Source: Prochloron didemni P4-Papua_New_Guinea
GTDB lineage: Bacteria > Cyanobacteriota > Cyanobacteriia > Cyanobacteriales > Prochloraceae
NCBI GenBank assembly: GCA_000252485.1
Contig: JH610637.1
Location: forward strand, 1-35,345
Direction: 5' to 3'
Length of the DNA stretch: 35,345 nt
In this document: positions 1 to 35,345 of the stretch, piece after piece
Layout: the number at the start of each line of letters is the position of its first letter
How positions within the stretch are numbered: position 1 is the first letter of the stretch
Notes under the pieces: generated by a model
The model's database searches: none
The model's input: only the letters and a program-made list of their open reading frames with translations
What the model was told of the DNA's origin: nothing
Translations under genes and position numbers: made by a program

Positions 1-36
1 GGAAAGTCCCCCTTTTCAAGGGGGATTTAGGGGGAT
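1..36. repeat. Dispersed C5/G5 repeat, copy 1
   Basis: A run of five C followed by AAGGGGGATTTAGGGGGAT. The same core is found again at 28652-28687, just before the dus gene. It can fold on itself through the C5/G5 blocks. It looks like a copy of a small dispersed repeat near the start of the following ATPase gene. Confidence 0.7.
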
Positions 37-59
37 TGTAGCAAACATTACTTTTAATA

Positions 60-1262
60 ATGAATCGTCCGTATACAAACTACAAAACTCCTATCACCAA
101 CCCTAATGACTTTTTCGGGCGGAAGAAACTGCTTCAAGACCTGGTCAAATCTCCTTTTAATGTGTGGATATTATTAGGAAACCGATTTATAGGCAAAAGC
201 AGCGTTCTCCAAGCTTTAAAATGGAAATTTTTTGAGGACAAACAAGCTTTTCCCGTGTTGGTTGACCTCCAACTAAGTCAACCAACAAGTCCCGAAAACT
301 TTCGCTATATTATGGCTAATGGTCTTGAAAAAGCTATTTCCCAGTGGAGACAAAATCACAATAATGACACAGCTCTCTCTTTTCCCCAGTCAAACCCACT
401 GTGGGAAACTTTGAGTCGTAACATCCGCAACTTGGGAAGGAGATTTATTCCTGGCAATGTTACTGTATCTACTTCTAATTTATTACCAATAAAAGTGACC
501 TACGGACCGAATCAAGAAAAACAACTAGATGAAAAAAATTTTGAACAACTGGTAAGCGATCGCCTTGCTGACCTCCGACAATTTGGATTTGCAGGAATTT
601 GCTTTTTGCTGGATGGATTAGAGGTTATAGTTAAAGAAGAATGGGCCAACAAAACTTTTTGGTACTTGCGGGGACTAAAAAGTGACGAACGCTTTACTGC
701 GGCCATGGGATTAGTACTCTCCGGCTTCAAAAATTTGAAGAACTACCAAGAAGAAGTTAGCTCTCCCCTGAGAAACATTGCCGATATTCAATGGTTAGAA
801 GTTCTGGACTCTGACTCAGCTAAAGAACTCATCGACTATCGGAAAACTGAGGAAAAGATTCAACTGAGCTATCGGGAGGGGACAGCTATCCAAAAATGGG
901 CAGGAAATCATCCATATCTATTACAGCAAGTCCTCAACGCTCTCAGAGATGCTGAAATAGAAAATAGCGATGAAGAAATTGAAATTCTTATCAAAAGAGT
1001 TATTCGCCAACAACAAGATATATTAAGTAGTTGGTGGAACAGCTTTAGCGAAACCGAGCAACAGGTTTATAAGATTCTTAGCGAAGAAGAAAAAACCAGT
1101 ATTTCACTCTTACAGGAACAGCTCAACCTCAGTGAAAATGCTATTATTGATGCTGTGGAAGTGTTAAAAGGGACTGGAGTTATCTACCAATTAAATACCG
1201 TTCAAGAATATGAAATTGGTGCAAAGTTGTTTCAGCAGTGGGTCAAGCAAAATCAAGAATGA
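60..1262 (+). CDS. AAA/STAND-like P-loop ATPase with C-terminal winged helix
   Basis: A 400-residue cytoplasmic NTPase. A Walker A motif lies at residues 40-47 (G-N-R-F-I-G-K-S), preceded by the N-P-x-D-F-F-G-R motif (residues 14-21) usual for this class. A Walker B-like strand ends at D185 (CFLLDGLE). A sensor/lid motif GNHPYLLQQ lies at 282-290, and the last ~75 residues resemble a winged-helix domain. In cyanobacteria such ATPases are often fused or next to signalling modules (CHAT, vWA, WD40); none is fused here. The start ATG has no obvious Shine-Dalgarno. The target is unknown and no neighbour suggests a pathway. The family assignment rests on motifs only. Confidence 0.75.
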   Translation: MNRPYTNYKTPITNPNDFFGRKKLLQDLVKSPFNVWILLGNRFIGKSSVLQALKWKFFEDKQAFPVLVDLQLSQPTSPENFRYIMANGLEKAISQWRQNHNNDTALSFPQSNPLWETLSRNIRNLGRRFIPGNVTVSTSNLLPIKVTYGPNQEKQLDEKNFEQLVSDRLADLRQFGFAGICFLLDGLEVIVKEEWANKTFWYLRGLKSDERFTAAMGLVLSGFKNLKNYQEEVSSPLRNIADIQWLEVLDSDSAKELIDYRKTEEKIQLSYREGTAIQKWAGNHPYLLQQVLNALRDAEIENSDEEIEILIKRVIRQQQDILSSWWNSFSETEQQVYKILSEEEKTSISLLQEQLNLSENAIIDAVEVLKGTGVIYQLNTVQEYEIGAKLFQQWVKQNQE

Positions 1263-1280
1263 TTTAAACAAAAATATTGG

Positions 1281-1316
1281 GCAGTTGATAGTTGATAGTG
1301 GATAGTTGATAGTTAT
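1281..1316. repeat. Heptanucleotide STRR (GTTGATA / GTGGATA)
   Basis: Tandem seven-base units of GTTGATA with the variant GTGGATA. The block is duplicated at 1706-1741 as part of the larger tandem duplication. Related blocks occur at 2589, 5265, 5439, 18021, 32850 and 33641. Confidence 0.85.
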
Positions 1317-1357
1317 ACAGCACAGCAGTGGTTGTTCTCACTAGACATGGATGGTCT

Positions 1358-1706
1358 CTAATTATTTGAGGAAATAACTTGTTGGATTTCCTCCACACTA
1401 AGCTTAAGAGCAGTTGCGATTTGCTCCACAGTTAATCCCAGCTTCAGCAATCCAGGAACTGCTTCCATTTTTGCGTTAATTTGTCCTTCAATTTGTCCTT
1501 CCATTTTGGCTATCAGTATAAACCTTAGTTTGCTTAAGTTCGCTCAGTCCAAACATCGCTTCAATTTCCTCCCTTCCTTTGTTGGGCAATTTATAAACCA
1601 TGATGGTCTCTAATAATTCTATCAAATCCTTTTGTAGCTTCGGACTGGCAATATCTTGTCTTGTCTGTTGGAACAATCCCTTTGCTAAGGAAACCGCCTC
1701 ATTGGG
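1358..1706 (-). pseudogene. Truncated duplicate of the Rpn-family gene (C-terminal half)
   Basis: This is a copy of the C-terminal ~115 codons of the gene at 1783-2556, joined at its 5' side to an STRR block, so it has no N-terminal nuclease domain. The open frame begins in STRR sequence and reads through NEAVSLAKGLF to KVY. It then leaves frame near 1510-1525 and stops at 1488. Downstream of the shift the original frame resumes as a separate stretch starting MEGQIEGQ and ends SNN at the same stop as the parent. It is probably not functional as a nuclease. The 3' part could still give a short helical peptide. Confidence 0.8.
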
Positions 1707-1782
1707 CAGTTGATAGTTGATAGTGGATAGTTGATAGTTATACAGCACAGCAGTGGTTGTTGGAACTAGACATGGATGGTCT

Positions 1783-2556
1783 CTAATTATTTGAGGAAAT
1801 AACTTGTTGGATTTCCTCTACACTAAGCTTAAGAGCAGTTGCGATTTGCTCCATAGTTAATCCCAACTTCAGCAATCCAGGAACTGCTTCCATTTTTGCT
1901 TCCATTTTAGCTTCTTGATAAACCTTAGTTTGCTTAAGTTCGCTCAATCCAAACATCGCTTCAATTTCCTCCCTTCCTTTGTTGGGCAATTTATAAACCA
2001 TAATGGTCTCTAATAATTCTATCAAATCCTTTTGTAGCTTCGGACTGGCAATATCTTGTCTTGTCTGTCGGAACAATCCCTTTGCTAAGGAAACTGCCTC
2101 ATTGGGAGGCGTGACAATTAATTTCACCATTCCTTGACCTACGGTTGGACTTGTATCGGACTCTAGTTCGTCTAGATAAATGCGCTGTAGCCTACCGCTG
2201 TTGAAAAACTCCCGATACCATCCTGGGGAAACAGCTTCTTTACTGCGACTTGGATACACTACAGTAACCAGCCAATCATTATCCGGCTTGTGTTGGCGCA
2301 AGTAAATGAAAATCTCGGTAAACAAACGAGAGTATAAGTCCTCATCTTTTTGAAATTGTACTTCCACAAAGTGAATGGGTAGTTCTGGGTTTTTAGATTG
2401 AGGTAAGAACACCCCGTCTATACGAAAAGACAGTTCTTTGACTTCTACCGAATCAAATCGATAATTTTGGCTGCGGGTTGTTGATTCGCCGATTAGTTCA
2501 AAGAAAATATCTGGAAACTTGAGAAACATGTTGTACCAGATGCTATCAGTTTTCAT
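1783..2556 (-). CDS. Rpn-family (DUF2887-like) putative PD-(D/E)XK nuclease
   Basis: A 257-residue protein of the large cyanobacterial Rpn / recombination-promoting nuclease-transposase group. The PD-(D/E)XK-like core shows D47 in FRIDGVF and E65-V-Q67 (E-x-Q variant of E-x-K), followed by the conserved D-E-D-L-Y-S-R-L-F stretch. The C-terminal part is helical, with short MEAK repeats and a GLTMEQIATAL helix-turn-helix-like end. It is full length for the family. The ATG at 2556 is used. An internal ATG at 1956-1954 is preceded by an AAGGGAGG sequence on the coding strand and could start a 57-residue C-terminal product. Its 3' half has been duplicated in tandem downstream. Nuclease activity is inferred from the family. 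Confidence 0.8.
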   Translation of the reverse strand: MKTDSIWYNMFLKFPDIFFELIGESTTRSQNYRFDSVEVKELSFRIDGVFLPQSKNPELPIHFVEVQFQKDEDLYSRLFTEIFIYLRQHKPDNDWLVTVVYPSRSKEAVSPGWYREFFNSGRLQRIYLDELESDTSPTVGQGMVKLIVTPPNEAVSLAKGLFRQTRQDIASPKLQKDLIELLETIMVYKLPNKGREEIEAMFGLSELKQTKVYQEAKMEAKMEAVPGLLKLGLTMEQIATALKLSVEEIQQVISSNN

Positions 2557-2588
2557 TGTCGATCTTCCTATTTCGGTTTATGGCTATA

Positions 2589-2634
2589 GCAGTTGATAGT
2601 GGATAGTGGATAGTTGATAGTGGACAGTTGATAG
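2589..2634. repeat. Heptanucleotide STRR
   Basis: Mixed GTTGATA, GTGGATA and GTGGACA units in tandem, about 30 bp upstream of the Rpn-family start codon at 2556 (minus strand), so within or near its 5' leader. Confidence 0.85.
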
Positions 2635-2727
2635 CTGCTGAGGTGCGCGACCCGCCCCCAAATAACAGAGTGACTTGTCGCACTGAGCGATTAGGTCCGA
2701 TTATAGCCCAAAGAAGTGTTTCAGAAA

Positions 2728-2845
2728 TCTATCGATAGAGTAACTATCAAGAATTTTTTGGGAAAATCCAATTTTCTCCAAGCAATAATACCCACTCTCT
2801 AATCTATCGATAGAGTAGCTATCAGAAATTTTTCCAAAAAATCCG
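2728..2845. repeat. 75-bp palindrome-centred repeat, left locus
   Basis: Two copies of the 12-bp palindrome TCTATCGATAGA at 2728-2739 and 2803-2814, exactly 75 bp apart. The intervening sequence matches, in inverse orientation, the repeats at 31298-31373 and 31523-31644. A partial third unit follows to about 2845. Confidence 0.8.
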
Positions 2846-2946
2846 AAAAAGGGCCAGTTCGACCACCCTATCTGCAAGTTGACAAAAAAAATTGTTGACT
2901 GTACCTCTCACTAGACATGGTAAGAATTGGTTCATATATCAAATAA

Positions 2947-2990
2947 TAACCGCAGAGACGCAGAGGACGCAGAGGGAAGAGAGAGGAGAG
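2947..2990. repeat. CGCAGAG dispersed repeat
   Basis: Imperfect iterations of CGCAGAGGA and GAGAGGA. A related copy (CACAGAGACGCAGAGGACACAGAG) lies at 13801. Such sequences are common dispersed repeats in cyanobacterial intergenic DNA. Confidence 0.65.
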
Positions 2991-3053
2991 AAAATAAGCA
3001 TGAGAGGGATAGCTATCTATCATTTTTCTTCATTATCCTATCCCTATCCTCTT

Positions 3054-5264
3054 TCATCTGCGTTCATCTGCGTTTATCTGTGGTTTAACAATCCCACCGA
3101 AATCCGCTAAAACCCGAGCATGATTTCGCAGCAAAGCCAAAAGATTGAGACGATTGCGACGAACATCTTCATTTTCCGCCATCACTAAAACGCTATTTTC
3201 CCCATCAAAAAACTCCGTCACCATAGGAGCTGCAGTTTTCAAACCATCTACTAATAATTGATAATTTCGCTGTTGTTGCGCTTTTTTAGTTTGAGGCAAT
3301 AACTGCAGCAATGCTTGGTAAAAAGCTGCTTCCGAAGACTTCTCAAATAACTCCTTATTCACTACAATGTCTGGGTTTAATTCTTCCGTTCCCAAATCAC
3401 CCTGTTTCCCTAAACGAGTGGAACGATTTACTGTCTCGTATATTTGAGCCAAAATCCCATTCTGACGAATCTCTTGGAGGAAAAGAGCGCGATCGCGCAC
3501 GTCCAACAAATCCTTTATAGCTCTTTCCCCATACTCCGGGTCATCTTCCGCTAAAACTGCATTGACTAAATCGTAATCTATGCCTAATTCATCTTGAAGT
3601 AAAGTGCGAATTCTTTGGATAAAGAATAGGGACAAAGATGAAACGAGAGGTTGTTTGTTTTGTTGTTTGTTGTTGGTTGTTTGTTGTTCGTTGTTTGTTG
3701 TTTGTTGTTTGTTGTTGGCAGTAACAAAATCTTGGCTAATCTGTTGGATAATCTCTCCTAAATTAATTCCCAAGTTAGCTTGCCAAGTAATATTAATTAC
3801 GGCATTTGCTGCCCGTCGCAAAGCAAAGGGATCGGAAGAACCGGTGGGAATCATTCCCAAACCGAAAATACTGGTGAGCGTGTCCAACCTATCGGCCAAA
3901 CCTACTACTTGTCCCCCTAGAGTTTCCGGCATTATATCCCCAGCTCCCCGAGGCAAATAATGCTCGAAAATACCCTTGGCTACTGCTTCAGATTCCCCAC
4001 TTACTAAAGCGTATTTTTCTCCCATTACTCCTTGTAATTCTGGGAACTCGTCAACCATTTGAGTGACCAAGTCAGCCTTGCACAATAAACCTACTCTCTC
4101 TACTAGAGATTTTTCTTCTTCTGCCAAATTTAATTGTTTGACAATTTGGGCGGCAATAGTTATTAAGCGATTTACCTTATCCTTCATGGAACCCAAATCT
4201 TCTTGAAAAGTAACCTTTTCCAACTGAGGTAAATAGCTTTCTAAATGCTGCTTGCAGTCTGCTTGGTAGAAAAAGCGACCATCTGCCAATCTGGCTCGAA
4301 TTACTCTTTCGTTACCGGCAGCAATAATATCTGCTTTGGCTGGATCGCCGTTAGCAATGGTGATAAAATACGGCAATAACTGTTGGTTCTTTTTAACCGG
4401 AAAATAGCGCTGGTGAGTTACCATGACAGTGGTAATTACTTCTTCTGGCAAACTCAAGAATTCTGGGTCGAACTTACCCGCTACTGCGGTGGGCCATTCT
4501 ACTAAATTAGTTACTTCCGCTAATAAGTCGGGGTATACTTCTGCTTTTCCTCCCAAGGACTCCCCTACTGCTTCTATTTGTTGCTCAATTACTTGTCGTC
4601 TTTTTTCGGGGTCAACATTAATATAAGCGGACTGGAGAGATGATAAATAATCTCCCGCTTGCGCAATAGTTATTGCTTCTGGATGTAAAACTCGGTGTCC
4701 GGAAGAAAGGCGATCGCTCTTTACCGCAATAGAACCGTTCACTAATTCTAAGGGCAGTACTTCCCCATCCCACAATGCTATGAGAGAGCGAATCGGTCGG
4801 GGAAAGCGGAAGTCTCCATCTCCCCAACGCATGAACCGCTTTCCTTCCAGGCGATCGATCCATTGCCGACTCAATTTTTCTACAATATCCTTACCTTGCC
4901 GTCCGGGAATTTGTTTCTGAATAAAGACAAAATCTCCCTTGGGAGTAGGACGCACCTCCAGCGTCTCTACCGCAACACCCTGCTTGCGAGCAAAACCTTG
5001 GGCTGCCTTTGTGGGTTCCCCGTCTTTAAAAGCTGCTTTAGCTGGAGGGCCTTTGATTTCCTCTTCCCGATCCGGTTGTTTGTCTGGGAGTCCTCGGATT
5101 AAAACCGCCAGACGGCGGGGACTGCCATATACTTCCACCGCTTCTGGGGTCAGGTATTGTTCTGCTAGGGTTTGGGGAATGAGCGATTTCCATTGGGCGA
5201 TCGCCCCTGCAATGAAGTCTACCGGTAATTCTTCCGTACCTACTTCTAACAAATAGTTAGCCAT
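3054..5264 (-). CDS. glyS: Glycyl-tRNA synthetase beta subunit
   Basis: Beta chain of the bacterial alpha2beta2 glycyl-tRNA synthetase, which charges tRNA-Gly in the cytoplasm. The N-terminus [13 protein letters not shown] is the family signature, and the motif [19 protein letters not shown] and the C-terminal anticodon-binding region are present. At 736 residues it is slightly long for the family. About 23 residues (516-538) are an asparagine/glutamine-rich heptapeptide repeat (NNKQQTT) made by an in-frame STRR. The last ten residues (PQINADERR) and the stop lie inside a dispersed CATCTGCGTT repeat. The alpha subunit gene is not in the window. The likely Shine-Dalgarno AAGGAG lies about 35 bases upstream of the ATG, separated from it by another STRR. 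Confidence 0.96.
3651..3717. repeat. In-frame STRR (TTGTTTG type) inside glyS
   Basis: A run of TTGTTTG / TTGTTGG / TTGTTCG heptamers. Three heptamers equal seven codons, so the array is read as a heptapeptide repeat NNKQQTT without breaking the frame. The same type of array lies just before lpxB (15038-15127). Confidence 0.9.
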
Positions 5265-5298
5265 AGCAGTTGACAGTTGATAGTTGACAGTTGATAGC
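5265..5298. repeat. STRR between glyS start codon and its upstream AAGGAG
   Basis: Alternating GTTGACA and GTTGATA heptamers that abut the glyS ATG. Directly beyond the array, on the glyS strand, is GGAAGGAG, a strong Shine-Dalgarno-like sequence. The array appears to have been inserted or expanded between ribosome-binding site and start codon. Confidence 0.8.
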
Positions 5299-5651
5299 TC
5301 CTTCCGTCGAATTCAAAATTCAAAATTCAAAATTCAAACATGTTGAATTGACGAATGTCTCCGCAAAAAATGGCAGAAACTATACGAGCCTTATCCCTCT
5401 TGCTTTTTAGCTTGTTGTCAATTTTCAGATTCGGTCGAGTTGATAGTTGATAGTTGATAGTTATACAATAACCAGTTGGTTGCTCTCACTTAATACTAAA
5501 CAAGTTCATAAACCGGATACATAGATGTACCTCATGAGTCCAAAAAATGCTATATCTGTATTCATTGTGGCATAGGCTGACCGCCTGTTGGTTCATCTGG
5601 ATTAAAATAACCAATAACCAACAACCAACAACTAACAACCAACAACCAACT
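5299..5651. other. Gene-free region between cpcA and glyS
   Basis: No gene seen. It contains an ATTCAAA heptamer array (5309-5339), a TGTTGAATTGAC...ATGTCTCCGCAA element (5341-5366) resembling one at 11438-11486, a GTTGATA array (5439-5465), and a CAACCAA/CAACTAA array (5606-5651) that touches the cpcA stop codon. A cpcA terminator with a clear U-tract was not found. Confidence 0.65.
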
Positions 5652-6119
5652 TCAGTTTAGAGTTTCGATGGCATAGTCAATATAATTATTAGCTTCTGTA
5701 GCAGCAAGACCTACCAAACCATGATTAGCTTTAATATACTTAAGAGCTTCAACGTACCAGTTAGGAGGCAGCTCGAAACTGCGATTAATTTCATCCAAAC
5801 CACCATTTAAGTACTCATCCATAGGACCGGTACCACCAGCCACCAGGCAGTAGGTTACCATGCGCAAGTAGCAATCAATGTTTCGCTTGCACCGAGCTTT
5901 CCCTTCTGGGGTACAAGCATAGGTGGGTTCAAATTTGGTATAAACTGCTGTAACAGCACCTTCAATTAAAGTTTGAGCCCTTGCGGTCAAAGCTTGAGCT
6001 GCTTCTAAGGAAGCTGAAGCGCTCTGGAAACGACCGACAGCTGCTTGAATGTCAGTATTACTCAAAAAGCGTCCTTGAGAATCAGCAGCTGCAAGTACTT
6101 CAGTTAGAGGGGTTTTCAT
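5652..6119 (-). CDS. cpcA: Phycocyanin alpha subunit, divergent, shortened
   Basis: C-phycocyanin alpha chain of the phycobilisome rods: the MKTPLTE start, the [20 protein letters not shown] core and the [15 protein letters not shown] segment are typical. It has 155 residues; most CpcA have 162. Seven residues are missing in the loop before the chromophore site. The bilin-attachment cysteine is retained (C77, C84 in usual numbering) but the context is C-K-R-N-I instead of C-A-R-D-I, so the Asp that normally contacts the bilin pyrrole nitrogens is Asn (N80). Extra cysteines C69 and C83 flank it. It follows cpcB by 82 bp with its own GGGAGA ribosome-binding site. No rod linker or CpcE/F lyase follows, unlike a standard cpc operon. 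It may be a secondary or specialised phycocyanin. Confidence 0.93.
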
Positions 6120-6201
6120 TGAAAACTTTCTCCCTGTTATTTTGTTACGAGGTTCTTAAAACAGATTATTTTTTCTCTATTGGTAATCTAAATTCTCTGC
6201 A

Positions 6202-6720
6202 CTAGGCAACTGCAGAAGCTGCGTGCTCGAAGTAGGTAGCTATTTCAGCCATTAAAGAACTGCAATCCCCAGAGGCCATGGCATTGCTATGGTCAAGAAT
6301 GTTAATAGCAGCATCTTTCATTTTGAGAATGCCAACAGCCACGGAAGCGTTGGGAGTTCCCAAAGCTAAGTAAGTTTCCCGCAGACCGTTCAAGCAGCGA
6401 TCTTCCAGAATGCTAGCATCTCCAGCATAAATGGCATAGGTGACATAGCGGAGAATAATTTCCAGATCCCGCAAGCAAGCGGCCATGCGACGGCTGGTAT
6501 AAGCATTTCCACCAGGAGAAATCAACTGGGGTTGCTCGGCGAATAAGGAGCGAGCTGCGTTAGCAACAATAACAGAAGCGTTGCTAGTAATTTGGTTAAC
6601 AGCTTCCATGCGGTTTTTGCTTTCCCCAATCATTGCGTTCAGAGCATCTAATTGAGCGGTGGAAAGAAACTCACCTCTGGCATCAGCTTGAGAAACTACC
6701 CTAGTGAAGGCATCGAACAT
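6202..6720 (-). CDS. cpcB: Phycocyanin beta subunit
   Basis: C-phycocyanin beta chain, 172 residues, the normal length. Both bilin-binding cysteines are present, C82 in AACLRDLE (with D85 retained) and C153 in SGDCSSL. The methylated asparagine position N72 is present in PGGNAY. It forms the alpha-beta monomer with CpcA in phycobilisome rods on the thylakoid surface. It is the first gene of a two-gene operon with cpcA. The ATG has an AGGAG ribosome-binding site eight bases upstream. Sequence features (NAYTSRRM, absence of the phycoerythrocyanin-type N-terminus) favour CpcB over PecB. It looks intact, in contrast to its partner. Confidence 0.95.
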
Positions 6721-7268
6721 GAAATAAATCTCCTAACTTTTAAATTGATTAAGCTTTCATTATCTTTTTTGTGTTATAGGCAAGAGTTTTGAGCCCTTGC
6801 CATTTAACAAAACTTCATGATTGACACGATGAGAACAACTGCTTGCTTGATGAAAAACCGCTACAATCTGCTATAGGTCTATAACCTTGATGGTTTTGTG
6901 GTATCTGGGTTGACTTTCGAGCATTTTTTCTAGTCCCCAAATAACCTTTATACAATGCTGGCGAAGCTTTATTTGTTACATATTGTTAAATTTCTTAATA
7001 AGCCCCTCCTAATTGCCGCTCCAAATCGAAGAGGAAACTCCGCACCGTAATCATCTTGATAGATAGACAATTTGGTTGAATAAAATGAACACAAGTGTTT
7101 TGGGCCTGCCATGAGGGTTGATATATTAACTCGACAATTATCTTAAATCGCCCAAAACATGCTCTAACTATTACTAGCTAAGGGATTGAACAGTTTCGGA
7201 AATTACATTTGGTGACCAAAATTTTAAAATATGAAAAAATGGTTCGTCAGATAGATATTATCTGCTCT
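6721..7268. other. Upstream region of cpcBA
   Basis: A 548-bp AT-rich gene-free stretch between the topoisomerase gene and cpcB, both on the minus strand. It is long enough to hold the cpcBA promoter and leader. A possible -10 element (TATAAA, minus strand, near 6950) has no convincing -35. No repeats or RNA gene were recognised. Confidence 0.5.
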
Positions 7269-9737
7269 TCACAAAACGAAAATGATCTTTTCTTCCGATC
7301 TAAGTTGAATGACCCGATCGCCTGTCCCATCTTTGCCTAATTGAGATAACCGATTGATAGATAAGCGCATCCCTCTTTCATGACTGGTCCAGAGAATTGA
7401 GGTAGGGGATTTAGCTAACACCATTCCGGCTAAATTATCCCTGGTATCGGTAAACTGGAGTACTTGAGAGCCAATATCGCCCCGATTTCCTACCCGCACT
7501 GCTGCGATAGATAAACGCTTGCCATAGCCTAATTCGGTTAGAAGCAATAAATCTGCAGAGTCTTCACAGATAACGCAACCAGCTATAGTGTCGTTGTCAC
7601 GCAAGGGCAAAGCTTCATAACCTTGAGCTCTGCGCCCTTTAAGGGGCAACTGTTGGTCATCAATGGCAAAGCGCACCACTCGTCCCACCTTCGTAGCGAT
7701 GGCGACAAATTCTCCCACAGCTCCTAAGCAAGCATAGCGCAAGCGATCGCCTTCTTTGAGTTTAATTAAGGACATGCCCCGATTGGTTAGATTGGCTAAT
7801 TCTTCCAGAGGTAAGCGTTTAATTCGCCCCTGAGCTGTGAGTAAAATCAAATAGAATTGTTCTGCTTCTGGGGGAAAGAAATGAGCGACGATCTTTGCTC
7901 CATTTTCCCGAACGCTCGCTGGTAAGAGATTGAGCAAGGTCTTTTTCTTCTTACCCTGCTGAGGAATGTCCTCAATCTCGATGGGATAAGCTTTCCCACT
8001 ATCGGTAATTGCTACTAATTGCTGATTATTGCCAATTTTCTCTTCAGCAACAACAATATCTTCTCCTTTTTGGATACCAGCAGCAGATTGTTTCTTTTGC
8101 GTTCGGTTAGTTTCCCAGTAAATAGATCCTTTTCGAGTAATAGTCACCACCGCATTTGGAGGGGTCCGATTAGAATTCGTATTAGAATTGATGGATTTTC
8201 CGAGTACAGTAGTTTTGGCAGCAGGGTTTTCCTTGGGAACCACGATTTTAGTGCGCCGACTATCGCCGAATTTACGTTTTAGAGAGCGCAACTCTTTTTT
8301 CAACGCCTTCATTAATTCAGCGCGATCGCCCAATAATTGTTCTAATTCAGCAATGCGCTGACCTACTTCCTCATATTCGGTCTCCAACTTTTTCCGTTCT
8401 AAACCAGTAAGCCTTCGCAGAGGCATGGCTAAAATGGAATCTGCTTGAGCAGCAGAAAGGGCTAATTTTTCTTGTAAAATATTCTTGGCAGTACTGCCGT
8501 CCGCAGCATGACGGAGAATTTCAATTACCCCATCTAAATCCTTAAGAGCAGCCAACAAGCCTTCTAACAAGTGACGGCGATTTTGACATTGTTCCAATTC
8601 TTGACTGTATTGTCGCCGGAGAGTTTGTTCTCGAAACTTTAAGAACTCATCTAATAACTGGCGCAATGCGAGCTGACAGGGTTTATTGTCTACCAGAGCC
8701 AGCATAATTACGCCAAAATTTACTTGAAGGTTCGTCTGGTTATATAGTTGAGCCAAAACTGTTTCCGGGTCTGCATCTCGCTTCAGTTCGATCACTACTC
8801 GCATACCATCGCGATCACTCTCGTCCCGAATATCCCCGATTCCTTCCAAACGACCCTTATTGACCAGTTCGGCAACTTTTTCAATCCAAGCTGCTTTATG
8901 TACTTGATAGGGCAATTCCGACACCACAATGGCTGTCTTTTCCTTCCGTCGCTTGCCATTAACCGTAATACGCCCTATTCGAGCTACTCCTCGCAAGGGA
9001 ATTAAACCTCGTCCCGTGCGGTAAGCATCCCGAATGCCATCAGTAGCTAAGATTTCACCGCCAGTGGGGAAATCCGGAGCAGGAACGAGCTGCCACAATT
9101 TTTCATCCGGCAGTTCTGGATTGTCAATCAGAGCAATTAAGCCATCTACTAATTCTCTCAAATTATGAGGCGGTATATTAGTTGCCATGCCCACAGCAAT
9201 ACCAGTACAGCCATTAAGCAAGAGAATGGGTAGTTGAGCTGGCAATACCACAGGTTCCTGCTGGGAACTATCAAAATTAGCCGTAAAGTCAACAGTTGAG
9301 AGGGCAATTTCCTGCAACATTGCCGAACTAGCAATAGAAGCAAGTCGGGTTTCCGTATAGCGCATTGCTGCTGGCGGATCGTTGTCAATAGAGCCAAAAT
9401 TCCCGTGACCTGCCAAAAGAGGATAGCGACTGTTAAAATACTGTACCATGCGCACCAGAGCATCGTAAACTGACTGGTCGCCGTGGGGATGATATTTCCC
9501 CAGAACGTCTCCCACTACCCGAGCGCATTTGCGAAAAGGTCGGTCTGGAGTCAAACCCAGTTCGTGCATAGCGTAGAGAATGCGTCGATGAACTGGTTTG
9601 AGACCGTCCCGAACATCTGGCAAAGCCCGTCCCACAATGACGCTCATGGCATATTCTAAATAAGACCTTTCCATTTCAGCATGCAATGCTGTGGGGATTA
9701 TCTGACCAGTCTCTACAAAATTAAACTGTTTTGCCAT
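7269..9737 (-). CDS. Type IIA DNA topoisomerase A subunit (GyrA/ParC family)
   Basis: Breakage-reunion subunit of DNA gyrase or topoisomerase IV. The N-terminal domain has the usual core [25 protein letters not shown], and the catalytic tyrosine in AAMRYTE (residue 127 from the chosen start). The C-terminal half has beta-pinwheel repeats, but only a degenerate KGRRAQG in place of the canonical GyrA box QRRGGKG. This points to the ParC-like paralogue found beside GyrA in cyanobacteria. A low-complexity NSNTNSN linker joins the two halves. I chose the ATG at 9737 (MAKQFNF, 822 residues), with an AGGAAAGAG ribosome-binding site, over the longer start at 9767. Gyrase versus topo IV cannot be settled without its B subunit. 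Confidence 0.93.
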
Positions 9738-9944
9738 GAGTATCTCTTTCCTGATTTCCGGTGCCAATAAACAAGAAGGTAGCGATTATTCTTTTCCTAG
9801 GTTACGCCACAACATGCTTCACTTTCATCCTCCATTTTTTAACTAGAAGAAAGCAACAAGGAAAAAAAGCTATAGTGTGGATAGTTTAAAAACAGAGTAG
9901 GTTAGTTTCAACAAGGTTATAGTACTTAATAGGCAAAGACATCC

Positions 9945-10343
9945 ATGACAACTATTCTGATTGTAGAAGACGATCCCATCAACTTTCGCGTTTTTTCCAA
10001 AATTCTCACCAAACGAGGAGGCTTTGAGGTTCAGGGAACCGAAGATGTAGAAGAAGTTCTACGCATCGCCGAAGCAGGTTCCGCGGACATTATTTTAATG
10101 GATGTATCTCTCTCCCATAGCGTTTACCAGGGTAAAGCCATAGACGGCATTGCCATTACTAAGATGCTGAAAGAGGAACCTGCTACAGCTTCTTTGCCTA
10201 TTATCCTGGTGACAGCTCACGCAATGGAAGGCGATCGCGAAAATTTTCTTGAAGCCAGTGGTGCGGATGGCTATATTTCTAAACCCGTTGTAGATCACGA
10301 GCTGTTTGTCAATCAGATCCGCGAACTATTATCAAAGGAATAA
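9945..10343 (+). CDS. Single-domain response regulator (CheY-like)
   Basis: 132-residue receiver domain with no output domain. Acidic pocket E8-D9-D10, phosphoacceptor D53 in LMDVSL, switch residue T90 in VTAHA and the conserved K113-P114 are all present. Compared with CheY there is a short insertion after D53 (SHSVYQGKAIDG), typical of cyanobacterial receivers linked to hybrid kinases. It probably relays phosphate to or from a partner kinase or phosphotransfer protein encoded elsewhere. It is transcribed divergently from the topoisomerase gene and convergently with the TPR gene. No kinase gene is nearby. Confidence 0.93.
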   Translation: MTTILIVEDDPINFRVFSKILTKRGGFEVQGTEDVEEVLRIAEAGSADIILMDVSLSHSVYQGKAIDGIAITKMLKEEPATASLPIILVTAHAMEGDRENFLEASGADGYISKPVVDHELFVNQIRELLSKE

Positions 10344-10370
10344 TTTTCTCCAACTGTATAGATGGGTTTT

Positions 10371-10387
10371 GGTGGGCAATGCCCACC
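10371..10387. terminator. Palindromic repeat between convergent genes
   Basis: Perfect palindrome GGTGGGCAATGCCCACC, followed on the plus strand by T-rich sequence. It sits between the convergent response-regulator and TPR genes and could terminate transcription. It also belongs to a dispersed repeat, with another copy at 31802-31818, so a terminator role is only inferred. Confidence 0.5.
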
Positions 10388-10408
10388 CTACAGGTATTTT
10401 TTGATTTT

Positions 10409-11311
10409 TTAATTGGGGATAATCTCCACTGAGAACGGTGTTTGTTGTTTAATACCAGCTAGGGCTGCTTGCATTTCTGGAGTATTGAGAAATCTTTCTG
10501 TATCTTTTAGCAGGCGATCGCCCCAAAGATTTTCTTTGAGAAACTCTAATTCCTGATAGCGAATATCGGTGGATAAAGCCTTTTGGCCTAAAGCCAAACC
10601 TTTGTCTTTTTCCCCTTGAGTATAGAGAGCTACTGCTACTGCTAACATTGGCTCTGCTGCTTCATTCTCAATGTCCAGAGCTGTTTGCCAATCGGTGATC
10701 GCTCCTGCTATATCTCCTTGTTCGTATTTAACCAAGCCAATATTATTAATTGCCGGCCAAAATTCCTCCTGACCCTGGTCAAATGCTTTTTCATAGTTGC
10801 CGAGCGCTTTGCCATGTTTTTCCAGCCTAAAATAGGAATTACCCAAGTCAAACAAAGCTTCTGGGGTGTTAGGCTCTAACTTCAATCCCGCTTCCAATTC
10901 TTCTACAGCAGCGTTATAATTTTCTTGACGAAAATAGGCAGAACCCAGAGTAAAGAAAATAGTTGCTTTTTCTTCTTTAGGAGCAAGGAGTTTAGCCCGT
11001 CGCAACGCCGCAATTCCTGCTTCTAAATCTTCTTGTTGAACTGATAGAGTTCCCAAAATCAACCAACCTCGATAAAAATGGGGAACTAATCGAGTTCCCA
11101 GCTTGGCGTAGGGCACTGCTAATTGATATTGTTGGAATTGCGCTAGTTGGATCGAATCCTGAAGCAACTCAAAACCTTGTTCTTCCAGCTTGTCTCCATC
11201 CCAGTCCAAGGTATAGGGAAGGAGTGCTTGAGAAGCTCCTGGTTTAGCTATAATGCAAGATAGACCTACAGAAGCCAGAATAGAAATAAACCAATTGTAC
11301 TTATTTTGCAT
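10409..11311 (-). CDS. Secreted/lumenal tetratricopeptide repeat protein
   Basis: 300 residues from the ATG at 11311, which has GAGG ten bases upstream; the longer TTG start at 11326 overlaps that site and is not preferred. The N-terminus has a signal peptide (positively charged MQNKYNW, a hydrophobic ILASVGLSCIIA core, and a likely cleavage near GASQA). Five or six TPR motifs follow (for example ATIFFTLGSAYFRQENYNAA and PEALFDLGNSYFRLEKHG-type helices), so the protein is a binding scaffold in the periplasm or thylakoid lumen. The partner is unknown. Confidence 0.8.
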   Translation of the reverse strand: MQNKYNWFISILASVGLSCIIAKPGASQALLPYTLDWDGDKLEEQGFELLQDSIQLAQFQQYQLAVPYAKLGTRLVPHFYRGWLILGTLSVQQEDLEAGIAALRRAKLLAPKEEKATIFFTLGSAYFRQENYNAAVEELEAGLKLEPNTPEALFDLGNSYFRLEKHGKALGNYEKAFDQGQEEFWPAINNIGLVKYEQGDIAGAITDWQTALDIENEAAEPMLAVAVALYTQGEKDKGLALGQKALSTDIRYQELEFLKENLWGDRLLKDTERFLNTPEMQAALAGIKQQTPFSVEIIPN

Positions 11312-11611
11312 TTTTAGTCGCCTCAAAATTACTAATTTACTAATGAGAGGAATAGAGAATACCGATCACTGTAACTTCAATAGTGTGGATTGATTTTTAG
11401 TTCCCAGTTATTTATATATACTATTATATAGCAGAAGTGTTGAATTGTGACTCATTACCTGACTCTCTGACAACTATGTCCGCAAGCCTTAGCTAGCAAG
11501 GATTACAACTCAAAACAATTAGCTCAAATGTCCGCAAGATTTGCCAATAATCTATCCATTTGTTTACTAGCTTTTGAAAAAAATTCGCCTGATCACCTTG
11601 ATATCCCATAG
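11312..11611. other. Gene-free region upstream of the TPR gene
   Basis: AT-rich, with no gene. Two direct copies of ATGTCCGCAAG lie at 11476-11486 and 11528-11538. The sequence starting TGTTGAATTG at 11438 resembles 5341-5366. These may be remnants of a mobile element or integration site. Confidence 0.5.
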
Positions 11612-11880
11612 GTTTGCTAAAATAAGAGATCAACAAATAAAAAGAAAAACCTTGGCTTACGATTAGCTGTTCTAAAAGCTGCTGAATTTCTGCGATCGCT
11701 GCGAAGCAGATCTCTGCGGGATCGCCCTTCGGATCAAGTAAAGCGATGGCTTACTGTACCTCATTCGGAGGAGAAACGCTAGATATCATTTTTTGCTGAA
11801 TATGTCAATTCCCTAATAGAATTCCAAATCCTACCCTATACCAGCCATTGTTATCTGATTATCCGTCTCTGGGAAGGCTC
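11612..11880 (+). pseudogene. Eroded Rpn-family gene remnant
   Basis: The segment 11612-11663 matches the leader and first four codons (TTG GCT TAC GAT) of the Rpn-family gene at 12023, but the fifth codon is a stop (11664-11666). After unrelated palindromic sequence, 11808-11875 resumes homology to two separate parts of that gene: the E-F-Q-x-L-P-Y region (near 12200) joined directly to the SHSYRVIRLWE region (near 12370). It is therefore a copy with a nonsense codon and internal deletions. Confidence 0.7.
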
Positions 11881-11949
11881 TTCGCTCCGAGGAGCGAAGA
11901 GCCCACCCAGTCTGCTCGCGTAGCGATCCGCTCCGCGGTGCGCTACGCG
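11876..11949. repeat. Two strong palindromic elements
   Basis: The first hairpin has 13-bp perfect arms (11876-11888 and 11891-11903) and a 2-base loop. The second has 9-bp arms CGCGTAGCG / CGCTACGCG (11917-11925 and 11941-11949). They are GC-rich and embedded between decayed Rpn copies, resembling cyanobacterial REP-like palindromes. Confidence 0.75.
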
Positions 11950-12022
11950 CCGCTCTTAGCGATCGCCTCGAACTCGCACAGACTTGCTAAGATAAGAAAG
12001 AAACAACTAACAAAGGAAAACC

Positions 12023-12899
12023 TTGGCTTACGATAACACCTGTAAATACCTGGCGGAAACCTACGCAACCAGTTTTATCCGCTGGCTGCTGGACGAAGAA
12101 GCAGAAAATGTCTCTATCTTAAAGACAGAAATAATTCCGGAACCCATACGAGCGGATGCCCTGATACTGGTACGAACGGACAAAAAAATCACCCAGATAG
12201 AATTCCAAACCCTACCCTATTCAAAGCCACCTATTCCTTATCGACAGCTAGTAATACTGGACTCTACTGTACGGACAATATTGGTGTGAAATCGAACAAA
12301 TTGTTATTTTCTTACAAGAAACTAACTCCGAACAAGTGTTCCAAAATAAATTTTCAGAGCAAAATACCAGCCATTCTTATCGGGTTATCCGTCTCTGGGA
12401 AGAAGACCCCGCTCCCTTCTTAGCTGACCCAGCCTTGCTACCTCTAGCTACTTTAACCCGCAGTAAGGAACCGAAAATTTTGTTAGAGCAAGTAGCAGAA
12501 GAAGTAGCTAAACTAGAAGATACCCAGCAAAAAAGAAGTATATCAGCTGCAGCAGAAGTGCTAGCAGGTTTGCGATTTGAAAAAAATGTAATTCGTCAAA
12601 TATTTCGGGAGGAACTAATGGAAGGTTCGGTTATTTATCAAGATATCCTGCAAAAGGGAATTACTCAAGGAGAACAAAAAGGTTTGCAGCAAGGCTTGCA
12701 GCAAGGGGAACAAAGAGGTTTGCAGCAAGGAGAAGCAAATGTATTAATTCGTTTAATATCTCGACGCTTTGCTACTATCGCCCCTACTGTAGAGGAAAAA
12801 ATTCGTTCTTTATCCATTTCCCAATTAGAAGAGTTAACGGAGGCACAATTTAATTTCACTACAAGTGAAGATTTAATTGCTTGGCTAGATCAGAAATAG
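12023..12899 (+). pseudogene. Frameshifted Rpn-family nuclease gene with DUF4351-like C-terminus
   Basis: Member of the large cyanobacterial Rpn family. It starts at TTG (M-A-Y-D-N-T-C-K-Y) with AAAGGAAAA upstream, as is usual for this family. The PD-(D/E)XK-like core has IRADALIL and IEFQTLP. One extra base around 12251-12254 shifts the frame, so the first frame stops at 12289. The second frame continues without loss of homology (YWCEIEQ, then VFQNKFSEQNTSHSYRVIRLWEEDP) to 12899. The C-terminal module has QQG-rich repeats followed by a helical DUF4351-like domain ending LIAWLDQK. An in-frame ATG at 12618 with GGGAGGAAC just upstream could still give a 93-residue C-terminal product. Whether the shift is real or a sequencing error cannot be told here. 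Confidence 0.85.
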
Positions 12900-12978
12900 T
12901 AGCCAAAATCTGGAAGGCGATCTTTTTAGATCGCCCAGACTTGCTAAGATAAGAAATAAACAAAGAAGAAAGAAAACA

Positions 12979-13287
12979 TTGGCTAATGTAATTCGTCAAT
13001 TATTTCGGGAGGAACTAATGGAAGGTTCGGTTATTTATCAAGATATCCTACAAAAGGGAATTACTCAAGGAGAACAAAGAGGTTTGCAGCAAGGTTTGCA
13101 GCAAGGAGAACAACTTGGAACAGCTGGAGTATTAATTCGCTTATTATCTCGACGTTTTGCTACTATCCCCCCTACTGTAGAGGAAAAAATTCGTTCTTTA
13201 TCCATTTCCCAATTAGAAGAGTTAACGGAGGCTCAATTTGATTTCACCACCAGTGAAGATTTAATTGCTTGGCTAGATCAGAAATAG
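12979..13287 (+). CDS. Rpn C-terminal minigene (internal-deletion paralogue)
   Basis: 102 codons starting at TTG (M-A-N-V-I-R-Q). The 40-bp leader and the TTG-GCT start are copies of those of the gene at 12023, joined in frame to a point near codon 190 of that gene. The nuclease domain is therefore deleted and only the QQG linker and DUF4351-like helical domain remain. The internal GGGAGGAAC-TA-ATG (ATG at 13018) is preserved and could start an 89-residue form. It may act as a non-catalytic regulator of a full-length Rpn protein, or be a decaying copy. The frame is fully open. Confidence 0.6.
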   Translation: MANVIRQLFREELMEGSVIYQDILQKGITQGEQRGLQQGLQQGEQLGTAGVLIRLLSRRFATIPPTVEEKIRSLSISQLEELTEAQFDFTTSEDLIAWLDQK

Positions 13288-13333
13288 TAGCCAAAATCTG
13301 GAAGGTGATCGCTAAATATTTCGGGAGGAACTA

Positions 13334-13615
13334 ATGGAAGGTTCGGTTATTTATCAAGATATCCTGCAAAAGGGAATTACTCAAGGAGAACAAAGAGGTT
13401 TGCAGCAAGGCTTACAGCAAGGGAAACAAAGAGGTTTACAACAAGGAGAAGCAAAAGTCTTAATTCGTTTAATATCTCGACGTTTTGGCTCAATATCCCC
13501 TACTGTAGAGGAAAAAATTCGTTCCTTATCCATTTCCCAATTAGAAGAGTTAACGGAGGCACAATTTAATTTCACTACAAGTGAAGATTTAATTGCTTGG
13601 TTGGATAAGAACTAG
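13334..13615 (+). CDS. Rpn C-terminal minigene, second copy
   Basis: 93 residues starting at the ATG preceded by GGGAGGAAC. Homology to the upstream copies begins only at about 13314, so this copy consists of the internal ribosome-binding site plus the C-terminal module: MEGSVIYQDILQKG, QQG repeats, a VLIRLISRRF helix and the LIAWLDKN end. Repeat number in the QQG linker differs between copies. It has no nuclease core. It could be an antitoxin-like short form or a remnant; the open frame and intact ribosome-binding site favour translation. Confidence 0.55.
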   Translation: MEGSVIYQDILQKGITQGEQRGLQQGLQQGKQRGLQQGEAKVLIRLISRRFGSISPTVEEKIRSLSISQLEELTEAQFNFTTSEDLIAWLDKN

Positions 13616-13704
13616 CAATGTATTAATTAATATGAAATGTAAAAATATTTGCTACAAATAGTGGCGTTACATCGTAGTATAGATTGAGGTTATTCCGTAG
13701 GTTG

Positions 13705-13769
13705 AGAAACCGGGTTTCTTTCCAAAATTTAGCATTAATCCTTAAAATAATAGAAGAAACCCGGTTTCT
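13705..13769. repeat. AGAAACC palindrome pair
   Basis: Two near-identical 15-base elements, AGAAACCGGGTTTCT at 13705-13719 and AGAAACCCGGTTTCT at 13755-13769, one the inverse complement of the other. They can form one long hairpin or two small ones. They may help terminate the converging transcripts. Confidence 0.75.
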
Positions 13770-13800
13770 TGGCTGACTAATCCACATTTTTAGATTTGAT

Positions 13801-13860
13801 ATAACCACAGAGACGCAGAGGACACAGAGAAGAAAAGAGAATAGAGTTTAGAGTTTAGAG
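13801..13860. repeat. CACAGAGACGCAGAGG dispersed repeat
   Basis: A copy of the CGCAGAG-type dispersed repeat also present at 2947-2990, followed by GAGTTTA heptamers (about 13845-13860), about 30 bp downstream of the lpxB stop. Confidence 0.65.
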
Positions 13861-13891
13861 CAAATCATTAATGAATTATTTAATATCAAAC

Positions 13892-15037
13892 CTAAGAAAC
13901 CAAATCAATAATTGCTTTCGCTGCCCGATCGCAGACCCCAACTTCTCCCAAACCCTCTTTCATTTCCTCATAATCCCTCAACATTTGCTCCCGTCTATCC
14001 CGATTAAATAACAATTCCCAAGACTCAGCCACAATTCTGTCCGGAGTTGCTTCTTCTTGAAGCAATTCCGGTACAATAGATTTCATCAGCACTAAATTCG
14101 GGGGCGACATAAAAGAAATAGAAAACTTTAATACTTTCCGCGCAATCCAAATAGTGGCGGGATTAACCCGATATAAAACTACTTGAGGAACCTTCAATAA
14201 AGCAATTTCCAAATTAACCGTACCAGACTTAGAAATTGCTAAATCCGCAGCAGCGATTATCTCCTTAGTTTTCCCCTCTAAAAGGGTTGCTTGCAAACCA
14301 TATTCCTCCACCATTGCTGCAATTTTATCCCTATAAGTAGGTAAAGAAATAGGAATGAAAAAACGAACATTTGGCAACTTTGCTTGTAATTGTTGCGCCG
14401 CACTACAAATAACCGGAAGGAGATATTGTATTTCCTGCTGGCGAGAGGCTGGTAAAAGAGCGATGGCCAACTGGTCTTTTCCAATCCCCAATTCTGTTCT
14501 GGCAAACTCCCGCGTCGGTGCAGTGGCCATCCTATCAACTAAAGGATGACCTACCCAATTTACATTACCCCCCAGAGCTTGAAAATAACGCGCCTCTTCT
14601 GGAAAAATAGCTAACAGGCGATCGCTTATTTTAACTACCGATTTAGCTGTACTGGTATTGGGAGACCAAACCCAATTTTGAGGCGCAATGTAGTAAACTA
14701 TCGGTACTTGAGGTAAATATTTACGGAGGTAGCTACCGAGACTTAAATTAAGCGCTGGATAGTCAATGAATACCACCGCATCCGGTGGATTTTCACGCAA
14801 ATATTTCTTAGCACGACGTTGGTGGAGAAAAGTAGGCCAAATAAAAGGGAGGGATTCTACTAATCCCACGGAACCAATAGCCGCAGTTTGACCCAGAAGA
14901 GTAGCCCCAGCGGCAGCCATGCGATCGCCCCCCAAAGCCACTATTTCTAAATCATTATTGAGGCGTTTCAAGGCTGTAATTAACAATGCTCCTTGCAAAT
15001 CCCCAGAAACTTCACCCGTACTAATAAATATTTTCAT
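13892..15037 (-). CDS. lpxB: Lipid-A-disaccharide synthase
   Basis: GT19 glycosyltransferase joining UDP-2,3-diacylglucosamine to lipid X to form the lipid A disaccharide, a peripheral inner-membrane enzyme. 381 residues, the normal length. The N-terminal STGEVSGDLQG signature, VVFIDYPALNL, IVYYIAPQNWVWS and the C-terminal AISKSGTVNLEIAL motif are present. It is the last gene of the envelope cluster, separated from lpxA by a toxin-antitoxin module. The ATG is immediately preceded by a long CAACAAA-type STRR instead of a Shine-Dalgarno, which may affect translation. Confidence 0.96.
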   Translation of the reverse strand: MKIFISTGEVSGDLQGALLITALKRLNNDLEIVALGGDRMAAAGATLLGQTAAIGSVGLVESLPFIWPTFLHQRRAKKYLRENPPDAVVFIDYPALNLSLGSYLRKYLPQVPIVYYIAPQNWVWSPNTSTAKSVVKISDRLLAIFPEEARYFQALGGNVNWVGHPLVDRMATAPTREFARTELGIGKDQLAIALLPASRQQEIQYLLPVICSAAQQLQAKLPNVRFFIPISLPTYRDKIAAMVEEYGLQATLLEGKTKEIIAAADLAISKSGTVNLEIALLKVPQVVLYRVNPATIWIARKVLKFSISFMSPPNLVLMKSIVPELLQEEATPDRIVAESWELLFNRDRREQMLRDYEEMKEGLGEVGVCDRAAKAIIDLVS

Positions 15038-15127
15038 TAGTTGTTTGTTGTTTGTTGTTTGTTGTTTGTTGTTTGTTGTTTGTTGTTATTGGTTGTTTGA
15101 TTTGTTCGTTATTGGTTATTGGTTATT
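15038..15127. repeat. STRR abutting the lpxB start codon
   Basis: TTGTTTG heptamers (15040-15088), then degenerate TTATTGG units. Three bases separate the array from the lpxB ATG, so it fills the place where a ribosome-binding site would lie. Confidence 0.9.
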
Positions 15128-15213
15128 TATTGTTAGTGATTGGTTTAGTAGACTTATTACTAAACCATCTTTACGATTTTCCAATTGAGACAGATTACAG
15201 ATTTGCTCTTCAA

Positions 15214-15489
15214 TTAATTATGAGTTTCCATATATGCTCGAAGCAAGCTATTAATCTTGGTTTGATAGCTCTTCCCTTGAGAGCTAAACCACTCTAGTAC
15301 ATCACTATCAAGACGCAAAGTTACTTCAACTTTGTTGTTTTCTACTGGTAGCCCACGGCGAACCACCGACTTAGCAAACTGTTGTGGTGTAATTTCAGGA
15401 CAATCGGAGAAATCGATATCTTCATCAGTCATGGCATCAAGTTTTTTCCAGTCTGTTTCAGATTTGCTCGAAATAGATTTTTTGCTCAT
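15214..15489 (-). CDS. brnA: BrnA-type antitoxin
   Basis: 91 residues from the ATG at 15489, with AAGGAAGG just upstream. The C-terminal part VEVTLRLDSDVLEWF followed by YQTKINSLLRAYM is a ribbon-helix-helix DNA-binding domain. The N-terminal acidic and hydrophobic part (LDAMTDEDIDFSDCPEI) is typical of BrnA, which neutralises BrnT and represses the operon. It overlaps the 3' end of brnT by 32 bp. A single open frame through brnT and brnA results only from the frameshift in brnT. Confidence 0.88.
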   Translation of the reverse strand: MSKKSISSKSETDWKKLDAMTDEDIDFSDCPEITPQQFAKSVVRRGLPVENNKVEVTLRLDSDVLEWFSSQGKSYQTKINSLLRAYMETHN

Positions 15490-15723
15490 ATTTGCTTGCC
15501 TTCCTTGCAGAAATAATTCGGATGCAGTCTTGACTTTCTGTATGGACAACAGCAACAACACGCGAAGCAAACCGAAAGTTACAAACCGTTCTTCTCCGTA
15601 ATCAAACCGATCGTCTGAGATAGTCACAATCGAGCGGCCAAAAACTGCCGCAACATCTAAGAAATCGATACCATGTTTACGGAGATTAGAAATCCTTTTT
15701 GACTCATCCCATTCAAATTCCAT
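15458..15723 (-). pseudogene. brnT: BrnT-type toxin, frameshifted
   Basis: BrnT is a RelE-fold ribonuclease toxin. The N-terminal frame (FEWDESKRISNLRKHGIDF, then FDYGEERFVTFGLL) and, in the next frame, VHTESQDCIRIISARKASKY are both textbook BrnT. One base is missing near 15558-15563, so the two parts are in different frames; the gene length (266 nt) is one short of 88 codons plus stop. As read, the toxin frame runs into brnA and the toxin would be inactive. It could be a true inactivating mutation or a sequencing error. Confidence 0.85.
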
Positions 15724-15730
15724 CTTTGAA

Positions 15731-15755
15731 TTGTAACAAAAAACTATAGTTACAA
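15731..15755 (-). promoter_or_regulatory. Probable brnTA operator/promoter
   Basis: A perfect 7-bp inverted repeat TTGTAAC / GTTACAA (15731-15737 and 15749-15755) just upstream of brnT. A TATAGT -10-like hexamer (minus strand, 15743-15748) lies between the arms. BrnA-type antitoxins repress their own operon at such sites; binding here is inferred. Confidence 0.55.
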
Positions 15756-15768
15756 ATTGTGAAGCAAT

Positions 15769-16563
15769 TTAACGTTTTCCTGGAATTAATCCACGCCTTC
15801 CAGCAGCAGTACTATCTTTCAAAAAGCCACTCAAATGCTGCAAATAACTAGAATCAGGAAGCAATTGCAATTGCTCCAAAGCAGCTTCCAGAGACAAACT
15901 AGAACGATAGAGAATGCGAAAAGCCTTTTTCAGCAGACCCATATCTGTAGTAGTTAAACCCGTTCGTTTCAAACCCACCAAATTAAGCGATCGCACTCTT
16001 CCGGGATTACCCTCCACCAGCATATAAGGAGGAACGTCCCGGTCAATTCTACTCATACCCCCCAACATTGCCATCCGTCCAATATGGACAAATTGATGAA
16101 CGCCCAAAACCCCGCCAATAACAGCTTTGGACTCAATGCGAACGTGACCGGCTAAAGCCACATTATTAGCAATAATAACCCCATCTTCCAGCTCGCAATT
16201 ATGAGCTATGTGAACGCAACCCATGAGAAGATTATCATTACCCAGCCGAGTTACTTCCGAGTCCCCTGTCGCCCGATTAATCGTCACGTATTCCCGAATT
16301 AAATTGCGATCACCAATTTTGACCCAGCTAACTGCTCCTTGATATTTTAGGTCTTGAGGTTCCGTACCGATAATTGCTCCTGGAAAAATGCGATTCCCCA
16401 CACCAATTTCTGTCGGTCCTTCAATAACCGCATGAGCGCCCACAGTAGTTTCCGCATCAATTTTAACTCCTGCGCCAATAACCGCATAGGGCCCTACTTG
16501 CACCGTTTCGTGTAGTTGTGCGTCCGCATCAATAACAGCAGTGGGATGAATGAGTGTTTTCAA
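15769..16563 (-). CDS. lpxA: UDP-N-acetylglucosamine acyltransferase
   Basis: First enzyme of lipid A synthesis: transfers an R-3-hydroxyacyl chain from ACP to UDP-GlcNAc. Left-handed beta-helix hexapeptide repeats run through IHPTAVIDADAQL, VGPYAVIGAGVKI and so on; the conserved active-site region MGCVHIAHNCELEDGVIIAN contains the catalytic His. Chosen start is the TTG at 16563 (MKTLIHPTAV, 264 residues, close to 262 in E. coli) with GGAG eight bases upstream; the longer TTG at 16602 adds a non-conserved extension. It follows fabZ by 48 bp, probably in one operon. Confidence 0.96.
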   Translation of the reverse strand: MKTLIHPTAVIDADAQLHETVQVGPYAVIGAGVKIDAETTVGAHAVIEGPTEIGVGNRIFPGAIIGTEPQDLKYQGAVSWVKIGDRNLIREYVTINRATGDSEVTRLGNDNLLMGCVHIAHNCELEDGVIIANNVALAGHVRIESKAVIGGVLGVHQFVHIGRMAMLGGMSRIDRDVPPYMLVEGNPGRVRSLNLVGLKRTGLTTTDMGLLKKAFRILYRSSLSLEAALEQLQLLPDSSYLQHLSGFLKDSTAAGRRGLIPGKR

Positions 16564-16611
16564 AGGAAATCTCCAGATAATTACACGGGAGAATCTTAAC
16601 AAAACCGACGA

Positions 16612-17115
16612 TTAATCAATCAGAGAAAACAGCATTTCCCCGCTAGCGGCTAACTGACCGTCCACCAAAGCTTTGCCCTCCATTTTAGCAAACCGATTTC
16701 GCTTAAAAGATAAAAGTTCTACCGTCATAATTAAGCGATCGCCTGGTACCACTGGACGACGAAAGCGCACTTTATCTATCCCAGCAAAAGCAAAAAAACT
16801 ACTTTCTACCACTTCAGGCAATTTGATCAGTATTATCCCTCCCACTTGCGCCATCGCCTCCACAATTAAAACCCCAGGCATCAGGGGACGATTGGGAATA
16901 TGTCCTTGAAAATGGGGTTCGTTAAAAGTGACATTTTTAATTCCTACCGCCTTTTCCCCCGGAACGTATTCAATAATGCGATCCACTAAGGCAAAAGGAT
17001 AGCGGTGGGGTAGCATTTGGTGAACTTCTTCAGCCGTAAAAACTATGTGAGAGCAATTGTATTGTGCAGAAACGCTATTATTATTGTTAGTTTTTGGTTC
17101 GGCGATGGTAGACAT
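16612..17115 (-). CDS. fabZ: 3-hydroxyacyl-ACP dehydratase
   Basis: Dehydrates 3-hydroxyacyl-ACP in type II fatty acid synthesis. It uses the same substrate pool as LpxA, which explains the clustering. Hot-dog fold with [12 protein letters not shown] and the catalytic pair H72 (FQGHIPNRP) and E86 ([11 protein letters not shown]), 14 residues apart as in E. coli FabZ. 167 residues, with a variable Asn-rich N-terminus. Lies 13 bp downstream of lpxC. Confidence 0.96.
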
Positions 17116-17128
17116 GGATTTTATCTGC

Positions 17129-17986
17129 CTAAATTTTTATCTTTGCTGTGTAAATTTGGTCATTTAAGGCTTTTGCTAATTGGATGTGCAGCTTGTGACT
17201 AGCTTTATAAGCGAGGAAATGAGCCATTGGAATAGTTTCCAGCAAACTCAAATCTCCCAGTAAATCTAAGAGTTTATGACGCACTGGCTCATTAGCAAAT
17301 CTTAAAGGAGGATTAACCCAGCCCGATCTGCTGCAAACCAAAGCATTAGCTAAAGTACCACCTTTAATTAAACCAAGATTTCGCAGTTTTTCGATTTCCT
17401 CCGCAAAACCAAAAGTGCGAGCAGGAGCGATCGCCTCTGGGAAACTATCTCTATCAGGAGACCAACTGTACCATTGATTGCCGATCGCCTCATAGTCAAA
17501 ATCAATCCCGTAAGTGAAGCGAGTTGCAGATGCCGGTACGGCAGCAACAAAAGCATCTCCTTCCCTAATCCAGATCGGCTCTTGTAAAGATACTACTTTT
17601 TTCTCCTCTTCTCCTTCTAACTGACAAATCCCAGCAGCGGCGATGGCTTCCACCCAAGGTTTTGCCGATCCATCCAGCAAAGGAACTTCCGAACTATCAA
17701 TTTCAATTCTGGCGTTATCTACCCCACTACCAATTAATGCTGCCAGCAAGTGTTCCACTGTCCTCACTCTGGCGAATTTCAGTCCTAACTCTGTCGAGAG
17801 AGTGGTTTGATTAACCGCTTCCACCGTGGCCAGTATTGCTGGTTTTCCTGGTAAATCTACCCGTACAAAGTAACGACCTTCCCCCGCTACCGCAGGTTTT
17901 ACTTGAACTTGAGAAGTCAGCCCCGAATGCAGTCCGATACCAGAAACTGCAAAAGAATTTTCAATACTTGTACTCTTTTTACTCAT
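17129..17986 (-). CDS. lpxC: UDP-3-O-acyl-N-acetylglucosamine deacetylase
   Basis: Zinc deacetylase, the committed step of lipid A synthesis. 285 residues. The GIGLHSG signature is at 16-22; zinc ligands are H79 (TVEHLLAAL), H237 and D241 ([11 protein letters not shown]). The catalytic general acid is probably H264 (KASHKLH). A GAGG precedes the ATG closely. Between it and bamA lies a 100-bp gap filled largely by an STRR. Confidence 0.96.
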
Positions 17987-18020
17987 ACCTCGTCATTCAT
18001 ATCTGGCAACTCATATTTAG

Positions 18021-18081
18021 TAACTGTCAACTATCCACTGTCAACTATCCACTGTCAACTGTCAACTATCCACTGTCAACT
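18021..18081. repeat. STRR between bamA and lpxC
   Basis: Tandem GTCAACT / ATCCACT heptamers, beginning about 10 bp downstream of the bamA stop codon (minus strand). It occupies most of the bamA-lpxC intergenic space. Confidence 0.9.
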
Positions 18082-18086
18082 AAATC

Positions 18087-20183
18087 TTAAAATCTTTCTC
18101 CAATACCAAAATGAATTCGGTTTTCACCCCGGTCATTGAGACCATAATCAACCCGAATTGGACCGAGAGGAGATTGGATGCGCACTCCAATACCGTAACC
18201 AAAACCATTTCCCGGCTTGCCCCTCACCCCTGCAGGATTTCCTGGAACTGCATCGCCGGAACCTAAATCCGTAGAATAGTCTGCAAATATCGCTGCGCCA
18301 AGAAAACGAAAAATCGGGAAGCGATACTCAGCCGTTCCCTGCAAATACCTGCGACCTGCCCCCACTTCACCTTCCTCATAACCTCTTACCGAGTTGCTAC
18401 CGCCCATAGAAAAGGCTTCATAAGGAGGCAAATCCCCAAAAACATTACCTCCTTGAACGTTAAAAGCAAGAGTTTGAGGACCGTCGTTGAAATTGATTAA
18501 TCCGACGGGAATGTAATAACTGTAGCTGCCCCGCAACCGACTGAGCAAGATACTGCCGTCGCCGATAGGTAAAGATTGATCTACACCCATACGCAATAAA
18601 TAACCGCTAGTGGGTTGTCGGGGATTATTGCGGCGATCGAGACTAGCACCAAATTCAAGCTGAAACAAATCGTCCGTACCATCATCGCTAAAAGCCAACT
18701 GATTGCCTAACTCATCTCTAGGAGTCACTTCTCCATCGCTATCCTCAATTGCCACCCGCTGATACTCAAATCCTAGGGATAAACGCCAATCAGGTTTGCT
18801 AAAAAGGTCATCCGCTAAAGGACGGGAAAAGCTAACTCCACCTCCGGTTCTGACTACTCGAGGGCGATCGCCGTTGGGCAACTCCACCTCTTCGTCCCCA
18901 TTATCGAAAATCAGGGAAATGGAACGGCGGCGAAAACCATTGACTGTATATGAAGTGCGGTGAGGATCGCCAGCGATCCAAGGGTCGCTAAAACGAGCAT
19001 TGAATAGCAATTCCCTCGTTCCCAGCTGAACTTCTCCTCCCAAAGTTTGGTCGTTGCCCCCGAGATTTTGCTGTTGATAGCTAATCGTACCAAACAGACC
19101 GCTGGCAGAGCTAACACCAGCACCAGCAGCAACAGAACCAGTATTCCCCTCTGTTATATCTATATTCACCACTACTTTACTTGGATCTTGTCCAGGTGAA
19201 AAAGAAAACTTAATGTCTTCAAAAATACCGAGACCGAAGACTCTGTTCAAGTCCCGTTGGGCTGTCTTCCGATTGAATACATCTCCCCCTTGTAACTGTA
19301 CCTCACGAGTAATAATAAAAGGGCGAGTTTTCCCTTTCTCCAATTTGTCCCCTTCTTCATCAAAAAATCTAACTTGAATATCTTCAATTACCCCTTCTGC
19401 CACTAAGAGGGTGACAGTTCCATCTTCCTCTATGCTCGGGGCTCCCACAACTTGAGCTAGATCGTAACCATTGTTTTTATACCAAGTATTTAATTCTTTG
19501 ACGTTGGCTTGAAAGTCCCGCAAGTTGAGAATTTTCCCATAGCCGCCACTAAAAATATTATCTATCTGAGATTGAGGTAAAACTCCTGCCCCTTCTCCTT
19601 CTGGGAGGGTTTTAACCACTACGCCACTCAGCACTGGATTAGACTCCACAGTGAAAGTAATGCGCACTCCTAAAGGAGTATCTTCCGGAGTAACTGTCAC
19701 ATTAGCAAAAAACCCAGTACTGTAGATAGCATTGACATCTTCTTGCAAGCGAGAGCGAGTCGTGGGTAGTCCTGGCTTGGTAGCTATCTTCTCGTAAACT
19801 AGATTTTGTAACTCCTCCTCAACTCCTTTAACCAAAACTTCTGCCACTAGCACTCGCGGTTCTTGTTGCGGCTTGTTTTGAGGGTCGTCGAAGGGCTCGC
19901 CCTGAGCGCTTGCCCAGAGGGTCGTCGAAGGGTAGTCGAAGGGTTGGCCAGATTCTGGTTCTTGAACTAGCAGAGATGGATCTTTCAAAAGAGATTCACT
20001 GCTCACAAAATTTCCTGCAGTTTCGCTCAATACTGGGTTAGATAAAGATAAACCGGTAGCAGTAGCAAGGATTACTGCTAATTTTAGAGATGGAGTAATC
20101 TTTTTAAGATGATTTTGCACCACAAAGAGGGATTGGTTTTTGGTCAGTTGTTTATTATTACCGATTAGGGTTGACTTGGCCAT
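18087..20183 (-). CDS. bamA: Omp85/BamA outer-membrane assembly protein
   Basis: Cyanobacterial Omp85 (BamA / Toc75 homologue) that inserts beta-barrel proteins into the outer membrane. I choose the ATG at 20183 (MAKSTLIGN, 698 residues); the TTG at 20240 would start inside a hairpin. A signal peptide (LKLAVILATATGLSLS) is followed by a Pro/Gly-rich linker. Three POTRA domains come next (starting VLVAEVLVKG, LSGVVVKTLPEG and IEDIQVRFFDEEG). The C-terminal 16-strand barrel has the VRGYEEGEVG lid-lock motif and a terminal Phe. The linker contains an in-frame dispersed repeat at 19881-19944. It lies upstream of lpxC, giving a shared envelope-biogenesis locus. Confidence 0.95.
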   Translation of the reverse strand: MAKSTLIGNNKQLTKNQSLFVVQNHLKKITPSLKLAVILATATGLSLSNPVLSETAGNFVSSESLLKDPSLLVQEPESGQPFDYPSTTLWASAQGEPFDDPQNKPQQEPRVLVAEVLVKGVEEELQNLVYEKIATKPGLPTTRSRLQEDVNAIYSTGFFANVTVTPEDTPLGVRITFTVESNPVLSGVVVKTLPEGEGAGVLPQSQIDNIFSGGYGKILNLRDFQANVKELNTWYKNNGYDLAQVVGAPSIEEDGTVTLLVAEGVIEDIQVRFFDEEGDKLEKGKTRPFIITREVQLQGGDVFNRKTAQRDLNRVFGLGIFEDIKFSFSPGQDPSKVVVNIDITEGNTGSVAAGAGVSSASGLFGTISYQQQNLGGNDQTLGGEVQLGTRELLFNARFSDPWIAGDPHRTSYTVNGFRRRSISLIFDNGDEEVELPNGDRPRVVRTGGGVSFSRPLADDLFSKPDWRLSLGFEYQRVAIEDSDGEVTPRDELGNQLAFSDDGTDDLFQLEFGASLDRRNNPRQPTSGYLLRMGVDQSLPIGDGSILLSRLRGSYSYYIPVGLINFNDGPQTLAFNVQGGNVFGDLPPYEAFSMGGSNSVRGYEEGEVGAGRRYLQGTAEYRFPIFRFLGAAIFADYSTDLGSGDAVPGNPAGVRGKPGNGFGYGIGVRIQSPLGPIRVDYGLNDRGENRIHFGIGERF
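19881..19944. repeat. In-frame dispersed repeat inside bamA
   Basis: GGGTCGTCGAAGGG and GGGTAGTCGAAGGG iterations with a CGCCCTGAGCGC core, the style of a common cyanobacterial CCCTTCGAC dispersed repeat. It is read in frame as PFDYPSTTLWASAQGEPFDDP in the linker between signal peptide and first POTRA domain. Confidence 0.75.
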
Positions 20184-20201
20184 TGTTGATAATGTTCCAT
20201 T

Positions 20202-20241
20202 GTTGGATCTGTTCTTGCGGTACTGAAAGAACAGATCCAAC
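20202..20241. promoter_or_regulatory. 15-bp-arm hairpin between purC and bamA
   Basis: Perfect inverted repeat GTTGGATCTGTTCTT / AAGAACAGATCCAAC (20202-20216, 20227-20241) with a 10-base loop. It ends about 18 bases upstream of the bamA ATG. No U-tract follows it on the minus strand, so it is not a standard terminator. It may cover or shape the bamA ribosome-binding region, or attenuate purC read-through. Confidence 0.65.
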
Positions 20242-20278
20242 TATTGCCCAAGACTCAGAGGCGCATGCCTTTGCGCCC

Positions 20279-21019
20279 CTACACCAAGTCGGCAGCAATT
20301 TTCGCCAATACTCTCGACCTGACTCGCTGATAAGCTGATTCTACTTGACCCATATCTCGACGAAATCTATCTTTATCCATTACCCGCGCGAACTCATCTG
20401 TTTCACCAGCATCCCAAAGGCGGCAAGTATCCGGGCTTATTTCATCTGCTAACAGTAATTTCCCTTGAGAATCTATGCCAAATTCCAGTTTGAAGTCTAC
20501 CAGAATAATGTCACAATCTTGGAAGAACTCAGTTAAATATCCATTGATGTCTAGAGCCATTTTCTCAATTGATTCTAACTGTTCTGGACTAGCCAACTCT
20601 AACAGCAAGAGGCGATCGCGGGTTAATAAGGGGTCTGAGAGGGAGTCATTTTTCAAATAAAATTCTAGAATCGGCGATGGTAATACTTTTCCGGAGGCCA
20701 AACCAGTTTCACGGACTAGACTTCCAGCCGCAATATTTCTGACTACTACCTCTAGTGGGATGATTTTGACTGCTCGAATTAGCATTAGATTTTTCTGAGG
20801 GCAATCGATATAGTGAGTAGAAATTCCTTTGGCTGACAACCATTTAAACAGGGCTGCAGATATAGTGCAGTTTATTTCTCCTTTCCCCTCAATCTTTCCC
20901 TTTTTCTGGGCATTAAAAGCAGTGGCATCATCTTTAAAGTGCGCCAGAATAATTTCAGGATCTTCCGTCGGATAGATGATTTTGGCTTTTCCCTCGTATA
21001 GTTTTTTTGCTGCTGGCAT
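20279..21019 (-). CDS. purC: Phosphoribosylaminoimidazole-succinocarboxamide synthase
   Basis: SAICAR synthetase of purine biosynthesis (CAIR + Asp + ATP). 246 residues. The N-terminal KLYEGKAKIIYPTEDP, the RAVKIIPLEVVVRN(I)AAGS stretch and the LVDFKLEFG / EISPDTCRLWD motifs are canonical. It is the most upstream gene of the minus-strand block. Its TAG stop codon is the start of a dispersed GTAGGGGCGCAAAGGC repeat, so the C-terminus abuts that repeat. Confidence 0.96.
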   Translation of the reverse strand: MPAAKKLYEGKAKIIYPTEDPEIILAHFKDDATAFNAQKKGKIEGKGEINCTISAALFKWLSAKGISTHYIDCPQKNLMLIRAVKIIPLEVVVRNIAAGSLVRETGLASGKVLPSPILEFYLKNDSLSDPLLTRDRLLLLELASPEQLESIEKMALDINGYLTEFFQDCDIILVDFKLEFGIDSQGKLLLADEISPDTCRLWDAGETDEFARVMDKDRFRRDMGQVESAYQRVRSRVLAKIAADLV

Positions 21020-21605
21020 AGATATGGTTGATTTAATTGTAATTGATTATAATTATCCGATAGACTTGAATAGGGTCGTCTGTCATCTCGCTAACTAGCT
21101 AGAACACATGTACTATCAAAAAAAATTTACCAATAATTTCGTTGATTATTACTCATTTCTGGCTGTCATTTTCGGAAAAATTAATTAAAATAACATTCAT
21201 ATCTGAGGATTTCTTTTGGCGAATCCTCACCTTCGGAGTCTCCAAGTCAGCAGAGAGCTAACGAAGCACCTGGGCTTCGTGCCCTAAAGCTAAGGCTAGC
21301 TGAATCCTAAGTCTTAGAGAGACCGTCGTTATGGGCAAGATTTAAAGCTCCTATCTTAGAGTGTGTCGCCAGTTCCAGGCTTAGCACCCCTGAAAGAGGG
21401 ACTACTGATAAATCTGCCCAGTAGGGACTTTTCTCAATAGTCTCTACTTAATCCGAGAATTAAAATATAGTGGTTTTCGTATGTGGTCGAGGTCAGCATT
21501 AACCCCTAATGAGTTGCCCACAAAATAATTTTGCACGCTAGTGACCAAAGCTTAACAATAGTAATTGACTAGTTCATTTTTTTTCTTCAGTAGAGGGAAA
21601 CAGCT
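21020..21605. other. Gene-free region upstream of sigA with structured segment
   Basis: No long reading frame. A segment at 21202-21460 is richer in G+C than its flanks and has several potential hairpins: GAGGATT/AATCCTC (near 21206-21229), CGAAGC/GCTTCG (near 21259-21276), CTACTG/CAGTAG (near 21403-21425). Two direct TCTTAGAG copies lie near 21316 and 21354. I could not match it to a riboswitch, 6S, RNase P, SRP or tmRNA. It could be a long sigA leader or an independent small RNA. Confidence 0.4.
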
Positions 21606-21695
21606 ATGAGCTGCCAAAAACCCTTATGCCTTATGACTCAAAAGAGTTTAATCGAACACGCTTGGATTAACATATTAAGGAGAGAGAATAGGTGA
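21606..21695 (+). CDS. Possible small ORF 1 upstream of sigA
   Basis: 29 residues starting MSCQKPLC, with GAGGG about nine bases before the ATG. Its TGA overlaps the GTG of the next small ORF (GTGA), an arrangement typical of translational coupling. No similarity recognised. It could be chance. Confidence 0.25.
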   Translation: MSCQKPLCLMTQKSLIEHAWINILRRENR

Positions 21696-21847
21696 ATCTA
21701 CTTAGAGAAAAAAAGAGGAAGAAATTTGAGATCGACAACCATCAGGCATTTTCAGCCCTGGTTGCTACCATGGTAAACAATCGTAAGCATTCAGTCTTCA
21801 GCTTTCAGCAAATAGCTGAGAGCCAATACCTAAGATTTGATAGCTGA
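21692..21847 (+). CDS. Possible small ORF 2 upstream of sigA
   Basis: 51 residues, GTG start with a strong AAGGAGAG ribosome-binding site about eight bases upstream. The N-terminus is highly basic (REKKRKKFE); no membrane segment. It ends about 200 bp before the sigA start. No family recognised; coding status unproven. Confidence 0.35.
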   Translation: MNLLREKKRKKFEIDNHQAFSALVATMVNNRKHSVFSFQQIAESQYLRFDS

Positions 21848-22050
21848 TAGCTTCAAAAATCTTGAATCTTCTGGCTCAGAAACCCTTAATAGCACCTAAT
21901 TAATGATTATTGTTGTTAGGTAAAGAGTTTGGGATTTGCCAGAATGCTGCTCAAGATGCCGGGTTATTTGATCCCAATTGACAGGAAAACCAAACCAGAG
22001 CCGAGTTACCTCGGTTATTAGTTTTGCATGAAGGAGCAAAAGGAAAAGGC

Positions 22051-23187
22051 ATGACCCACCCCCATAATGTCCTCGCAACTATCCAAGAGCCTACCACTGA
22101 GTTAGAATTTTTAATCGAGGAGCAAGCGGGAATCTCAACTCAAAAGGAAGTTGAGGCAACTGTAACAGTATCCGAAGTGGCTAAAAAAACGCGAAAGTTG
22201 ACTAATAGTACTCGTCGTCGCGCTCAAACGAAAAAAAAGCCTTATACCGAGGACTCAATTCGCATTTATTTGCAAGAAATAGGACGCATTCGACTGCTGC
22301 GAGCTGAAGAAGAAATTGAACTGGCAAGGCTAATTGCTGACTTGCTACAATTGGAGCGAATCCGAGAAGAGCTTGCGGACAATTTAGATCGAGAACCAGA
22401 AGATCGTGAATGGGCAGAAGTTGTTCAGATGGACTTGCCCAAGTTTCGTCGTCGCCTTTATTTATGCAGGCGGGCAAAAGATAAAATGGTACAGTCCAAC
22501 CTGCGTCTGGTGGTTTCTATTGCCAAAAAATATATGAATCGAGGATTGTCTTTTCAAGACTTGATTCAGGAAGGTTCTCTCGGTTTGATTCGGGCAGCAG
22601 AAAAGTTCGATCACGAAAAAGGCTATAAGTTTTCAACCTATGCTACTTGGTGGATTCGACAGGCAATTACCAGGGCGATCGCAGATCAATCTCGAACCAT
22701 TCGCTTGCCAGTTCACCTGTACGAAACTATCTCCCGAATTAAAAAAACCACCAAAATACTCTCCCAAGAAATGGGACGGAAACCGACAGAAGAAGAAATC
22801 GCCACCCGCATGGAAATGACCATCGAAAAGCTGCGATTTATTGCTAAATCGGCTCAACTACCTATTTCTTTAGAAACTCCTATTGGCAAAGAAGAAGATT
22901 CTCGTTTAGGAGACTTTATTGAAGCAGACGGGGAAACTCCAGAAGATGAAGTCTCAAAAAATCTGCTCCGAGAAGATTTAGAAAATGTTCTCGATACTCT
23001 CAGTCCTCGGGAACGAGATGTACTACGCTTGCGATACGGTCTAGATGATGGCAAAATGAAAACTCTTGAGGAAATAGGTCAAATATTTAACGTTACTCGA
23101 GAAAGAATCCGCCAAATTGAAGCTAAGGCTCTACGTAAACTACGTCATCCCAATCGCAACAGTATTTTGAAAGAGTATATCCGCTAA
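22051..23187 (+). CDS. sigA: Principal sigma factor SigA (RpoD, group 1)
   Basis: Housekeeping RNA polymerase sigma-70 factor. 378 residues from the ATG at 22051 ([11 protein letters not shown]), preceded by AGGAAAAGG; an upstream in-frame TTG at 22024 is less likely. Region 1.2 ([16 protein letters not shown]), region 2 ([18 protein letters not shown] and [14 protein letters not shown]), region 3 and region 4 ([35 protein letters not shown]) are all intact. The C-terminal LKEYIR is typical of cyanobacterial SigA and argues against a group 2 sigma. Confidence 0.96.
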
Positions 23188-23280
23188 CTTTGCTGGTGTT
23201 GCAATGGGTATCCCCGTCATCTTCGGAGCGGGGAGGGTCAAGATAGACACTCTTATCCCTAAAACCATCTATTGCTTATT

Positions 23281-23348
23281 GGTGCGTTCCTATCAATCTC
23301 CAAATATCAATTATTTTATTGATATAGATCGGGGCTAGGGAACGCACC
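23281..23348. terminator. Nested inverted repeat between sigA and cyAbrB
   Basis: Outer arms GGTGCGTTCC / GGAACGCACC (23281-23290, 23339-23348) and inner arms ATATCAAT / ATTGATAT (23304-23311, 23318-23325). It lies between the convergent sigA and cyAbrB genes. It may act as a bidirectional terminator; there is no clear U-tract, and it also resembles a dispersed repeat. Confidence 0.55.
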
Positions 23349-23396
23349 TCGTAGTGCTGGATTAGTTTGACGCTTATCTGACTAGACTGTCGTAAA

Positions 23397-23816
23397 TTAA
23401 GCTGTTGCTACTGCTGCTTCTTCTTCAGCTAGTTCACTATCTAACGACTGATCATCTATCTGTTTGAGATGAATGTGTTTGTAGCCTAATTTGATTTCAA
23501 ACTCATCGCCGGGTTTTAAACCCATAGCTTGGGTGTAAGTAGAACCAATCACAATTTGACCGTTTTTGTGAACGCTAACCCGAAAAGTCGGTTCCCGTCC
23601 GCGACCGTCTTTATTACCCTCTGGATCGAGGGGAACTCCTTTAGCCGCCAACACTGCGTCATAAAAATCGGTTAAATTGACCCGAGTCACGTTATTCTTG
23701 GTAGTCGTGTAATACCCGCAGCGTTTTGCTGTTTCTCGCCGAGGTAAGTGGGCTAGCTCTTTTACTTTTTGAAGCAAAGCTTTTCCAGTTAACGGTACAG
23801 GTGCTTGTTCGCTCAT
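23397..23816 (-). CDS. cyAbrB-family transcriptional regulator
   Basis: 139-residue DNA-binding regulator of the cyanobacterial AbrB family. The LTGKALLQKVKELAHLPRRETAKRCGYYT start and the C-terminal swapped-hairpin AbrB-like part (FRVSVHKNGQIVIGSTYTQAMGL then GDEFEIKLGYKHIHL) are highly characteristic. Members repress or tune genes for carbon and nitrogen metabolism, hydrogenase and stress. The acidic tail (ELAEEEAAVATA) is variable. It is convergent with sigA. A TTGACA-17-GACAAT promoter-like pair lies at 23827-23855 (minus strand), very close to the ATG, so its assignment is weak. Confidence 0.93.
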   Translation of the reverse strand: MSEQAPVPLTGKALLQKVKELAHLPRRETAKRCGYYTTTKNNVTRVNLTDFYDAVLAAKGVPLDPEGNKDGRGREPTFRVSVHKNGQIVIGSTYTQAMGLKPGDEFEIKLGYKHIHLKQIDDQSLDSELAEEEAAVATA

Positions 23817-24004
23817 AGATGTCCAAATTGTCCTTTATTTGGTCGCCATTGTCAAGTAAATTCTACACAATAATCGACCTATTAAAAAATATACCTTGAA
23901 TTAGTAGATTTCAAACAAAAAATTTCAAGCAGGTTAAATTTTAAATATACTTTGGTCATGGGTCATGAGGATCTAACAACTGCTAGAGGCCAGCCATAGC
24001 CCAA

Positions 24005-24034
24005 GTCCAACAACCAATAACCAACAACCAACAA
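24005..24034. repeat. STRR abutting the sdhB start codon
   Basis: CAACAAC / CAATAAC / CAACCAA heptamers ending directly at the ATG at 24035. No Shine-Dalgarno is visible between array and start. Confidence 0.85.
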
Positions 24035-25015
24035 ATGGAAGTAATTTTTAAAGTAATTCGTACTCAAGCCAATAGTGTTCCAGGCATTCAGACTTATTCT
24101 CTAGATGTCCAACCAGCTTGGACCGTGCTGGAATGTTTGAATCAAATAAAGTGGAATCAGGATGGAAGTTTGGCTTTTAGGAAAAATTGTCGCAATACCA
24201 TTTGCGGTAGCTGTGGGATGAAAATCAACGGTCGTTCCGCTTTAGCTTGCAAACAAAGCATGGCTAAGGAATTGGCAACAGTTTCTCAATCTGGCTCGAA
24301 AATCCCAGAAATTACTATTGCTCCCTTAGGTAATATGCCGGTAATTAAAGATTTGGTAGTAGATATGAAGGGTTTTTGGCATAACCTAGAAGTAGTAGAG
24401 CCTTATGTGAGTACTGTAGCTAGGAAAATTCCAGAGCGGGAGTTTTTACAGACAATAGATGAGCGATCACAACTGGAACGAAGCGGCAATTGTATTCTCT
24501 GCGGTGCTTGTTATTCTGAATGCAATGCTAGGGAGGTCAATTCAGATTTTTTCGGTCCCCACGCTCTTGCCAAGGCACAGCGGATGATAGCAGATTCTCG
24601 TGATCAAACAACAGACAAGCGCTTGGAGCTATACAACAAAGGAACTGATGGAGTGTGGGGTTGCACTCGCTGTTATATGTGTAATGCAGTTTGTCCTATG
24701 GAAGTGGCTCCTATGGAACGAATAAGTGAAATTAAAAAGGAAATTCTCCAACGTCAGGATAAGGGAACTAGTCGCTCTATCCGTCATCGTAAAGTATTAG
24801 TGGAATTAGTCAAACAAGGTGGTTGGATTGATGAGCGTAAGTTCTCAGTGATGGTAGTGGGAGATTATTTTCGCGACTTGGTGGGGCTTTTGTCAATCTT
24901 TCCTTTGGGATTGAGGATGGTGGCTTCAGGAAAGTTTCCCTTCTCTTTCGAGCCTTCTGAGGGAACGGAAGAGGTGCGAAGTCTGATGGAATCAGTCCAG
25001 AAAATCTCACCATGA
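24035..25015 (+). CDS. sdhB: Succinate dehydrogenase / fumarate reductase iron-sulfur subunit
   Basis: Electron-transfer subunit with three Fe-S clusters. [2Fe-2S] ligands C52, C57, C60, C72; two ferredoxin-like motifs C153-x2-C156-x2-C159-x3-C163 and C210-x2-C213-x2-C216-x3-C220. In cyanobacteria it works at the thylakoid or cytoplasmic membrane feeding electrons to plastoquinone. At 326 residues it has a C-terminal extension of about 80 residues with a hydrophobic stretch (VGLLSIFPLGLRMVA), which could aid membrane contact. No flavoprotein gene is adjacent. Translation start is preceded by an STRR instead of a ribosome-binding site. Confidence 0.94.
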   Translation: MEVIFKVIRTQANSVPGIQTYSLDVQPAWTVLECLNQIKWNQDGSLAFRKNCRNTICGSCGMKINGRSALACKQSMAKELATVSQSGSKIPEITIAPLGNMPVIKDLVVDMKGFWHNLEVVEPYVSTVARKIPEREFLQTIDERSQLERSGNCILCGACYSECNAREVNSDFFGPHALAKAQRMIADSRDQTTDKRLELYNKGTDGVWGCTRCYMCNAVCPMEVAPMERISEIKKEILQRQDKGTSRSIRHRKVLVELVKQGGWIDERKFSVMVVGDYFRDLVGLLSIFPLGLRMVASGKFPFSFEPSEGTEEVRSLMESVQKISP

Positions 25016-25095
25016 CCAATGGTAATTCTACTTCATCAAAGTGAAAGCCTCTATAACTTATAATAAAGGTTTTTCCACCAAACGATGATATAGCG

Positions 25096-26019
25096 ATGAA
25101 GCACTTGCAAGGAAGAGATTTTCTCGGTATAGCCGATTTAAATGAGCAAGAAATTAAAGAATTGTTGCAGTTAGCAACGGAACTGAAAAGTGGCCAAACT
25201 CAACGTGTTATCAACAAAGTACTGGGACTCCTATTTTACAAAGCTTCTACTCGCACTAGGGTTTCTTTTACTGTGGCCATGTATCAATTGGGAGGACAGG
25301 TCATTGACATCAATCCCAAGGTCACTCAAGTGGGTAGGGGTGAACCCATTGAAGATACGGCCAGGGTATTAGATCGATATTTGGACGTTCTCGCCATTCG
25401 TACTTTCAGCCAAGAAGACATTCAAACTTTTGCCCAGTACGCAAAAATGCCTATTATTAATGCTCTCACTGACTTGGAGCATCCCTGTCAAATCTTAGCA
25501 GATTTTTTAACAATTCAGGAATGTTTTGGAACTCTTGAGGGCATTACTCTAACCTATCTGGGAGATGGTAATAATGTAGCTCATTCTCTCCTCCTGGGAG
25601 CAGCAATTATGGGAATGAATATTCGTGTTGCTACTCCAGATGGATATCAACCCAATAGGGAAATTGTAGCTATGGCTAAACAGCTTGCCAAAACGCCGTC
25701 GGCTGAGATTATTCTTACAGAAAATCCAGTTGAGGCAGTTAAAGGAGCCTCTGTCCTCTATACCGACGTTTGGGCCAGTATGGGACAAGAAGATTCAGCC
25801 AAGACAAGAATTCCTCTTTTTCAACCCTATCAGCTGAGAGAGGAACTTTTTGATTGTGCAGACTCCAAAGCGATCGCCCTTCATTGTTTGCCAGCTCATC
25901 GAGGAGAAGAAATAACTGCAGCAGTTTTAGAATCCGTGCGATCGAGAGTTTTCCACCAAGCAGAAAATCGTTTGCACGTGCAAAAAGCTTTGCTGGTTGC
26001 TTTATTAGGAAGCGAATAA
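25096..26019 (+). CDS. argF: Ornithine carbamoyltransferase
   Basis: Makes citrulline from ornithine and carbamoyl phosphate in arginine synthesis. 307 residues. Carbamoyl-phosphate-binding STRTR (51-55), HPCQ (129-132) and ornithine-loop HCLPAHRG (263-270) are intact, as is the D-x-W-x-S-M-G motif near 224-230. It is followed by lexA 92 bp downstream, with lexA having its own promoter. Confidence 0.97.
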   Translation: MKHLQGRDFLGIADLNEQEIKELLQLATELKSGQTQRVINKVLGLLFYKASTRTRVSFTVAMYQLGGQVIDINPKVTQVGRGEPIEDTARVLDRYLDVLAIRTFSQEDIQTFAQYAKMPIINALTDLEHPCQILADFLTIQECFGTLEGITLTYLGDGNNVAHSLLLGAAIMGMNIRVATPDGYQPNREIVAMAKQLAKTPSAEIILTENPVEAVKGASVLYTDVWASMGQEDSAKTRIPLFQPYQLREELFDCADSKAIALHCLPAHRGEEITAAVLESVRSRVFHQAENRLHVQKALLVALLGSE

Positions 26020-26055
26020 TTAAATTTATCACGCCTTATTTTTCTCTTTAAGAAT

Positions 26056-26069
26056 AGTACTGATGTTCT
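26056..26069 (+). promoter_or_regulatory. LexA box upstream of lexA
   Basis: AGTACTGATGTTCT matches the cyanobacterial LexA-box consensus RGTACNNNDGTWCB at every position. It overlaps the first base of a TATAAT -10 hexamer at 26069-26074, so LexA binding would block its own promoter. The -35 is weak. Start codon at 26112. Confidence 0.85.
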
Positions 26070-26111
26070 ATAATCGATGAAGAGTTGATTACTTGCCCTA
26101 GGATAAAGATA

Positions 26112-26735
26112 ATGGAACAGCTCACCGCAGCCCAGCAAGAACTATACGATTGGCTAGTAGAATATATTCGCACTACCCAATACGCTCCTTCTATTAGACA
26201 GATGATGCGAGCAATGAATCTGAAATCTCCAGCACCGATTCAAAGTCGGTTGGAAAGATTGAAGAATAAAGGCTATATAGACTGGACGGAAGGTAAAGCG
26301 CGAACTATTAGGATAGTTAATCCTATCTTATCTACAGGAATACAAGTATTGGGAAGCATCGCTGCTGGTGGATTAGTTGAACCTTTTACCGATTTCCAAG
26401 AAACTCTCGACTTATCTAATTTTTTCAATCGCGATCACTGTTTTGCCCTCAGAGTAGTGGGAGATAGCATGATTGAAGATTCTATTGCCGATGGAGACTT
26501 GGCCATTCTTCGTTCTGTTGCTGTTGACGAACAGCTTAAAAATGGGGAAATTGTCGCTGCTAGAGTAGAAGGACTGGGAACTACTTTAAAGCATTTTTAT
26601 TGCGATGATGGCAATGTTACTTTAAAACCTTCCAATCCCAAATATCCTCCCATTGAAGCAATGGCTCAGAGCGTCGAAGTTCAAGGTATTCTTGTGGGGG
26701 TGTGGCGCAGTTATAGTTCCACTATTATGCCCTGA
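26112..26735 (+). CDS. lexA: LexA repressor
   Basis: 207 residues from the ATG at 26112, with AGGATA upstream. N-terminal winged helix (LTAAQQELYDWLVEYI, SIRQMMRAMNLKSP) and a C-terminal S24 peptidase domain. Autocleavage features are present: A85-G86 site in SIAAGGLVEP, catalytic S119 in GDSMIE and K160. So RecA-stimulated self-cleavage appears possible, although some cyanobacterial LexA proteins have lost it. A perfect LexA box overlaps its promoter, implying autoregulation. Confidence 0.95.
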   Translation: MEQLTAAQQELYDWLVEYIRTTQYAPSIRQMMRAMNLKSPAPIQSRLERLKNKGYIDWTEGKARTIRIVNPILSTGIQVLGSIAAGGLVEPFTDFQETLDLSNFFNRDHCFALRVVGDSMIEDSIADGDLAILRSVAVDEQLKNGEIVAARVEGLGTTLKHFYCDDGNVTLKPSNPKYPPIEAMAQSVEVQGILVGVWRSYSSTIMP

Positions 26736-26780
26736 ATATGAGACAATAATAGTACATCATTTTGAATCAGGAGATAAATT

Positions 26781-27095
26781 GTGATTCTCACTACTTTAGA
26801 AGGAGTTCCAGGACAAGAAATTGTGGAACATTTCGGTTTGGTTCAGGGCAGTACGATCCGGGCTAAACATGTTGGCAAAGATATCATGGCCAGTTTTAAG
26901 AATATCATCGGTGGCGAACTGAAAGGATATACAGAATTGTTGCAGGAAGCCCGTAAAGAAGCAGTAGAGCGCATGGTCAGCCAAGCAGATCGGCTAGGTG
27001 CTAATGCAGTAGTGAATGTTCGTTTTGCTACTTCTAGCGTTGCTCAAGGGGCGGCAGAACTTTTTGCTTACGGAACCGCAGTGAGAGTAAAATAG
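26781..27095 (+). CDS. YbjQ/UPF0145 family protein
   Basis: 104 residues, GTG start with AGGAG eleven bases upstream. The whole protein is one YbjQ-type domain (so-called heavy-metal-binding fold, a pentameric dodecin-like assembly in structures): LEGVPGQEIVEHFGLVQGSTI, then LLQEARKEAVERM, then ADRLGANAVVNVRF. It is encoded three bases upstream of a membrane-anchored paralogue, and an M48 protease follows, so the three probably form an operon. Biochemical role unknown. Confidence 0.88.
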   Translation: MILTTLEGVPGQEIVEHFGLVQGSTIRAKHVGKDIMASFKNIIGGELKGYTELLQEARKEAVERMVSQADRLGANAVVNVRFATSSVAQGAAELFAYGTAVRVK

Positions 27096-27097
27096 AT

Positions 27098-27553
27098 ATG
27101 TCCGATTTGATTAATGTAATTATCTTTTTGGGTTTACTTGCTCTAGGGTATTTTTCCGGCACTTACTTCGAGCAACAACACTATAAATCCATTAAGAAAC
27201 GGGAAAAGAAAACTCTCTATGTGCCTACTGTTACTTTCGGTGCCAAACAAGCAATGCCAGAAGCTAGAGACGCAGCTCTTTTTGCCGGTAGTGTAGTCAT
27301 TGGGGCTGACTACTTTAAAACTTTTGTTTCTTACCTCCGTAACCTCGTGGGTGGTCGGGTGGTGGTGTATGAAAGTTTGTTGGATCGGGGAAGAAGAGAA
27401 GCTTTGTTGCGAATGAAGGAGCAGGCCATCGCTTGGGGAGCGACTCAAGTGGTCAACGTGCGGCTGGAATCTTCTAATATCGGCCAACAAGCTGGAAGTA
27501 ATAAGGGGATGATGGCAATTGAAGTTATTGCCTATGGAACAGGGGTTAAATAG
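27098..27553 (+). CDS. Membrane-anchored YbjQ-like protein
   Basis: 151 residues. An N-terminal transmembrane helix (LINVIIFLGLLALGYFSGTYF) is followed by a basic stretch (KSIKKREKK), which predicts a cytoplasmic YbjQ-like domain. That domain keeps the LLDRGRREALLRM and AIAWGATQVVNVRLE motifs. Starts two bases after the stop of the first ybjQ gene; the M48 protease start is three bases after its own stop. It is likely a membrane partner of the soluble YbjQ and the protease. Confidence 0.82.
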   Translation: MSDLINVIIFLGLLALGYFSGTYFEQQHYKSIKKREKKTLYVPTVTFGAKQAMPEARDAALFAGSVVIGADYFKTFVSYLRNLVGGRVVVYESLLDRGRREALLRMKEQAIAWGATQVVNVRLESSNIGQQAGSNKGMMAIEVIAYGTGVK

Positions 27554-27556
27554 GCA

Positions 27557-28402
27557 ATGAAATATACTCCTAAAGAAATACCCGAGGAAGTTAACGTCAA
27601 CGTGACGAGAGTTCATCCTCTCGTCAATTTTGCCTATCTCTTAGGTACCACCATTGGTGTTTCTATTCTGATTTATCTGGGTTTGGGCTTTGCAGCGGCT
27701 CAACTGACAACTAGAATCAGTCCGGAAATGGAGATAAAAATCGGTCAAAGTCTTTTTCCCAAAGGACTTTTTTCTAGTTCTCTGAAGAATCAGGAACGAT
27801 TGGAATACGTACAAGAATTAGCCACTTCTTTACAGGAAGATATGGGGGCTACTCGCATCCCTATAACAGTTCACTTGTGGGAAAATGAAGCGCTCAATGC
27901 TGCTATTTTTCCAGGAGGCAATATTGTGGTGACTACTGGACTTCTGGATGCTGTAGAAACAGAAAATGAGTTGGCTTTCGTGTTGGCTCACGAGTTGGGT
28001 CATTTTGCAGCTCGGGATACTCTCAAGGGTTTGGGGAGATCCCTTGTTTTTGTTTTTGTCACCAGCGCGATCGGCTTGGGGACTCAAGATGCAGGGGGTT
28101 TGTCAGCAGTAGTTTCTACTAGCGGGCAGTTAACTAATTTGCATTTTAGAATTCGCCAAGAATCTGCTGCAGATTTGTATGCTTTAGAAGCAATTATTCG
28201 TCGCTACCAACATGGGGGTAATAGTCTGGATTTGTTTGAGCGAATTAAAGTTAAAGACAGTAGAGGTAAGTTTGAAGAGTATTTGTCTACTCATCCTCTT
28301 ACCCAAGATCGGATTGATGAGTTGAACAAAATAGCAGCACAACGCGGATGGTTGATGGAAGGAGAAGTAACTGCTATGCCAGAAAATATTAGCAATTGGT
28401 AA
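27557..28402 (+). CDS. M48-family membrane metalloprotease
   Basis: 281 residues. One transmembrane helix (FAYLLGTTIGVSILIYLGLG) near the N-terminus, then an M48 domain with zinc motif H145-E146-L-G-H149 and the third ligand E202 in Q-E-S-A-A-D. The HPLTQDRIDEL C-terminal motif is typical of Ste24/HtpX/BepA-related enzymes. It lies at the end of a tight operon with two YbjQ-type genes. It may act in membrane or envelope protein quality control; substrate unknown. Confidence 0.9.
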   Translation: MKYTPKEIPEEVNVNVTRVHPLVNFAYLLGTTIGVSILIYLGLGFAAAQLTTRISPEMEIKIGQSLFPKGLFSSSLKNQERLEYVQELATSLQEDMGATRIPITVHLWENEALNAAIFPGGNIVVTTGLLDAVETENELAFVLAHELGHFAARDTLKGLGRSLVFVFVTSAIGLGTQDAGGLSAVVSTSGQLTNLHFRIRQESAADLYALEAIIRRYQHGGNSLDLFERIKVKDSRGKFEEYLSTHPLTQDRIDELNKIAAQRGWLMEGEVTAMPENISNW

Positions 28403-28651
28403 TATTTAGTAAACATTAAATCGTCCAGTAGGGTACGTTAGGCGCTAACAGAGTATTGATAACACTTATATTAAATATTCTAGAGCGCCGTCAAACTAGC
28501 CAAGACCTCAGCAATATAAAAGCTTGTAACTCATTGACCCATCTGCCTTGTCTCAAAACAAATTTTTTGTATAAGATGAAATCTAAAAAATAATGCTACA
28601 AATACAATAACAGTTCCTAATCATTTCCAGATGGTACAACACTTATATGTT

Positions 28652-28687
28652 GAAAGTCCCCCTTACTAAGGGGGATTTAGGGGGATA
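28652..28687. repeat. Dispersed C5/G5 repeat, copy 2
   Basis: GAAAGTCCCCC followed by AAGGGGGATTTAGGGGGAT, nearly identical to 1-36. Its final AGGGGG lies eight bases upstream of the dus ATG and could serve as its Shine-Dalgarno. The rest of the 28403-28651 gap is AT-rich with no gene. Confidence 0.75.
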
Positions 28688-28691
28688 GATT

Positions 28692-29708
28692 ATGTTAAAC
28701 ATAAGTAGCAGTCTCCAAGCCAGACTGGCAACTCCTTTAAAAATCGGTGCAGTTGAAGTTAACAGCCGGGTTTTGCAGTCACCTCTCTCTGGAGTAACCG
28801 ATTTAGTCTTTCGACGGTTAGTGAGGCGCTATGCTCCAGAATCCATGGTTTATACCGAGATGGTGAGTGCGAAGGAAATCCATCATCTGAAAGAATTACC
28901 CCAAATTATGGCGATCGCTACGGACGAACAGCCTATTAGTATACAATTATTCGACTGTCGCCCAGATTTCATGGGAGCAGCGGCCCGGAAAGCGGTAGCA
29001 GAGGGGGCTAAAACCGTTGATATCAACATGGGTTGTCCAGTGAACAAAATTACTAAAAAAGGGGGCGGAAGCTCTTTGCTGCGGCAGCCAGAGGTAGCTG
29101 AGGCCATTGTTAAGGCGGTGGTGCAGGCAGTGGAGGTTCCAGTGACGGTAAAGACTCGCATCGGTTGGAGCGACGAAGAAATCAATATTCTGAATTTTGC
29201 TCGGCGGTTGGAAGATGCTGGGGCTGCCATGCTTACTCTTCACGGTCGCACCCGCGCTCAAGGTTATAACGGTGCTGCTCGCTGGGAGTGGATTGCTAGG
29301 GTTAAGGAAGTTTTGTCTATCCCGGTTATTGCTAATGGGGATATTTTCTCGGTGGAGGCGGCAGTACGTTGTTTGGAGACAACGGGAGCCGATGGGGTGA
29401 TGTGTTCTCGGGGAACTTTGGGCTATCCTTTTTTAGTGGGAGAGATTGACTATTTTTTGAAATATGGTAAGACATTGCCTCAGCCTAACGTTAAAGAAAG
29501 GCTGGCATGTGCGAAGGAACATTTGCAGGGGTTGTGGGAAGAGAAGGGAGTGCGGGGTATTCGTCAGTCGAGAAAGCATCTGGCTTGGTATTGTAAGGGT
29601 TTTGTGGGAGCTTCTCAGTTGCGGGATAAGTTATCCAGGATTGAGACTGTTGAGGAAGGTATTTCGTTAATTGACCAATTAGTTATATCAATGAACAATG
29701 AACAATGA
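28692..29708 (+). CDS. tRNA-dihydrouridine synthase (DusB-like)
   Basis: FMN enzyme reducing uridines in the tRNA D-loop. 338 residues. N-terminal SPLSGVTDLVFRRLVRRY and the catalytic C115 in INMGCPVNK are present, as are the KTRIGW, LHGRTRAQGYNG and ANGDIF phosphate-binding motifs. The C-terminal helical domain is complete. The last four codons and stop come from an ATGAACA heptamer array. The DusB-type subgroup is inferred from overall pattern only. Confidence 0.93.
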   Translation: MLNISSSLQARLATPLKIGAVEVNSRVLQSPLSGVTDLVFRRLVRRYAPESMVYTEMVSAKEIHHLKELPQIMAIATDEQPISIQLFDCRPDFMGAAARKAVAEGAKTVDINMGCPVNKITKKGGGSSLLRQPEVAEAIVKAVVQAVEVPVTVKTRIGWSDEEINILNFARRLEDAGAAMLTLHGRTRAQGYNGAARWEWIARVKEVLSIPVIANGDIFSVEAAVRCLETTGADGVMCSRGTLGYPFLVGEIDYFLKYGKTLPQPNVKERLACAKEHLQGLWEEKGVRGIRQSRKHLAWYCKGFVGASQLRDKLSRIETVEEGISLIDQLVISMNNEQ

Positions 29709-29722
29709 ACAATTAACAATTA
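29690..29722. repeat. STRR overlapping the dus stop codon
   Basis: ATGAACA / ATTAACA heptamers. The first units encode the end of Dus (SMNNEQ) and its TGA; the rest are intergenic. Confidence 0.85.
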
Positions 29723-29861
29723 AGAGCCTGACGGGAGGAGCCGTTGCACTGGCAACAAGTCAGCTATAGTGGATCAAGCTAATTTTAGCGGCGATAGAAC
29801 CCTAGACAAATCAGCTACCAACATTGTATTATATATGTAGCGAATATTTCTAGATCCATCT

Positions 29862-31043
29862 ATGCCTTACGAACAATTAAAATTATCAACACCAGCTCCC
29901 GTTCTCTCTTGGGCTAATCACGATTTGGGGCATGAAGAAACCAAGATGGCCAAAAATGTAGCATCTTTGCCATTTGTGTTCAAACACCTTGCCTTGATGC
30001 CCGACGTACATTTAGGTAAAGGAGCGTTAGTCGGTTCTGTCATTGCTACTAAAGATGCTATCATCCCCGCTGCTGTCGGAGTAGATATCGGTTGTGGCAT
30101 GTGCGCCATCAAAACTCCTTTCCCAGCCAGTCAAGTGGAAGGTAAACTGAAGCAAATTCGTCAAGATATTGAAGCCGCTATTCCCGTTGGTTTTGCCGCT
30201 AATAAAGAAATAGAAAAAGCTGTAACTAACTGGCAAGGATGGAAAGACTTTAAGGAATTACATCCCGGAGTACAGCGCCTTAGTGACAAAGCAAGCAAAC
30301 AACTGGGTTCTCTCGGTGGAGGGAATCATTTTATCGAGGTTTGTCTCGATAGCGAAAATATGGTTTGGTTGATGCTGCACTCTGGATCTCGCCATATTGG
30401 CAATAAGTTAGCTCAGTGTCATATTGGTACTGCCAAAGAATTGGCGAAACTGGCGGAAACTAAGCTACCCGATCGCGATTTGGCTTTCTTCGTAGCGGGG
30501 ACTGAGGAATTTGCTGCTTATTGGCGGGACTTACAGTGGGCGCAAAATTACGCTCGCTACAACCGGGAAGTGATGATGGCTAGGTTTAAACGGGTGGTGG
30601 AAAAGCACTTGGCGGGAGGAAAACCGACCAAACCTTTATTGTCCGTGAATTGCCATCACAATTACGCTGAAAAGGAAGTTCATTTTGGCGAAGATGTTTA
30701 CGTCACTCGTAAAGGAGCCGTGAGAGCGAGGGAAGAGGACTATGGCATTATTCCCGGCTCTATGGGGGCGCAGTCTTATATTGTCAAGGGCAAGGGAAGT
30801 CACGAGAGTTTCTGTTCCTGTTCCCACGGAGCCGGTCGTTTAATGTCTCGCACTAAAGCGAAAGAGAATTTTAGCTTAGACGATCTGATTGCTCAGACTG
30901 AAGGGGTGGAATGTCGTAAGGATCGGGGGGTGTTGGATGAAATTCCTGGGGCTTATAAGCCGATTGAGGAGGTGATCGATCGCCAGTCGGATTTGGTGGA
31001 GGTGGTTGCTAAACTCAAACAGGTGGTATGTGTTAAAGGGTAA
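29862..31043 (+). CDS. rtcB: RtcB RNA ligase
   Basis: GTP- and Mn-dependent 3'-phosphate RNA ligase used in RNA repair or splicing. 393 residues. Mn/GTP-site motifs: PDVH (47-50), VGVDIGCGMC (72-81), GGGNHF (152-157), HHNY (265-268). The guanylylated histidine is H322 in CSHGAGR. It is a standalone gene; no RtcA, archease or RtcR lies next to it. A long palindromic repeat follows. Confidence 0.95.
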   Translation: MPYEQLKLSTPAPVLSWANHDLGHEETKMAKNVASLPFVFKHLALMPDVHLGKGALVGSVIATKDAIIPAAVGVDIGCGMCAIKTPFPASQVEGKLKQIRQDIEAAIPVGFAANKEIEKAVTNWQGWKDFKELHPGVQRLSDKASKQLGSLGGGNHFIEVCLDSENMVWLMLHSGSRHIGNKLAQCHIGTAKELAKLAETKLPDRDLAFFVAGTEEFAAYWRDLQWAQNYARYNREVMMARFKRVVEKHLAGGKPTKPLLSVNCHHNYAEKEVHFGEDVYVTRKGAVRAREEDYGIIPGSMGAQSYIVKGKGSHESFCSCSHGAGRLMSRTKAKENFSLDDLIAQTEGVECRKDRGVLDEIPGAYKPIEEVIDRQSDLVEVVAKLKQVVCVKG

Positions 31044-31067
31044 ATTTATTCCCCTTGATGAGTTTTA

Positions 31068-31145
31068 GTAGGTTGGGTTGAGCAATAGCGAAACCCAACA
31101 GAAAGATTTTGGTTTGTTGGGTTTCGTTACCTCAACCCAACCTAC
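31068..31145. terminator. Long palindromic repeat after rtcB
   Basis: Perfect 15-bp outer arms (GTAGGTTGGGTTGAG / CTCAACCCAACCTAC) and 11-bp inner arms (CGAAACCCAAC / GTTGGGTTTCG). It is a copy of a dispersed GTTGGGTTTCG repeat; shorter relatives lie at 32811 and 33603. It may stop rtcB transcription, but its repeat nature makes that only a guess. Confidence 0.65.
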
Positions 31146-31297
31146 AATCTCTTCCACTTTAATTTCTTGCAATTTGGAATACCATGCCAATAGAATATAG
31201 CGCTTCGCGAGAAAGGCGTAGTTACAACTAAATTTTGGAGCCTTTGATACAATTGGTGTCCCACCAAAATCTGTAAATAGACGAGCGCTTCGCGCTA

Positions 31298-31373
31298 TAG
31301 CTACTCTATCGATAGATTAGAGACTGAATATTTTTGCTCAGAGAAAATTGGATTTTTGGGAAAATTCTTGATA
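31298..31373. repeat. 75-bp palindrome-centred repeat, right locus, unit 1
   Basis: Contains TCTATCGATAGA at 31305-31316, then the conserved TATTTTTGCTCAGAGAAAAT stretch and TTCTTGATA end. Reverse orientation relative to 2728-2845. Flanked by AGCGCTTCGCG elements on both sides. Confidence 0.8.
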
Positions 31374-31522
31374 TAGCGCTTCGCGAGTAAAGTGTCGTTG
31401 CATACTACGTTGTTGTTACCAAAGTAATATAATAGCTGCATCACCTTTGTACAAAGCGAAAGGGGCATTTTTCTTATCAACCTCTTAATTGTTCATTGTT
31501 AATTGTTCATTGCTCATTGCTA

Positions 31523-31644
31523 TAGCTACTCTATCGATAGATTAGAGACTGGATATTTTTGCTCAGAGAAAATTAGATTTTTGGGAAAAATTCTTGATAG
31601 CTACTCTATCGATAGATTAGAGACTGGATATTTTTGCTCAGAGA
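31523..31644. repeat. 75-bp palindrome-centred repeat, right locus, units 2-3
   Basis: One full and one partial unit; palindromes at 31530-31541 and 31605-31616, 75 bp apart and 225 bp (three periods) from the palindrome of unit 1. The third unit ends at the fragment of a secreted-protein gene. Confidence 0.85.
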
Positions 31645-31796
31645 TAGGATTAACTAACTCTGGTGGAGTATTACCTCCTGCTATTTGGGTGTGAGCCTGC
31701 GGTACGGCTGGTATTGCTTCTAGATTACCAGCATTGTCCCTGGCAACACTATAGAACTCATAGCTATGTCCTGGTTCCCCCACAAAGGTAGCGAAT
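31645..31796 (-). pseudogene. Fragment of a secreted Ig/FN3-like repeat protein
   Basis: Minus-strand coding remnant: GHSYEFYSVARDNAGNLEAIP is the typical last strand of an Ig- or fibronectin-III-like domain in large bacterial surface proteins. It has no start; on its 5' side it is cut by a GGTGGGC palindromic repeat (31802-31818) and on its 3' side it runs into the 75-bp repeat, which supplies the stop. A relic of a larger gene. Confidence 0.65.
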
Positions 31797-31843
31797 TGTA
31801 GGGTGGGCATCGCCCACCACAACCAAATCTTATCGAATACCAA

Positions 31844-32054
31844 TTCTCTGTAACACTGCGCTTAATGGAAAAGCTGATATCAAGAATGTTGCTTAATCTT
31901 GTTCAAATATATTAGTTGCATCTTCATAGAGAATTGGTAGAAAAAAAAGTTGATATGATTATTAGTGGATGAAATTATTGTGATTCGGGGATTTCATCAT
32001 GTTCTCTTGCTCACCAAGAAAACATATATCAAACAATAACAAAAAGATCTGAGT
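31844..32054. other. AT-rich gene-free gap
   Basis: About 200 bp downstream of the membrane-gene cluster. No gene, RNA or clear repeat seen. Confidence 0.5.
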
Positions 32055-32765
32055 TTAAGATCTAGTTTTTTCAAAATATTGTAACTGAGTCAGGAGCTTA
32101 GAAGACTGCTTTTGACCACAGCGATAGATGCTGGTGGTACACTGGGAGGCAAGAAACTGTTGAAAGAATAATTGTTTCCTGGTGGATTGTTCAATATATT
32201 GTTTCCTTTCTTGCTTATTGTTCTTAAACCCATCTTCGATTATGTTGAATATTCTATAGATGTCCACATCTACAAGGGCAGCAACAATAAACAAAACCTG
32301 TGCTAAAGTCCAACTAATTATATTGGCAGTTATCCAGCCAGTAGCTTTTTTCAAGAACTTGATTAAAACAACCTTTTGGGCTATACTAAGAAAAATTCCT
32401 GGTACAGCTACGCTCAAAAAAGAAGCAAGCTGCAAGCTTGTTAGGCTTAACAAACCAACTATTAAACCGCCTAAAGTTCCACCTAAAATGCTAAATTGTA
32501 TCCACAAAATCGGTTGTTTAACTTGCCCAATCAAAGCAAGTGTTTGGCCAAAACCAATTGAAGTTCCAATTATAAAATTTACTAGGGTAAATAATATCAG
32601 AGTAGTTAAATTACCAAGTGAACCACCATCCGATGCTGCTAAGCCAACAACAAACAAAACTCCCACAATAAAAGGACTTCCTACGGTACAACCGATAGCA
32701 GTTGCTACTGTCCATCTCAGTAGAAAAAGCCATTCCTTTCTCCTAAATCCCATATACTTGAGCAT
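32055..32765 (-). CDS. Tandem membrane protein, copy 1 (altered C-terminus)
   Basis: 236 residues, start MLKYMG with GGGAGG upstream. The first ~165 residues match copies 2 and 3: KEWLFLLRWTVATA, four hydrophobic segments, and a G-F-G-Q-T-L-A-L-I-G type repeat again as S-I-A-Q-K-V-V-L-I, typical of uncharacterised cyanobacterial membrane proteins. After residue ~170 the paralogy ends and a polar, Gln/Lys-rich tail (NNKQERKQYIEQ) replaces the last two membrane segments. It is probably a copy whose 3' end was replaced by recombination. Function unknown. Confidence 0.65.
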   Translation of the reverse strand: MLKYMGFRRKEWLFLLRWTVATAIGCTVGSPFIVGVLFVVGLAASDGGSLGNLTTLILFTLVNFIIGTSIGFGQTLALIGQVKQPILWIQFSILGGTLGGLIVGLLSLTSLQLASFLSVAVPGIFLSIAQKVVLIKFLKKATGWITANIISWTLAQVLFIVAALVDVDIYRIFNIIEDGFKNNKQERKQYIEQSTRKQLFFQQFLASQCTTSIYRCGQKQSSKLLTQLQYFEKTRS

Positions 32766-32810
32766 TGTTCTTACCTCCCAATAAAATTGGCCAAAGCCAA
32801 AAGATTTGGT

Positions 32811-32838
32811 GTTGGGTTTCGCTATCGCTTAACCCAAC
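32811..32838. repeat. GTTGGGTT/AACCCAAC inverted repeat between membrane copies 1 and 2
   Basis: Eight-base arms around TCGCTATCGCT-like loop; an identical element lies at 33603-33630 between copies 2 and 3. It is part of the amplified unit and related to the repeat at 31068-31145. Confidence 0.7.
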
Positions 32839-32849
32839 CTACAATTGCT

Positions 32850-32912
32850 ATCCACTATCCACTATCAACTATCCACTATCCACTATCAACTATCCACTAT
32901 CCACTATCCACT
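32850..32912. repeat. STRR supplying the stop codon of membrane copy 2
   Basis: Tandem ATCCACT / ATCAACT heptamers. On the minus strand the TAG stop of the upstream gene (copy 2) is the first heptamer (TAGTGGA). The same arrangement recurs at 33641-33706 for copy 3. Confidence 0.85.
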
Positions 32913-33558
32913 ATTCTTTCTTGAAGTTTTTCAACAACCAGGTAAGATTAATACCCGTAATCAAACTTATTACAGCTACACTAGCGAAAATTATAATTAG
33001 GTCAATAAATAGGGCGAATGATAACCCATCTCCGATTCTGTTTAATATTCTATAGGGGTCCATATTTACAAGGCCAGCAGGAAACACAACCTGTGCTAAA
33101 GTCCAAGTAATTATATTGGCAATTATCCAGCCAGTAGCTTTTTTCAAGAACTTGATTAAAACAACCTTTTGGGCTGTGCCAAGAAAAATTCCTGGCACAG
33201 CTACGCTCAAAACAAAAGCAAGCTGCAAGCTTGTTAGGCTTACCAAACCAACTAGGAAACCGCCTAAAGTTCCACCGAAGATGCTGACTGGTAGCCACAA
33301 AATGGATTGTTTAGCTTGACCAATCAAAGCAAGTGTTTGGCCAAAACCAATTGAAGCTCCAATTATCAAACCTATTATGGTAAATAATATTAGATCAGCT
33401 AAATCACCAAGTGGATAACCATCCGATGCTCCTAAGCCAAGAATGATAATAACTCCCACAATAAACGGACTTCCTACGGTAAAACCCATAGCAGTTGCTA
33501 CTGTCCATCTCAGTAGAAAAAGCCATTCCTTTCTCCTAAATCCCATATACTTGCTCAT
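32911..33558 (-). CDS. Tandem membrane protein, copy 2
   Basis: 215 residues, start MSKYMGFRRKEWLFLLRW, with GGGAGG ribosome-binding site. About six predicted membrane segments; two internal G-x-G/A-Q-x-x-x-L repeats (GFGQTLALIG and GTAQKVVLIK), each followed by a W-containing segment. Complete C-terminal segment VISLITGINLTWLLKNFKKE. The stop lies at the edge of an STRR. Paralogous to its neighbours; the unit spacing is 793 bp to copy 1 and 745 bp to copy 3. Function unknown. Confidence 0.75.
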   Translation of the reverse strand: MSKYMGFRRKEWLFLLRWTVATAMGFTVGSPFIVGVIIILGLGASDGYPLGDLADLILFTIIGLIIGASIGFGQTLALIGQAKQSILWLPVSIFGGTLGGFLVGLVSLTSLQLAFVLSVAVPGIFLGTAQKVVLIKFLKKATGWIIANIITWTLAQVVFPAGLVNMDPYRILNRIGDGLSFALFIDLIIIFASVAVISLITGINLTWLLKNFKKE

Positions 33559-33640
33559 TGTTCTTACCTCCCAATAAAATTGGCCAAAGCCAAAAGATTT
33601 GGTGTTGGGTTTCGCTATCGCTTAACCCAACCTACAATTG

Positions 33641-33706
33641 CTATCAACTATCCACTATCAACTATCCACTATCAACTATCCACTATCAACTATCCACTAT
33701 CCACTA
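33641..33706. repeat. STRR supplying the stop codon of membrane copy 3
   Basis: ATCAACT / ATCCACT heptamers directly adjoining, and providing, the TAG stop of the gene at 33704-34303. Homologous to the array at 32850-32912. Confidence 0.85.
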
Positions 33707-34303
33707 TTCTTTCTTGAAGTTTTTCAACAACCAGGTAAGATTAATACCCGTAATCAACCCGATTACAGCTCCACTAGCTAAAAATATAATTAGTCTATTA
33801 CCATCCATATTTGCACGGCCAGCAAGAAGCAAAACCTGTGCGAAGGTCCAACTAATTATATTGGCAATTACCCAGCCAGTAGCTTTTTTCAAGAACTTGA
33901 TTAAAACAACCTTTTGGGCAATGCCAAGAAAAATTCCTGGCATAGCTAGACTCAAAAGAAAAGCAAGCTGAAAGCTTGTTAGGCTTACCAAACCAACTAG
34001 GAAACCGCCTAAAGTTCCACCTACGCTGCTGACTGGTAGCCACAAAACCGGTTGTTTAACTTGCCCAATCAAAGCAAGTGTTTGGCCAAAACCAATTGAA
34101 GTTCCAATTATAAAATTTACTAGGGTAAATAATATCAGAGTAGTTAAATTACCAAGTGAACCACCATCCGATGCTGCTAAGCCAACAACAAACAAAACTC
34201 CCACAATAAAAGGACTTCCTACAGTACAACCCATAGCAGTTGCTACCGTCCATCTCAGTAGAAAAAGCCATTCCTTTCTCCTAAATCCCATATACTTGCT
34301 CAT
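33704..34303 (-). CDS. Tandem membrane protein, copy 3
   Basis: 199 residues, the shortest copy: it lacks about 16 residues (corresponding to YRILNRIGDGLSFALF of copy 2) between two late membrane segments. Otherwise it is close to copies 1 and 2, with the same start, GGAGG ribosome-binding site and C-terminal LTWLLKNFKKE. About five or six membrane segments. It is probably the first transcribed of the three. Function unknown. Confidence 0.75.
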   Translation of the reverse strand: MSKYMGFRRKEWLFLLRWTVATAMGCTVGSPFIVGVLFVVGLAASDGGSLGNLTTLILFTLVNFIIGTSIGFGQTLALIGQVKQPVLWLPVSSVGGTLGGFLVGLVSLTSFQLAFLLSLAMPGIFLGIAQKVVLIKFLKKATGWVIANIISWTFAQVLLLAGRANMDGNRLIIFLASGAVIGLITGINLTWLLKNFKKE

Positions 34304-34331
34304 TGTTCTTACCTCCTAATAAAAAATAAAA

Positions 34332-34372
34332 TTGGCCCAAGTAGAGGCAGAGTAATCCACTACTTGGGCCAA
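34332..34372 (-). terminator. Rho-independent terminator of the RTX-type gene
   Basis: Perfect 13-bp arms TTGGCCCAAGTAG / CTACTTGGGCCAA with a 15-base loop. On the minus strand the stem is followed by TTTTATTTTTTATT. It lies seven bases downstream of the stop codon at 34379. A classical intrinsic terminator. Confidence 0.9.
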
Positions 34373-34378
34373 ATGGTT

Positions 34379-35345
34379 CTAAATCAAAGAAATAAAGTCG
34401 GACTCTGTCAAGAAACCAGAATCAACACCAGTTAGAGTTAGAGAATCAAGCCCAAGGCTAACAACGCTATCACTACCAACCTGAGTAAAAGTCAACTCTT
34501 CAAACTCCACTGCCAAGCCAATCTTATCCACATCTAAAGTAAAATCAGAGATAACATCTGCGGATTGACCCAGGACAAAAACATCGCTACCCAAACCACC
34601 AGTAATCGAGTCATCCCCTTCAGTACCGAAGAAAATCTCGTCACTGTCAGTACCGTTAACGAGTGCCGTTCCAGTTATTGGGTCGTAACCGTATCCCGAC
34701 AGAACACCATCGGCAATAGCCCAGAAATCGACTACTTCTGTGGTATGCCAGGTTTCACTATCTCGACTAGTATCCTCCTCTACGAATACCTGCAGCCCCT
34801 CATCTGTGAGGTTTACGATAGCGCAGTCCTGCGGAGTCATGACCATCATAGCTAGCTAATTGTGCTAGGAAGTTGGGTTCCTGGGCAAAGTTGTCACCAA
34901 AGTCCAAGTCATACCAATGATGGTCCACCTCATCTGGTGTAGAACCCACAGTATAGTCCAGTCCGTTGATGGAACCAGACCCAGAATCAAGGGCCACATA
35001 GCCTACAGTTTCTGTAAGATGTCCTCCTGATAGCTTTCGTTCTTCCTCTTCTAGGGATAGTTGAAAACCTGACTGACTATCGTCCCGTTGACGAGTACGG
35101 ACGAAGTCACCACCATGATAGGACTGTACATAACTGAAGATGGCTGGAGTTTCCTCAAAGTCCCCATCAAAGTCTATAGTTTCCCAATTGTGTCTTACCG
35201 TAGCATTAGTATCAATAGTTCCCACTTCTACCAAAGTCCCATCTGGCCATTGCCAAGTTCCTGCTTCTAGCACAAGATAGGAGAAGTTTTCCCAAGTGTG
35301 CCAACCGTCCAGATTGCTTGGTTCCTGAATAAAAGCAGTAAAGCC
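34379..35345 (-). pseudogene. RTX-type surface/secreted protein, 3' part, frameshifted
   Basis: Runs off the right edge (continues 5' beyond 35345). Two or three beta-rich repeats of about 110 residues (for example WETIDFDGDFEETPAIF ... HLTETVGYVAL and YDLDFGDNFAQEPNFLAQLASYDGHDSA) precede an RTX nonapeptide segment GTEGDDSITGGLGSDVF and a C-terminal type I secretion-like end (ADVISDFTLDVDKIGL). One extra A near 34814 shifts the frame: the upstream frame stops at 34800 (RYRKPHR) while homology continues as NLTDEGLQVFVEEDT. With the extra base removed the reading is RYRNLTDEG, continuous. Either a true inactivation or a sequencing error. Probably a calcium-binding exported protein. Confidence 0.75.

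Follow-up and report, generated by a model that had tools for sequence, protein, structure and literature searches.

The window is a stretch of 35,345 nucleotides of Prochloron didemni contig C172, one of the 690 contigs in the assembly, of which positions 10800-14400 were read together with the list of open reading frames and a repeat search. In this region a C-terminal module occurs three times (12618-12899, 13018-13287 and 13334-13615), each time behind CGGGAGGAACTA-ATG and each time carrying the PF14261/DUF4351 domain (E 2e-18 to 4e-20). The repeat search places the C-terminal copies at 12593-12892, 12981-13280 and 13309-13608; CGGGAGGAACTAATG begins at 12606, 13006 and 13322, the ATG codons follow at 12618, 13018 and 13334, and the open frames end at 12899, 13287 and 13615. 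A sequence-only reading of this DNA had described four Rpn-family copies in a row and had placed an internal Shine-Dalgarno (SD) sequence and start codon in the last three. The three start coordinates are correct, with GGGAGGAACTA-ATG ahead of each, and the first copy is indeed eroded, but it does not bear the key part of the array: it lacks the C-terminal module and is therefore a remnant. The features of the array are listed below.

11604..11882, + strand: copy 1, remnant of an rpn gene with 5' leader, TTG start, immediate stop and two N-domain scraps (repeat search, parent alignment)
11974..12022, + strand: 5' leader of copy 2, CAGACTTGCTAAGATAAGA..., with the TANNNT-like hexamer TAAGAT (repeat search; putative promoter)
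12023..12289, + strand: copy 2, nuclease N-terminal frame from TTG, 88 aa, frameshifted (open reading frame list, parent alignment)
12606..12620, + strand: copy 2, internal SD and ATG, CGGGAGGAACTAATG (sequence; conserved in relatives)
12618..12899, + strand: copy 2, C-terminal module, 93 aa, 5 helix tetrads, DUF4351 (open reading frame list, domain search)
12931..12978, + strand: 5' leader of copy 3 (repeat search)
12979..13287, + strand: copy 3, stand-alone short gene, parental TTG (12979) fused in frame to NVIRQLFREELM (open reading frame list, domain search)
13334..13615, + strand: copy 4, stand-alone short gene, 93 aa, 5 tetrads, SD at 13322-13333 (open reading frame list, domain search)

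In copy 1 the leader is kept, TTGGCTTACGAT is directly followed by a stop, and the two N-domain scraps lie at 11811-11839 and 11838-11876. The leader of copy 2 is common to copies 1 and 3 and to genes on contig C120 of the same genome, and its TAAGAT hexamer is a guess at a -10 box. Alignment with two intact parents bears out the frameshift that had been read in the nuclease domain of copy 2, which consists of one extra base at about 12250-12256; the TTG-initiated frame therefore stops at 12289, past the putative catalytic D and E-x-Q residues and short of the remaining domain. Copies 3 and 4 lack the nuclease domain, as had been noticed. Copy 3 retains the parental TTG in frame and has its internal SD/ATG at 13006-13020 (ATG at 13018), from which 89 aa with 4 tetrads are encoded, while the TTG is absent from copy 4, where parental homology begins about 20-25 nt upstream of the ATG. 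A hairpin, GGCGATCTTTTTAGATCGCC, lies ahead of the copy 3 leader at about 12917-12936; the stability of this intergenic region is unremarkable (z -1.6) and no T-run stands behind the hairpin, and for these reasons it is not called a terminator.

The same genome contains 33 copies of DUF4351 and 13 members of the array's own DNA family, with two intact copies of the parent on contig C120 and one on C689. In the direction of transcription, C120 carries two short genes, a full-length gene, three short genes and a second full-length gene. In four of these five short genes the parental leader CAGACTTGCTAAGATAAGA is joined straight to GGAGG(A/G)ACTN-ATG, the TTG start and the entire nuclease domain being gone, and the fifth lies directly behind an unrelated gene; one C120 short ends 5 codons early. 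The TAAGAT hexamer stands so near the SD in the C120 shorts that transcription starting from it would trim the SD. Five junction types are present in the genome, all of which keep 10-34 nt of parental sequence 5' of the ATG, and the upstream coding sequence open to junctions amounts to roughly 594 nt.

The long form is assigned by its sequence to the Rpn nuclease family, with a PD-(D/E)XK-type motif. The Rpn family model TIGR01784 matches 40 of the 58 full-length relatives (best E 2e-18) and the C120 parent with E 9e-10, which is below the curated cut-off, and residues D45 and E60-F-Q62 are nearly invariant in the N-domain. Fold comparison of the long form weakly points to PD-(D/E)XK enzymes, the best match in BFVD being a PD-(D/E)XK nuclease (E 0.012) and several top matches in the PDB belonging to such enzymes (Cap4, EcoO109I and Kpn2I, E 0.14 or higher). 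AlphaFold models the tail (pLDDT 93) as one helix of 50 residues (2-51) with three short helices after it, an arrangement that would be in keeping with the RpnAS fold without proving it. The tail model found no significant structure match in the PDB, the PDB sequence search gave no match, and between the DUF4351 tail and E. coli RpnA there was neither a profile match nor detectable sequence similarity. Matches of the short proteins to FliH and to a ‘putative invertase’ fall mainly on the Q/G-rich repeat helix and were set aside as apparently compositional. The system probably works like an Rpn system and is probably one.

Internally translated Rpn antitoxins have been shown in E. coli by Zhong et al. 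2023 (PMC10327210), and stand-alone RpnS genes were also reported, including ypaA behind rpnE and DUF4351-annotated genes in some species (PMC10327210); both are thus already known. The cyanobacterial genes resemble E. coli RpnL/RpnS in having a long form of the Rpn nuclease family, a strong SD/ATG inside the gene where the tail begins, a first helix with hypervariable 4-residue repeats, and stand-alone shorts behind the long gene (rpnE-ypaA and rpnC-rpnCS in E. coli). They differ in that the tail is DUF4351, as many as five shorts, of several repeat lengths, stand together in an array, and the nuclease in the window is broken. The Pfam entry for PF14261/DUF4351, the domain found in all the C-terminal copies, is silent on function and on an internal start. 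The E. coli K-12 rpnE-ypaA locus shares the layout, in that a full gene is followed after 12 nt by the ATG of a tail-only gene with a strong SD ahead of it, but the locus has a single short gene, which is annotated as a pseudogene in RefSeq. At that locus, AAAAGGAGAGATTAATG precedes ypaA (L240:2817-3002), whose frame is open throughout and which exceeds the RpnE tail by one tetrad (KLEG). In the open-licence literature, no paper on short Rpn forms of cyanobacteria was found; new here are the multi-copy arrays of shorts, the evolutionary evidence for the start in cyanobacteria, and the finding that neighbours usually differ in helix-repeat number.

An SD inside a coding sequence may be a by-product of the encoded peptide, in this case REE(L/I)M, with no internal start at all, and the peptide itself is conserved. 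Codon usage contradicts this explanation. The internal Met is ATG in all 44 nonredundant full-length relatives, and the Glu at -3, whose codon makes GAGGA, is encoded by GAG in 39 of the 40 Glu-bearing genes among the cyanobacterial full-length relatives, in which GAA is otherwise usual: GAG accounts for 31% of all Glu codons of the same genes, for at most 46% at any other conserved Glu column, and for 13% at the Glu directly after the -3 position, which is mostly GAA. In a second set, which omits four loci drawn by the SD pattern, the codon is GAG in 13 of 13 genes with this Glu, and among three genes with another residue at -3, two are without SD, one of them from the G294 lineage, and one, the full-length relative L218, has Lys in place of the Glu and through the codon choice AAG-GAA retains AAGGA ahead of the ATG. 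Furthermore, the SD marks the beginning of many mini-genes, which are preceded by unrelated sequence, and altogether the by-product explanation is highly improbable. Searched over the class, a strict GGAGGAA pattern matches 5 of 291 genomes; it needs GG before AGG and so misses AGAGGAA, and the loci it drew are those omitted from the second codon set.

The predicted SD duplex energies agree with the codons. At the internal ATG of the 44 full-length relatives the mean is -7.9 kcal/mol, compared with -4.3 after resampling of synonymous codons and -2.5 at other internal ATGs of the same genes, and the value lies below the gene's own synonymous-null mean in 44 of 44 cases. The internal start therefore survived the check, proposed in the sequence-only reading, for conservation beyond codon constraint. 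Evidence from synonymous sites thus shows a hidden, putative Rpn start maintained by selection across cyanobacteria, and at the sequence level the full-length genes possess a predicted ribosome-binding site and start codon for the tail. The duplex at the internal site reaches -10.3, whereas three of the four parental starts tested are weak (0.1 at both C120 TTG starts, -1.1 in C689 and -5.8 in copy 2 of the window), and more short than long protein is therefore predicted. More short than long Rpn protein was measured in E. coli (PMC10327210).

That the array consists of separate short-form genes had been proposed from the window by itself; the proposal is right and also general, given the larger array with intact parents in the same genome and the recurrence of tail-only genes across cyanobacteria. 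The module is present in 106 of 120 sampled genomes of the same order, and among the matches listed for this sample, frames of 135 aa or less occur in at least 14 genomes besides the Prochloron one. In many records from Nostocales and Oscillatoriales a full-length gene is followed at a distance of 8-204 nt by a tail-only frame; there are also orphan shorts, with no nuclease domain in the flanking sequence available, and orthologous arrays were not found among the three genomes of the genus and family. In the tree of the module, short and full-length copies are interleaved, with 25 label changes of which at least 13 are forced by well-supported branches, and the labels showed no clustering against shuffles; this interleaving argues for a repeated origin of shorts from local full-length genes. 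Of 50 shorts from all loci, 19 have the end of parental homology no more than 15 nt from the ATG and 38 no more than 45 nt, an edge pile-up that is limited but not produced by the definition of shorts as having fewer than 60 codons of open frame before the ATG. The SD energy is -5 kcal/mol or lower in 42 of the 50. Such mini-genes are natural experiments, in which evolution repeatedly turned a gene within a gene into an independent one. Another family of the order contains an independent array (L221, G294:C25:22600-25800), in which three tail-only copies, arranged as 350-bp units, come after one full gene and the internal ATG lacks an SD.

Tandem duplication is known to give rise to rpn arrays (PMC10327210), and the shorts might be functionless debris, decaying tandem duplicates of which the tail is merely what remains, as the erosion of copy 1, the frameshift of copy 2, the early stop in one C120 short and the several ‘part’ fragments that occur in relatives would suggest. 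The frames of the shorts are nevertheless open and their dN/dS, for which a value near 1 had been named as evidence against function, is well below 1: about 0.14 for the window copies, 0.23 for shorts against the long form of the same locus (18 pairs), 0.40 for Okeania shorts and 0.42 for orthologous shorts of Nostoc and Dolichospermum, all computed with the repeat region left out and with part of the divergence possibly predating the loss of the nuclease domain. Among the changes seen in only one short of the Prochloron genome, 9 are synonymous and 8 nonsynonymous, against a neutral ratio of 1:3.5. Gene conversion likely weakens the dN/dS and substitution figures and leaves the codon test untouched. 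Debris would also not be expected to have 5' edges that pile up just upstream of the SD, an SD conserved at synonymous sites, and births that recur in many lineages, and we consider it an unlikely explanation.

The sequences themselves reveal the start site, the fact that it is conserved and used again as the boundary of mini-genes, the purifying selection and the variation in repeat length, and the array is likely a cluster of stand-alone RpnS-like short genes derived from a gene-within-gene Rpn toxin-antitoxin, the tails of which most likely hold RpnL inactive. In the mechanism proposed, the parent would make a long PD-(D/E)XK nuclease (RpnL) from its weak TTG start, while translation from the strong internal SD/ATG would yield a short tail protein composed of a long helix of 4-residue repeats and DUF4351. 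A deletion or duplication whose 5' boundary falls shortly before the internal SD would then free the tail as its own gene. Tail proteins would most likely pair with RpnL through the repeat helix and keep this presumably toxic nuclease inactive, and the pair might serve in phage defence. Because the sole nuclease copy in the window is frameshifted, the locus would supply short forms alone, and these may act in trans on Rpn proteins encoded elsewhere (e.g. on C120 and C689) or on incoming ones.

The antitoxin role of the shorts is suggested by analogy with E. coli. Counting against it, the tetrad number of a stand-alone short is often not that of the long form next to it, and the G294/L221 lineage is without the SD. 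The dissimilarity of the DUF4351 tail to RpnA, the lack of significant PDB matches for either model and the early end of one C120 short likewise speak against the overall reading. Moreover, a short protein could be translated and yet be a partner subunit assembling with RpnL, as Cas11 from cas10/cas8 does. Small subunits made from internal in-frame starts exist, such as Cas11d, produced from within cas10d (cited in PMC10327210), which differs from RpnS in being a partner subunit rather than an inhibitor and is an unrelated protein. No sequence feature separates a partner from an inhibitor; nevertheless, the same arrangement together with the tetrad hallmark is an antitoxin in E. coli (PMC10327210), and a partner subunit is the rather less probable role, with a small chance of being correct.

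The inhibitory reading, with its pairing through the repeat helix, turns attention to the helix itself. Hypervariable 4-residue repeats are the RpnS hallmark (PMC10327210), expected 8-20 residues past the Met of the short form, and here tetrads (LQQG, EQRG, KQEG) form a run from about residue 14, between this Met and DUF4351. Differences in helix length are multiples of 4 in 238 of 240 pairs of full-length genes, and the number of tetrads ranges from 4 to 7 within the Prochloron genome. Outside this genome, tandem neighbours differ in tetrad number in 30 of 34 adjacent pairs, compared with 15 of 29 when nearest full-length genes from different genomes are paired (Fisher p 0.002, the pairs not being independent). 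The K-12 pair rpnE-ypaA fits this pattern. The mismatch between neighbours is suggestive, and unequal exchange within the tandem repeats could be an alternative cause of it.

In E. coli, one extra repeat abolished inhibition between RpnC forms (PMC10327210), and on that account a stand-alone short may fit another Rpn protein rather than its neighbour. The arrays thereby raise a question of specificity, namely whether the number of helix repeats decides which short silences which nuclease. Tentatively, arrays of shorts with graded tetrads (4 to 7 in one genome) could constitute an antitoxin repertoire, in which helix length would set partner specificity, differing tetrads would insulate neighbours, and extra shorts would neutralise other or incoming Rpn toxins instead of the adjacent one; this possibility is worth stating, albeit doubtful. 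The shorts could also be mainly gene-conversion donors that reshuffle the helix length of full-length genes. Mosaic helix ends (EANVL vs EQLGTASVL) are common to C120 shorts and full genes, and neighbours differ in tetrad number, but the retention of SD, ATG and leader at the shorts is left unexplained by such a role, which is very unlikely.

Other repeated structures occur in the window. A second, different Rpn-family gene of the DUF2887 type (TIGR01784 E 8.5e-27) lies on the minus strand at 1783-2556, followed by a partial copy without the N-terminal part, the whole region covering 1358-2556. The last piece of the partial copy is a 48-aa open frame (1358-1504, MEGQIEGQINAKMEAVPGLLKLG...) that is nearly equal to the parent tail; this tail-only short differs from its parent in the 4-residue repeats and is without a good SD. 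Also on the minus strand, at 32055-34303, a gene for a predicted membrane protein is present in three tandem copies, which share about 90% identity over 300 nt; two of the junctions carry heptamer repeats (CTATCCA/CTATCAA). Finally, a heptamer repeat of the GTTGTTT/AAACAAC type encodes a 22-residue insert at 3650-3716, inside the glyS frame (3054-5264), and the same type of heptamer is also found at 15040-15087.
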